A stretch of DNA of 46,470 bases from IMG/VR virus record IMGVR_UViG_3300040809_000187, positions 1-46,470 of that record, one strand, 5' to 3'. A program made the translations under genes and the position numbers. The notes beneath the pieces were generated by a model. The model did no database searches. It saw only the letters and a list, made by a program, of their open reading frames with translations, and was not told where the DNA came from. Positions 1 to 46,470 of the stretch are shown here, piece after piece (within the stretch, counting starts at the first letter, position 1; every line of letters starts with the position of its first letter). This DNA is from a virus.

Positions 1-20
1 AATGTCTTGTCCAATGCCAT
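1..20 (-). CDS. Start of an unidentified gene, cut by the left window edge
   Basis: An ATG at 20-18 on the minus strand opens a frame reading M-A-L-D-K-T before the window ends. Its A overlaps the last base of the preceding stop codon (TAATG), the tight coupling used elsewhere in this genome. Six codons are too few to assign a product. Confidence 0.55.
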
Positions 21-181
21 TATTTGCCCTGTCCTCTATATTTCTTAAATGAACGTCTTCTATGTTTGTTCATTGTACTGGTGTTTTGTTTTGTTTTTCG
101 CCCTCTGCCACCATCGCCTTGTGATGTACCTTTAACTATGTGTCTAAGTGCGTTCTTTGTGTTTTGCCATGATTTAGCCAT
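20..181 (-). CDS. Small, highly basic protein of 53 residues
   Basis: The frame runs from ATG at 181 to TAA at 22-20. GGAGAG lies two bases upstream (189-184), and a late promoter box sits at 232-225. The product starts MAKSWQNTKNALRHIVKG and ends RRRSFKKYRGQGK. It is rich in Lys and Arg, has a Gly/Arg stretch in the middle and has no acidic cluster. Such a charge suggests binding to nucleic acid or to an acidic partner, but no function is recognised. It is the first gene after a terminator and has its own late promoter, so it is probably made late with the head proteins. Confidence 0.7.
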   Translation of the reverse strand: MAKSWQNTKNALRHIVKGTSQGDGGRGRKTKQNTSTMNKHRRRSFKKYRGQGK

Positions 182-198
182 TTCTCTCCATTGTAAAA

Positions 199-220
199 AT
201 AAACACTTCCTTGTGCTTAC
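199..220 (-). other. Stem-loop at the predicted 5' end of the small-gene transcript
   Basis: On the minus strand GTAAGCAC (220-213) can pair with GTGTTTAT (206-199) around the loop AAGGAA, an 8-bp stem with two G-U pairs. It begins four bases after the late promoter box at 225-232, so the transcript would start at or next to the stem. The same arrangement is seen at 666-687 and 8703-8727. Confidence 0.4.
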
Positions 221-224
221 CTAC

Positions 225-232
225 TATTTATA
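225..232 (-). promoter_or_regulatory. T4-type late promoter box
   Basis: An exact TATAAATA on the minus strand, 43 bases ahead of the ATG at 181 and just after a terminator. This is the T4 late -10 element read by the gp55/gp33/gp45 system. Confidence 0.75.
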
Positions 233-236
233 AAGA

Positions 237-260
237 TAAAAAAGGGCAGTTTCCTGCCCT
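237..260 (-). terminator. Rho-independent terminator after the lipoprotein gene
   Basis: On the minus strand AGGGCAG, a GAAA tetraloop and CTGCCCT form a perfect 7-bp stem (260-243), followed by a run of T (243-238). It ends four bases after the stop of the frameshifted reading frame (264) and just before the next late promoter. Confidence 0.85.
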
Positions 261-263
261 AGT

Positions 264-383
264 TTATTCGCACTCTTTTGGATTATCCTCACAATACTTT
301 AATATCCGTTTAACTAGAATTTTAATGTCTTGATCGGCTTGTCTTTTCTCGTTGCGAATAGAGAAAATCCTTAGTCCTTTTTT
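264..383 (-). other. Candidate -1 frameshift site and 35-codon C-terminal extension of the lipoprotein
   Basis: The lipoprotein frame ends at TAA 373-371. Its final codons CCA AAA AAG contain A AAA AAG (383-377), a classical X XXY YYZ slippery heptamer in the correct phase. A -1 slip there reads on for 35 codons (G-L-R-I-F-S-I-R-N-E and so on, ending K-Y-C-E-D-N-P-K-E-C-E) to TAA at 266-264, four bases before the terminator. That frame has no ATG, GTG or TTG after its last upstream stop. Nine bases after the heptamer TTTTCTC (367-361) can pair with GAGAAAA (350-344), a possible though AT-rich stimulatory stem. A one-base error in the A6 run is the main alternative. Confidence 0.55.
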
Positions 384-646
384 GGTTCTTGAAGCTCGTC
401 GGTTTGCTTATCAATCTCCGTAACTACTGTATCTACGACACCTTCAGCTGCATCTGCTGCTGTATTAACAATGTCAGAGGCATCTCTAAGAACAGCCGTA
501 CCAATGTTACCCGCTGTTTTGACAGATGTATCAACTATACTTGTAGTCACGTCTTTACCACCTTCTATAACTGCTCCAACTGAAGCACATGAAGGTAATA
601 AAACTACAAAACCGAGGACTGCAATAATAGTGAATAATTTATTCAT
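371..646 (-). CDS. Small phage lipoprotein
   Basis: The 91-residue product starts with a lipoprotein signal: MNKLF, a hydrophobic stretch, then the lipobox LPSC with the lipidated Cys at residue 20. The rest alternates Ala, Val, Asp and Thr in an amphipathic pattern and ends in a charged tail, so it should be anchored to a membrane and face the periplasm. It has its own late promoter (693-700), an AGAGG ribosome site and a terminator (237-260), directly after the major capsid gene. A -1 slip near the stop would add 35 residues with two Cys (see 264-383). A role in the envelope, such as lysis or exclusion of other phages, is possible, but the family is not recognised. Confidence 0.8.
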   Translation of the reverse strand: MNKLFTIIAVLGFVVLLPSCASVGAVIEGGKDVTTSIVDTSVKTAGNIGTAVLRDASDIVNTAADAAEGVVDTVVTEIDKQTDELQEPKKD

Positions 647-665
647 TTATTATACCTCTGGTTTA

Positions 666-687
666 GTCTTCACTTAAATGTAAAGAC
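666..687 (-). other. Stem-loop at the predicted 5' end of the lipoprotein transcript
   Basis: On the minus strand GTCTTTAC (687-680) pairs with GTGAAGAC (673-666) around ATTTAA, giving eight pairs including one U-G. The stem begins five bases after the late promoter box, so it would form the 5' end of the message. Confidence 0.45.
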
Positions 688-692
688 ACTAC

Positions 693-700
693 TATTTATA
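693..700 (-). promoter_or_regulatory. T4-type late promoter box for the lipoprotein gene
   Basis: TATAAATA on the minus strand, 46 bases ahead of the ATG at 646. It is followed by GTAG, as at the promoter at 225-232. Confidence 0.75.
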
Positions 701-720
701 AGTTATAAGATTGAAGGCAC

Positions 721-748
721 AAAAAAAGGGACTCCTAAGAGTCCCTTT
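721..748 (-). terminator. Rho-independent terminator after the major capsid gene
   Basis: On the minus strand AAAGGGACTC, loop TTAG and GAGTCCCTTT form a perfect 10-bp stem (748-725), followed by a T run (727-721). It lies 37 bases after the gp23 stop and isolates the capsid message from the lipoprotein promoter. A second hairpin, TTCCGT-TGTT-ACGGAA (755-770), sits between it and the stop. Confidence 0.88.
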
Positions 749-784
749 AAAGTGTTCCGTTGTTACGGAATTCTTTTTTTTGAC

Positions 785-2050
785 TTACATCAAGTTAGAA
801 ACTTTTACACTTCTGTAGTATTGGTTTCTGTCAGCTGTAAAGTTGTCGCCGTCTGTGTTACCTGAACCGTCTACTACGAATGGGTTAGCAATCATTCCGT
901 AACGTGTCTTAAAGCCGATTTTTGGCTGGAAGGTGCTAGGATCAATCGCTCTAACCATTTGTAGAGGAACGTAAGGACAGTAGAACAGACCTGCGTCGTA
1001 TGGGCTTGTTCCTTTGTAGCCAACTGTGTAGAACTGGCTAGCAGCTCCAGTGTTAGCGGAATAAGGATCAATGTATACTTTATAACGTCCGTTAAGTACA
1101 CCAGCGAATGTGTTACCTGTGTCATCAACGTTTAGGTTAGTTGAAAGTGCTGGAGTGTAGTCAAGAACACCTGCCATAGCCATTGCTGATGCAACGTCTG
1201 CTGAACAGATAATAAAGTTACCTTTACCTCTACGTGTGTCTTGTGCAATTACGTTAGCATCTCTTTCGATGTTAAACAGTAATCCTTTGAAACGTTCTAC
1301 AGACCATCTACCGTTAGAGTCAACGTCTAAGTCGAATGTACCAGGTGTTGCTGTAGAAGCAGAACCTGTTTTAGCGACTTTGTAAATTGTTCTAATAACT
1401 TCTCTGTTGATTTCTGCTAGGATCTCTTGAGAGAGGATGTTAGACAATTCAGACTCTGCATCAAGACCGTGAATAGCTTTCAAGTCTTGTGCAAGTTCGA
1501 TAGTGTATTCTGCTTTAAGCGCTCTAGACTTAGCGGTAACAGTTGTTTTCTCAATTGAGAAAGCCATTTCGTTAAGTGTAGTAGTATCGCCAAAGCCTTC
1601 TGCTGTAGAAGTAGATACACCGTTACCAGTAGTGTAAGCGCCGTCTACTGGATTAGATCCAGCGTGTGTGCCTGCACCTGAGAAGTCAGTGTCTGCTTCG
1701 TTAAATAATGCTTCGTCGCCTGTTTGGCTAGCATAGTGAGATTTCATGGCGAAAATAAGTCCTGTAGGTCCAGTCATTGGCTGAACACCACAGACATCAT
1801 ATGCCATAAGATTTGGTAATGCACGTCTTACCAAAGAGATTAGGATAGGATCGTAGTTATCGATTCCTGAACCTGTCTGGTTAGCGTGTGTTGCTTCGTT
1901 GAAAACCGCCTTTTCCTCGCGGAGGGCTTTCTCTTGGTTCTCAAGAACAACGGTAGTAACAGCACGTCTATGAGCGTCCTTGATCTCAGAAAGATCAGGG
2001 TGCTTTAATACGGGCTCCCACTTGTTTTGTAGTTCTTCTGAAAGATACAT
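785..2050 (-). CDS. gp23: Major capsid protein gp23
   Basis: The 421-residue protein forms the hexamers of the head shell. The block reading LVRRALPNLMAYDVCGVQPM (about 73-92), followed by TGPTGLIFAMKS, is a signature of gp23 in T4-like marine phages. It is shorter than T4 gp23 (521 residues), as is usual for marine relatives. The N-terminal 50 or so residues are charged and helical, like the T4 part that the prohead protease removes; F-N-E followed by A at 52/53 is a reasonable cleavage point. The start at 2050 has a strong AAGGAG site. A late promoter (2101-2108) lies upstream and a strong terminator downstream, so the gene can be expressed alone as well as from gp22 readthrough. Confidence 0.97.
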   Translation of the reverse strand: MYLSEELQNKWEPVLKHPDLSEIKDAHRRAVTTVVLENQEKALREEKAVFNEATHANQTGSGIDNYDPILISLVRRALPNLMAYDVCGVQPMTGPTGLIFAMKSHYASQTGDEALFNEADTDFSGAGTHAGSNPVDGAYTTGNGVSTSTAEGFGDTTTLNEMAFSIEKTTVTAKSRALKAEYTIELAQDLKAIHGLDAESELSNILSQEILAEINREVIRTIYKVAKTGSASTATPGTFDLDVDSNGRWSVERFKGLLFNIERDANVIAQDTRRGKGNFIICSADVASAMAMAGVLDYTPALSTNLNVDDTGNTFAGVLNGRYKVYIDPYSANTGAASQFYTVGYKGTSPYDAGLFYCPYVPLQMVRAIDPSTFQPKIGFKTRYGMIANPFVVDGSGNTDGDNFTADRNQYYRSVKVSNLM

Positions 2051-2100
2051 TTAAGTTCTCCTTGTTGTTTCAGTTATTTGTGTTATTATATAACTCTAAT

Positions 2101-2108
2101 TATTTATA
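2101..2108 (-). promoter_or_regulatory. T4-type late promoter box for gp23
   Basis: TATAAATA on the minus strand, 50 bases ahead of the gp23 ATG, in the 77-bp gap after gp22. Confidence 0.85.
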
Positions 2109-2127
2109 AAAAATTAAACTTTGATTG

Positions 2128-3288
2128 TTAAAACTTGGATGACTGAGAGATTGCCTTGGCATATTTTGCCATTGTGCCGTTCTCTATTAAGGCATCACCT
2201 TCAACGCTATCAACTAGTTTCTCCGTAGACTCTGCAACGTCTTTGGGAAAATAGTTTTCCTTAACAACGACAAGCTTTTGTCTATACATCTCTTCACTTC
2301 CAAAAGAAATATCTTCACACAATGTGGCAAACTTTTCGGCTTCAGTTGAAGCTAAGCTTTCTGCTACTTCTGCAAATACTTTTTCTTTCCTCAGTTGAGT
2401 TGCTTCCTCTGTAGATTCAATCATTGCCTGTGTCTGCTCGTCGAGCTTAGATGACAGTTCATCAATCTTACTTTGCATCTCACCAAGCACATCGTATTTC
2501 TCTTCTGGAATGTCGATGTAATGCTCTGTGAAAACCTGTTGCAAACCCTTGATAAAGGATTCAGTAACTTCCGTTTTGATTCCTTGCTCAATTGCAAGTT
2601 GGTTCTCGCTCATCCAGTTTTCAGTTACATAGCTAAGGTATTTGTCGATACTCTCTACCAATCCCTCTTTTGCTGATTCCATTTCACTATTGTACTGTTC
2701 TGTAAGTTCTGCTTCAATAGCATCAACTTCAGATGTTACTCTAGATGTAACAATAGCTTCAAAGATATTAGCTGCTTTAACTTTGAAATCTTCGCTGAGA
2801 TGTTCTTCGTCTGCGAACAAGGCCTTAAGGTCTTCTTCGAAAAGTGCGTCTTCTGCTTCTTCTTCAGCGGCTTCGTCTTCAGAAATTACTTCCTCTTCCT
2901 CAGCTACTTCTAATTCTGCTTCGTCTACAATCTCTTCCTCTACGACAATTTCTTCTTCTTCAGACTCAACTTCTTCTTTAGCGACGTTTCCTTTTGAACT
3001 AGCTTGTGCAACTACATTCTTAGGATCTTCTTCGTCTGAGAAGTTAGGTGCTTTACCAGCGCCTTGGCCTTTAGGAAGAGTACTATCTTTAGAGGCTTTG
3101 CCTGATGCTGCCTTGCCTACTTCTGATGTCAATCCACCTTCCTTATTGCCTGCACCACTTAGGTCCTGCATTTCGGGGTTAGCGTCTGAACTACCTTGAG
3201 TAGGGGCTGTAGCATCACCTGTTTGCTTATCTAAAGGACGATTTGCGGCGCCCTCCATAAGTTCTCTAATTTTGGATTCTACTCCCAT
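2128..3288 (-). CDS. gp22: Prohead core scaffold protein gp22
   Basis: This 386-residue protein sits between the protease and the major capsid gene, the place of T4 gp22, and has the expected composition. The N-terminal third is polar and low in complexity. A strongly acidic stretch follows (about 105-155, mostly Glu/Asp with Val, Ala and Ile). The rest is long helical, coiled-coil-like segments. T4 gp22 (269 residues) builds the inner core of the prohead and is then destroyed by gp21; the extra length here is mostly the polar and acidic N-terminal part. The identification rests on position and composition more than on conserved motifs. It has its own late promoter (3329-3336) and an AGGGAG site. 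Confidence 0.85.
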   Translation of the reverse strand: MGVESKIRELMEGAANRPLDKQTGDATAPTQGSSDANPEMQDLSGAGNKEGGLTSEVGKAASGKASKDSTLPKGQGAGKAPNFSDEEDPKNVVAQASSKGNVAKEEVESEEEEIVVEEEIVDEAELEVAEEEEVISEDEAAEEEAEDALFEEDLKALFADEEHLSEDFKVKAANIFEAIVTSRVTSEVDAIEAELTEQYNSEMESAKEGLVESIDKYLSYVTENWMSENQLAIEQGIKTEVTESFIKGLQQVFTEHYIDIPEEKYDVLGEMQSKIDELSSKLDEQTQAMIESTEEATQLRKEKVFAEVAESLASTEAEKFATLCEDISFGSEEMYRQKLVVVKENYFPKDVAESTEKLVDSVEGDALIENGTMAKYAKAISQSSKF

Positions 3289-3328
3289 TGTTTTACTCCC
3301 TTTTACGGTTTGTTTATATTGCCTAATA

Positions 3329-3336
3329 TATTTATA
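3329..3336 (-). promoter_or_regulatory. T4-type late promoter box for gp22
   Basis: TATAAATA on the minus strand in the 52-bp gap between gp21 and gp22, 40 bases ahead of the gp22 ATG. Confidence 0.8.
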
Positions 3337-3340
3337 TATT

Positions 3341-4003
3341 CTAAATTTTGGACAATTTGTTTAAGAAACTTTCAAAAACTTGAAGTTTAGCTTCTTCTAG
3401 GTTTCCAGCTAAGGTGGCGTCGTCGATAAAATCTTTGGCTTGATCGATAAATTGCTCTTGCCAAACACCGCCAACATTAACCCATTCCTTATTTTCCATT
3501 ATCCCATGAACAAAAGCATCCGGGGCTGAAGGATCTGCAACAATATCAGCAGCGGTAGCTAAGTGAAAATCGCTCTGTACTTCGTTGATACCATTTCGTT
3601 CCTTAATTGTACCCAGCCCTCTAGAGCTTACGCCCAGAGAAGCACCTTCGTCAATAAGTTCCTTAACAATTTTCCCCATAGGGGTGTCAAGAATCTTTGC
3701 TCGCCCAATATAATTATCTCCTGATTCTTTTAAGGAAACAATCATATGGGAAACTCTGTCTAAGTTTACAGTGGGGCCATCAGGATGACCAAGCTCACCG
3801 TATGCTCGTTTTTTGTCAATGCTTTCTTTTGTGTATCTTGCGACTTCTTCTTGCATCACATCTTTCGGATAGCATCGACCGTTTCTATTTGTTAGATTAG
3901 ACTGTAAAAAGATACCCTCAATAAAGTGAGATCTCTTTCCAGTTTCTTCGTTAACTTCTTGGAGGTATTTTACTTCCTCGTTAATTTCTTTAATTAGTTT
4001 CAT
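3341..4003 (-). CDS. gp21: Prohead core protease gp21
   Basis: The 220-residue serine protease matures the prohead by cutting the scaffold, internal proteins and the capsid N terminus. It is close in length to T4 gp21 (212). The region NRNGRCYPKDVM (39-50), then YGELGHPDG with the likely catalytic His at 73, then LGVSSRGLG with the nucleophile Ser at about 126-127, is the order seen in the herpesvirus-like prohead proteases. The start overlaps the stop of the upstream gene by one base (TAATG), implying coupled translation. It lies directly before the scaffold gene, as in T4. Confidence 0.95.
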   Translation of the reverse strand: MKLIKEINEEVKYLQEVNEETGKRSHFIEGIFLQSNLTNRNGRCYPKDVMQEEVARYTKESIDKKRAYGELGHPDGPTVNLDRVSHMIVSLKESGDNYIGRAKILDTPMGKIVKELIDEGASLGVSSRGLGTIKERNGINEVQSDFHLATAADIVADPSAPDAFVHGIMENKEWVNVGGVWQEQFIDQAKDFIDDATLAGNLEEAKLQVFESFLNKLSKI

Positions 4004-4392
4004 TATCCTAAGTCTCCATCTGCACCTTGGTGCTGTTGTGAACCGTAGCCTGCGTTCTTAGATAGTTCCAAGAGTACAACACCTTCGCCATTAGAAAATG
4101 CAACTTCGATATCTGATTCATTCTCGGTATTTTCTGTGAAGCCATACCAGTCGGTATAACCATTATCGTGAAGGTGGAGTATAGTCACGCCGTTTCTAGT
4201 AATGGTCGCCGACGCATTTTTGTCGCAGTACCAATGAACTCTAGAAATGTTAACTACGGGCGTACCTACGGTTTCAGTTGCCTTCTTAAGGTCTACAGAC
4301 AAGTCAATTGTTGCCGTCTCTGAATTGGCTCCGCTAGCCCTTGCTACCCCTTGTACTTGGGTTAGCTTTAACATTGATACTGTTGCTGCCAT
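4003..4392 (-). CDS. Conserved-looking protein of 129 residues between portal and protease
   Basis: Not recognised as a T4 protein by name. The product is rich in beta-type residues (TATIDLSVDL, ISRVHWYCDK, VTILHLHDNGYTDWYGF) and ends in a Gly/Gln/Asp-rich tail. It looks like a compact beta fold such as a small head or decoration protein. T4 has gp68, a core protein, at about this place, but the present protein lacks the helical character expected of a core protein. It overlaps gp21 by one base and lies 13 bases after the preceding gene, so it is made with the prohead proteins. Confidence 0.75.
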   Translation of the reverse strand: MAATVSMLKLTQVQGVARASGANSETATIDLSVDLKKATETVGTPVVNISRVHWYCDKNASATITRNGVTILHLHDNGYTDWYGFTENTENESDIEVAFSNGEGVVLLELSKNAGYGSQQHQGADGDLG

Positions 4393-4405
4393 TTATTCTC
4401 TCCAG

Positions 4406-4693
4406 TTATTTTTTCTTTTTATGGTTTCCATGTTCGAGGAGTTCTACTACCTCTACATCTAAATCATCAACTTGCACAGTCTCAATGCCGTGCTCGAACA
4501 TAACGCTATACCATGAGATGTTACCCGTCTCATCGGGTTCAGCATGCTCACCAATAACAGGTGTGCCTTCTTTCCACTCTTTGTGAAAAATTTTACTTGC
4601 ACACATATGCTTATCGTTCTCTAGAGAACCAGGAGCTACTCCGTCAACCGGGGCTTCTACTAGTCCACTTCTAAATTCGTTAAACTTCTTCAT
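4406..4693 (-). CDS. Small protein of 95 residues in the prohead block
   Basis: The product begins MKKFNEFRSGLVEAP and has a central part with GTPVIGEHAEPDETGN and WYSVMFEHGIETV, ending in a Lys run. The H-x-E-P-D-x-x-G-N and W-Y-x-V-M-F-E-H-G pattern suggests a small beta-barrel-like fold, but I cannot name a family with confidence. It overlaps the upstream gene by 14 bases and lies between portal and protease genes, so a head assembly role is likely by context only. Confidence 0.7.
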   Translation of the reverse strand: MKKFNEFRSGLVEAPVDGVAPGSLENDKHMCASKIFHKEWKEGTPVIGEHAEPDETGNISWYSVMFEHGIETVQVDDLDVEVVELLEHGNHKKKK

Positions 4694-4946
4694 CTGTTTC
4701 TTCCTCTGTTTCTTCTACATCTGACTCCATCGCAGGATCATCTGTAATGTGTTCTTCTCCGTCTGCCAAACCCATTGCTTGCATTTCTGGGTTTTTAAAT
4801 ACAGACTGAGAAAGTTCTTGCTTATAATCATTGACGGCATTGTTTGCTCTGTCCATCATTATAGCATTAAACTTATCTTGTATTTCACTTGCCTTGCCAT
4901 TTGCAATGCTGTCCATCATATCTTTAATTTGTTGTGTTTGGTCCAT
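4680..4946 (-). CDS. gp67: gp67-like prohead core protein
   Basis: A helical N-terminal half (IKDMMDSIANGKASEIQDKF, then MMDRANNAVNDYKQEL) is followed by a very acidic C terminus rich in Glu and Asp. This matches the design of T4 gp67, a small internal prohead core protein encoded right after the portal gene, as here. The open frame extends to a GTG at 4958 and an ATG at 4952; I prefer the ATG at 4946, which has GGAG six bases upstream and gives 88 residues. The gene overlaps the 3' end of gp20. The identification is from position and composition. Confidence 0.65.
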   Translation of the reverse strand: MDQTQQIKDMMDSIANGKASEIQDKFNAIMMDRANNAVNDYKQELSQSVFKNPEMQAMGLADGEEHITDDPAMESDVEETEEETDEEV

Positions 4947-6444
4947 CTTCATCTCCACCTTGTTGTTGATCCTGCATCGGTTCTTCTAAAGACATATCCC
5001 GAGCCATCTCTTCTATTTCCTCATCAGTTAACATTAATATATTCTTTTGAACATAACTCTTACTAAATAATGTTCCTATATAACCTGATACTCCATTTAA
5101 CACTTCTACTCTGCTTCTTAGAATCTCTTGGTTCTTAGATTCAGTATAGTATGCATCTGAAGCAAACTTGTATTGGATATCATCTTTAATAGAATTCCAA
5201 TCATCTTCAGTAATAACATTCTTTAGTAAAAGCTGTGTCTTAAGCAAGTCGTCAAATAAGACGGCAAACTTATTCCTTAGCTTAGCGACAAACTTTGTAA
5301 ATTTAAGTTCGTCTCTATTAATTTCTGCAGCACGGCCAAAGTTAAGTCCAGCCTGTTGCTGTAGTCGGGATACGGGTACGTTGAGAGATTGATATAGTTT
5401 CTTTTGAAAGTATTCTACATCTTCGATTTGCCCCAGGTTTTGACCTGCGGGTAAAGTATCAATCGCTGTGCCTGTACCACCTTCTCTACGTGGAAGCCAA
5501 AAGTCTTCCAACATAGACATAAATTTCTTATCATCTCGGATCTCGCCAGTTCCGGCATCGTAAACTAATTTATTACGATATCGATCCATAATGTCTTTTA
5601 GATATTGTTCTGCCTTATTTGTAGGCAAGTTGCCAACATCTACATAAAAAATTCTACGCTCAGGTGCTCGTGTAATACGGTAGATTACCACAGCATTTTC
5701 CATCATTCTAAGTTGGTTAGCGGGTCTAATCGCTTTGTGTAGATAAGAAAGAGCTGTTCCCTTATCCTGATCTACTAAACCACTTGGTGCATAACAAATT
5801 GCGTCCTTTGTAATCTTTAACGCATTATCATTTTGTCCTGCTTTATACTGCCCTGGCTTGTTGGCGATTCCTTTATCATTAAAAATAAAGAACTCTTCAA
5901 CATCCTTAATAAACAAAACACCTTGTTCGTTTTTCTCTTTCTTTACTTCACGAACTTTAGTAATTTTTCTAGGATCGATATATCTAATATCTTTAATACC
6001 TTTCCTAGGAGCGGCGGTATCAATGACTTTATGGAAAAACATTCTTCCATCAATGTACCATCGCCTAAAATAGTCTTGAGCTCTATTCTTAAAGTCTAGT
6101 ATATCTGTTATGTTTTCAAATTCTTCAAAAATTTGTTTCTTAACACTAGCACTTAATTTAACTTTGTCTAAGTTTAATGTAACGGGATCTTCATCCTCAA
6201 GATTAGACAAACAATCATTAATAATATCTTCAATAGCAGCATCAACGTCTGCCATCAAAGATATGTCTCTGTATCTTTTAATTAGTTCTGCGTCGTTATT
6301 GGCAACACCTTCTAAATCTAAGTAAGTGCCGTAATAACCACCCGCTCTAATACTTTCTACAGAGCCCTCATCAGTCGGCGCCACAAAAGATTTCTCTGTT
6401 TGTGGTGCCTTCTGACGAGAAATTTCAAACCCAAAAATATTCAT
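4924..6444 (-). CDS. gp20: Portal vertex protein gp20
   Basis: This 506-residue protein (T4 gp20: 524) forms the dodecameric ring through which DNA enters and starts head assembly. Segments typical of T4-like portals include YRDISLMADVDAAIEDIIND (about 58-77), the wing and stem region with FRRWYIDGRMFFHKVID, and FWLPRREGGTGTAIDTLPAG. The acidic, Gln-rich C terminus overlaps the start of the gp67-like gene. It lies 23 bases after gp19, with no late promoter box in the gap, so it is probably made by readthrough from the gp19 promoter. Confidence 0.96.
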   Translation of the reverse strand: MNIFGFEISRQKAPQTEKSFVAPTDEGSVESIRAGGYYGTYLDLEGVANNDAELIKRYRDISLMADVDAAIEDIINDCLSNLEDEDPVTLNLDKVKLSASVKKQIFEEFENITDILDFKNRAQDYFRRWYIDGRMFFHKVIDTAAPRKGIKDIRYIDPRKITKVREVKKEKNEQGVLFIKDVEEFFIFNDKGIANKPGQYKAGQNDNALKITKDAICYAPSGLVDQDKGTALSYLHKAIRPANQLRMMENAVVIYRITRAPERRIFYVDVGNLPTNKAEQYLKDIMDRYRNKLVYDAGTGEIRDDKKFMSMLEDFWLPRREGGTGTAIDTLPAGQNLGQIEDVEYFQKKLYQSLNVPVSRLQQQAGLNFGRAAEINRDELKFTKFVAKLRNKFAVLFDDLLKTQLLLKNVITEDDWNSIKDDIQYKFASDAYYTESKNQEILRSRVEVLNGVSGYIGTLFSKSYVQKNILMLTDEEIEEMARDMSLEEPMQDQQQGGDEDGPNTTN

Positions 6445-6467
6445 ATTATATAAACTCTAAAGTAGCT

Positions 6468-6983
6468 TTAAGCTACGTCGTAATGCTGGTATTGGAAAGT
6501 CACCGTAAATTCTTCAATGATGTCGTTCTGTGCATACTGTAATGCAATTTCAGACATCTGAATTGGAAATGCGTTTCTCAAAGTGTATGTTCCACCTGGT
6601 AATACGTCGTCATTTCTATCTAAGTGTTCTACAACAATATCAGCTTGGTATTGATTCGGGTTAAGCTCTCCCGTGTTATCTCCTTTACCGTTCATCCCTT
6701 CCATCCATGCTTCAAAAGCTTTTCTTAGAGACTGTTCAGTATCATTAACAATTGTAATGGTCCAAGGATCAAAAATCCTTTCGCCTGCTAATTTAACTTC
6801 ACGACCTCTATACTGGATGATTGCTGGGTTTACAGTAGAAGCAGGCAATGCTGCTCCTGATACCAACAAACTGTAGGAAGGATCTACGCCTGAGACATAA
6901 CCCGGAAAGCCTAGCAAAACTCTAAACTGATTAGGTCTTGCTCCGCCTGCGCCAAGTCTGGCTTTAAATTCTGTTATATTCAT
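6468..6983 (-). CDS. gp19: Tail tube protein gp19
   Basis: The 171-residue protein (T4 gp19: 163) stacks as hexameric rings to form the inner tail tube. The start MNITEFKARLGAGGARPNQF, the middle REVKLAGERIFDPWTITIVN and the C-terminal TVTFQYQHYDV are typical of gp19 and of contractile-tail tube proteins generally. It follows the sheath gene and has its own late promoter (7004-7011) and an AGGAGAA site, fitting the high expression it needs. Confidence 0.95.
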   Translation of the reverse strand: MNITEFKARLGAGGARPNQFRVLLGFPGYVSGVDPSYSLLVSGAALPASTVNPAIIQYRGREVKLAGERIFDPWTITIVNDTEQSLRKAFEAWMEGMNGKGDNTGELNPNQYQADIVVEHLDRNDDVLPGGTYTLRNAFPIQMSEIALQYAQNDIIEEFTVTFQYQHYDVA

Positions 6984-7003
6984 TTAGTTCTCCTAATTAC
7001 TTT

Positions 7004-7011
7004 TATTTATA
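7004..7011 (-). promoter_or_regulatory. T4-type late promoter box for gp19
   Basis: TATAAATA on the minus strand, 20 bases ahead of the gp19 ATG. The leader is very short, but AGGAGAA lies downstream of the box and would still be on the transcript. Confidence 0.75.
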
Positions 7012-7015
7012 ACGG

Positions 7016-8680
7016 TTACGCTCCGACTTCTTCAAAAGAAACGCCGGTACGTGTAGCTATAAAGTTAAGCTGAATAAAGTTAATGGATTTCGCAGGTTTC
7101 AAGTAAATGTCTGCTACGAAGCGATTGCCGTCAATGACTTCAGGAGTGTTGTTACTTTCGTTACAAACCACTTTAAAGTCATATAGACCCCTACGTCCTT
7201 GTACGTCTCTAAGGAACGGTTCTACAAGAGAACTAAACTGTGCTCTAGTGAATGCATCATTGAATTCAAAGAGTTGGAATTTAGCTGCGGTTGCAATTGC
7301 TTTTTCAAGAACAATGAACAGTCTTCTGACGTTGATTCTGTCGAATGCTGAAGGTTTGGAAAGCATAGTCTTGTCACCAAACAGTACAGTACCTTCTCCA
7401 GGGAACCCAACGATTGGGTTAACACCGGCTTTATAAATGGTGTCTCTGTCTGTTTTGTTAGGTGTGTAAGCCATCTTAACAACATTCTTCAGTTGACCTC
7501 TATTATATCCTGCAGGAGAGAACCATGGATCAGCAGCGTTATCTGTGATAACACATACGCCCGCGGTGTCGCCGTTGCAAGGTACATATCTGTAGCTATC
7601 GTTGTATCTGTCGTACATAAGTTTCCAACCACTGTCCATAACAGAGTATGAAGTAGTTGAATATAAGTTTCTATCTGTTACGATACTTGCTGCTTCTGTA
7701 CCTACGTTATTTACAACACTAGCTTTCTGTGGGCTAATGAATACTAAACAATCCTTACGAACAGTTGCAATATTGTCTTGGATATATCGTCCAACAGTTG
7801 TGCTGTGTCCTGCTGCTAGGAGCAATGATACATCTACAAGTTCATCATTTGCGAACAAGCCGTAACCTGTTTGAATCTGTCCGTCTGTAGGTGCTGCATC
7901 TGCTCCACCTGTTAAAGTGTCGTCTGATTCGCCGCTGACGTGCAACGATGTGAATGTAGTTGTAGAGTCTAGACCCCAAGTTGTTTCTGCTGCTGGGTGA
8001 TCTGTCCACCAAATGTACAAGGACTGAGAGTTAATTACTTGTTTGTAATAATTTGTTTCTCCAGTTCTTCCTGTAGCATTTGAGGCTTTAGATACGCCTG
8101 CAAATTTTTCTAAGATCGAACCTGCTGTACCCGTGAATTTTCCTAACGAGTCAATAACAATGATGTGCATTTCATCGTTAGATCCGCCGGCTGCTGTTGT
8201 TGATGCAGTAGTATCAGGGGCATAATCAAATTCGTCTTTATATGTCCATGTCGCATAATCACTTGAATCGGCAAATGATACTTTAATAGTATCGCCTAAT
8301 GTACCTGGACATTTTGCAGCCCACATACCATTAGTACCTAATCCATTAATATGATTAAAAGCATAGTCATCTTCGTTACTAATTAAAACACCGGCAGTTG
8401 AACCTGAGTTTAGAGCGCCTGTACCCACTGTACGGACAACCTGAAGGTTGTTGCCATAAGCTAGGAAGGAAGCGGCTGTAAACCACGTTTCTGCGGTATC
8501 GTTATCGGGCAAGCCGAATGTTTTTCTCAGAGTATTCTCTGAATCTATTGTGCGAATAACATCACATGGACCCCATTTGAAGTAACCCGCGATACCGCCG
8601 CCAGTTGTGGCGACTGCAGGAACTACAGTTGTTAAATCCTTTTCTGTGACGAGAACGCCTGGTGATAGCTGAAAAGCCAT
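7016..8680 (-). CDS. gp18: Tail sheath protein gp18
   Basis: This 554-residue protein (T4 gp18: 659) forms the contractile sheath. Diagnostic parts are the N-terminal LSPGVLVTEKDLTTVVPAVA with GGIAGYFKWGP, and the C-terminal domain with NVRRLFIVLEKAIATAAKFQ, FEFNDAFTRAQF and a late FIQLNFIATRTGVSFEE. The central part is diverged and Ser/Thr/Ala-rich, as expected for the outward-facing domains. It has its own late promoter (8731-8738), a probable 5' stem-loop (8703-8727) and a strong GAGGAGA site. Confidence 0.96.
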   Translation of the reverse strand: MAFQLSPGVLVTEKDLTTVVPAVATTGGGIAGYFKWGPCDVIRTIDSENTLRKTFGLPDNDTAETWFTAASFLAYGNNLQVVRTVGTGALNSGSTAGVLISNEDDYAFNHINGLGTNGMWAAKCPGTLGDTIKVSFADSSDYATWTYKDEFDYAPDTTASTTAAGGSNDEMHIIVIDSLGKFTGTAGSILEKFAGVSKASNATGRTGETNYYKQVINSQSLYIWWTDHPAAETTWGLDSTTTFTSLHVSGESDDTLTGGADAAPTDGQIQTGYGLFANDELVDVSLLLAAGHSTTVGRYIQDNIATVRKDCLVFISPQKASVVNNVGTEAASIVTDRNLYSTTSYSVMDSGWKLMYDRYNDSYRYVPCNGDTAGVCVITDNAADPWFSPAGYNRGQLKNVVKMAYTPNKTDRDTIYKAGVNPIVGFPGEGTVLFGDKTMLSKPSAFDRINVRRLFIVLEKAIATAAKFQLFEFNDAFTRAQFSSLVEPFLRDVQGRRGLYDFKVVCNESNNTPEVIDGNRFVADIYLKPAKSINFIQLNFIATRTGVSFEEVGA

Positions 8681-8702
8681 GTTTATCTCCTCGGTTTATT
8701 AT

Positions 8703-8727
8703 GAATGACACAAGTTTTGTTTCATTC
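8703..8727 (-). other. Stem-loop at the predicted 5' end of the gp18 transcript
   Basis: Minus strand GAATGAAACAA (8727-8717) pairs with TTGTGTCATTC (8713-8703) around AAC, ten pairs with one mismatch. It begins three bases after the late promoter box, so it should be the 5' end of the sheath message. There is no T run after it, so it is not a terminator. Confidence 0.45.
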
Positions 8728-8730
8728 AAT

Positions 8731-8738
8731 TATTTATA
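8731..8738 (-). promoter_or_regulatory. T4-type late promoter box for gp18
   Basis: TATAAATA on the minus strand, 50 bases ahead of the gp18 ATG, just after the gp17 stop. Confidence 0.82.
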
Positions 8739-8742
8739 ATTT

Positions 8743-10392
8743 TTAAAATTTAAGTCCTAGTTCTTTTACTTTGTTACTGTATTCTTCATCCAACAACCAA
8801 TAATCTCCCCCTATAACTTCGCCTTGAGGTTCATCGTTACCTTTTCTCATAACAAACGGAGTAAGGTTAGACTTAATCTGCTTCATTTGATGATTGTACA
8901 ATTCCTCTCTAGAGTTAATATCAGTCAACTCTTTAAAAAATGGCATATTGGTCAACCATCCAAATAGAACCATACACATAATAAGATCATCATTGTATCC
9001 CTCGTCTGCTTGGTAAGTATTACCTTTTTCAACAAACGTAGACATCTCATGTATGATATCTGCATCAAAACATAATAATTTTTGTTCTTCCATTAAACTC
9101 TTAAAGGAAAAACATCCTTGTCGCTTAACTTGTCTAGAAGTAGTAACTCCTAGCTTAGTTGAACGACCAAAACCAGGCGAGACATATTGTCTGCCCTTTT
9201 CTGTCACTGTGCTAAACAGATTGTCGTATTCAATCTCTTCGTGTAGCAACTCTACGACTTGCTGTCCTATATCATTAGTCTCAACAAGCACATAAGCATT
9301 ATTATAATCTTCTCCCACCTTAGATATCACATTAGGATACAACATAGGAGCGATTTTATTATCTTTATATTTGGCTACTACTTTATACGGCATTTCGGTA
9401 ATATCAAAAACAACAAAGGCAGAATAATCCCCGCCGATACCTCTAGCCGTGTCTACTGTAATAGCATAGAACCTATTTTCTTTAGGTTCGTTATATATAT
9501 CCAAACCACTATTTTGATATACTGGATCAATCGAAGATAGGTTGCCAATCGTCTTAGCATTAATAAGAGTGTTACTAGAACCTAAAAATTCACACAAAAC
9601 TTCCTGGTTAAACTTCAATTCGCCTAGAAGTTTAAATTGTTCTTCTGCCCAAGCTTCATCTCTGCCAGGGATTTCAGTATAATGTATGAAGTGGTTTACA
9701 AATCCATTTGCTTTTTTCTCTGCTTCGTTCCAAAACTTCCAAAAGTGATTATATCCTAATGGAGTAGAGGTAAGAAGAATCTTTGTAGTTTCACCTGCTG
9801 AAATAGTAGGATAAACAGAAGCAAAGAACTGTTCCGCAACATTGTTTGGAATAATAGCTGCCTCATCAATGTATAGCCAGTTTACAGACTTACCTCGAAT
9901 ACCACTGGTAGTTGTGGCTGCGGTAAAAACCTTACAGTTATTTTCCAGCTCAACGTCACCCTTGTTCCAAGTCTTAACACCTTGTTGCATCCATATAGGC
10001 AAGTTCTCGTACATTGTTTGGTAACGTGCCAATACTTCTCTAGCAGCGGCAGTCTTGTTAGCCATAATAGCTACAGTTTTATCTTCTTGGAAAATAGTAT
10101 ACCACAGAATACAAGCTGCGGCAGTTACAGTCTTACCCTGCTGCCTGCCTTCCATAAGAATGACCTTACGATTATTTAAAATAATATCTACTTTTTCTTT
10201 TTGACAGTCGTAAAGTTTGAATGGTTGTAAACCTCTGTCCAGTGTAATAATCTGACAAAAGTTTTCGATGAAATAGATTGCGTCTTTTTGACACTTTAGA
10301 TATTCCGTAACTTGTTCTTTTGTGAAGTCGTGCTTAAAACCTAGCGCTTTTAAGTTAGGGTTGCCGTGATATGATGTTTCTATTTCGCTCAT
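8743..10392 (-). CDS. gp17: Terminase large subunit gp17
   Basis: The 549-residue DNA packaging motor (T4 gp17: 610) has both required domains. ATPase: Walker A GRQQGKT (82-88), Walker B with catalytic Glu in LYIDEA (173-178) and the coupling motif TST (208-210). RuvC-like nuclease: acidic residues in VDTARG (Asp 314), VETND (Glu 371) and GYNDDL (Asp 468-469). All are intact, so it should pump DNA and cut concatemers. The start overlaps the stop of the SGNH-like gene by four bases (ATGA). A late promoter (10469-10476) lies inside that upstream gene. In T4 the neighbour would be gp16; here two extra genes intervene. Confidence 0.97.
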   Translation of the reverse strand: MSEIETSYHGNPNLKALGFKHDFTKEQVTEYLKCQKDAIYFIENFCQIITLDRGLQPFKLYDCQKEKVDIILNNRKVILMEGRQQGKTVTAAACILWYTIFQEDKTVAIMANKTAAAREVLARYQTMYENLPIWMQQGVKTWNKGDVELENNCKVFTAATTTSGIRGKSVNWLYIDEAAIIPNNVAEQFFASVYPTISAGETTKILLTSTPLGYNHFWKFWNEAEKKANGFVNHFIHYTEIPGRDEAWAEEQFKLLGELKFNQEVLCEFLGSSNTLINAKTIGNLSSIDPVYQNSGLDIYNEPKENRFYAITVDTARGIGGDYSAFVVFDITEMPYKVVAKYKDNKIAPMLYPNVISKVGEDYNNAYVLVETNDIGQQVVELLHEEIEYDNLFSTVTEKGRQYVSPGFGRSTKLGVTTSRQVKRQGCFSFKSLMEEQKLLCFDADIIHEMSTFVEKGNTYQADEGYNDDLIMCMVLFGWLTNMPFFKELTDINSREELYNHQMKQIKSNLTPFVMRKGNDEPQGEVIGGDYWLLDEEYSNKVKELGLKF

Positions 10393-11120
10393 ATTCTTAC
10401 TAGTTCTTTTGGAGTTGCGTCAACACTTTCATTCAACAACCGTGCTTTTATTTCTTGTTCCGTAGTATTATTTATACGTCTAAGAAAGTGGGAAAAATAG
10501 CGACTATGTCCCGAAATTCCTGTATGAAACTTATCTCTAGCTTTATCGTCTATCCAAACTTCCTTAATAAAAAAGAACTTTGCACCATTTAATCTACAAA
10601 CATTTTCTATAGCATCTAAATTTCTTTTTCGATTTAGGTTCAATTCTTCGTCGGTTTCAATTAAGTGTTCATAATCTAAGGACCATGCGCCAACATTAAG
10701 GTGATGCTTTTTTGTGAATAGCTCTCGTCTTTGTAATGGTGGCTCTGTAAGAAAAACATATTTAGGTTTTACATAAGGAACCCAAACACTAGCAATACGA
10801 TAAAAGTGATCAAACCCTCCGCCAGGCTCTGCTAGGTTATAGTGGGTTAAGTTTAACTCTTTGCCTAATAAATACGGCCAAGTTTTATCCTCAGGCAAAC
10901 CAATACCGGCTACTGTACTAGGCCCTAGACATATAATACTATTTGAGTTTTGTTTTAACTCCGCACATCTAAATCCCTGAGCATTCATCTCATAAGTAAT
11001 AGGTAAGTCCCATTCTGGATTAGGTTTATTATCTGTAGAAATATATTCTAGGGTAGCAGGTAGCTCGCCACTATATTTCCACTCACCATATGATTTTCCT
11101 ATGTCGTACAATCTATCCAA
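10389..11120 (-). CDS. SGNH/GDSL-like hydrolase between the terminase genes
   Basis: The 243-residue product looks like an SGNH-type esterase or acyl hydrolase. It has a block I-like CLGPSTVAG with the candidate nucleophile Ser at 68, a block II/III-like YNLAEPGGGFDHFYRIA with Gly at 100-102, and a block V-like ARDKFH (194-199) giving Asp 196 and His 199. The GPS in place of the usual GDS is a variation, so activity is inferred. Such enzymes add to or remove acyl groups from glycans. It overlaps the upstream methyltransferase gene by 22 bases and gp17 by four, and carries the gp17 late promoter in its 3' end. It has no counterpart at this place in T4. Confidence 0.7.
   Translation of the reverse strand: MDRLYDIGKSYGEWKYSGELPATLEYISTDNKPNPEWDLPITYEMNAQGFRCAELKQNSNSIICLGPSTVAGIGLPEDKTWPYLLGKELNLTHYNLAEPGGGFDHFYRIASVWVPYVKPKYVFLTEPPLQRRELFTKKHHLNVGAWSLDYEHLIETDEELNLNRKRNLDAIENVCRLNGAKFFFIKEVWIDDKARDKFHTGISGHSRYFSHFLRRINNTTEQEIKARLLNESVDATPKELVRI
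10469..10476 (-). promoter_or_regulatory. T4-type late promoter box for gp17, inside the SGNH-like gene
   Basis: TATAAATA on the minus strand, 76 bases ahead of the gp17 ATG, within codons for R-I-N-N of the upstream gene. It would let gp17 be transcribed independently of the two inserted genes. Confidence 0.6.
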
Positions 11121-11701
11121 ACCTTTGCGCCATTGTTCCGCCTCACGTCCATTGATAACGTCAATCCTCTTTCTTCGACAACTCTATCTGTTCCTCGTTT
11201 AACGGAGTCCATGGCTGTTGAAAAATAATCATCAATAACAAGATAGCTCTTACAATATGGCAACCAAGCATCTATACAAGCATAAGTAGATTCTTCACTG
11301 TGGTCCGCGTCTATGTATATTAAATCATATGAGGGACCAAACTTGTGGTTGTCAAATGACATTGGAAATTGTAATGGTATTTTTTCATATGTGATATTAG
11401 GAAAGTCTTTTATGTTTTGTAAAAAGTTTTTCTTAATTTCAGTTCCCCCTTGATAAAATGGGGGCCAAGCTTCCTCAAACTCTGTTTCTCTAACAATAAA
11501 ATCAGGCCAAGCATCTATACAATGTATATCAACTTCTTTTTTTAGTGTGTTGCAGATGTGGTTAATCATAAGAGCACTCTTGCCCTGATAACTGCCTACT
11601 TCTAATACGGAGATTTTATTTTGTGGGATTTTTTTGAGTATCTTTTCAAAAAAGAAATAACAACCTAAGCCTGCATAGCCTTCAACATCTTGCCAATTCA
11701 T
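11099..11701 (-). CDS. Class I SAM-dependent methyltransferase
   Basis: The 200-residue protein has a clear Rossmann methyltransferase pattern: motif I VLEVGSYQGKS (32-42), an acidic strand end CIDAW (61-65), and DLIYIDADHSEESTY (126-140) followed by YLVIDDYF (153-160). The D-A-D-H-S block resembles the family that includes CmcI-like and sugar O-methyltransferases (Methyltransf_24 type). The substrate cannot be told from sequence; a sugar is plausible given the SGNH-like neighbour. It lies six bases after gp16 and overlaps the SGNH-like gene, so the two were probably gained as a pair. Confidence 0.82.
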   Translation of the reverse strand: MNWQDVEGYAGLGCYFFFEKILKKIPQNKISVLEVGSYQGKSALMINHICNTLKKEVDIHCIDAWPDFIVRETEFEEAWPPFYQGGTEIKKNFLQNIKDFPNITYEKIPLQFPMSFDNHKFGPSYDLIYIDADHSEESTYACIDAWLPYCKSYLVIDDYFSTAMDSVKRGTDRVVEERGLTLSMDVRRNNGAKVWIDCTT

Positions 11702-11707
11702 AATATA

Positions 11708-12163
11708 TTATCCTTCAATAATTTTTGTATCGTCTTCTTTTCCTAATGCCCTAAGTAAATCTTTGGTACTACCAACAAATAAGTTGTTATTAGTTGTGGC
11801 TCCTTTGCTCTTAGGTTTGTCGTCTTGTGTTATCTTCTTTTGTTTTGCCTGAACATCTAACATATCTTTAGCATTGTTTTGTAAAGAGTTAATTAGCTGC
11901 CCTGCCACCTCATATGCTCTAGGGTGATCGCTATTTTTAGCAATGTGCATTATGCCCTGAATTGCTTCTTCACTGTATGCTGCTGATCTTTTTAGTATGT
12001 CTCTGGCTTCTTGGAAGTCATCTTCTAACTGTTGATCGTGTGTTTGCTCTGGCACAGGCAAGTTCTTTTCCTTTCTTACTTCGGATAAGTTTTTATCCAA
12101 AGCAAAAGTAGGTTTTGTTTTAAATGCTTTATCCAAACTTTCAAATGTATTATCAGCTGACAT
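11708..12163 (-). CDS. gp16: Terminase small subunit gp16
   Basis: The product is 151 residues from the ATG at 12163, which has GAGG six bases upstream; a longer frame begins at a TTG (12175) and is less likely. T4 gp16 has 164 residues. N-terminal FESLDKAFKTKPTF, a central helical region (DDFQEARDILKRSAAYSEEA, then AYEVAGQLINSLQNNAKDML) and the C-terminal FVGSTKDLLRALGK fit the small terminase of T4-like phages. It helps select DNA and regulates gp17. The start lies inside the end of gp15. Confidence 0.88.
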   Translation of the reverse strand: MSADNTFESLDKAFKTKPTFALDKNLSEVRKEKNLPVPEQTHDQQLEDDFQEARDILKRSAAYSEEAIQGIMHIAKNSDHPRAYEVAGQLINSLQNNAKDMLDVQAKQKKITQDDKPKSKGATTNNNLFVGSTKDLLRALGKEDDTKIIEG

Positions 12164-12956
12164 CTTCGCCCTCAAAACTTTCTAGTATATTACTTATATA
12201 ATCGTAGTCATCTGCTGGTGTTAGCGTTTTATCCGCAACTCCTTCAAGGGTTGCTACCTCATGTACTGATTTAACCTGTACAGTATCTAAATCTATATCA
12301 GTGTATAGTTTAGCAATTGATTCTTTAATAACTCCCACGTTAGCAACGTAACCATAGAAGTTTAGACGCATCGTAAAGTTTAATGTCCATATGATACTTT
12401 GTCTAGATGTAAAGTCTCCCTCATATTGGTCATCATAATCTACCCCGTCTAAAGTGATCTTAATATCTCTTTTGATTCCTAGTTCTGGTAGCTCGTTGAT
12501 TGTAACATTAAAGTCTGGATTGAAGAACGGGAATACCTGTTCCACAACCTGTAAAGCATCTTCTTGGTTTTTAGCAAAGACATATAATGCAATGCCCATA
12601 TTATATGGCGTAGATATAAATGTAGTTCTTACTGTATTAGTATCATCTCCTGCGCCCACTGCTCGGTTTCTTTGTATAGGAGAAATTTTTCTAGCTGAGT
12701 CATACTGTAAACCAGTAATTTCAAACCCGATCCTAGGCAATGTTATTTGTACATCTCGATATTCGGTAATGTCGGGTACAGCGGCGATCCTAGCTAAGAA
12801 CTTTTGTTTTGTTGAATATGACAAAGGAACCCTAATAACTTGCGATACAGTTCCGTCTTTGTCTTTCCTCTCAATATTAATATTATTAAATATCATACCA
12901 AAAGCTACAATAGCCTTCTTTATATGAGAGTGATAAAAGGTTTTATTTTTAAACAT
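12153..12956 (-). CDS. gp15: Tail sheath stabilisation protein gp15
   Basis: The 267-residue protein (T4 gp15: 272) caps the tail at its head-proximal end and joins it to the neck. Typical parts are the N-terminal FYHSHIKKAIVAFGMIFNNI, the middle TPYNMGIALYVFAKNQEDAL with QVVEQVFPFFNPDF, and SIIWTLNFTMRLNFYG. It sits between gp14 and gp16 as in T4, three bases after gp14, and overlaps gp16 at its 3' end. Confidence 0.95.
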   Translation of the reverse strand: MFKNKTFYHSHIKKAIVAFGMIFNNINIERKDKDGTVSQVIRVPLSYSTKQKFLARIAAVPDITEYRDVQITLPRIGFEITGLQYDSARKISPIQRNRAVGAGDDTNTVRTTFISTPYNMGIALYVFAKNQEDALQVVEQVFPFFNPDFNVTINELPELGIKRDIKITLDGVDYDDQYEGDFTSRQSIIWTLNFTMRLNFYGYVANVGVIKESIAKLYTDIDLDTVQVKSVHEVATLEGVADKTLTPADDYDYISNILESFEGEDVS

Positions 12957-12959
12957 AAT

Positions 12960-13709
12960 TTAACTTCCTCCTAGCTCACCGAATGGATTAATTTCTGAGA
13001 AGTCTAGGATAGACTCAATTTCATTCTGAGTAATAAAGTCTGTATTGTCAGTATTAACATTTGTTTTTTGTGCTTGATATTCTTCTAGAACTAATCCTCC
13101 ACCCACTTCTTGCTTAAGAAGTCCACCGTCTTCTAACAACATTTGATATTGTAACATATCCAAGCTATTAGTGTCTTCTATTTCATCGGCATCTGTGCCT
13201 GTATCCAATACCTCTGAGCTGTACTGGAACAATTCGCATTGTAATCTATATACAAAAAGTTTACCGACTTGATAGAATGGGTTAGTAAATTCTACAAGTT
13301 TAATTTCAAATATAGAACCTGTCTTTGGAAAATATAAAAGATCTCCTTCTGCAGGACGCTCATTAAGAGTAAATGTTCCTCCACTAGTTAAAGTGGTTTC
13401 TTCCCAGCGTCTCTGAGAAACTATAAATGTAGCTTGGTCTCTTATTTCAATACCAAACTTTGTAAACAGATCGCCTTCGCCGTCAAAGCCGTTTACATTT
13501 TCCAAATACATTTCTAATGGATATGATTGAGTAAACTGAGATAAGGTATCCTCATCAAAGATAGTGTCTCTGTTTACAAGTGTTCTGGGCATATAGTAAA
13601 TATCGTGCCCATAGATTTTTAATGATTCAATTACAAGGTCTTCTACTAATCTTTGTTCATTAGTGGTTCCGCTTGTATCACCATTCTGAAAGTAAAAATT
13701 CGTTGCCAT
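12960..13709 (-). CDS. gp14: Neck protein gp14
   Basis: The 249-residue protein (T4 gp14: 256) is part of the neck that closes filled heads and joins tails. The start MATNFYFQNGDTSGTTNEQR, followed by SLKIYGHDIYYMPRTLVNRD and MYLENVNGFDGEGDLFTKFG, is characteristic of the family in marine T4-like phages. It lies two bases after gp13 and three before gp15, and is probably translated as part of one message. Confidence 0.95.
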   Translation of the reverse strand: MATNFYFQNGDTSGTTNEQRLVEDLVIESLKIYGHDIYYMPRTLVNRDTIFDEDTLSQFTQSYPLEMYLENVNGFDGEGDLFTKFGIEIRDQATFIVSQRRWEETTLTSGGTFTLNERPAEGDLLYFPKTGSIFEIKLVEFTNPFYQVGKLFVYRLQCELFQYSSEVLDTGTDADEIEDTNSLDMLQYQMLLEDGGLLKQEVGGGLVLEEYQAQKTNVNTDNTDFITQNEIESILDFSEINPFGELGGS

Positions 13710-13711
13710 GC

Positions 13712-14680
13712 TTACCCCACGTAGAAGCTAGGGGGTAACTCATATCTTCTCTGCATCTCATCTTCAATATTATTGATATCAGTGATTGCTTCTTGAAAGA
13801 TTTGGTCACCGTTTAAAGTAACTCCTCCAGGTAGTGCTATGCCTCCAAACTTCTTCATGTTTTCTCCCCACTGTCTTTTGATAAGAGCAGTAGCATATTT
13901 TTTCAAAAACATATCATCATAAACCTCTGAATACGTTGCGGGGTCAACAATAGCATATGCCTCTGCCACAATGTAATCACCTGGATTGAAGGTTCTATCC
14001 CAATCCGTATCAATATATAATCTATTTGTTTTTCTATTCCAACGTATTTGTCTTTGAGTTACAAGTAGTTGTTCTAGAGTCGTTAGGTGAGACTGTACCA
14101 TTGAATAGTATGTCATGTCTGCACCCATTAGGTTATAAAGATCATTTTGCCTAAATTGATACATTAAATCAAACAATGTTCCATCTTTAGTGTTAGACTG
14201 TGCTGCACCACCAAAGTTGAACATTCTAATAATACCAGTAATTCCGTTACTGATAGGAACCCAACCGTTTTCTATATCACCTGCGGAGTAGAAGTCTGTG
14301 CTCTGAAGAGTTGCAACTAGTCCTGATTGTGAGCCGGTAATTTGTTCTCCGCCCACAAAAGTTCCAGAAATCTTTTCTACTGTAATAGTATTAAGCGCTC
14401 CGGAAGAGACTACAGTTGTAGCCCCAGAAGTTCCGCCAGTTAATTTCTCGCCCTTTTGAAAACTACCTGCAATAGATGTAGCAATCCTTAAACTGCTACC
14501 TGTGACTTGGTGTTGAACATAAGTTCTTTCAACACCATCGAAATGATATTCCTGCCAGAGTTGTATGGCATCGTCGATGCGATCGTTGACTTGGTCTTCG
14601 TCAACGTTAATCTCTATGACTGGAAACCCTAATCGTCTAAGACAATAATCTATAAGTTCCTGTCGTGTTGATAAAGCCAT
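13712..14680 (-). CDS. gp13: Neck protein gp13 with an inserted Gly/Thr-rich segment
   Basis: The 322-residue protein (T4 gp13: 309) binds the portal after packaging. It begins LSTRQELIDYCLRRLGFP with DDAIQLWQEYHFDGVE, and its C-terminal half has LLVTQRQIRWNRKTNRLYID and DDMFLKKYATALIKRQWGEN, all typical of gp13. Residues about 60-128 form two imperfect repeats of the type GEKLTGGTSGATTVV and GEQITGSQSGLVATL, followed by FYSAGDIENGW. That stretch looks like an inserted surface-exposed beta module. Confidence 0.93.
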   Translation of the reverse strand: MALSTRQELIDYCLRRLGFPVIEINVDEDQVNDRIDDAIQLWQEYHFDGVERTYVQHQVTGSSLRIATSIAGSFQKGEKLTGGTSGATTVVSSGALNTITVEKISGTFVGGEQITGSQSGLVATLQSTDFYSAGDIENGWVPISNGITGIIRMFNFGGAAQSNTKDGTLFDLMYQFRQNDLYNLMGADMTYYSMVQSHLTTLEQLLVTQRQIRWNRKTNRLYIDTDWDRTFNPGDYIVAEAYAIVDPATYSEVYDDMFLKKYATALIKRQWGENMKKFGGIALPGGVTLNGDQIFQEAITDINNIEDEMQRRYELPPSFYVG

Positions 14681-14694
14681 ACATTTACCCTAAT

Positions 14695-16659
14695 TTAGTT
14701 AAGCAGTGTTCCACTAGTATTATATATGTCGATTCTATATCTGTTCTCAATAGCAGATGCTGTTAACAATGAAGTATCGTTACTAGCAAATGTTTCTGAG
14801 CTATTTAGAATCGCCGCTCCAGCAAAGTCAGCTACTGTTAATTCTGGAAGTCTAGCACTTGGAAGAGTACCGCTAACCATGTTAGAAGCATTAGTAAAGA
14901 ACGATGCTGCATTTCCTTCTAGTAAAGCGGAATCTAATCCTGAACCTGCACCGTCAACTGTTTTAATAGCTGTCAGTAGTTCTGAAGGAGTAGAATACGA
15001 CTCATTAAAGCTAATAACACCTGTTCCACTATTATAACTTACATCGCCTGTAGCGCTAATTGCTGCTCTTGCTCTTGCGTCAGTAAAGTATAAACTTGTA
15101 CCTTCAGCCAAGTCTGCAGTGTCTTTGCTACTTAGATCTAAGTTGGCACCTGTTGCCGCAGCTACTCGAGCATTTGCTCTTGCATCTGTGTAGAACAAGT
15201 TGGAGCCTTCAGCTAAGTCATCTGTGTCTAAAGTTCTAGTTCCGCCTAACGCTGTAGCTACACCGTTAATTGTAATTTCTGAGTTAGACAAAGAGCCGTT
15301 GGCAATATTAGATAATGTGTTATCCGAACCGCTAATTGTTTTGTTTGTTAATGTTTGTGTTGTGTCTGCGCCAACCATTTCTGAATAGTCAGAGCCGTTG
15401 TTTGTAAACTGCCACTGATCAACTGCTTCAACCCATTTAAGTTGTACTGCTGTCGAATCTCCTCGAAGAACTCTAATTCCTGCATTCTCACTAGGAGTTC
15501 CAGAAGTAAAGTTGCTGTTTAAGTCGATAATGTTATCAGCCAAACTAATTGTTTCAGAGTTGACAGTTGTTGTAGTTCCAGAAACTGTTAAGTCTCCACC
15601 AATCACCACGTTGCCTGTTGCTTCTAAATTATCATTGACATAAACTTTACCTGTACCTTTACCAGTAAGTGTTAAGTCTGTATCTGCTGTTTTAGATTCA
15701 AGCGAATCAACGTTGATTGGGTTTGTGAATGCAATTGCGTTGCCGGCGCTGTTTGTAATATTAATACCGTCTTCTAGTTGAAGAGGTCCTTTAATTGCAA
15801 TAACACCTGATCCAGTTGCATCTAACTCTACATCGCCTGAACCACTTGTTTGAAGTGATAGGTTTTGGTTTGCATCTGCAGAAACAGTGATTGTACCTGA
15901 GTTATCAGAAACAACCTGTTGTCCGTTTACATATAATGAACCAGGACCTACGTATACGTCCCTCCATTGTTTTGTTGTGCTACCAAGACTATGTGTATTA
16001 TCTGTATCTGGGATAATATCGCCTTGCATTTCAACGTCTGTTGTAAATGTAGCACCTGCAAAAGTTGGGTTAGATGTAGTATCTACTGCTTGTCCAATTG
16101 CTACTGAACCAGATGTTACTGTAACACCTGTGCCGCCACTAATGGCTGCTTGTGCTCTAGCATCTGTATAGTAAAGCTTGGTTGAACCTTCTGCTAAGTC
16201 GTCAGTGCTGAAGTCCGTCATATCAACAGTAATGCTATCTGCATTTACACTGATACCTGTTCCTCCGACAACATTAACTTCTACTAGTCCAGACTCACCG
16301 CCACCTGTCAAACCATTACCTGCTGTAACGCCTGTAATGTCTCCAGATTGTCCGTTAATTGTTAATGTTCCAGCATCATCGTCATAAGACAATGTGATGC
16401 CGGTGCCTGCTGCTAAAAGAGCAGCTACTCTATCGTCAATACGTTCGTTCGTTGAAAATAGATTTGTTGACCCTTCTGTAAGGTCATCTGATGTTGTGGG
16501 AACTGCTGAGTCTTTTGCTATTACATATCCACCTTGTGTGCTTCCATCATGGACACGGAGTTCTGAGTTCTCTGTATCGAAGGAAAGTTCACCGGCGGCA
16601 CCAGTAAAAGCATTGTTTTGTGCTTCAGTTCCACGTCTAAATTGTACCTGTGTTGGCAT
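14695..16659 (-). CDS. Fibre-like structural protein with an Mtd-type N-terminal motif
   Basis: The 654-residue protein starts TQVQFRRGTEAQNNAFTGAA followed by GELSFDTENSELRVHDG, a motif shared with the N terminus of the Bordetella phage major tropism determinant and many phage fibre proteins. The body is a long Ser/Thr/Gly/Ala beta-rich repeat, with several copies of DDLAEGST-x-L-x-x-T-x-x-R-I/A and NLFYTDARANARV, a common tail-fibre repeat. It is probably a trimeric appendage that is exposed on the virion. Its N terminus is nearly the same as that of the 84-residue protein upstream, suggesting duplication. No terminal LDGGTY is present; it ends NTSGTLLN. Confidence 0.82.
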   Translation of the reverse strand: MPTQVQFRRGTEAQNNAFTGAAGELSFDTENSELRVHDGSTQGGYVIAKDSAVPTTSDDLTEGSTNLFSTNERIDDRVAALLAAGTGITLSYDDDAGTLTINGQSGDITGVTAGNGLTGGGESGLVEVNVVGGTGISVNADSITVDMTDFSTDDLAEGSTKLYYTDARAQAAISGGTGVTVTSGSVAIGQAVDTTSNPTFAGATFTTDVEMQGDIIPDTDNTHSLGSTTKQWRDVYVGPGSLYVNGQQVVSDNSGTITVSADANQNLSLQTSGSGDVELDATGSGVIAIKGPLQLEDGINITNSAGNAIAFTNPINVDSLESKTADTDLTLTGKGTGKVYVNDNLEATGNVVIGGDLTVSGTTTTVNSETISLADNIIDLNSNFTSGTPSENAGIRVLRGDSTAVQLKWVEAVDQWQFTNNGSDYSEMVGADTTQTLTNKTISGSDNTLSNIANGSLSNSEITINGVATALGGTRTLDTDDLAEGSNLFYTDARANARVAAATGANLDLSSKDTADLAEGTSLYFTDARARAAISATGDVSYNSGTGVISFNESYSTPSELLTAIKTVDGAGSGLDSALLEGNAASFFTNASNMVSGTLPSARLPELTVADFAGAAILNSSETFASNDTSLLTASAIENRYRIDIYNTSGTLLN

Positions 16660-16678
16660 TTCTAATCTCCTAAATTAT

Positions 16679-16933
16679 TTAATATGTTCCGCCGTCTAAT
16701 GTAGAGCCGTCAGCGAGGGTATCTGCTTCTACCGTACCACTAATATTTGTAAAGGGTATGTTACCTGAAATATTAGAAGCCGAAGCTAGCATCAATTCGT
16801 GACCGCCTTGAGTAGCACCATCGTGAACTCTCATAGCATAGTTACCAGTATTAACTGTAACCTCTCCGGCTAAGCCAGTGAAATTATTGTTTTCTGCTGT
16901 AGTACCTCTTCTAAATTGTACTTGAGTTGTCAT
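16679..16933 (-). CDS. Small Mtd-type structural protein of 84 residues
   Basis: The first 45 residues (TQVQFRRGTTAENNNFTGLA, then GEVTVNTGNYAMRVHDGATQ) repeat the N-terminal motif of the 654-residue protein encoded next. A short Ser/Thr/Asn-rich segment ends in LDGGTY, a hexapeptide also found at the C termini of the proteins encoded at 19055-19288 and, as LDGGTF, 17470-19002. It looks like a fibre-attachment domain without a fibre, perhaps a connector. Confidence 0.78.
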   Translation of the reverse strand: MTTQVQFRRGTTAENNNFTGLAGEVTVNTGNYAMRVHDGATQGGHELMLASASNISGNIPFTNISGTVEADTLADGSTLDGGTY

Positions 16934-16956
16934 TGGTTATACTCCTAGATTTTGAA

Positions 16957-17268
16957 TTAAAGTGTTCCGAAATCTTCAGTTATAAGTATTCCAGGAGGAG
17001 CAGTTCGGCAATCATAAGATCTTTCAGTTGCAACACCAAAAGCATCTACACTTGATGCAGTCATGTCGCCGTAATCACCTGTTGGGAACACCAAGTTGGC
17101 ATCTCCTACAACATAGTTAGATACTGCTACAACCGCACCGTCGGTATTCTTTGTATAAAGTATCTTGTCTGCTAAATTTAGAGCAACCTCACCAACTTCT
17201 AAGTTAGCCTGCGTGGGCACCGCCGAAGCTGTTTCCGACCTCTTCAGTTTGATTACTGTGTCTACCAT
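16957..17268 (-). CDS. Small structural protein of 103 residues
   Basis: It begins VIKLKRSETASAVPTQANLE with VGEVALNLADKILYTKNTDG, the same kind of N-terminal motif (I-K-L-K-R-S, P-T, L-x-x-G-E-x-A-x-N) as the 510-residue protein encoded upstream. The C terminus PPGILITEDFGTL differs from the LDGGTY ending of its neighbours. The start overlaps the coiled-coil gene by 65 bases and has GAGGAAG just ahead. Likely a virion appendage component. Confidence 0.75.
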   Translation of the reverse strand: MVDTVIKLKRSETASAVPTQANLEVGEVALNLADKILYTKNTDGAVVAVSNYVVGDANLVFPTGDYGDMTASSVDAFGVATERSYDCRTAPPGILITEDFGTL

Positions 17269-17446
17269 CTTCCTCTTTCTCCTGTATGTTTAACTCTTCT
17301 AACTGAGCCGTAAGAGCATCTCGTTCTTTTTGTAAGATATTCATTCTAGCTTTTAGAACGAGATTTTCTTGCGTTGTTTCGTTAAGTTTTGCACTTAGTA
17401 ATGCAATATATTCGTCAACTACATTATTTGGATTTTGTTCACTCAT
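17204..17446 (-). CDS. Small coiled-coil protein of 80 residues
   Basis: Residues about 8-60 form a regular heptad pattern (EYIALLSAKLNETTQENLVL, then ARMNILQKERDALTAQLEEL), so the protein is probably a short coiled-coil oligomer, for example a trimerisation or connector peptide among the fibre genes. The last 20 residues are Gly/Ser/Asn-rich and are encoded in the stretch that overlaps the next gene. An AAAGGAA site precedes the ATG. Confidence 0.7.
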   Translation of the reverse strand: MSEQNPNNVVDEYIALLSAKLNETTQENLVLKARMNILQKERDALTAQLEELNIQEKEEDGRHSNQTEEVGNSFGGAHAG

Positions 17447-17469
17447 AATATTTCCTTTAATTAATTATT

Positions 17470-19002
17470 CTAGAACGTACCGCCGTCTAGTGTTGCCCAA
17501 ACAGGCGTGCCGCTAGCATCTGCCATTAACAGTTGCCCTTCTGTGCCTGCTGCTGTTACTTGTAGAGCGCTAGTTCCGTTACCATAAACGATACCGTTTG
17601 AAGTAAAAGTGCTTGCGCCAGTACCACCGTCTGCAACACCAATCGCTGCTGATAGTCCAGAAATAGTTCCGCCTGTTACGTTGCCTTCAATGTTGGCAAC
17701 CAATGTTGCTACGGAATAGCCACTTGCTGTAGTGTCAACAGTTGTTGTAGGCTCAACGCTAGAGCCAGTAAACATTTTGTATTTACCGTCATTAGCATCT
17801 CTGAATAAACCAGAGTATTTGTCAGCGCCGTCGTTAAAGATACCATAAAAACCAATGTCTAAAGCGTCACTAGAGTTGCCAGTTGCTACTTTAAATAATG
17901 GATCATTAACTGTCAATGTCTGAGAGTTAACCTGTGTTGTAGTTCCAGAAACTGTTAAGTTACCAGATACAGTTAGGTTACCGCCAATTGTTGGGTTTGT
18001 TGCTAGTCCAACTTGAATTTGATTGTCTGATACGGTTGTTGTTACTTCGTTAGCTGTACCAGCAAAAGTAAGTGTTTCGCCACCAGCTACTGTATCATTT
18101 GTTCCACTGTCCGCTGCAATATCAAATGATGTTGCAATTGCTGCTGTAGTTGCAGCAGTGACCCTACCTTTAGCGTCTACTGTTAAAACAGGAACTGCTG
18201 TTGTAGAACCGTATGAACCTGCGGATACGCCTGAGTTAGAAAGATCAAGTGTTACACCTGCTGTTTCAGAACCTGAGCCAGTTACTGTAAGGTTGCCGCT
18301 TCCTGCGTCTGCTACTGTGGCAACATAGTTACCTGTAGTGTCTGTACCAAGTGCAATAGCGTCTGCTGCCATTGTAGTTGCAATACTTACATCGCCTGAA
18401 CCGTCAAAATTTACTGTACCTGTTACGTCACCTGTAAGAGCAATTGCTCTAGCTGTTGTTAGTGCCGCTGCTGTTGTTGCTGTATCTGCGTTACCTGTAA
18501 GGTCACCAGTTACATCACCTGTTACGTTACCTGTTACATTACCTGTAAGGTCACCAGTTACATCACCTGTTACGTTACCTGTTACTGCACCAGTGATATC
18601 GCCGGTTACATCGCCTGTTACGTCACCTGTGACATTACCCGTTACGTTACCAGTAAGGTCGCCTGTTACGTCACCTGTGACATCTCCGGTTAAATCTCCT
18701 GTTACGTTACCTGTAAGATCAGCTGTAATTGTTCCTGCAGAGAAATCTCCACTTGCGTCTCTCTTAACAAGCTGTGAAGCTGTGTTAGAAGAAGAGGCAC
18801 CGTCTACGATATCGGTGTAAAATTTACCACCGATTTTATGTACAACCTGTTGATTTGAGGAATCAACCGATTCAATATAAAGAATCGCGGAATCACCTGA
18901 GTTGGCTTTATCCTGGCTATACGCCAGTTCGCCTTCGTTTAGATCCGATGTTGTAGGGGCTGTAGCTGCGGTACTTCTTTTAATTTGAATTACTGTTGCC
19001 AT
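17470..19002 (-). CDS. Fibre-like structural protein with a T-G-D/N-V/L tetrapeptide repeat
   Basis: The 510-residue protein starts with TVIQIKRSTAATAPTTSDLN and GELAYSQDK, an N-terminal attachment motif common to fibre proteins of marine myoviruses. Residues about 95-170 are some 19 tetrads of the form T-G-[D/N]-[V/L/I]. The rest is Ser/Thr/Ala/Gly-rich beta repeat with GNLTVSGNLTVSGTTTQVNS, also found almost unchanged in the 654-residue protein (DLTVSGTTTTVNSETISL). It ends in TLDGGTF. Probably an exposed appendage. Confidence 0.82.
   Translation of the reverse strand: MATVIQIKRSTAATAPTTSDLNEGELAYSQDKANSGDSAILYIESVDSSNQQVVHKIGGKFYTDIVDGASSSNTASQLVKRDASGDFSAGTITADLTGNVTGDLTGDVTGDVTGDLTGNVTGNVTGDVTGDVTGDITGAVTGNVTGDVTGDLTGNVTGNVTGDVTGDLTGNADTATTAAALTTARAIALTGDVTGTVNFDGSGDVSIATTMAADAIALGTDTTGNYVATVADAGSGNLTVTGSGSETAGVTLDLSNSGVSAGSYGSTTAVPVLTVDAKGRVTAATTAAIATSFDIAADSGTNDTVAGGETLTFAGTANEVTTTVSDNQIQVGLATNPTIGGNLTVSGNLTVSGTTTQVNSQTLTVNDPLFKVATGNSSDALDIGFYGIFNDGADKYSGLFRDANDGKYKMFTGSSVEPTTTVDTTASGYSVATLVANIEGNVTGGTISGLSAAIGVADGGTGASTFTSNGIVYGNGTSALQVTAAGTEGQLLMADASGTPVWATLDGGTF
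18493..18720 (-). repeat. In-frame 12-bp tandem repeat coding T-G-[D/N]-[V/L]
   Basis: About 19 imperfect 12-base units (plus-strand forms such as cctgttacgtta and ccagttacatca) encode residues 95-170 of the 510-residue protein. The third codon positions vary while the amino acid pattern is kept, so the repeat is under selection as protein. Confidence 0.9.
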
Positions 19003-19054
19003 TTATTATCTCCTAGAATGTTTGTTTGTAATTTTATAATATAAATTAAAACTC

Positions 19055-19288
19055 TTAATAAGTACCACCATCTAAGCTTTCCAATTGTCCTGCTTCGATA
19101 TTTTGTGCTACCCACTTGCCCGTAGGCTCATCATATACCAGTGTATAACCATCCTGTAAACCATTCGATATGTCGATATTCGCGAGCTGTTCTACTTTAG
19201 CACTGGTCACCTGTTTAGAGTTTTTGGTGGTGTTAGTAATTACTCGGTTTGAAGATCCACTACTTGGTATAGTTATCTTGATAGCCAT
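19055..19288 (-). CDS. Small structural protein of 77 residues ending LDGGTY
   Basis: It starts MAIKITIPSSGSSNRV, and its second half NGLQDGYTLVYDEPTGKWVA followed by QNIEAGQLESLDGGTY resembles the last part of longer fibre proteins of marine myoviruses. The C-terminal LDGGTY is shared with two neighbours. It overlaps the stop of the upstream gene by one base and is probably part of the same late message from 19641-19648. Confidence 0.75.
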   Translation of the reverse strand: MAIKITIPSSGSSNRVITNTTKNSKQVTSAKVEQLANIDISNGLQDGYTLVYDEPTGKWVAQNIEAGQLESLDGGTY

Positions 19289-19614
19289 TATCGGGTTACC
19301 TCTGGAGTTACTGTTACGATTCCTTCAAGCACTCTTAATGTTTCTGCACTTGAGGAAATCTCAATATCATATACATATCTTCCTGCTTTAAGACTTGAAG
19401 TCTGTTCTGCTGTTAAAGATATGGTTAATTCGCCCGTCAAATTTGTTTTCGCGGTTGTAAAACTTGTATAAGTATTACTGTAATACGATTTTCGTATTTG
19501 CGAATTCACAGTATAACTAGTCAGGTCCTTATCTGAACCGTCTTCGTTATCTAATTGCATAGTAAGAGAAAAAGTTGTACCTTGATCTATTACTAAATTT
19601 GAAACAGTTGCCAT
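19288..19614 (-). CDS. Ig-like structural protein of 108 residues
   Basis: The sequence has the alternating pattern of an immunoglobulin-like beta sandwich: VIDQGTTFSLTMQLDNEDGS, YTVNSQIRKSYYS, ELTISLTAEQTSSLKAGRYV followed by YDIEISSS and VLEGIVTVTPEVTR. This resembles the BppU-type N-terminal domain of phage baseplate and receptor-binding proteins. It is the first gene of the minus-strand fibre row, with a late promoter (19641-19648) 26 bases ahead. Confidence 0.78.
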   Translation of the reverse strand: MATVSNLVIDQGTTFSLTMQLDNEDGSDKDLTSYTVNSQIRKSYYSNTYTSFTTAKTNLTGELTISLTAEQTSSLKAGRYVYDIEISSSAETLRVLEGIVTVTPEVTR

Positions 19615-19636
19615 TTACGGGTTATCCTTTTATACT
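19608..19636 (+). promoter_or_regulatory. Sigma70-type promoter for the plus-strand glycosyltransferase cluster
   Basis: TTGCCA (19608-19613), a 17-base spacer and TATACT (19631-19636), each box one base from the bacterial consensus. It is 30 bases ahead of the first plus-strand ATG (19666) and in the only plausible place. The -35 box overlaps the start of the opposed minus-strand gene. Confidence 0.6.
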
Positions 19637-19640
19637 CGTT

Positions 19641-19648
19641 TATTTATA
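19641..19648 (-). promoter_or_regulatory. T4-type late promoter box for the fibre row
   Basis: TATAAATA on the minus strand, 26 bases ahead of the ATG at 19614. It lies back to back with the plus-strand sigma70-type promoter, so late and early-type transcription diverge here. Confidence 0.75.
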
Positions 19649-19665
19649 AGAAAATATAACTTGAT

Positions 19666-20316
19666 ATGAAAACAATTTTGACATTAAAATACGGGGACAA
19701 ATATACGTCTGAGGACGTTAATCGTATTTATAATTCTATTCCAGGTGACTACAACCGCGTCTGTGTAACTGATAATCCTATTGGACTCAATAAAAATATA
19801 ACAACAATACCTATAGATCATGAAATTGAAGGGCATTGGGAAAAGGTTAAACTGTTCAAACTTGAAAACTTAGGCAAAGTTCTTTATTTAGACTTAGATA
19901 TTAGAATACAAAAAGGTATAGAACATTTGTGGAAAATGCTTGACAAGAACCCCATCATATGTTACACTTACTGGAAACCTCAAGAATTCCCTTATCACAA
20001 AGACAGTAGGTGGTCATATAATTATTTAAGCAATTTTAATTCTAGTGTGATGATGTGGGAAGATAACAGACATATATATGATTACTGGGAAAAGAATAAA
20101 GATTACTATATGGTAAAGTATGCAGGTGATGATAGGTTTTTATACCATGAGAGTTTTACATTTGAACACTTTCCCGAAAATGAGGTTTATTCATTTTGGT
20201 TTGATGGTGGTAAAATAAAAGACGCAACAATAGCATTATTGAATGGACAAGAATCAGTTCAAGAGGACATAGCAAAAAGATATGATGAACTTCGTATGTA
20301 TCAAATGGGGAAGTAA
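19666..20316 (+). CDS. Glycosyltransferase (GT-A type), paralogue 1
   Basis: The 216-residue protein starts TILTLKYGDKYTSEDVNRIY and has a DxD-type metal-binding motif in VLYLDLDIRIQ (DLD at 76-78), as in nucleotide-sugar-dependent GT-A enzymes. The sequence YLSNFNSSVMMWED (about 120-133) matches N-S-S-V/M-M/L segments in the three related genes that follow. It is the shortest of the family and lacks the long insert before the DxD seen at 20282 and 22761. It opens the plus-strand cluster, with a sigma70-type promoter upstream and only a weak ribosome site. It overlaps the next gene by 35 bases. Confidence 0.82.
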   Translation: MKTILTLKYGDKYTSEDVNRIYNSIPGDYNRVCVTDNPIGLNKNITTIPIDHEIEGHWEKVKLFKLENLGKVLYLDLDIRIQKGIEHLWKMLDKNPIICYTYWKPQEFPYHKDSRWSYNYLSNFNSSVMMWEDNRHIYDYWEKNKDYYMVKYAGDDRFLYHESFTFEHFPENEVYSFWFDGGKIKDATIALLNGQESVQEDIAKRYDELRMYQMGK

Positions 20317-21064
20317 ATATTCTCCTGAATATGTAAACAATTTAAAGGCAATGGTTGAGAGACACTATACTCGACCCTGCACCTTTACCTGTTTTACAGA
20401 TGACGCAGAAGGACTCGATTGCGCCACCGCGCCTATCCCCAATATTGAGCCACTGCATCCAGACTATTGGTTTGGAAAGGAAAACTTTTGTTGGGATCGT
20501 GCTAAGTTCCTTGTATTCAACTCTCATAAGTGGCTAGGCTATGAGGGTAAATGGTGTTACTTTGATTTAGATGTTATTGTTCAAAACAATATAAACGATC
20601 TATACAATCTAGCAAACAAACCTAGAATAATCGAATCTAAATGGCAACCACCCGGACAACAACATGAGAGATTCTTTATTGATATTAGAGGAACTTATTT
20701 TAATTCTAGTATGATGTGTTGGAATGGGAGTCAATGTGAGAAAATTTACTACGATGTTCTAGAACACCAAGATGTAGTATTTAAAACATTCTTTAAAGGA
20801 TCAGATAACTACCATTACTGGAGACAAAAAAAGTTCTGGGGCAACATTCCTTGGGATTGGGTTTACTCTTATAATAGAGGAGCTCATCATAAAGAGGATA
20901 AAGAGAAGTATAAATATAGAGAGGAGTATAAAGTTTGTTTGTTTAATACAGACTTAACTCCAGACCCTGCAGCTAAGGCGCAGATTAAAATGAGTGAATT
21001 ACAAGATGAGAAACTTTTGAGGCATTGGCATGGAGCTAACTTTAATAGCAAACTTACTGGATAG
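20282..21064 (+). CDS. Glycosyltransferase (GT-A type), paralogue 2
   Basis: The 260-residue protein has the family pattern CIKWGSKYSPEYVNNL, FTDDAEGLD, WCYFDLDVIVQNN (DLD at 95-97), TYFNSSMMCWNG and a C-terminal WDWVYSYNRG with VCLFNTDL. It is closest to the 22761 gene: both have P-x-x-W-F-G-x-x-N-F and the C-terminal LLRHWHG or LLKHWQ. The frame can start at either of two adjacent ATGs (20282 or 20285). It overlaps both neighbours, so translation is probably coupled. Confidence 0.84.
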   Translation: MMNFVCIKWGSKYSPEYVNNLKAMVERHYTRPCTFTCFTDDAEGLDCATAPIPNIEPLHPDYWFGKENFCWDRAKFLVFNSHKWLGYEGKWCYFDLDVIVQNNINDLYNLANKPRIIESKWQPPGQQHERFFIDIRGTYFNSSMMCWNGSQCEKIYYDVLEHQDVVFKTFFKGSDNYHYWRQKKFWGNIPWDWVYSYNRGAHHKEDKEKYKYREEYKVCLFNTDLTPDPAAKAQIKMSELQDEKLLRHWHGANFNSKLTG

Positions 21065-22535
21065 TAAGTACAGTCAAATCCATATAAACAATTTCTATAC
21101 TCAGGCAAAGAACCTGATTGAGCAGCCTTTTGACTTCTTTGTTTTCACTACACAGGAAGAACTCGACAATATCAATAGCACTAAAAAGCGAGACGGCTTT
21201 GTAGACGGCATTCAATTCCATGTTCCAAAGTATGGAAAGCAGTGGTTAGAAATAGACTTAATACAACATACCAAGGATAATGGAGTTAGTCTTTTTACTA
21301 CTCCAAACGTCTTATTAAATGATCCTATGGCCCTTTTATCGTACAAAGGCAGTGGTATTGATAAAGTTTTAATGCAAGACGAAAATGTTACATATTATAT
21401 ACATAAGAACAAATATGTACAGAATCTGATACAAAAATGGGATAGAGACGAACAAGACATAACATTTTATAACTACGAATTCAAACAAGAGTTTCAAGTT
21501 AACGAACTACCATCACTTCCGTTTTTAAATACACAAAACAAAGACTATCCAATTAGTCTTACAGATGATATCGTTACCTTTCCTTATTGGTACACTCATA
21601 CTCTTGACAGCTACGTAGAAAACTGTTATAATAGGTCTATAGATTTGTATCCTTACTTGCCTTCTGAAATAGAAATGGAAGTAAATGGATTTAGCTATGA
21701 TGAGGTTGTTAGGATCTTTAATAAGGACTTTCTAGGAAAGTCTAGAATGACCAAGTTAATTTTATCCAATGACGTAGAAGAGCCAAGTTTATGTGAGGAC
21801 TTTTACGACATCTCTGAATACTTTCTAGAGTTTGAAGGTGTGAGTGTAGATGTATTAACAGACTTAACATCACATGATGAATTTTGGTGGGGTAGCACCG
21901 GGATACTATATAGAAAAATGGGTAACATCACTGCTACAATTGATGACATTAATAACAAAGACTTTGATAAACAAATTACAAATGCAAAGGCCTTGTTAAA
22001 GAGTGGAGCTCGTGTTTTTTGGCAATACACTAGAACCACACAATCTGATAATGACATTGAAGAGGCAAGAGCGTTATCCAAAAAACATAAATTCAGTGGC
22101 TTTACTTTTATTGAAAACAAGCCACCTGAACTACCAGTTAAAGAAGAAAGAATAATTGTTAAAGAACTTCCAGACTATAAGTTAATAGAACTTGATACTC
22201 TACAAACAAAACCTAAAGAGGCAGACTATGTAGATGTAAAAGTTAAATTTGAGAAGAAGGTTAGATGTAAATCTAAAATTGAGAATAAATGTTACATAGA
22301 CAAGCGAGGAAATGTTTTCCCGTGTGTTTACACTGCTAGAGAAATACTAGAAGCAGACATTAATCCTTATGAAGATACAGACATCATATATAATTGGAAG
22401 GCCAACAATTGTAAGTTAGAACCGCTAGAGTCTATTTTGACGAATGCTTTTTACACAGCATACTTCAATAATAAATTAAAACTAGACCCTAGCAACATTT
22501 GTAAACTAAAATGTGGAGCGTGCAAAAATGTATAA
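21030..22535 (+). CDS. Glycosyltransferase-like domain fused to a degenerate radical-SAM domain and SPASM-type C terminus
   Basis: This 501-residue protein joins two parts. Residues 1-195 resemble the neighbouring glycosyltransferases in outline (DSKYSQIHINNFY, then FDFFVFTTQEEL) but lack a DxD. Residues 220-365 follow the pattern of phage radical-SAM/SPASM proteins: MTKLILSNDVEEPSL (240-254), DLTSHDEFWWG, NITATIDDIN (299-308), ITNAKALLKSGARVFWQYTR (316-335), and EEARALSKKHKFSGFTF. The CxxxCxxC motif that should precede this is absent; only one Cys (199) is nearby. Cysteines of a SPASM-type end remain: 413, 421, 432, 461, 491, 495, 498, with CYIDKRGNVFPC. It is probably not a normal radical-SAM enzyme. 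GAGG precedes the ATG. Confidence 0.72.
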   Translation: MELTLIANLLDSKYSQIHINNFYTQAKNLIEQPFDFFVFTTQEELDNINSTKKRDGFVDGIQFHVPKYGKQWLEIDLIQHTKDNGVSLFTTPNVLLNDPMALLSYKGSGIDKVLMQDENVTYYIHKNKYVQNLIQKWDRDEQDITFYNYEFKQEFQVNELPSLPFLNTQNKDYPISLTDDIVTFPYWYTHTLDSYVENCYNRSIDLYPYLPSEIEMEVNGFSYDEVVRIFNKDFLGKSRMTKLILSNDVEEPSLCEDFYDISEYFLEFEGVSVDVLTDLTSHDEFWWGSTGILYRKMGNITATIDDINNKDFDKQITNAKALLKSGARVFWQYTRTTQSDNDIEEARALSKKHKFSGFTFIENKPPELPVKEERIIVKELPDYKLIELDTLQTKPKEADYVDVKVKFEKKVRCKSKIENKCYIDKRGNVFPCVYTAREILEADINPYEDTDIIYNWKANNCKLEPLESILTNAFYTAYFNNKLKLDPSNICKLKCGACKNV

Positions 22536-22764
22536 ATCAACAAGGAAAGCGGATGCGTATTTTGGATCCTTTGATACTTGGGATAAAAAAGATACGGACG
22601 ATGTAATCGACTCTGTTAGAAACGGCAAGTTTGTTTCTATTGTCGTTCATTGTAATAAAAATCAATTTGAGGAAAAGACAAAGGATATTGTTTCTGAGCT
22701 AGTTAACTATAGCTTGATGTATGGTAGAGATTTTGTCATTCAACACGTCGTGGAAGAACTATGA
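22528..22764 (+). CDS. Unrecognised protein of 78 residues between glycosyltransferase genes
   Basis: The ATG at 22528 has GGAG nine bases ahead, within the end of the upstream gene; the open frame also reaches a GTG at 22513. The product includes DAYFGSFDTWDKKDTDDVID, KFVSIVVHCNKNQF and a C-terminal YGRDFVIQHVVEEL. A helix-strand-helix-strand pattern suggests a compact alpha/beta fold, but no family is recognised. It overlaps the fusion protein gene by 8 bases and the next glycosyltransferase by 4, so it belongs to the same operon and may serve one of those proteins. Confidence 0.65.
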   Translation: MYKSTRKADAYFGSFDTWDKKDTDDVIDSVRNGKFVSIVVHCNKNQFEEKTKDIVSELVNYSLMYGRDFVIQHVVEEL

Positions 22765-23573
22765 GGGTAAATATAGTCTGCTCTAAATGGGGCTCAAAGT
22801 ATGGGCCTCATTTTGTTAATCGTTTGTATAACATGACGAAACGGCATGTCGACAAAAAACACGACTTTCATTTTTATTGTTATACCGACGATGCAGAAGG
22901 ACTTTTAGATGATATTAAAGTTATTGATTTTCCTGATATTCCCAATATCCATCCTAAGTATTGGTTTGGTGGCGACAACTTCAAGTACGGCATGGCAAGA
23001 TGTTGGGATAGACCCAAGACGTTTGTATTCAATACTCATAATTTTGCAGACGATAAACCTACTGGCCGCTTTATTTTCTTTGACTTGGATGTCATCATTC
23101 AACGTGATTTAGAACCTATCATTACTTACAACATGGAGCGTCCTACAAAGATGCGTTCATGGTGGCAAGATCCCCGCCCAATGAAAACACGAAGATTCAA
23201 ACTTTCACACGGCGCATACACAAACGGGTCCTGTCAAGTTTGGAGCGATGATCAATGTGAGATTATTTGGAACGATGTATTAGAGAATCAAGAAAAGATA
23301 TGGTTCACTTATACCGACGGAACAGATAACTATCACAGTTGGAAATGGGGCATCTATGGTGAAAACCTGTGGGACTACTTCCCATCTGAATACGCCTATT
23401 CGTATAACAGAGGTAGAGATTGGGACAGTGGTGATATGGATGTCGGAGTTTATAGAGAAGGTTGTATTGTTTGCGTGTTTAATGTAGACTTACTACCATT
23501 TGAGGATAAGAGTAGAGGACACACCAAACAAGATGAGTTGGTAGATCCTAAACTATTAAAGCATTGGCAATGA
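22761..23573 (+). CDS. Glycosyltransferase (GT-A type), paralogue 3
   Basis: The 270-residue protein has CSKWGSKYGPHFVNRLYNMT, CYTDDAEGLLDD, KYWFGGDNF, FIFFDLDVIIQRDL (DLD at 108-110), TNGSCQVWSD and YAYSYNRGRDW with CVFNVDLLPF. It is clearly a duplicate of the 20282 gene with the same layout. It overlaps the 78-residue gene by four bases (ATGA) and the next glycosyltransferase by four. Confidence 0.85.
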   Translation: MRVNIVCSKWGSKYGPHFVNRLYNMTKRHVDKKHDFHFYCYTDDAEGLLDDIKVIDFPDIPNIHPKYWFGGDNFKYGMARCWDRPKTFVFNTHNFADDKPTGRFIFFDLDVIIQRDLEPIITYNMERPTKMRSWWQDPRPMKTRRFKLSHGAYTNGSCQVWSDDQCEIIWNDVLENQEKIWFTYTDGTDNYHSWKWGIYGENLWDYFPSEYAYSYNRGRDWDSGDMDVGVYREGCIVCVFNVDLLPFEDKSRGHTKQDELVDPKLLKHWQ

Positions 23574-24253
23574 TAAACATTTATACCGTGAAGTGGGGAA
23601 ACAAGTATTCCCACAAGCACGTTCAAGCAATTTACGAATCCTGTGTTAAGAACATTAGCTCAGAGTTTAAGTTCTTTTGTTTAACAGAAGACCCTAGAGG
23701 ATTGTCTGAAGATATAAATGTTATTCCACTACCTAAAAATAATAACTTAGAAAAGTGGTGGAATAAAATGTACTTGTTTGATGATAATGTAGTTCGTCAA
23801 AAGGGCGAGAAAATGTTTTTCGACTTAGATGTTATCATTCAAAGAAACTTAGACGAATGGGTTGAGTTTGATCCTGAGGATTGTTTGTGTTTCATTAAGA
23901 CACACTGGCATGATATGGAAACTCAATATAAAGATACAAGACACATTCCACATAAGTATACTGACTTGAACTCGTCAGTTTTAAGATGGAATGATAATTT
24001 AAATACCGAAGATATTACTTTATATCTTAACAAGCATCTAAAACAGATACTTTGGTATTACAGGGGAATAGATAATTTCTTCGGACACCGCGGTGTTGCT
24101 AGGATTAAATATTTTCCAATTGGGTGGGCGTACAGTTATAACCAAGGTTATATTTGGCCCCATGATACAGAAAAACAAGTCTATAGACAAATGCCTTACG
24201 TTTGTTTATTTGATTCAATGGGAAGGAAAGAAGATGTCAAATTTGAACTATAA
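23570..24253 (+). CDS. Glycosyltransferase (GT-A type), paralogue 4
   Basis: From the ATG at 23570, which shares ATGA with the upstream stop, the product is 227 residues. It has YTVKWGNKYSHKHVQAIY, FCLTEDPRGLSED, MFFDLDVIIQRNLD (DLD at 85-87), LNSSVLRWND and WAYSYNQGYIWP. A frame that starts two codons earlier at a TTG is unlikely. It is the fourth member of the tandem family and overlaps the methyltransferase gene by 20 bases. Confidence 0.84.
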   Translation: MINIYTVKWGNKYSHKHVQAIYESCVKNISSEFKFFCLTEDPRGLSEDINVIPLPKNNNLEKWWNKMYLFDDNVVRQKGEKMFFDLDVIIQRNLDEWVEFDPEDCLCFIKTHWHDMETQYKDTRHIPHKYTDLNSSVLRWNDNLNTEDITLYLNKHLKQILWYYRGIDNFFGHRGVARIKYFPIGWAYSYNQGYIWPHDTEKQVYRQMPYVCLFDSMGRKEDVKFEL

Positions 24254-24911
24254 TTTTTTAAACAGTCTCCAACACTGGGGCGATGGACTAGCTAAAGTCG
24301 AACATGAAATGAAGCATAAACATGAGGACTTTAGACAGGCTCTCAATCCGAATACTATGGAAGCAGGTATTTGGATGGTGGAAGAACTAAAGAAAGTTCT
24401 AGAAGAACACTATATGAAAGAAGAAGGATTGAATATTCTTGTTCTAAATTCTTGGTTAGGTATTCCTTTAGTGCCTCTGCTTTGTGAAAACTTATCTGTA
24501 GGGCAACTACACTTGGTCGATATTGATCCTGAGGCTTTAGAGTTATCTAAAGTTTTTAATGGGCATTATATTAAAGAAGAGTTCATTAAGATTAATCACT
24601 GGAACTTAGATGTTCCTTTTGCGTTTGACGAACTTAATCAGATGAATGTAGATGTTGTTATATCTTTAGGGTGCGAACAGATGTATCCGTTACAAGATCT
24701 TTATACTGCTAACAAGCATGCAATATTTGCTTGTCAGTCTTCTAACGTAATGGAAGAAATGTACGGCATTAATTGTGTTGATAGCGAACTTGCGCTAATA
24801 GAAAATATAGGATTAAAGGACACTTATTATAGTGGCAAGACAATTCAATATTATTATTCGTGGGACGGTAAAAAGTTTTACGATAGATTTATGGCTATTG
24901 GTAAGAAGTAG
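24234..24911 (+). CDS. SAM-dependent methyltransferase-like protein
   Basis: The open frame extends upstream, but the ATG at 24234 has a GGAAAG site and gives 225 residues without a long overlap. It has a class I methyltransferase-like nucleotide fold: NILVLNSWLGIPLVPLL (67-83) in place of the usual motif I, LHLVDIDPEALELSK (92-106) with the acidic residue that would hold the SAM ribose, and VDVVISLGCEQM for the next strand. Motif I (LNSWLG rather than D/E-x-G-x-G) is unusual, so activity is uncertain. It ends the plus-strand cluster and overlaps the converging gene by 17 bases. Confidence 0.68.
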   Translation: MSNLNYNFLNSLQHWGDGLAKVEHEMKHKHEDFRQALNPNTMEAGIWMVEELKKVLEEHYMKEEGLNILVLNSWLGIPLVPLLCENLSVGQLHLVDIDPEALELSKVFNGHYIKEEFIKINHWNLDVPFAFDELNQMNVDVVISLGCEQMYPLQDLYTANKHAIFACQSSNVMEEMYGINCVDSELALIENIGLKDTYYSGKTIQYYYSWDGKKFYDRFMAIGKK

Positions 24912-25545
24912 CATCTTCTCCTGAGATATCTTCAATCATGTTACGCCACAATTCTAAATGTGGAATAACAAACCCTAAAGTAAGGCGATCTTCATATGAA
25001 CCTGCACAATGGTAATAAACTTTGTCAGGTTCTCTACCCCTTCCGTAGTATCCTACTTTACAAGCCCAACCTGCTTTATCTTTCATTGTAACAAGTTCTT
25101 TAGTTTTAGGATCTAAATACTTAAAGAATCCATTACCCGTTGGACTATAAGATAAAAGAATATTATAGCCAGATGCATTCCAGTTATTGTGCCAGGCCAT
25201 AAATCCGTCTTTAGGATAGTAAACTTGAACTGCTTGATTTCTAGCACCTAAGTAAGCACACAATTCTCTATTTAACTCTTGACACTTTTCTCTGTGTTCA
25301 CGAGGAGTTCTTTCGTCCATTAATATATCTATAGATTTTGTATGTTCTGGGTATCCAACATGGGCGCCATCCTTTGCAACAATCATATCTAAGTATTCTT
25401 TTTCACAGGCAGTATCTATAGTTTCGTCGCCTGCTCTTTTCCCGTCAATATGTTTTTCAAGTTCAGTTAAGTCTTGACTAAAAAACCAGTCGGTGTACGG
25501 TTGAAGAATATCTAATAGCTCGTCGCTTATGTTAACCCATTTCAT
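24895..25545 (-). CDS. 2OG-Fe(II) oxygenase-like protein
   Basis: The 216-residue protein has a pattern resembling a double-stranded beta-helix oxygenase: GFMAWHNNWN (114-123) with His 119, FFKYLDPKTKELV, VYYHCAGSYEDRLTLGFVIP with His 179 and Arg 187. The normal HxD becomes H-N-N here, so the second metal ligand may differ. Such enzymes hydroxylate proteins, sugars or small molecules. The start overlaps the methyltransferase gene by 14 bases. The end overlaps the converging plus-strand gene by 17 bases. Confidence 0.62.
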   Translation of the reverse strand: MKWVNISDELLDILQPYTDWFFSQDLTELEKHIDGKRAGDETIDTACEKEYLDMIVAKDGAHVGYPEHTKSIDILMDERTPREHREKCQELNRELCAYLGARNQAVQVYYPKDGFMAWHNNWNASGYNILLSYSPTGNGFFKYLDPKTKELVTMKDKAGWACKVGYYGRGREPDKVYYHCAGSYEDRLTLGFVIPHLELWRNMIEDISGEDATSYQ

Positions 25546-26155
25546 TGTCTACCTCATATAGTTGCCAATAATATATATACTTATCCCAGATACCTACTGT
25601 ATTTAAGTTTCTCAAACATTTATAACCAACACTTTCTAACATACCTCGTGTTGTATCTGCAGATAAAGAAACTCCATATCTAATAGGTTTAGTTATTCCT
25701 TTATCATCAGATCTAGCAAACGCCTCTCTACCATCTTCCCTAGTATTATACTTGACAATAGAATCTTTTGCTTCTAAATTAGATATAATAATTCTTTTAG
25801 GTTTAGATCGGTTTACTATCTGCTCTAACAAGTGTTCTGGTGCTAGCAAGTGATAAAGTAGTCCGCAACAAACTACCGTATCAAATGTCTCATTATGTTC
25901 TTTGTAATAATCATTTGCAGTGCCATTGTATATTTGATTATCACTTAATGATGTCTTAACCTTTAAAGCCTCTAGTGCGTCACCTGTGTTAGGTTCTACA
26001 ACCTTAAGAATTTTTGGTTTTCTTCTTTGGATAAGTTCTGTGTGGAATCCGATTAAAGGTCCCAATTCTAAAACTGAATCTGTCTCTTTAATTTCTGAAA
26101 AGAAGTTGTCGTATGTCCACTCATTGTAAAGTTTCCACTGCTCGACTTCACTCAT
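25532..26155 (-). CDS. Class I SAM-dependent methyltransferase
   Basis: The 207-residue protein has motif I SVLELGPLIGFHTEL (27-41), an acidic residue in VVEPNTGDALEAL (52-64), and TVVCCGLLYHLLAPEHLLEQ (93-112), which resembles the F/L-x-G-L/V-L-Y-H-L block of CmoB- and UbiE-like methyltransferases. The substrate is unknown; a sugar or nucleoside derivative is possible given the glycosyltransferase encoded just upstream. Its ATG overlaps the stop of that gene by one base (TAATG). Confidence 0.78.
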   Translation of the reverse strand: MSEVEQWKLYNEWTYDNFFSEIKETDSVLELGPLIGFHTELIQRRKPKILKVVEPNTGDALEALKVKTSLSDNQIYNGTANDYYKEHNETFDTVVCCGLLYHLLAPEHLLEQIVNRSKPKRIIISNLEAKDSIVKYNTREDGREAFARSDDKGITKPIRYGVSLSADTTRGMLESVGYKCLRNLNTVGIWDKYIYYWQLYEVDNEMG

Positions 26156-26883
26156 TACTTAAGCTGCCAATTAGGAATTGTGTAGTGGTATAAAACGATG
26201 TCAGTCCCTTGAAGTTCTTCATCCTTGTATCCGTTTACAAAGTTCCACCTTGCGTCAGGCTCATTAATAAATCCCCAATTTACTTTATGATCGCTGTAAG
26301 TTAATAGTCGCCACATTGTAAAAGTATCCCATTTAATTGCGTCTATAGGATAATGTGCGATATCATATTCTTTTGTTTGTTGGTGTAAGTATTCACCATA
26401 CCACGCACTCATTAGAGCCAGTGTATCAGGTTTGTCGTTGTAAACAAACCAACCACAGTGCATAGTCATTTCTTCTGTGTTTGAAAGTTTTGTTAGTTTG
26501 GCATTGTAAGGTCTTATCTTTGTAAAGACTAAATCTTTATCGCCGAGTAGATCAAAAACATCTTGGATATCTTCATGCCAACATTCCATATCACAATCTA
26601 AATAACAAGTTCTTTCGTATGGAGTATGTTCTAGTGCCCAGAGTTTAGCTCTAATATGACTAGGGACTTCCCATGTAATTACATTATCAAATAATTGATA
26701 TTGTCCAGGTTTTAGTTCGCACTCTGGGTGTGCGGTGTCTACCCATTTTTCTTCTGTGTAGAAAGTAATTTTAGCTTCGGGCCAAAAGTCTATAATAGAC
26801 TCTGCTAGTTTGATTGCGGCTCTAAAGTAGCCTGGCATTTTAGTTGCGACAATTACAAAACCGTCGCCTTCTCGCTTAGACAT
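26155..26883 (-). CDS. Glycosyltransferase (GT-A type) of the minus-strand arm
   Basis: The 242-residue protein reads FVIVATKMPGYFRAAIKLAE, with a Rossmann-like start, then IRAKLWALEHTPYERTCYLD and CDMECW, where DCD (96-98) is a DxD-type motif. MHCGWFVYNDKP and KWDTFTMWRLL follow, as in GT8/GT32-like and related phage glycosyltransferases. It is not closely like the four plus-strand paralogues: it lacks K-W-G-x-K-Y. It follows the 164-residue gene with a 9-base gap and is transcribed from the strong promoter at 27419-27447. Confidence 0.8.
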   Translation of the reverse strand: MSKREGDGFVIVATKMPGYFRAAIKLAESIIDFWPEAKITFYTEEKWVDTAHPECELKPGQYQLFDNVITWEVPSHIRAKLWALEHTPYERTCYLDCDMECWHEDIQDVFDLLGDKDLVFTKIRPYNAKLTKLSNTEEMTMHCGWFVYNDKPDTLALMSAWYGEYLHQQTKEYDIAHYPIDAIKWDTFTMWRLLTYSDHKVNWGFINEPDARWNFVNGYKDEELQGTDIVLYHYTIPNWQLK

Positions 26884-26892
26884 AATATATTC

Positions 26893-27387
26893 CTATTCGG
26901 ATTCTAATTCTTTTTGTAACAATATCGTAGCGTATGCTGCTACCTCCATAGGAGATTTGGACTTTCGAATTAGTTTTTTAAACTCGACGTTGGTAGAGTT
27001 TTTAATAAGAGGTATTTCAAATGCTTCCAACTTTGATGCAAACAGTGATTCTTGTTGTGCTCTTGCTGCTTCGGCTTCTCGCCTTTCCATTTGTCTACGC
27101 ACATTTTCGTTTCTGCGCTTTAGACCCTCTGCGGTATTTTCGTCAATTTGTTCTTCGGTGAATTGTTCTAGTATTGCTAGATAGTCGGGATTCGTTCCAT
27201 CCTTATCCATAATAGAAGCGAGGCTACGTCTGCCATCTGGCATAACAATAGTAGCAATAAGATGCTTTGCTTCCTTATTGGACCAATACGGAAATTCAAA
27301 TTTGGTAGGTTCTTTTTTTGCTTTTTTAGGATCGATTAGTTCAACTTTGACATCTTTGACATCAAACTTCTTTTTACTTCTCGCCAT
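26893..27387 (-). CDS. Protein of 164 residues, first gene of the minus-strand arm
   Basis: The product has a Lys-rich start (ARSKKKFDVKDVKVELIDPK), a central Arg/Glu/Ala-rich helix (RRNENVRRQMERREAEAARA, about 90-110) and a C-terminal helical part with FKKLIRKSKSPMEVAAYATI. No enzyme motif is seen and the family is not recognised. It may be a coiled-coil structural or binding protein. It is directly downstream of a perfect sigma70-type promoter and an ATGGAG-containing leader (GGAG about 8 bases before the ATG), so it should be transcribed by host RNA polymerase early in infection. Confidence 0.75.
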   Translation of the reverse strand: MARSKKKFDVKDVKVELIDPKKAKKEPTKFEFPYWSNKEAKHLIATIVMPDGRRSLASIMDKDGTNPDYLAILEQFTEEQIDENTAEGLKRRNENVRRQMERREAEAARAQQESLFASKLEAFEIPLIKNSTNVEFKKLIRKSKSPMEVAAYATILLQKELESE

Positions 27388-27415
27388 AATTTACTCCATA
27401 ATTAAAATGTATAAC

Positions 27416-27440
27416 GGCATTATAACTTATATATAATGCC
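27416..27440. promoter_or_regulatory. Inverted repeat overlapping the strong promoter, possible operator
   Basis: GGCATTATA (27416-27424) and TATAATGCC (27432-27440) are perfect 9-base inverted repeats with a 7-base spacer. One arm contains the -10 box, the other lies in the spacer. A dimeric repressor or activator bound here would control the promoter. The repeat may also be chance in AT-rich DNA, though GGC/GCC at the ends argues against it. Confidence 0.45.
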
Positions 27441-27447
27441 TTGTCAA
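27419..27447 (-). promoter_or_regulatory. Perfect sigma70 consensus promoter for the minus-strand accessory arm
   Basis: On the minus strand TTGACA (27447-27442), exactly 17 bases, then TATAAT (27424-27419). It lies in the 67-bp gap between the Tyr/Gly-repeat fibre gene and the 164-residue gene, 31 bases ahead of the ATG at 27387. It should be read by unmodified host RNA polymerase, unlike the late boxes around it. Confidence 0.88.
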
Positions 27448-27454
27448 GTCCTAT

Positions 27455-28846
27455 TTAAGCAGTTCTCAACCAAAGTGCAATGGTTGAAAGTGTTTCTTTA
27501 CTCGCTTGAATAGTGTCGCCTGCGTATGTTCCGGCATATGTGCCTGAATACGATCCTGAGAAATACCCAGTATATGAGCCGGTGTAGTAACCTGTATATG
27601 CTGAAGTTCCTACATAGTTACCTGTATAGGTTCCATCATAGTAACCTGTATAGGTTCCGGAATATGCTGAAGTTCCTACATAGTTACCTGTGTAGTAACC
27701 AGTATACGTTCCAGTGTAGTACCCGGTGTATGTCTTAGGTCCTGTGTAGTAACCCGTATACGTTCCAGAATAGTATCCTGTATATGTAGCGTGTGCATAA
27801 CCTGCGTAATATAGAACATAGTTACCTTGATACGATCCAGAATAGTTTCCAGCATATGCTGAAGTTCCTGCATAGTTACCTTGATACGATCCTGCGTAGT
27901 TACCTGAGTAGCTTCCACTGTATGTTTTGGCGCCCACATAACCACCCACGTAGTTACCTGCATATGTTCCAGAATAGTTACCGGTGTATGTTTTGGCGCC
28001 CGTGTAGTTACCTGCATATGTTCCTGAGAACGCCTGGTTATAAGCCCCGGTGTAAGATCCTGTGTAGTTCCCTACATAGTTTTCAGATTCTATTTCCTGT
28101 TGAGTGTTACTAAAGGAATCTCCCATCTGTACCCAAGTACCACCAGATGAAGGAGCAGATTGTTGTACCTTGTATGTTCCGATATTTGTATCTATGATTC
28201 TATTTCTAAAACTAGGAACCATCTGTTCCATTTCTGCATCGCTCATCATTCTAACAGAAGATCCGTCAGTTTTAAGTGCTGCTAAATCTGAGTTGGGGCT
28301 AGATGTAGGTGCAGTCTTTTGCCACAAGTAAGTTGTGGAGTTGCCGCCTTGTGCGGTGTCTGTAATTGTATATCTAGATGTCCACGTGCCGCCTGTAGGA
28401 GCAGTAGGTCTAAGTGAATACTGTCCAACGGTGTAATCTGATTCGGTAACCATACTATCAATCGCTTTATCTAAAACGTCAGTATCTAAGTCGCCGTCAG
28501 TCATTTGTTTGATTGCGTTATCCCAACCAACTACTCTATCAGTAATACTTTCGGTTGCTGCTGTTGTTACTTGGTTAAATGCGTAATTAGTAGTTGTGGT
28601 AGCTCCACCTGAAGGGTGAGCGCCAATTGCATCGTTTCTTTGTGTATCAACGAATGTACCAATGCCAGTACCCGATCCGTTAATGTTTAACTCAGCTGTG
28701 CCTGTACCATCAGAGTCATCGGCAAACTTTTGTGTAATAACATTTGAGAGATATTGATTAATTTCACCATCGCTCATCTCTTGTAAGCCCTGGTAATTTG
28801 CACCTGTTATAGGAGTGCCTGATGCTTTGATTCGTAAAGGTCTCAT
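27455..28846 (-). CDS. Appendage protein with a long Y-x-G-x repeat
   Basis: The 463-residue protein has an N-terminal part starting MRPLRIKASGTPITGANYQG, which is conserved-looking and Ser/Thr/Asp-rich. It includes short segments SLRPTAPTGGTWTSRYTITD and YKVQQSAPSSGGTWVQMGDS, a repeated S/T-A-P-x-x-G-G-T-W pattern. Residues 257-443 are almost wholly tetrads such as YTGY, YSGT, YAGN and YVGT. A short C-terminal region (ASKETLSTIALWLRTA) follows. It is probably a thin fibre or adhesive on the tail. It is the last gene of the fibre group after the baseplate block and its stop lies just before the strong promoter at 27442. Confidence 0.82.
   Translation of the reverse strand: MRPLRIKASGTPITGANYQGLQEMSDGEINQYLSNVITQKFADDSDGTGTAELNINGSGTGIGTFVDTQRNDAIGAHPSGGATTTTNYAFNQVTTAATESITDRVVGWDNAIKQMTDGDLDTDVLDKAIDSMVTESDYTVGQYSLRPTAPTGGTWTSRYTITDTAQGGNSTTYLWQKTAPTSSPNSDLAALKTDGSSVRMMSDAEMEQMVPSFRNRIIDTNIGTYKVQQSAPSSGGTWVQMGDSFSNTQQEIESENYVGNYTGSYTGAYNQAFSGTYAGNYTGAKTYTGNYSGTYAGNYVGGYVGAKTYSGSYSGNYAGSYQGNYAGTSAYAGNYSGSYQGNYVLYYAGYAHATYTGYYSGTYTGYYTGPKTYTGYYTGTYTGYYTGNYVGTSAYSGTYTGYYDGTYTGNYVGTSAYTGYYTGSYTGYFSGSYSGTYAGTYAGDTIQASKETLSTIALWLRTA
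27518..28078 (-). repeat. Y-x-G-x tetrapeptide repeat with a 22-residue higher-order period
   Basis: About 45 units cover residues 257-443. The regular run is broken by (A/P)-K-T-Y or T-S-A-Y with the final Tyr at 287, 309, 331, 373, 395 and 417, mostly 22 residues (66 bases) apart. A longer break (YAGYAHATY) lies between 331 and 373. Confidence 0.9.
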
Positions 28847-28848
28847 TC

Positions 28849-29349
28849 TTAATTAATCCTCGTGCCTGAGCTGTTAAAAATTAGTGTATCTGAAAGCGAA
28901 TTCCATTTAACGCCTGAGATCGCTACAAGCCTCAGAGTCATGCCAGGACCTAGATCTCTAGCTGCGTCTACGCTACCACCGTCTATTTGATCGCCCGATT
29001 CAGGCCATAGTTTAATACTTACCAAAGTGTCGTTTAATACTGTAACAACCTTACCGGTTTCTGCTGCTGGTAGTTTGACACCTTGTGCTGCCGTCGCATT
29101 AGTTACAACGTGGAAGGTTTTTGTTAACGCTGTTGCGTCACCTTGTGTTGTTCCTGCTGCTGTAACACCCGAAGTAGTACCAAGCTTAGTCTCACCGGTT
29201 ACTGAAAAATCTCCGGATGCTGTTAAATCAGCGGCTACGATTGAGTCCCCGGATTGGTATTTGTCAGTATTTAGGTTGGTAAAGTTTGTATCGACTTCAT
29301 TATTAGTTAAAGGACTACCCTTAACTGATCTTAATGTAATTGTTGCCAT
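28849..29349 (-). CDS. Structural protein of 166 residues
   Basis: It starts TITLRSVKGSPLTNNEVDTN, followed by FTNLNTDKYQSGD. The LT-x-x-E-V-D-x-N-F-x-N-L-N segment is widespread at the N termini of fibre proteins in marine myoviruses and probably fixes them to the virion. The C-terminal half (VLNDTLVSIKLWPESGDQID with GPGMTLRLVAISGVKWNSLS) looks like a small beta domain. It lies between a coiled-coil protein gene and the Y-x-G-x gene and is probably co-transcribed with both. Confidence 0.8.
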   Translation of the reverse strand: MATITLRSVKGSPLTNNEVDTNFTNLNTDKYQSGDSIVAADLTASGDFSVTGETKLGTTSGVTAAGTTQGDATALTKTFHVVTNATAAQGVKLPAAETGKVVTVLNDTLVSIKLWPESGDQIDGGSVDAARDLGPGMTLRLVAISGVKWNSLSDTLIFNSSGTRIN

Positions 29350-29360
29350 GTCTTTACCTT

Positions 29361-29603
29361 CTAATTAATTTTATTAATAATTTGAGTTAACATTACTTTA
29401 ATATCTGTCATCTCTTGTTTAAGAGTATTTATATCATCTACGCATTGATCTATACGCATTTTCTGTTGTAAATTAACTCTCTTTTTCTCTCGATACGCTT
29501 CGAGCTTGTTAATACTAGTGCTTAACAATGCCTTAGAGTGAGGGTCTCTCTTTAACTCTGCGGAATCGTCTAGGCTTATTAATGTAGTATTTATAGTCTT
29601 CAT
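29361..29603 (-). CDS. Small helical protein of 80 residues
   Basis: From the ATG at 29603 the product reads KTINTTLISLDDSAELKRDP and then long charged helices with heptad character (STSINKLEAYREKKRVNLQQ, and MTDIKVMLTQIINKIN). A longer frame opens at a TTG (29624) inside the previous gene and is less likely. It overlaps nothing else of note but has a late promoter box within its first codons. Function unknown; a connector or chaperone among appendage genes is possible. Confidence 0.65.
   Translation of the reverse strand: MKTINTTLISLDDSAELKRDPHSKALLSTSINKLEAYREKKRVNLQQKMRIDQCVDDINTLKQEMTDIKVMLTQIINKIN
29588..29595 (-). promoter_or_regulatory. T4-type late promoter box inside the 80-residue gene
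   Basis: TATAAATA on the minus strand falls at codons 3 to 5 after the ATG at 29603, so a transcript from it could not make that protein from that start. It could serve the two downstream genes (28849 and 27455). Confidence 0.5.
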
Positions 29604-29607
29604 AATT

Positions 29608-35811
<6,204 letters not shown>

Positions 35812-35820
35812 TTATTTTTC

Positions 35821-37431
35821 CTAAAAATTAATTATAGCTTTAATAGTTTCAACCTGATCTGTAGATCTTGTAATAGCAGGCCTGTTTTCTATATACACTA
35901 GAGTTCCGGTTTTCATATTAACCTCGGGAGCTGTAATACTATTTATAGTCATTCCAGTCTCCCCTTGAGTGGTATTTTCTAATATACTAGCTACCGTAAT
36001 ATACGGAACAATTCCTTGTAAGTATACGTCTTGAGTTAATCCATCGCTATTTGCGACTGAGGTAATTACTCTAAATCTACCTTTATCATTACTTTGAATG
36101 ATATCGTCTTCAACATATTTTGAAGCATCAGCTAGATCTACATTAACTATAAAACTTGCTGTTCCTGTGAGGTTATTATATATGTTACTGTCTGAATAAT
36201 TTTGGACATTCTTAATTAGTCCAACTTGTCTAAAATCGTTTCCTTTTATCAAATCTTCGTTACTATTATCAGCAAGGGATATAGTAATACCGAGAGTAGT
36301 AGCAAACAATTCTTTGGGTGGGTGTGATCCGTGTCCGCCCTGAGGAGATATAACACCACGAGCCGTTGCTCCCGAGCCAGTGGCTGCAGGGTCGGTATTA
36401 ACAATTGTAACGTTAACCCATGTATATCCAGATCCTGGATTTGTAATCTCTACTCCTAATATAGCTCCTGTTCCTGGGGCTACAAATATTGTACATTCTG
36501 CTCCAGATCCGTCGCCTTCAACCACACATTTAGCATCGCCGGCAATATAATCCTGTCCTGTTGTAACAATATCAATTCTGTCCAACGTTCCAGAAACTGC
36601 AGAACCTTCTACGTTTGTTTGGAGTGAAGGGAGAGCATCAACGTCACCGAGTGATACCGATGCTGTTGCGCCAGTTCCACCGCCGCCCACTAATGAGATG
36701 AATGCAAAGGTGTAACCTGAGCCGGCATTTGTAATATTAATAGCCGTAACTTCTCCTGCTACTACGGTAACTTCTGCGGTTGCCCCAATACCATCTCCTG
36801 TTATAACAGCTGCCGGTGCTGAGGTATACCCGCTACCTGGCGCTGTTACGGTGATTAAATCTAATTCACCGTTGACGTCGAACTCTGGGGCTCCTGTTAG
36901 TTTTCTAACTGGTATATGTTCGGAGTCTAAAAATCTTGTCCTGTCCGAGGATGCAATTTGGAATAAAAATTTCCATACATACCCGTCGGAAGTTTCGTGT
37001 ACTGAAGAACTAATACTATTAGGCTTTATTGTGCTTGGAGCATTATAATTGTTGCCAAGACACTTGTACACTTTATATTCGTCTGTCATTACATAAAAGT
37101 TCGCTTCATGTAACGTAGACGCACCTGAATATGACAATGAACTAGGGGAGTAGTTTATGTCGTAAGTGTCATAAACAGTCCCACTAGTCCAGTCAATTCT
37201 TCTTGCTAGTAGACAGATATCTGCTGGATTTATTTTTTGTAGAAACAATGTTTCATTTTTGAAATTGTTCACATATAAATCTGAGTCAATTGGAAGCTCA
37301 GGCGATTCTTCATCAGCCCAAGGTGTAGTTTTACCTACCGCAAAGTTAAAGATATCATATCCATTAATTATATCTCTATAATAGGATCTTGCTAACTCTG
37401 CTCTTCCAATTTGTCGTAGTAATACTGCCAC
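35821..37431 (-). CDS. gp8: Baseplate wedge protein gp8
   Basis: The first 180 residues follow T4 gp8: FNFAVGKTTPWADEESPELP, DICLLARRIDWTSGTVYDTY, YKVYKCLGNN and SDGYVWKFLFQIAS, all matching conserved blocks of that wedge subunit. At 536 residues it is much longer than T4 gp8 (334). The extra length comes from repeats of the type PGSGYTSAPAAVITGDGIGA between about 193 and 345. The later block with HPPKELFATTLGITISL and NDFRQVGLI returns to the conserved frame. In T4 gp8 joins gp7 and gp10 in the wedge. Confidence 0.88.
   Translation of the reverse strand: MAVLLRQIGRAELARSYYRDIINGYDIFNFAVGKTTPWADEESPELPIDSDLYVNNFKNETLFLQKINPADICLLARRIDWTSGTVYDTYDINYSPSSLSYSGASTLHEANFYVMTDEYKVYKCLGNNYNAPSTIKPNSISSSVHETSDGYVWKFLFQIASSDRTRFLDSEHIPVRKLTGAPEFDVNGELDLITVTAPGSGYTSAPAAVITGDGIGATAEVTVVAGEVTAINITNAGSGYTFAFISLVGGGGTGATASVSLGDVDALPSLQTNVEGSAVSGTLDRIDIVTTGQDYIAGDAKCVVEGDGSGAECTIFVAPGTGAILGVEITNPGSGYTWVNVTIVNTDPAATGSGATARGVISPQGGHGSHPPKELFATTLGITISLADNSNEDLIKGNDFRQVGLIKNVQNYSDSNIYNNLTGTASFIVNVDLADASKYVEDDIIQSNDKGRFRVITSVANSDGLTQDVYLQGIVPYITVASILENTTQGETGMTINSITAPEVNMKTGTLVYIENRPAITRSTDQVETIKAIINF
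35940..35947 (-). promoter_or_regulatory. Late promoter box inside the end of gp8
   Basis: TATAAATA on the minus strand, 128 bases ahead of the ATG of the giant structural gene, within codons for T-I-N-S. Placement suits a promoter for that gene, but the box is embedded in coding sequence. Confidence 0.5.
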
Positions 37432-37448
37432 TATATTTTCCTATTCTA

Positions 37449-37889
37449 TTAAGAAATAGTTACGGTCCAAGTTACTGTCATAGTATCTTGAGCGCCTTTG
37501 TTAACTACAGAAAACACTGTACGGCAAAGCATAGTGCCGCCAGATGCGCCGTTAAGAACGCCTGCTTCTGTAATTGCTCCTGTACCTGTACCTGCAGCAA
37601 ATGATGCTACAAACTCAATAGAGTTATTTGTAACAGTATCAGAAGTTAGAGCTACTCTTGCCAGTTCGTTACCCAGCTGGGTATCGACTGAAGTTGCTGC
37701 TGTATCGTCTGAACCAATTGCCATGTGTGACATCGCTCCAGGTGTAGAATTCATTCTTGATGCAATAAAATCTAAACCTGCGTCAACGACTAGGTTGTTA
37801 GTAGTAAATTCTTCTTTTACTAAACCTTGAGCGTCTTTAACGACTACATGGACTTTACCTTTAGCCTTAAGGCTATCTTTATTAAACAT
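37449..37889 (-). CDS. Virion protein of 146 residues between gp7-position and gp8 genes
   Basis: The product reads KGKVHVVVKDAQGLVKEEFT, TNNLVVDAGLDFIASRM, MSHMAIGSDDTAAT, LGNELARVAL and then EAGVLNGASGGTMLCRTVFS with MTVTWTVTIS. This pattern (N-x-x-V-D-x-G, M-A-I-G-x-x, L-x-x-E-L-A-R, E-A-G-x-x-x, G-G-T-M-L-x-R-x-V-F) is shared by small structural proteins of many tailed phages, often near baseplate or fibre genes. The fold is probably all beta. T4 has no counterpart between gp7 and gp8. Confidence 0.78.
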   Translation of the reverse strand: MFNKDSLKAKGKVHVVVKDAQGLVKEEFTTNNLVVDAGLDFIASRMNSTPGAMSHMAIGSDDTAATSVDTQLGNELARVALTSDTVTNNSIEFVASFAAGTGTGAITEAGVLNGASGGTMLCRTVFSVVNKGAQDTMTVTWTVTIS

Positions 37890-37906
37890 TGTTATTCTCC
37901 ATTTGT

Positions 37907-40456
37907 TTAAATTCCATATCCACTACCTACATAATCTCCGCCGAATACATCTCCTGCGTAATCCTGTAAGTTTAATATTCCAGAGTCTGAGCTACTAGTG
38001 GAATCTGGGGTTAAAGTTGTTGTTGTATTAAGTGCAACGCTATCTATAGCAGACGCCGTTAACACTAGTTTCTTGTGTTTATTTATATAGGAAATAATAC
38101 TCCCTACGTAATCTTCCAGGAAATAATCTTGGGCAGCATAACTGTTTGTTAGAATATGCAATTCTTCAAACGTCTGAGCCTCCTCTTCGTGTGGTACAAT
38201 ACCTGCCGTAATTGCGGGCAATGATGTAGCCGTTACAGAGTCTGTAATAGTGCCTTGATTAAATTCTAAACCAAATGAGCCCACTGCTGTGAGACTCTCT
38301 TGTATACCTTTCTGCATATCATAAACAGTATCTTCTGAAAGTGCTACTGTTTCTGATTCTGCTTTGCCTAGTACCTTAGCAATTAATTCGGAAGTTGACT
38401 GATTTTCAGTAAACGTCCTATTGTACGAAATTAATGATTCGAATATATCAGTGGCATTTTGTGCCTCCTGAAATTCTCTATTATAATCCACCACTCTATC
38501 AAATATCTGAGACACATTTGCTGTATCAGATTTACTTGTTTCAAATAGTTGAAGTACCGACTCACCTTGTGTGGTGGTGTCTTGTTTATTAATTCCGAAA
38601 GTCTTACTTACACTTTCAGAAACATTTAATGCCTCTGAGAAGTTTTTGTAAATATGTAGCCTAACTACAATAACAGAAGCATTAACATCATCAGTTGCAA
38701 AGAACTTACTGAAGATAACACCGTCTGTTACTATAGATAAGTTTGCGCCAAAATCTATATTGTGTTTAATAATTAGATCGCCGAAAACTTCCATACCCGC
38801 GGGGTGTACCAATTCTCTTATAGACTTGTTCCATCGGCTTTGTGGAATTCCGGTTTTAACAACGTAAGAATACTTTTGATATTTTCTATTATCTTGTAGT
38901 CTGTTTACGTCCGATAGTTTGCCTCTATCATTTAAGTATTTACCAGGATAAGAATATAAGTACCCTGTAATTAATTTGATATTAAAATTTAACCCACTTG
39001 GTGTTGTAATGGGCAAAGTTGTATCTGCTCCTAAGAAGCCAGAACCAGATTGTACGATTGACCACAATGTTGGCATTCCGGTTGTGTCTACTCGTTCTAC
39101 TCTAATATAAGCGCCGTTGTCGCCGCCGATATATGTGTATTCTTCTGCAAAATAATCTAGGGCATATCCTCTGCCGTCGTCTCCTGATTCATTAATCTCA
39201 AAAATATTACCAACTCGTAAATTAAGATTGTCTCCAGTGTAAGGAGTGACAGTAGTAACACTGTTCAGTGTTCTAATTAAATATCCTTCAGGTACTGTTT
39301 CGCCTCTTAAAGTGACATAAGTTTGAATGCTATCATAATTTAAAATATATTCGGGGGCAACATAACCAGAACCACCGTCGGCAACAGTTACGCTAGCAAT
39401 TTTTCCGTCTTCAACAATTACTCTTAAATCTGCTCCTGTGCCTGCGCTGTCATATATTTCCAGTACTGGCGCTGCATTATATCCAGATCCTGCTATCAAT
39501 ACGTCTACAGATGTAATTACTCCAGCAGTTACATTTATATTTAATGAGGCGTCTGCACCCGGTCCGTCTATATTCGTTGTGCCGGCTGGTAATTGAACTA
39601 TGAACTCATAAGTTGTGGGTTTAGAGTAGGCAATTTTTTCAACCTGTGTTACAGTGGCTTCAATGATCTTTGATGTTGTAAGTGTACCAACAGTCTTAAA
39701 GACATGAATGTCAATTAACTTGCCTTGGTATGTTAGTAAGTCAGCCTGTCCTGCAATACCAGATACACGAATCGCCTTATCTTCAACCCATCTGCCGTCA
39801 GATGCTCTTAATAGTTCTTCCTGTGGGTAGTAAACAGTAACTTCTTCGTCAAACAATAATCTGAAGAATAGTTCTATGGATCTTCTAGATCCTTTTGTCT
39901 CATAAAGATCTTTTAATCTTTTTAGTAGGGTCTTTTTATCTACTGCTAAACTGTTAGGCAAGTCCCTGCCTAATTGATTTTGCCACTTTAGCAGCTCTGC
40001 TTCTGTAGCAGAATCTATATCATTATACTTTTTGTTTAGAAGTATATTATTTGGATTGCCTTCTTGGTCCATCCAAGCAACATATTTCTTAATAAAATTT
40101 GTGAATTCTGGGTGGTCTTGTCTAACAAACTCTGGAAGATCTTTGTCTATAAGAGAACTAGCTTTTACATTAGCTATCTCACCCACACCTGAGGCAAAGG
40201 ATACGTTAGCAGTAATAACTGCACCACTTCCACCGCCGCCCACTACGGCAACATTAGGAGATGTAGTATAACCAGTACCAATATTGGTAAGTGTTACGCC
40301 TATAATTCTACCATTAAAGATTTCGGCAACCGCGGCACCGCCAGTACCACCGCCACCAGAAATTACGATATCAGGAACCGAGGTAAACCCAGATCCCGCA
40401 TTAGTAATTACTAATCCTGAAATATATCTATAATAACTTGGTATTATATTTGACAT
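37907..40456 (-). CDS. Baseplate protein in the gp7 position
   Basis: The 849-residue protein starts with two G-S-G-F-T/G-T-G-Y-T repeats (about 11-80), then has LPEFVRQDHPEFTNFIKKYV and LDYETKG-like text (LKRLKDLYETKGSRRSIELF) with FRLLFDEEVTVYYPQEELLR, a block common to large baseplate proteins of marine T4-like phages. More G-S-G-Y repeats follow at about 305-370. The C-terminal third is helical with repeated S/T-E/D, Phe and Lys segments. It lies between gp6 and gp8 where T4 has gp7 (1032 residues), but I see no direct match to T4 gp7, so the role is inferred from place and block. Confidence 0.78.
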   Translation of the reverse strand: MSNIIPSYYRYISGLVITNAGSGFTSVPDIVISGGGGTGGAAVAEIFNGRIIGVTLTNIGTGYTTSPNVAVVGGGGSGAVITANVSFASGVGEIANVKASSLIDKDLPEFVRQDHPEFTNFIKKYVAWMDQEGNPNNILLNKKYNDIDSATEAELLKWQNQLGRDLPNSLAVDKKTLLKRLKDLYETKGSRRSIELFFRLLFDEEVTVYYPQEELLRASDGRWVEDKAIRVSGIAGQADLLTYQGKLIDIHVFKTVGTLTTSKIIEATVTQVEKIAYSKPTTYEFIVQLPAGTTNIDGPGADASLNINVTAGVITSVDVLIAGSGYNAAPVLEIYDSAGTGADLRVIVEDGKIASVTVADGGSGYVAPEYILNYDSIQTYVTLRGETVPEGYLIRTLNSVTTVTPYTGDNLNLRVGNIFEINESGDDGRGYALDYFAEEYTYIGGDNGAYIRVERVDTTGMPTLWSIVQSGSGFLGADTTLPITTPSGLNFNIKLITGYLYSYPGKYLNDRGKLSDVNRLQDNRKYQKYSYVVKTGIPQSRWNKSIRELVHPAGMEVFGDLIIKHNIDFGANLSIVTDGVIFSKFFATDDVNASVIVVRLHIYKNFSEALNVSESVSKTFGINKQDTTTQGESVLQLFETSKSDTANVSQIFDRVVDYNREFQEAQNATDIFESLISYNRTFTENQSTSELIAKVLGKAESETVALSEDTVYDMQKGIQESLTAVGSFGLEFNQGTITDSVTATSLPAITAGIVPHEEEAQTFEELHILTNSYAAQDYFLEDYVGSIISYINKHKKLVLTASAIDSVALNTTTTLTPDSTSSSDSGILNLQDYAGDVFGGDYVGSGYGI
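38080..38087 (-). promoter_or_regulatory. Late promoter box inside the gp7-position gene
   Basis: TATAAATA on the minus strand, 190 bases ahead of the 37889 ATG, in codons for Y-I-N-K. It may serve the 146-residue gene, but could be chance. Confidence 0.35.
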
Positions 40457-42367
40457 TTACAGTGTCTCTTTTACTCTTGGTTTTGCTTCAATTATGAATG
40501 AAGATCTTGCTCCAGTTATGATATCTCCCACTGTTTGATTGAGAGTTATAATTGTATTTTTCGATGGCTTCGCTACAACAGCAGACTCTTTTATTTCTGA
40601 TGTTCTAGTTAAGATATCTGTTGTAATATCCTTAGTCGTATTATGTGGGTCTACTGTGAGACGTAAATGTGTCTCAGTGCCATATAAAGAGGACACTTGA
40701 AGTTTTAAAATAGTAAGTTTACCAGTGTCGTAATTAATAGTTCCAATCTCTGCAATATTTTTACCTGTATCAGATTGTAACCAAAGTTTACCAAAGCCAT
40801 TGTGGTTAGGTGATACTACGGTTGCTTCTGGCAAGTCAATAATTTTGCACTTGTATGTTTGTGTATTAACAACAGCATTAAACCAAGTAGTGTGTAAAGT
40901 TCTGGGTTGAATTTTTTCATTGAAGTTTGAGAACAATGTTCCAACTGCATTTAAATCTACTAAAGAGATTCTTTTTTGTATAGTTAGGTTGAGAGCCACT
41001 GAAATAATAGATGGCGAAACTGTTTTGATTACTTCATGCAATCTAGAATAATATAAACTCTTATTTAGAATATTTAATTCAGTTGTGAAGTAGCCCTGTA
41101 TTGCGGCATTAACGGCAGCTGAAATCTGTCCAGATGTTAGTGCTGTTTCTTTGACAGAATATGTAGCGACTGTTTTAACTCCAACATAAGTATACTCTGG
41201 ATCTATAAATTCTGGCTCAATAGCAATAGGTGCTCTAGGAGTTATAATTTCTGTTAGAATTTTTTGTTTGGTATTTTCTGTAATAACACTGCCAGGAAAC
41301 GGATTCAACGAGACAAATACTTTTCCGTACATAGGAGGATCGTTTTCTTCTCCTCCCCAAACAGATACAGATTGTACTGATGGATTTTCAATCTTAATTA
41401 GTGATTCATAATCGTTAGATGTAACTGCTCTTTCTTTTGTAGCATTGTATCGTGGAGCATTAATTTTAATGCTATCAACACTTTCCCTTGTAGCGCCGCC
41501 CGATGCAGGTGATACTGTTTGAACTGATAGTGTTTCTCCAGAACCTGTCAAAACGTCTGTAATAGTAAATTGTTTTGCGGTATTAGAATTAATACCTGAA
41601 GTGTTTAGATAATCTATAATTACAATGTTGCCTTCGGATAACTTTTGTCCTATAACACCGTCTCCGAACCTTAATTGATAAAGCCCTGTAGGGCCTTCTT
41701 CCAAGAAATAAACATTGTCAGTTCCTTTAACATCTATAAAGCCAGACTTTTTAACAAACGTTCTAACGCCAACATCTGTTGCTGAGTTTTGTACTCTTAC
41801 TCTCAATGTTGTTGTATCAATGTCGGCATTCGGTACCACTAAAGGTCCTGATCTACTATTAGAATCAATTAAAAAACTATTGCTAAGTCGTCTACCCTCT
41901 TTAATCTCAACATCCGCAAAGTAAAATAAGTCTACTCCGTTTGAGTTGACTAGAGGAATTAAGCGATCTTCTTGTGGATAAAATACATAAGATTTTCCAT
42001 CAAGTGTTGCTCTAAATTGTGTGTCTCTGCTTAGTGTGTAAACTGTTGGTGTATACGAAGGATCTGGGTAGAGTAAAATATTGACTCTAGCACTTGCCGC
42101 TCTTTTAGAAACAGGAGTATAGCCTAGCGCTTTGGCTAAAGAAACAACCGAGGATCTTTTAATGGCACTGTCTAAAAAGTTTTCATTTGCAAGCATATGA
42201 GCCAACATACCGTTGTAATGCGTGTTATATGCTAAGGTATCCATCAGGACGTTCAAAGCAGAACCTTCAAAATTAAAGTCTGAGAATTCTTCTTGGGAAG
42301 ATAGATAAGCCTTTAAATTCTGTTTTATATTGTTAAAGTCTAGTTCTGTTACGTTTAATTGTGCCAT
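40457..42367 (-). CDS. gp6: Baseplate wedge protein gp6
   Basis: The 636-residue protein (T4 gp6: 660) forms the continuous ring of the inner baseplate. The N-terminal block LDFNNIKQNLKAYLSSQEEF, NFEGSALNVLMDTLAYNTHY and NENFLDSAIKRSSVVSLAKA is the hallmark of gp6 and of the baseplate J-like family. Further on, YLNTSGINSN and VTSNDYESLIKIENPSVQSV are also conserved. It follows gp25 as in many T4-like marine phages and lies directly against the next gene (adjacent stop and start). Confidence 0.96.
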   Translation of the reverse strand: MAQLNVTELDFNNIKQNLKAYLSSQEEFSDFNFEGSALNVLMDTLAYNTHYNGMLAHMLANENFLDSAIKRSSVVSLAKALGYTPVSKRAASARVNILLYPDPSYTPTVYTLSRDTQFRATLDGKSYVFYPQEDRLIPLVNSNGVDLFYFADVEIKEGRRLSNSFLIDSNSRSGPLVVPNADIDTTTLRVRVQNSATDVGVRTFVKKSGFIDVKGTDNVYFLEEGPTGLYQLRFGDGVIGQKLSEGNIVIIDYLNTSGINSNTAKQFTITDVLTGSGETLSVQTVSPASGGATRESVDSIKINAPRYNATKERAVTSNDYESLIKIENPSVQSVSVWGGEENDPPMYGKVFVSLNPFPGSVITENTKQKILTEIITPRAPIAIEPEFIDPEYTYVGVKTVATYSVKETALTSGQISAAVNAAIQGYFTTELNILNKSLYYSRLHEVIKTVSPSIISVALNLTIQKRISLVDLNAVGTLFSNFNEKIQPRTLHTTWFNAVVNTQTYKCKIIDLPEATVVSPNHNGFGKLWLQSDTGKNIAEIGTINYDTGKLTILKLQVSSLYGTETHLRLTVDPHNTTKDITTDILTRTSEIKESAVVAKPSKNTIITLNQTVGDIITGARSSFIIEAKPRVKETL

Positions 42368-42370
42368 TGC

Positions 42371-42775
42371 TTATCTTAACCTCTTTAATTCTACCTGTAG
42401 TTTTTGTTGACTTTCAATACCAACCACGTAAAACTCTAAGGTCATGCGGTATGTATTACTATCATAATCTGGCTCTGAAATAACTCTAATCTTTTTTGCT
42501 CTAGGCTCATATGATTCTATTACTTGCTCAATTATTTTTTCTAATGTAGCACCGACTACAGGAGACAGCGGTTCAAACAATAGCCCCCGAATTCCTGTCC
42601 CAATCTCTGGGCGAAACGGCTTTTCGTAATAGTTAAGCATGATCAGTGTTTTAACAGACTGCAACACAGCTTTAACATCTATTTTCTTAGAAAGGTCGCC
42701 AGATGCCGGGTTTGCCTTAAACCCGAAGTCTATGTCTTTATATATCTTACTTAATGATAGATTTGTTATGGCCAT
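42371..42775 (-). CDS. gp25: Baseplate wedge protein gp25
   Basis: From the ATG at 42775 the product is 134 residues, matching T4 gp25 (132), and it starts MAITNLSLSKIYKDIDFGF as the family does. A longer frame reaching 42832 overlaps the upstream gene and is not needed. Conserved gp25-type segments are LIMLNYYEKPFRPEIGTGIR, with LLFEPLSPV, and the C-terminal MTLEFYVVG. The protein sits with gp6 at the base of the sheath and is needed for sheath assembly. Confidence 0.94.
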   Translation of the reverse strand: MAITNLSLSKIYKDIDFGFKANPASGDLSKKIDVKAVLQSVKTLIMLNYYEKPFRPEIGTGIRGLLFEPLSPVVGATLEKIIEQVIESYEPRAKKIRVISEPDYDSNTYRMTLEFYVVGIESQQKLQVELKRLR

Positions 42776-42780
42776 AACTG

Positions 42781-42788
42781 TATTTATA
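42781..42788 (-). promoter_or_regulatory. T4-type late promoter box directly ahead of gp25
   Basis: TATAAATA on the minus strand, five bases before the gp25 ATG and within the 19-bp gap after the upstream stop. A transcript from it would start at or about the ATG. The AGGAAG ribosome site lies upstream of the box and would only be present in readthrough messages. Confidence 0.6.
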
Positions 42789-42794
42789 CTTCCT

Positions 42795-43436
42795 TTAACC
42801 TCTTGGGCCAAAATAAATCTTAGGAACTTCATAGTTTACAAAGGATGCTTCTGCTTCCTTCTTCTGTCTACCAACTTCAAGTTCAAATTTGGGTTTTGGC
42901 AATTCTGGTAATTTGTGTCCTTTTATCATAGCGACTGCATCTACTTCAGGGAAACTTACAGGAGACGCTAAAATGCTAATAACAATTCCGTCATCTTTTA
43001 CGTTGGGGAGAAGTTTACATAGACCGTCTATATCTGCTGCTCCCTGTCTTAACAAATCCACCATTCCACCGATGTCACTTATTTCTAAGTCCCCATCAAA
43101 GACTGGATTAGATTTAAGAATGCCGCCCCATTTTGTTTCAAAGTTTTTTGCTGCTGCAAGTACCTGAGGTCCTGCAACAACACCCAAAGCTAAGAGTTTA
43201 CCAATATCCTGTACTTGTCCTAAAATACTATCGGGCGGAGGATCTAACAATGAAGGGATCATACTAGTAAGTTTATCCTCAATGCCATTAACTTCCTCTT
43301 GGACTATGCTTTCTAAGCTGTCAAGTAAATCGGTAATACCACCTGTGGCACTCTCCAATAAACTATCTAATTCATCATTAGCAGCCTCTATCTTATCTGC
43401 TAGTCCTTTTAATCCTGCCGCTGGTCCACAACTCAT
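42795..43436 (-). CDS. Unrecognised protein of 213 residues between gp5-like and gp25
   Basis: The product starts SCGPAAGLKGLADKIEAAND and is largely helical and amphipathic in its first half (ELDSLLESATGGITDLLDSL, then VQEEVNGIEDKLTSMIPSLL). A Pro/Lys-rich C-terminal tail (KGHKLPELPKPKFELEVGRQ and FVNYEVPKIYFGPRG) follows. T4 gp53 is a wedge protein of similar length, but no clear match is seen and gp53 is not at this place in T4. It belongs to the baseplate block by position: 10 bases after the spike gene and 19 bases before gp25. Confidence 0.7.
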   Translation of the reverse strand: MSCGPAAGLKGLADKIEAANDELDSLLESATGGITDLLDSLESIVQEEVNGIEDKLTSMIPSLLDPPPDSILGQVQDIGKLLALGVVAGPQVLAAAKNFETKWGGILKSNPVFDGDLEISDIGGMVDLLRQGAADIDGLCKLLPNVKDDGIVISILASPVSFPEVDAVAMIKGHKLPELPKPKFELEVGRQKKEAEASFVNYEVPKIYFGPRG

Positions 43437-43446
43437 TTTCTCCTCC

Positions 43447-45288
43447 TTACGCGTCTGCTACCGTTGTATCTGTTGGATCGCCGCTACCCGGTATCTCTTT
43501 ATGTTTATGTGTAGCCAATGTAGGTCCATTGCCCGCATCTGTTGAAACATCTTCGACTGAATGTGTAGCTCCTTCAATCCTTACATCATTCTCAATAATA
43601 GTTTGATCTGCTGTAAACGTTTGGGTGCCACCTTTCACTCCGATGATCTGCTCTCCAGGTACTGCTGGTTCTGCAGGTGTGTCTCCATCTGCTGGTACTT
43701 CATCAGCTCCCATTGTCATTGTCTGTACTGTGCCAACATTAAATACTTGTGTGGCAAGCGCCGTAAAGGTTTGTTCTTCTTTAGACTTGACTAGCTGTGT
43801 TGACTCAGATTCAATTTCCATTTCTAATTTAGATTTAATATTTACTTTCTCGGCCGAACCAAGTCCCATGTTTTTGCCTGAACCTACATTCCATTTCTCA
43901 GCAACTAGTTGAGCATAACTCTTTCCTACAGTAACCTTAACCTCACTCAAATATTTTTCTGTTACATTGCCATTGACTGTGGTCATCTTTGTTCCGGCAA
44001 CTGAGTGTGTTTGATTACCAACAATAGTTTCACTATCGTCGCCTGATACTCTGTAACCCTTTGATCCATTGATCTGTGAATTGGAATCAGTTAACACTTC
44101 TAATACTTGGTTACCGCCAACCTTTGTAACATGATCTCCTTTTACGCTTACAAATTTGTCTCCATCTACTTCCTCGTAGCTATTACCTTTAACATAAACA
44201 CTAGCGTCGCCTTCAATAGTAACAGTACAGCTACCACCAATAAAAACTTTTTTATCTCTAATTGTAATGTCGTAATCGTCACCAACTACTTTGGTTATCT
44301 TTTTACCGTCTGCTTGTATTTCGTAAAATGTGCCGGAGTTGTGATACTCGTGTATTCTTCCATTGTCTGGTGTATCATCAACTTCAAATATGTGTCCTGT
44401 TTCTGTTTCAAGAACTCTGTTATAAGGGTAAAGTGAAGACTCGCTAAACTTCATGTGTTCTGAAGTTGGCTTAGTGCCATGTGGGCAATAACTTTTCTTG
44501 TCCCACCCAAATCTAGGATGTGGTTCTTCCCAGAAAGGTCTTTCGTATGGTACACCGTCTTTATCGTCTAATACCGATACAACACTAGCAGCGGTTGCCA
44601 TAGGAATCTCTGTGCCTTCTTCTCCCAGTCTTGTAGTTCTTTTATTAACAAGTGAAGCGTGAAGTTCTGCATCTGGGCCCCTAGAAAGTCTACTAGAGTT
44701 TGGTTCTTTTAATGTGTTATAACCCGTGCCTGTTGGAGTTCTAGGAAATATTTTTCTAGGATCAGTAAATCCCAAAGTATCACCAACACCATTTAAGGCG
44801 TCGATTTGTTGTTTGAGTAAATCTCTTTCTGCTTCGTAACTTTCTGTAGGTTTGTTTTCTCTTGCCTGTTGTCGGATTATCTCTTCTAATCCTTGTACCT
44901 GTTTAGTAAGTTCAGCAATCATCTCTGAGGTTTTTGCTGAATCCACAGCTGCAGATTCAGGATCGTTGCCATTATAATCGACTTGAGGATTTGTTTGGAA
45001 TGTTCCAAATATAAGAGGAGATTGTCCATCTTCGCCGTCAGCAAAAAATCCAATAACAGTAGAGCCCTCAACAAGCCCGCCACCGCTCACGCCTACGCCA
45101 GACATACTGCCCGAATTTGCTGGGAGTACTGGTACCGCCCAAGGCAAATCTTCAGTTGGTAGAGTTTCTTTGTTACCCGTATGATAACCTAAAATTCTAA
45201 CTCTATATCTACCTAAGAATTCTGGATCGAGTCTATCTTCTACGACTCCAATCCACCAAAAGAACTTAGGCATTCTAATATCACTCAT
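43447..45288 (-). CDS. gp5: gp5-like central spike protein without the lysozyme domain
   Basis: Residues 1-100 form the OB-fold of the T4 gp5/VgrG type: FFWWIGVVEDRLDPEFLGRY, RVRILGYHTG, LPWAVPVLPA and VIGFFADGEDGQSPLIFGTF. Residues about 115-165 are a charged helical segment where T4 gp5 carries its lysozyme. No Glu/Asp/Thr lysozyme catalytic pattern is seen there. From about 300 to 500 a run of short units such as VSVKGDHVTKVGGNQVLEVL and VAGTKMTTVNGNVTEKYL forms the triple-stranded beta-helix needle. The 613 residues compare with 575 for T4 gp5. It lies one base after the gp27-like gene, as expected for the hub. Confidence 0.9.
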   Translation of the reverse strand: MSDIRMPKFFWWIGVVEDRLDPEFLGRYRVRILGYHTGNKETLPTEDLPWAVPVLPANSGSMSGVGVSGGGLVEGSTVIGFFADGEDGQSPLIFGTFQTNPQVDYNGNDPESAAVDSAKTSEMIAELTKQVQGLEEIIRQQARENKPTESYEAERDLLKQQIDALNGVGDTLGFTDPRKIFPRTPTGTGYNTLKEPNSSRLSRGPDAELHASLVNKRTTRLGEEGTEIPMATAASVVSVLDDKDGVPYERPFWEEPHPRFGWDKKSYCPHGTKPTSEHMKFSESSLYPYNRVLETETGHIFEVDDTPDNGRIHEYHNSGTFYEIQADGKKITKVVGDDYDITIRDKKVFIGGSCTVTIEGDASVYVKGNSYEEVDGDKFVSVKGDHVTKVGGNQVLEVLTDSNSQINGSKGYRVSGDDSETIVGNQTHSVAGTKMTTVNGNVTEKYLSEVKVTVGKSYAQLVAEKWNVGSGKNMGLGSAEKVNIKSKLEMEIESESTQLVKSKEEQTFTALATQVFNVGTVQTMTMGADEVPADGDTPAEPAVPGEQIIGVKGGTQTFTADQTIIENDVRIEGATHSVEDVSTDAGNGPTLATHKHKEIPGSGDPTDTTVADA

Positions 45289-45289
45289 C

Positions 45290-46470
45290 TCAATCTCCTA
45301 TAGACTTGGTTAGTCCATTTTTTACTATTTCTAAAATCATATAATGTTTAGCATTATCTATTTTGTGGTTAATTGCTGTTACTAGATAAGGGCCCGTTAA
45401 CAATTCGTCAAAAGCCATATCCATAGTTTGTGGGTCGTCTATTGTTTTACTTTTTACATTAGGAAACATGACAACAATAAGTTTACCCACTTCTATGTCT
45501 GTTCTTCCCGGCACTTCCATTTGAAACTTAAATTGTTTAAATGAGTTAGAATATGTCTGTCTCTGTGATGGATTATCTAAATATTCATCATCAAATTCGT
45601 AATCATTATGTACCCAACTATTTAGAGGAATAAATTGCACATTACTATAGGGCATCTTCTCAACAAGTGCGGGAATAATAGAACCTTTGTCTGTCCTAAC
45701 ATACTTTTCCCATTCCTCTATAGCGTTGAAGTTCTTTTCAAAATGTTCGCCTGTTGTAAAATTAAAAGCTCTAACACCATTAGAATAAAACCCTGAGTCT
45801 TGTTGTTCTAACAAGTCCATAGTTTTAGGTATTTTTATATCTTCTACCTGTGTAAATTCGGGCGGCAAAACTGCCCCAACAAAATTATAACCACTAACCC
45901 TTCTAGGTAGCTTTACTCCAGGTGGTTCGTATATGTACTCTTCGAATAAACCATTCTTTAATTGTTCGTCAATTAACCATTCAGTTGATGCCCACCAAAA
46001 AGAAGAATTAGTTTCAAAGAATAAAAAATCATTTGCCCCTAAGTCTGAACCCTTTGATCTCTTAGATAAAAAATTAAAATTTCTAAAGGCTGTCCAAAAG
46101 TTAGAAGTATAAGTTATTTTACTTTGATGTGGGGTGTCGCCTATAATTAAATCTTTGTCTAATTGTACATATTCACCAAAGATATCTGCCGCAATCTCAT
46201 GGGTTTTACCTCTAAAAGTTTTAGAGATGTTTGTAACTTGGTCCCTATATCCTTCTCTAGAAATAAAAGCTAGTCTATAGGACTGTTCTCTGTCTGTTAA
46301 CAGCTGCCTGTCTTCAATAGCGTATAGCTGAAAATTACCTTCAATTGCTGTTCCTAATTGAGGGGTTCTAAGTTTTATGTTAATAACTTCTGTTCCTAGG
46401 ATAGGAAAAGTATTAATAGCATTAACAGCATCAGATATAATAATGTTACCAAATATAACAGGAGAAAAGA
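45290..46470 (-). CDS. gp27: Baseplate hub protein, gp27-like, cut by the right window edge
   Basis: The minus-strand frame is open from the window edge to the stop at 45290, 393 codons. It reads FSPVIFGNIIISDAVNAI, AIEGNFQLYAIEDRQLLTDR, ITYTSNFWTAFRNFNFLSKR, NDFLFFETNSSFWWAST, then FKQFKFQMEVPGRTDIEVGK and GPYLVTAINHKIDNAKHYM. The layout (two barrel-like parts, a W-T-S-like/F-x-x-F-x-F-L helix region, then F-x-F-E-T-N) matches T4 gp27 (391 residues), which forms the hub trimer under gp5. A TTG at 45868 would give only the last 192 residues and is not the real start. The true start lies outside the window. Confidence 0.78.
   Translation of the reverse strand, partial: FSPVIFGNIIISDAVNAINTFPILGTEVINIKLRTPQLGTAIEGNFQLYAIEDRQLLTDREQSYRLAFISREGYRDQVTNISKTFRGKTHEIAADIFGEYVQLDKDLIIGDTPHQSKITYTSNFWTAFRNFNFLSKRSKGSDLGANDFLFFETNSSFWWASTEWLIDEQLKNGLFEEYIYEPPGVKLPRRVSGYNFVGAVLPPEFTQVEDIKIPKTMDLLEQQDSGFYSNGVRAFNFTTGEHFEKNFNAIEEWEKYVRTDKGSIIPALVEKMPYSNVQFIPLNSWVHNDYEFDDEYLDNPSQRQTYSNSFKQFKFQMEVPGRTDIEVGKLIVVMFPNVKSKTIDDPQTMDMAFDELLTGPYLVTAINHKIDNAKHYMILEIVKNGLTKSIGD

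Follow-up and report, generated by a model that had tools for sequence, protein, structure and literature searches.

We report a viral protein that joins two degenerate enzymes in a single polypeptide: a glycosyltransferase (GT) domain of the GT-A fold with TPN in place of the DxD motif, followed by a radical-SAM barrel without the CxxxCxxC loop and a SPASM/Twitch-like domain. The assignment of this doubly degenerate fusion is well supported. The protein is encoded in the window, a stretch of 46,470 nucleotides from an IMG/VR virus record, by an ORF at positions 21030-22535 of the plus strand, which starts with ATG, contains no internal stops and has the unbroken frame of 501 codons given in the preliminary description; the reading frame extends just three codons 5' of the ATG (open frame of 504 aa). 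Conservation is given over an alignment of 54 rows, comprising the window protein and 53 of the 68 distinct window-type ORFs (those of at least 470 aa). The gene and its parts are as follows.

21030..22535, plus strand: pseudo-GT / pseudo-radical-SAM / SPASM-like fusion protein, 501 aa (ORF, fold, structure comparison)
21030..21644, plus strand: residues 1-205, GT-A (GT8-like) domain without DxD (VIA, hhalign)
21300..21308, plus strand: residues 91-93, TPN at the DxD place (54 of 54 rows; hhalign)
21645..22118, plus strand: residues 206-363, radical-SAM barrel of six strands, lacking the SAM-cluster loop (model, VIA)
21681..21695, plus strand: residues 218-222, loop following barrel strand 1, shortened; CxxxCxxC stands here in relatives (model, profile alignment)
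22119..22244, plus strand: residues 364-405, low-confidence linker with the invariant PDYxLI motif (model, 54-row alignment)
22245..22532, plus strand: residues 406-501, SPASM/Twitch-like domain, C413-x13-G427-x4-C432 ... C491-x3-C495-x2-C498 (PF13186, Cys pattern)

Structural genes in the window have matches among the head, tail and connector families of PHROG, and the closest counterparts of its tail sheath are those of Stenotrophomonas phage DLP_6 (55.5%) and Pelagibacter phage HTVC008M (53.6%). These matches identify the window as part of a T4-like phage genome, and relatives such as HTVC008M suggest a marine origin. Identical or 99% copies of the fusion gene are found in five IMG/VR records, two of which are fragments starting within the gene; the protein of locus L001 is identical to the window protein, and that of L004 is a 99% copy. 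A tblastn search of 50,697 phage records gave no match for the window protein, for the L060 protein of the majority clade or for the neighbouring glycosyltransferase GTc, and the fused form of locus L085, from a sister lineage, matched five of these records through its GT half only. The profile of a 20-row family alignment (the window protein and 19 relatives) had no match among PDB sequences, and a scan of genome contigs with it returned one locus, L231; the 12-kb contig that bears it belongs to a Flavobacteriales MAG, and we would guess that it is binned phage DNA.

Fold and homology of the three domains

The AlphaFold model of the window protein was built from the alignment with the 19 relatives, the rows of which end short of the last codon (pLDDT 72, pTM 0.48; low-confidence stretches at 200-208, 364-417, 443-452 and 481-501). 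In the model, strands at 213-217, 242-246, 272-277, 298-303, 328-335 and 357-362 follow the element order of the six-strand beta/alpha barrel of radical-SAM enzymes. The best 34 VIA rows for this predicted model were all radical-SAM enzymes (Z 12.6-17.6), as for a partial (beta/alpha)6 barrel, with PqqE at Z 17.6 (rmsd 2.6, 213 aligned, residues 206-486), SuiB at 17.5, SkfB at 15.8 and MoaA at 14.3 in VIA-align. The top Foldseek row was SuiB (E 6.7e-7), and the glycosyltransferase GlyE (E 8.4e-7) stood with it among the top rows; whole-chain TM-scores were 0.37 or less and rmsd 15-19 for the best rows, the scores being low because the domains are mixed. In the viral library an MptE-like phage protein came best, and most of the rows after it were glycosyltransferases and SPASM or radical-SAM proteins. 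Foldseek and VIA together thus give a GT-A fold, then a radical-SAM barrel, then a SPASM-like part, the order anticipated in the preliminary description.

Sequence relatives of the barrel were obtained by running the family profile on 14 stretches from 8 virus records selected for radical-SAM matches. Two were found: L180 (388 aa, CNAECLFC, iE 1.7e-16, record G004) and L181 (433 aa, CNSICPNC, 1.8e-10, record G005), and each of these records also encodes a member of the fusion family. Viral contigs scanned with the two proteins yielded 39 loci with 46 distinct related ORFs. A 41-row radical-SAM/SPASM profile, made from those ORFs of at least 300 aa and the two starting sequences (two rows are repeats) and with CxxxCxxC in every row, matched the window protein over residues 216-497 with 64 bits, close to the residues 220-500 for which such a match had been predicted. 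At E<1e-3 the same profile matched 119 of 120 window-type ORFs and 28 of 31 fused-form ORFs, and it reported none of 2080 shuffled family sequences. In hhalign the family profile aligned to this viral profile with E 4.6e-26 (probability 99.7), the pseudo-GT half with a probability of 0.3. The match begins at model position 46, past CxxxCxxC, so that the missing piece is the cluster loop, from strand 1 to the next helix. The segments quoted earlier as the core pattern of radical-SAM/SPASM proteins are present, and the profile and structure comparisons show that the resemblance exceeds chance. In scans with general families, PF04055 had no match in the window protein and scored 16.6 and 15.3 bits in two of nine relatives (cut-off 29.5), NCBIfam gave weak matches among 20 family members (best TIGR04317, 2.1e-5 in 2 members; unrelated families too), and the Pfam scan of the window protein returned two extra, chance-like matches.

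Nine radical-SAM ORFs were counted in G005 (8 above the Pfam cut-off) and seven in G008, and the L181 locus (G005:C1:11500-20500), on a 170-kb virus record, has five consecutive CxxxCxxC ORFs. The 80-kb record G001, which shares the 11.5 kb surrounding the gene, has a second sugar-type cluster at locus L187 (C1:1-19900). It comprises two radical-SAM ORFs (CNFKCGYC above and CNFKCSYC below the Pfam cut-off), a carbamoyltransferase, NAD-dependent epimerases and an ORF that looks desaturase-like by eye; the stretch also includes gp32.

The fusion gene is flanked by further glycosyltransferase genes.

19666..20316, plus strand: GTa, GT8-like, with DLD (Pfam/PHROG, alignment)
20282..21064, plus strand: GTb, glycosyltransferase with DLD; the N-terminal part of the fused form is its homologue (ORF, alignment)
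22513..22764, plus strand: 83-aa ORF, labelled in part of the related loci only (locus comparison)
22761..23573, plus strand: GTc, with DLD, paralogue of GTb (locus comparison, alignment)
23564..24253, plus strand: GTd, with DLD, phrog_1962 (PHROG, alignment)
24093..24911, plus strand: last operon gene, methyltransferase-like by eye only, start uncertain (no convincing Pfam/PHROG match)

Over residues 1-206 the model was matched by VIA to the GT8 protein 3tzt (Z 10.4, rmsd 5.4, 192 aligned) and to LgtC (Z 9.3). Pfam and PHROG gave no glycosyltransferase match for the window protein, and when the pseudo-GT part was compared by hhalign with each of the four neighbouring families, E was 0.017, 4.9e-4, 0.0012 and 3.1e-5, the last with GTd (probability 73) and the other three weaker; the GT call therefore draws mainly on the fold. 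The claimed resemblance of the N-terminal part to the neighbouring glycosyltransferases thus holds as a GT-A fold and is weak by sequence. In the alignment with GTa, TPN stands opposite DLD, and in that with GTd the alignment at this place is shifted by one. TPN occupies the DxD place in all 54 rows, with no acidic residue at the aligned position, which bears out the earlier statement that DxD is missing.

In the C-terminal region, the PF13186 score of the window protein is 18.3 bits (cut-off 21.5) and that of the same protein in the sister records G001-G003 is 21.7 bits. All seven cysteines counted there previously are present (413, 421, 432, 461, 491, 495 and 498). The pattern CX9-15GX4C is part of the SPASM motif (PMC6231123), and it is found in the window protein as C413-x13-G427-x4-C432. 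The full seven-Cys motif is not: the downstream CX2CX5CX3C-gap-C is absent, and C491-x3-C495-x2-C498 alone is seen. The four Cys of one auxiliary (Twitch) cluster could be drawn from five candidates, the last three unusually spaced. As far as the residues tell, the window protein keeps enough Cys for a putative auxiliary Fe-S site and so need not be free of iron-sulphur. Its sole CxxxCxxC, CKLKCGAC at residues 491-498, lies at the extreme C terminus, away from the barrel, which itself has none, as had been stated for the SAM-cluster motif.

Conservation of the motif losses and variation of the putative metal site

Neither loss is peculiar to the window. CxxxCxxC outside the last 40 residues was found in 0 of 54 full-length rows, so no homologue in this set has it at the aligned place, and both motifs are missing from all 54 rows, which makes the losses a family trait and not a local error. 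The neighbouring GT families have DLD or DID in 276 of 278 rows, the other two being gaps (GTa, DLD 64/64; GTb, 71/73 with 2 gaps; GTc, 79/79; GTd, 58 DLD and 4 DID of 62). Across the 54 rows, 81 of 501 positions are invariant, among them T91, P92, N93, V65, P66, G69, W72, E74, I75 and D76; the three TPN positions are encoded by 4, 3 and 2 different codons. The linker, with pLDDT under 50 over 364-417, has invariant P381, D382, Y383, L385 and I386.

The median dN/dS of the family is 0.20 over 272 pairs of whole ORFs within 0.15<dS<1.2. This low ratio, the selection measure proposed in the preliminary description, indicates purifying selection on the fusion family; the medians of the neighbours are 0.135 (GTa), 0.167 (GTb), 0.084 (GTc) and 0.110 (GTd). 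By region the medians are 0.125 for the pseudo-GT part, 0.182 for the barrel and 0.117 for SPASM (24 pairs each) and 0.081 for the linker (22 pairs); here the dS limits leave 24 of 190 pairs, the rows of the 19 relatives stop before the last codon, and none of the 24 pairs includes the window protein. The latter was directly compared only with L004 (9 synonymous and 3 non-synonymous codon differences) and L005 (6 and 0). Relatives with the same architecture are found at about 40-64% identity. A local sequencing error or pseudogene was rejected on the intact family ORFs, the low dN/dS and the repeated records.

The cysteines of the C-terminal domain are retained unevenly, C413 in 54, C432 in 48 and C498 in 53 of the 54 rows. 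In a majority clade of 48 rows, position 491 is His in 47 and Trp in one, position 495 is Gly, Glu or Asp instead of Cys, and His is found at 410 (48 rows), 434 (44) and 448 (48). Across the entire protein, just five columns show His in at least 40 rows, and 410, 434, 448 and 491 are four of these. These substitutions suggest a remodelled Cys/His zinc-like site in the majority clade. Position 432 is Ser in five rows and Phe in one, which weakens a strict ligand role of Cys432, and His448 may be ancestral, since the invariant His682 of the fused form aligns with it by eye.

Operon context and proposed role of the fusion protein

The gene order GTa, GTb, fusion gene, (83-aa ORF), GTc, GTd and methyltransferase-like gene is recurrent, with minus-strand genes on the flanks; in the window GTb and the fusion gene overlap by 35 bases. 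Loci were fetched with GTc or with the fusion protein, so the respective query gene is present there by construction. The fetch with the fusion protein added 66 new loci; of these, all 61 with an upstream flank of more than 1 kb have GTb there, and all 49 with more than 2 kb downstream have GTc on that side. Beside the operon, at 17470-19002 on the minus strand, lies a structural-type, N-x-T-rich protein with GNVTGDVTGD repeats; a GNVTGD-repeat ORF was seen in 23 loci when the ORFs of 153 loci, many lacking that flank, were scanned. That this protein might be a glycosylation target, or virion glycosylation the purpose of the operon, is offered as a lead only.

In a second lineage one ORF, of 466-916 aa where complete, fills the slot of GTb and the fusion gene. 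This fused form consists of GTb with DLD, a shortened barrel remnant and the SPASM domain, in which five Cys are invariant in 17 of 17 rows. A long extra stretch, predicted helical, is present in 15 of the 17 aligned rows; the predicted model is poor (pLDDT 58), and at the pseudo-GT place there is either a helical region of low confidence or nothing. In the alignment of the fused form, rows of which stop before the last codon, a conserved segment (L044 residues 513-523), with invariant N513, D514, T515, N520 and F523, stands at the place of the cluster loop, and on a 4.3-kb contig the fused gene is apparently split into two ORFs (L056:2278-2937). A quick, midpoint-rooted tree of 72 distinct GTc rows, with SH-aLRT support only, separates three groups, each lying to one side of a branch: fused rows (23; support 97), split rows that lack the C-terminal Cys motif (45; support 99) and split rows that have it (4, the group of the window; support 61). 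This implies two changes in all; the Cys-bearing group was delimited by a motif rule under which L016, a row lacking the third Cys, is included as well.

We propose that the fusion protein is a non-catalytic partner of the adjacent GTb (20282-21064), and give this reading slightly better than even odds (roughly 0.55). In this reading the inactive GT domain would bind to the active GTs or form a pair with them. The barrel/SPASM part, presumably derived from an enzyme family related to peptide maturases, would keep the acceptor or carrier in place so that the operon GTs can assemble a short glycan, and any metal or cluster in the SPASM-like site would serve a structural purpose, not catalysis. 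GTb is named mainly because of its fusion in the sister lineage; the cassette genes all travel together, so that co-occurrence alone cannot single it out. The idea of a binding scaffold, raised in the preliminary description, would thereby gain a candidate partner. Against the partner reading stand the GT homology, clear by fold and weak by sequence, the high VIA rmsd (5.4), the mixing of domains in the whole-chain Foldseek alignments, and the helical region or gap that the fused form shows at the place of the pseudo-GT domain.

GT-A enzymes that are active without DxD and metal exist, so the TPN domain could be active. The N-terminal domain would then be a working metal-independent GT, in which TPN and the conserved HVPKYG..W.EID patch replace DxD, and the radical-SAM/SPASM part would recognise the acceptor. 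Such an enzyme would be consistent with the GT-A fold retained in the model, with the invariance of TPN, V65, P66, G69, W72, E74, I75 and D76 in 54 rows, and with synonymous codon variation at the inspected invariant positions that have synonymous codons; however, the aligned DxD place is without an acidic residue and the 276 of 278 neighbouring rows with DLD or DID supply the operon with DxD GTs without the fusion protein, and we regard this alternative as unlikely. A metal or redox protein, sensing or delivering metal or electrons through an auxiliary Fe-S site in the window clade or a Cys/His zinc-like site in the majority, appears rather improbable. While C413, C432, C491, C495 and C498 of the window protein, the five invariant Cys of the 17 fused-form rows and the majority-clade His at 410, 434, 448 and 491 beside retained Cys all speak for it, the ligand set differs between clades, Cys432 is missing in 6 of 54 rows, a redox role would need a stable cluster, and the above-cut-off radical-SAM matches in those virus records sit away from the fusion gene. 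The absence of catalytic motifs from both halves would also agree with a decaying gene, or with an assembly error that joined two genes and excised the cluster motif, but the ORF is intact in 54 full-length rows, dN/dS is low, the same sequence occurs in several metagenome records and the same architecture in relatives at about 40-64% identity, and the chance of such an artefact or decay is very small.

The partner reading can be extended, tentatively and with odds below even, to an evolutionary scenario. A phage lineage may have made a non-catalytic GT subunit from two enzymes; the majority clade would have swapped Fe-S for a Cys/His zinc-like site (H410-x2-C413 ... C432-x-H434, H448, H491, C498), perhaps for iron-poor ocean water, and the sister lineage would have reached the same end by joining the SPASM remnant directly to the active GT.

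Comparison with known systems

The component parts are of known kinds, and their doubly degenerate fusion seems new, as it was not found in the open-licence literature searched; neither was any paper on degenerate or SPASM-only radical-SAM proteins (pseudoenzyme papers were judged by title). If the assignment is true, a conserved viral protein has been assembled from two inactivated enzymes of unrelated superfamilies, with a graded loss kept in its relatives: loop gone and barrel kept, barrel truncated and SPASM Cys kept, SPASM Cys partly His. Repurposing of radical-SAM/SPASM enzymes as binding modules, with a possible iron-sulphur to zinc conversion, would be directly testable, and multi-component glycan assembly in T4-like phages is pointed to. 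In pelagimyophages, T4-like phages of SAR11, a variable region for host recognition contains radical-SAM cassettes and several GT8 genes, and the GTs were suggested to alter the host O-chain (PMC7029224); in the parts of that account considered here, neither a GT/radical-SAM fusion nor loss of catalytic motifs is described.

The barrel and C-terminal SPASM-like part superpose with the radical-SAM/SPASM (Twitch) peptide maturases PqqE, SuiB and SkfB. Unlike these, the fusion protein is without CxxxCxxC, has an N-terminal GT-A fold instead of the peptide-binding RRE, and its downstream cysteines are spaced CX3CX2C. The nearest sequence relatives found for residues 216-497 are the viral radical-SAM/SPASM enzymes (L180, L181 and relatives), which have CxxxCxxC in 46 of 46 distinct ORFs listed and the profile consensus of which also keeps the GDP, TNG and DGL segments. 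Residues 1-206 share the fold of GT8-type GT-A enzymes (3tzt, LgtC, GlyE and the phage family PHROG 1962, which the neighbours GTa and GTd match), whereas the place of their DxD is taken in the fusion protein by an invariant TPN.
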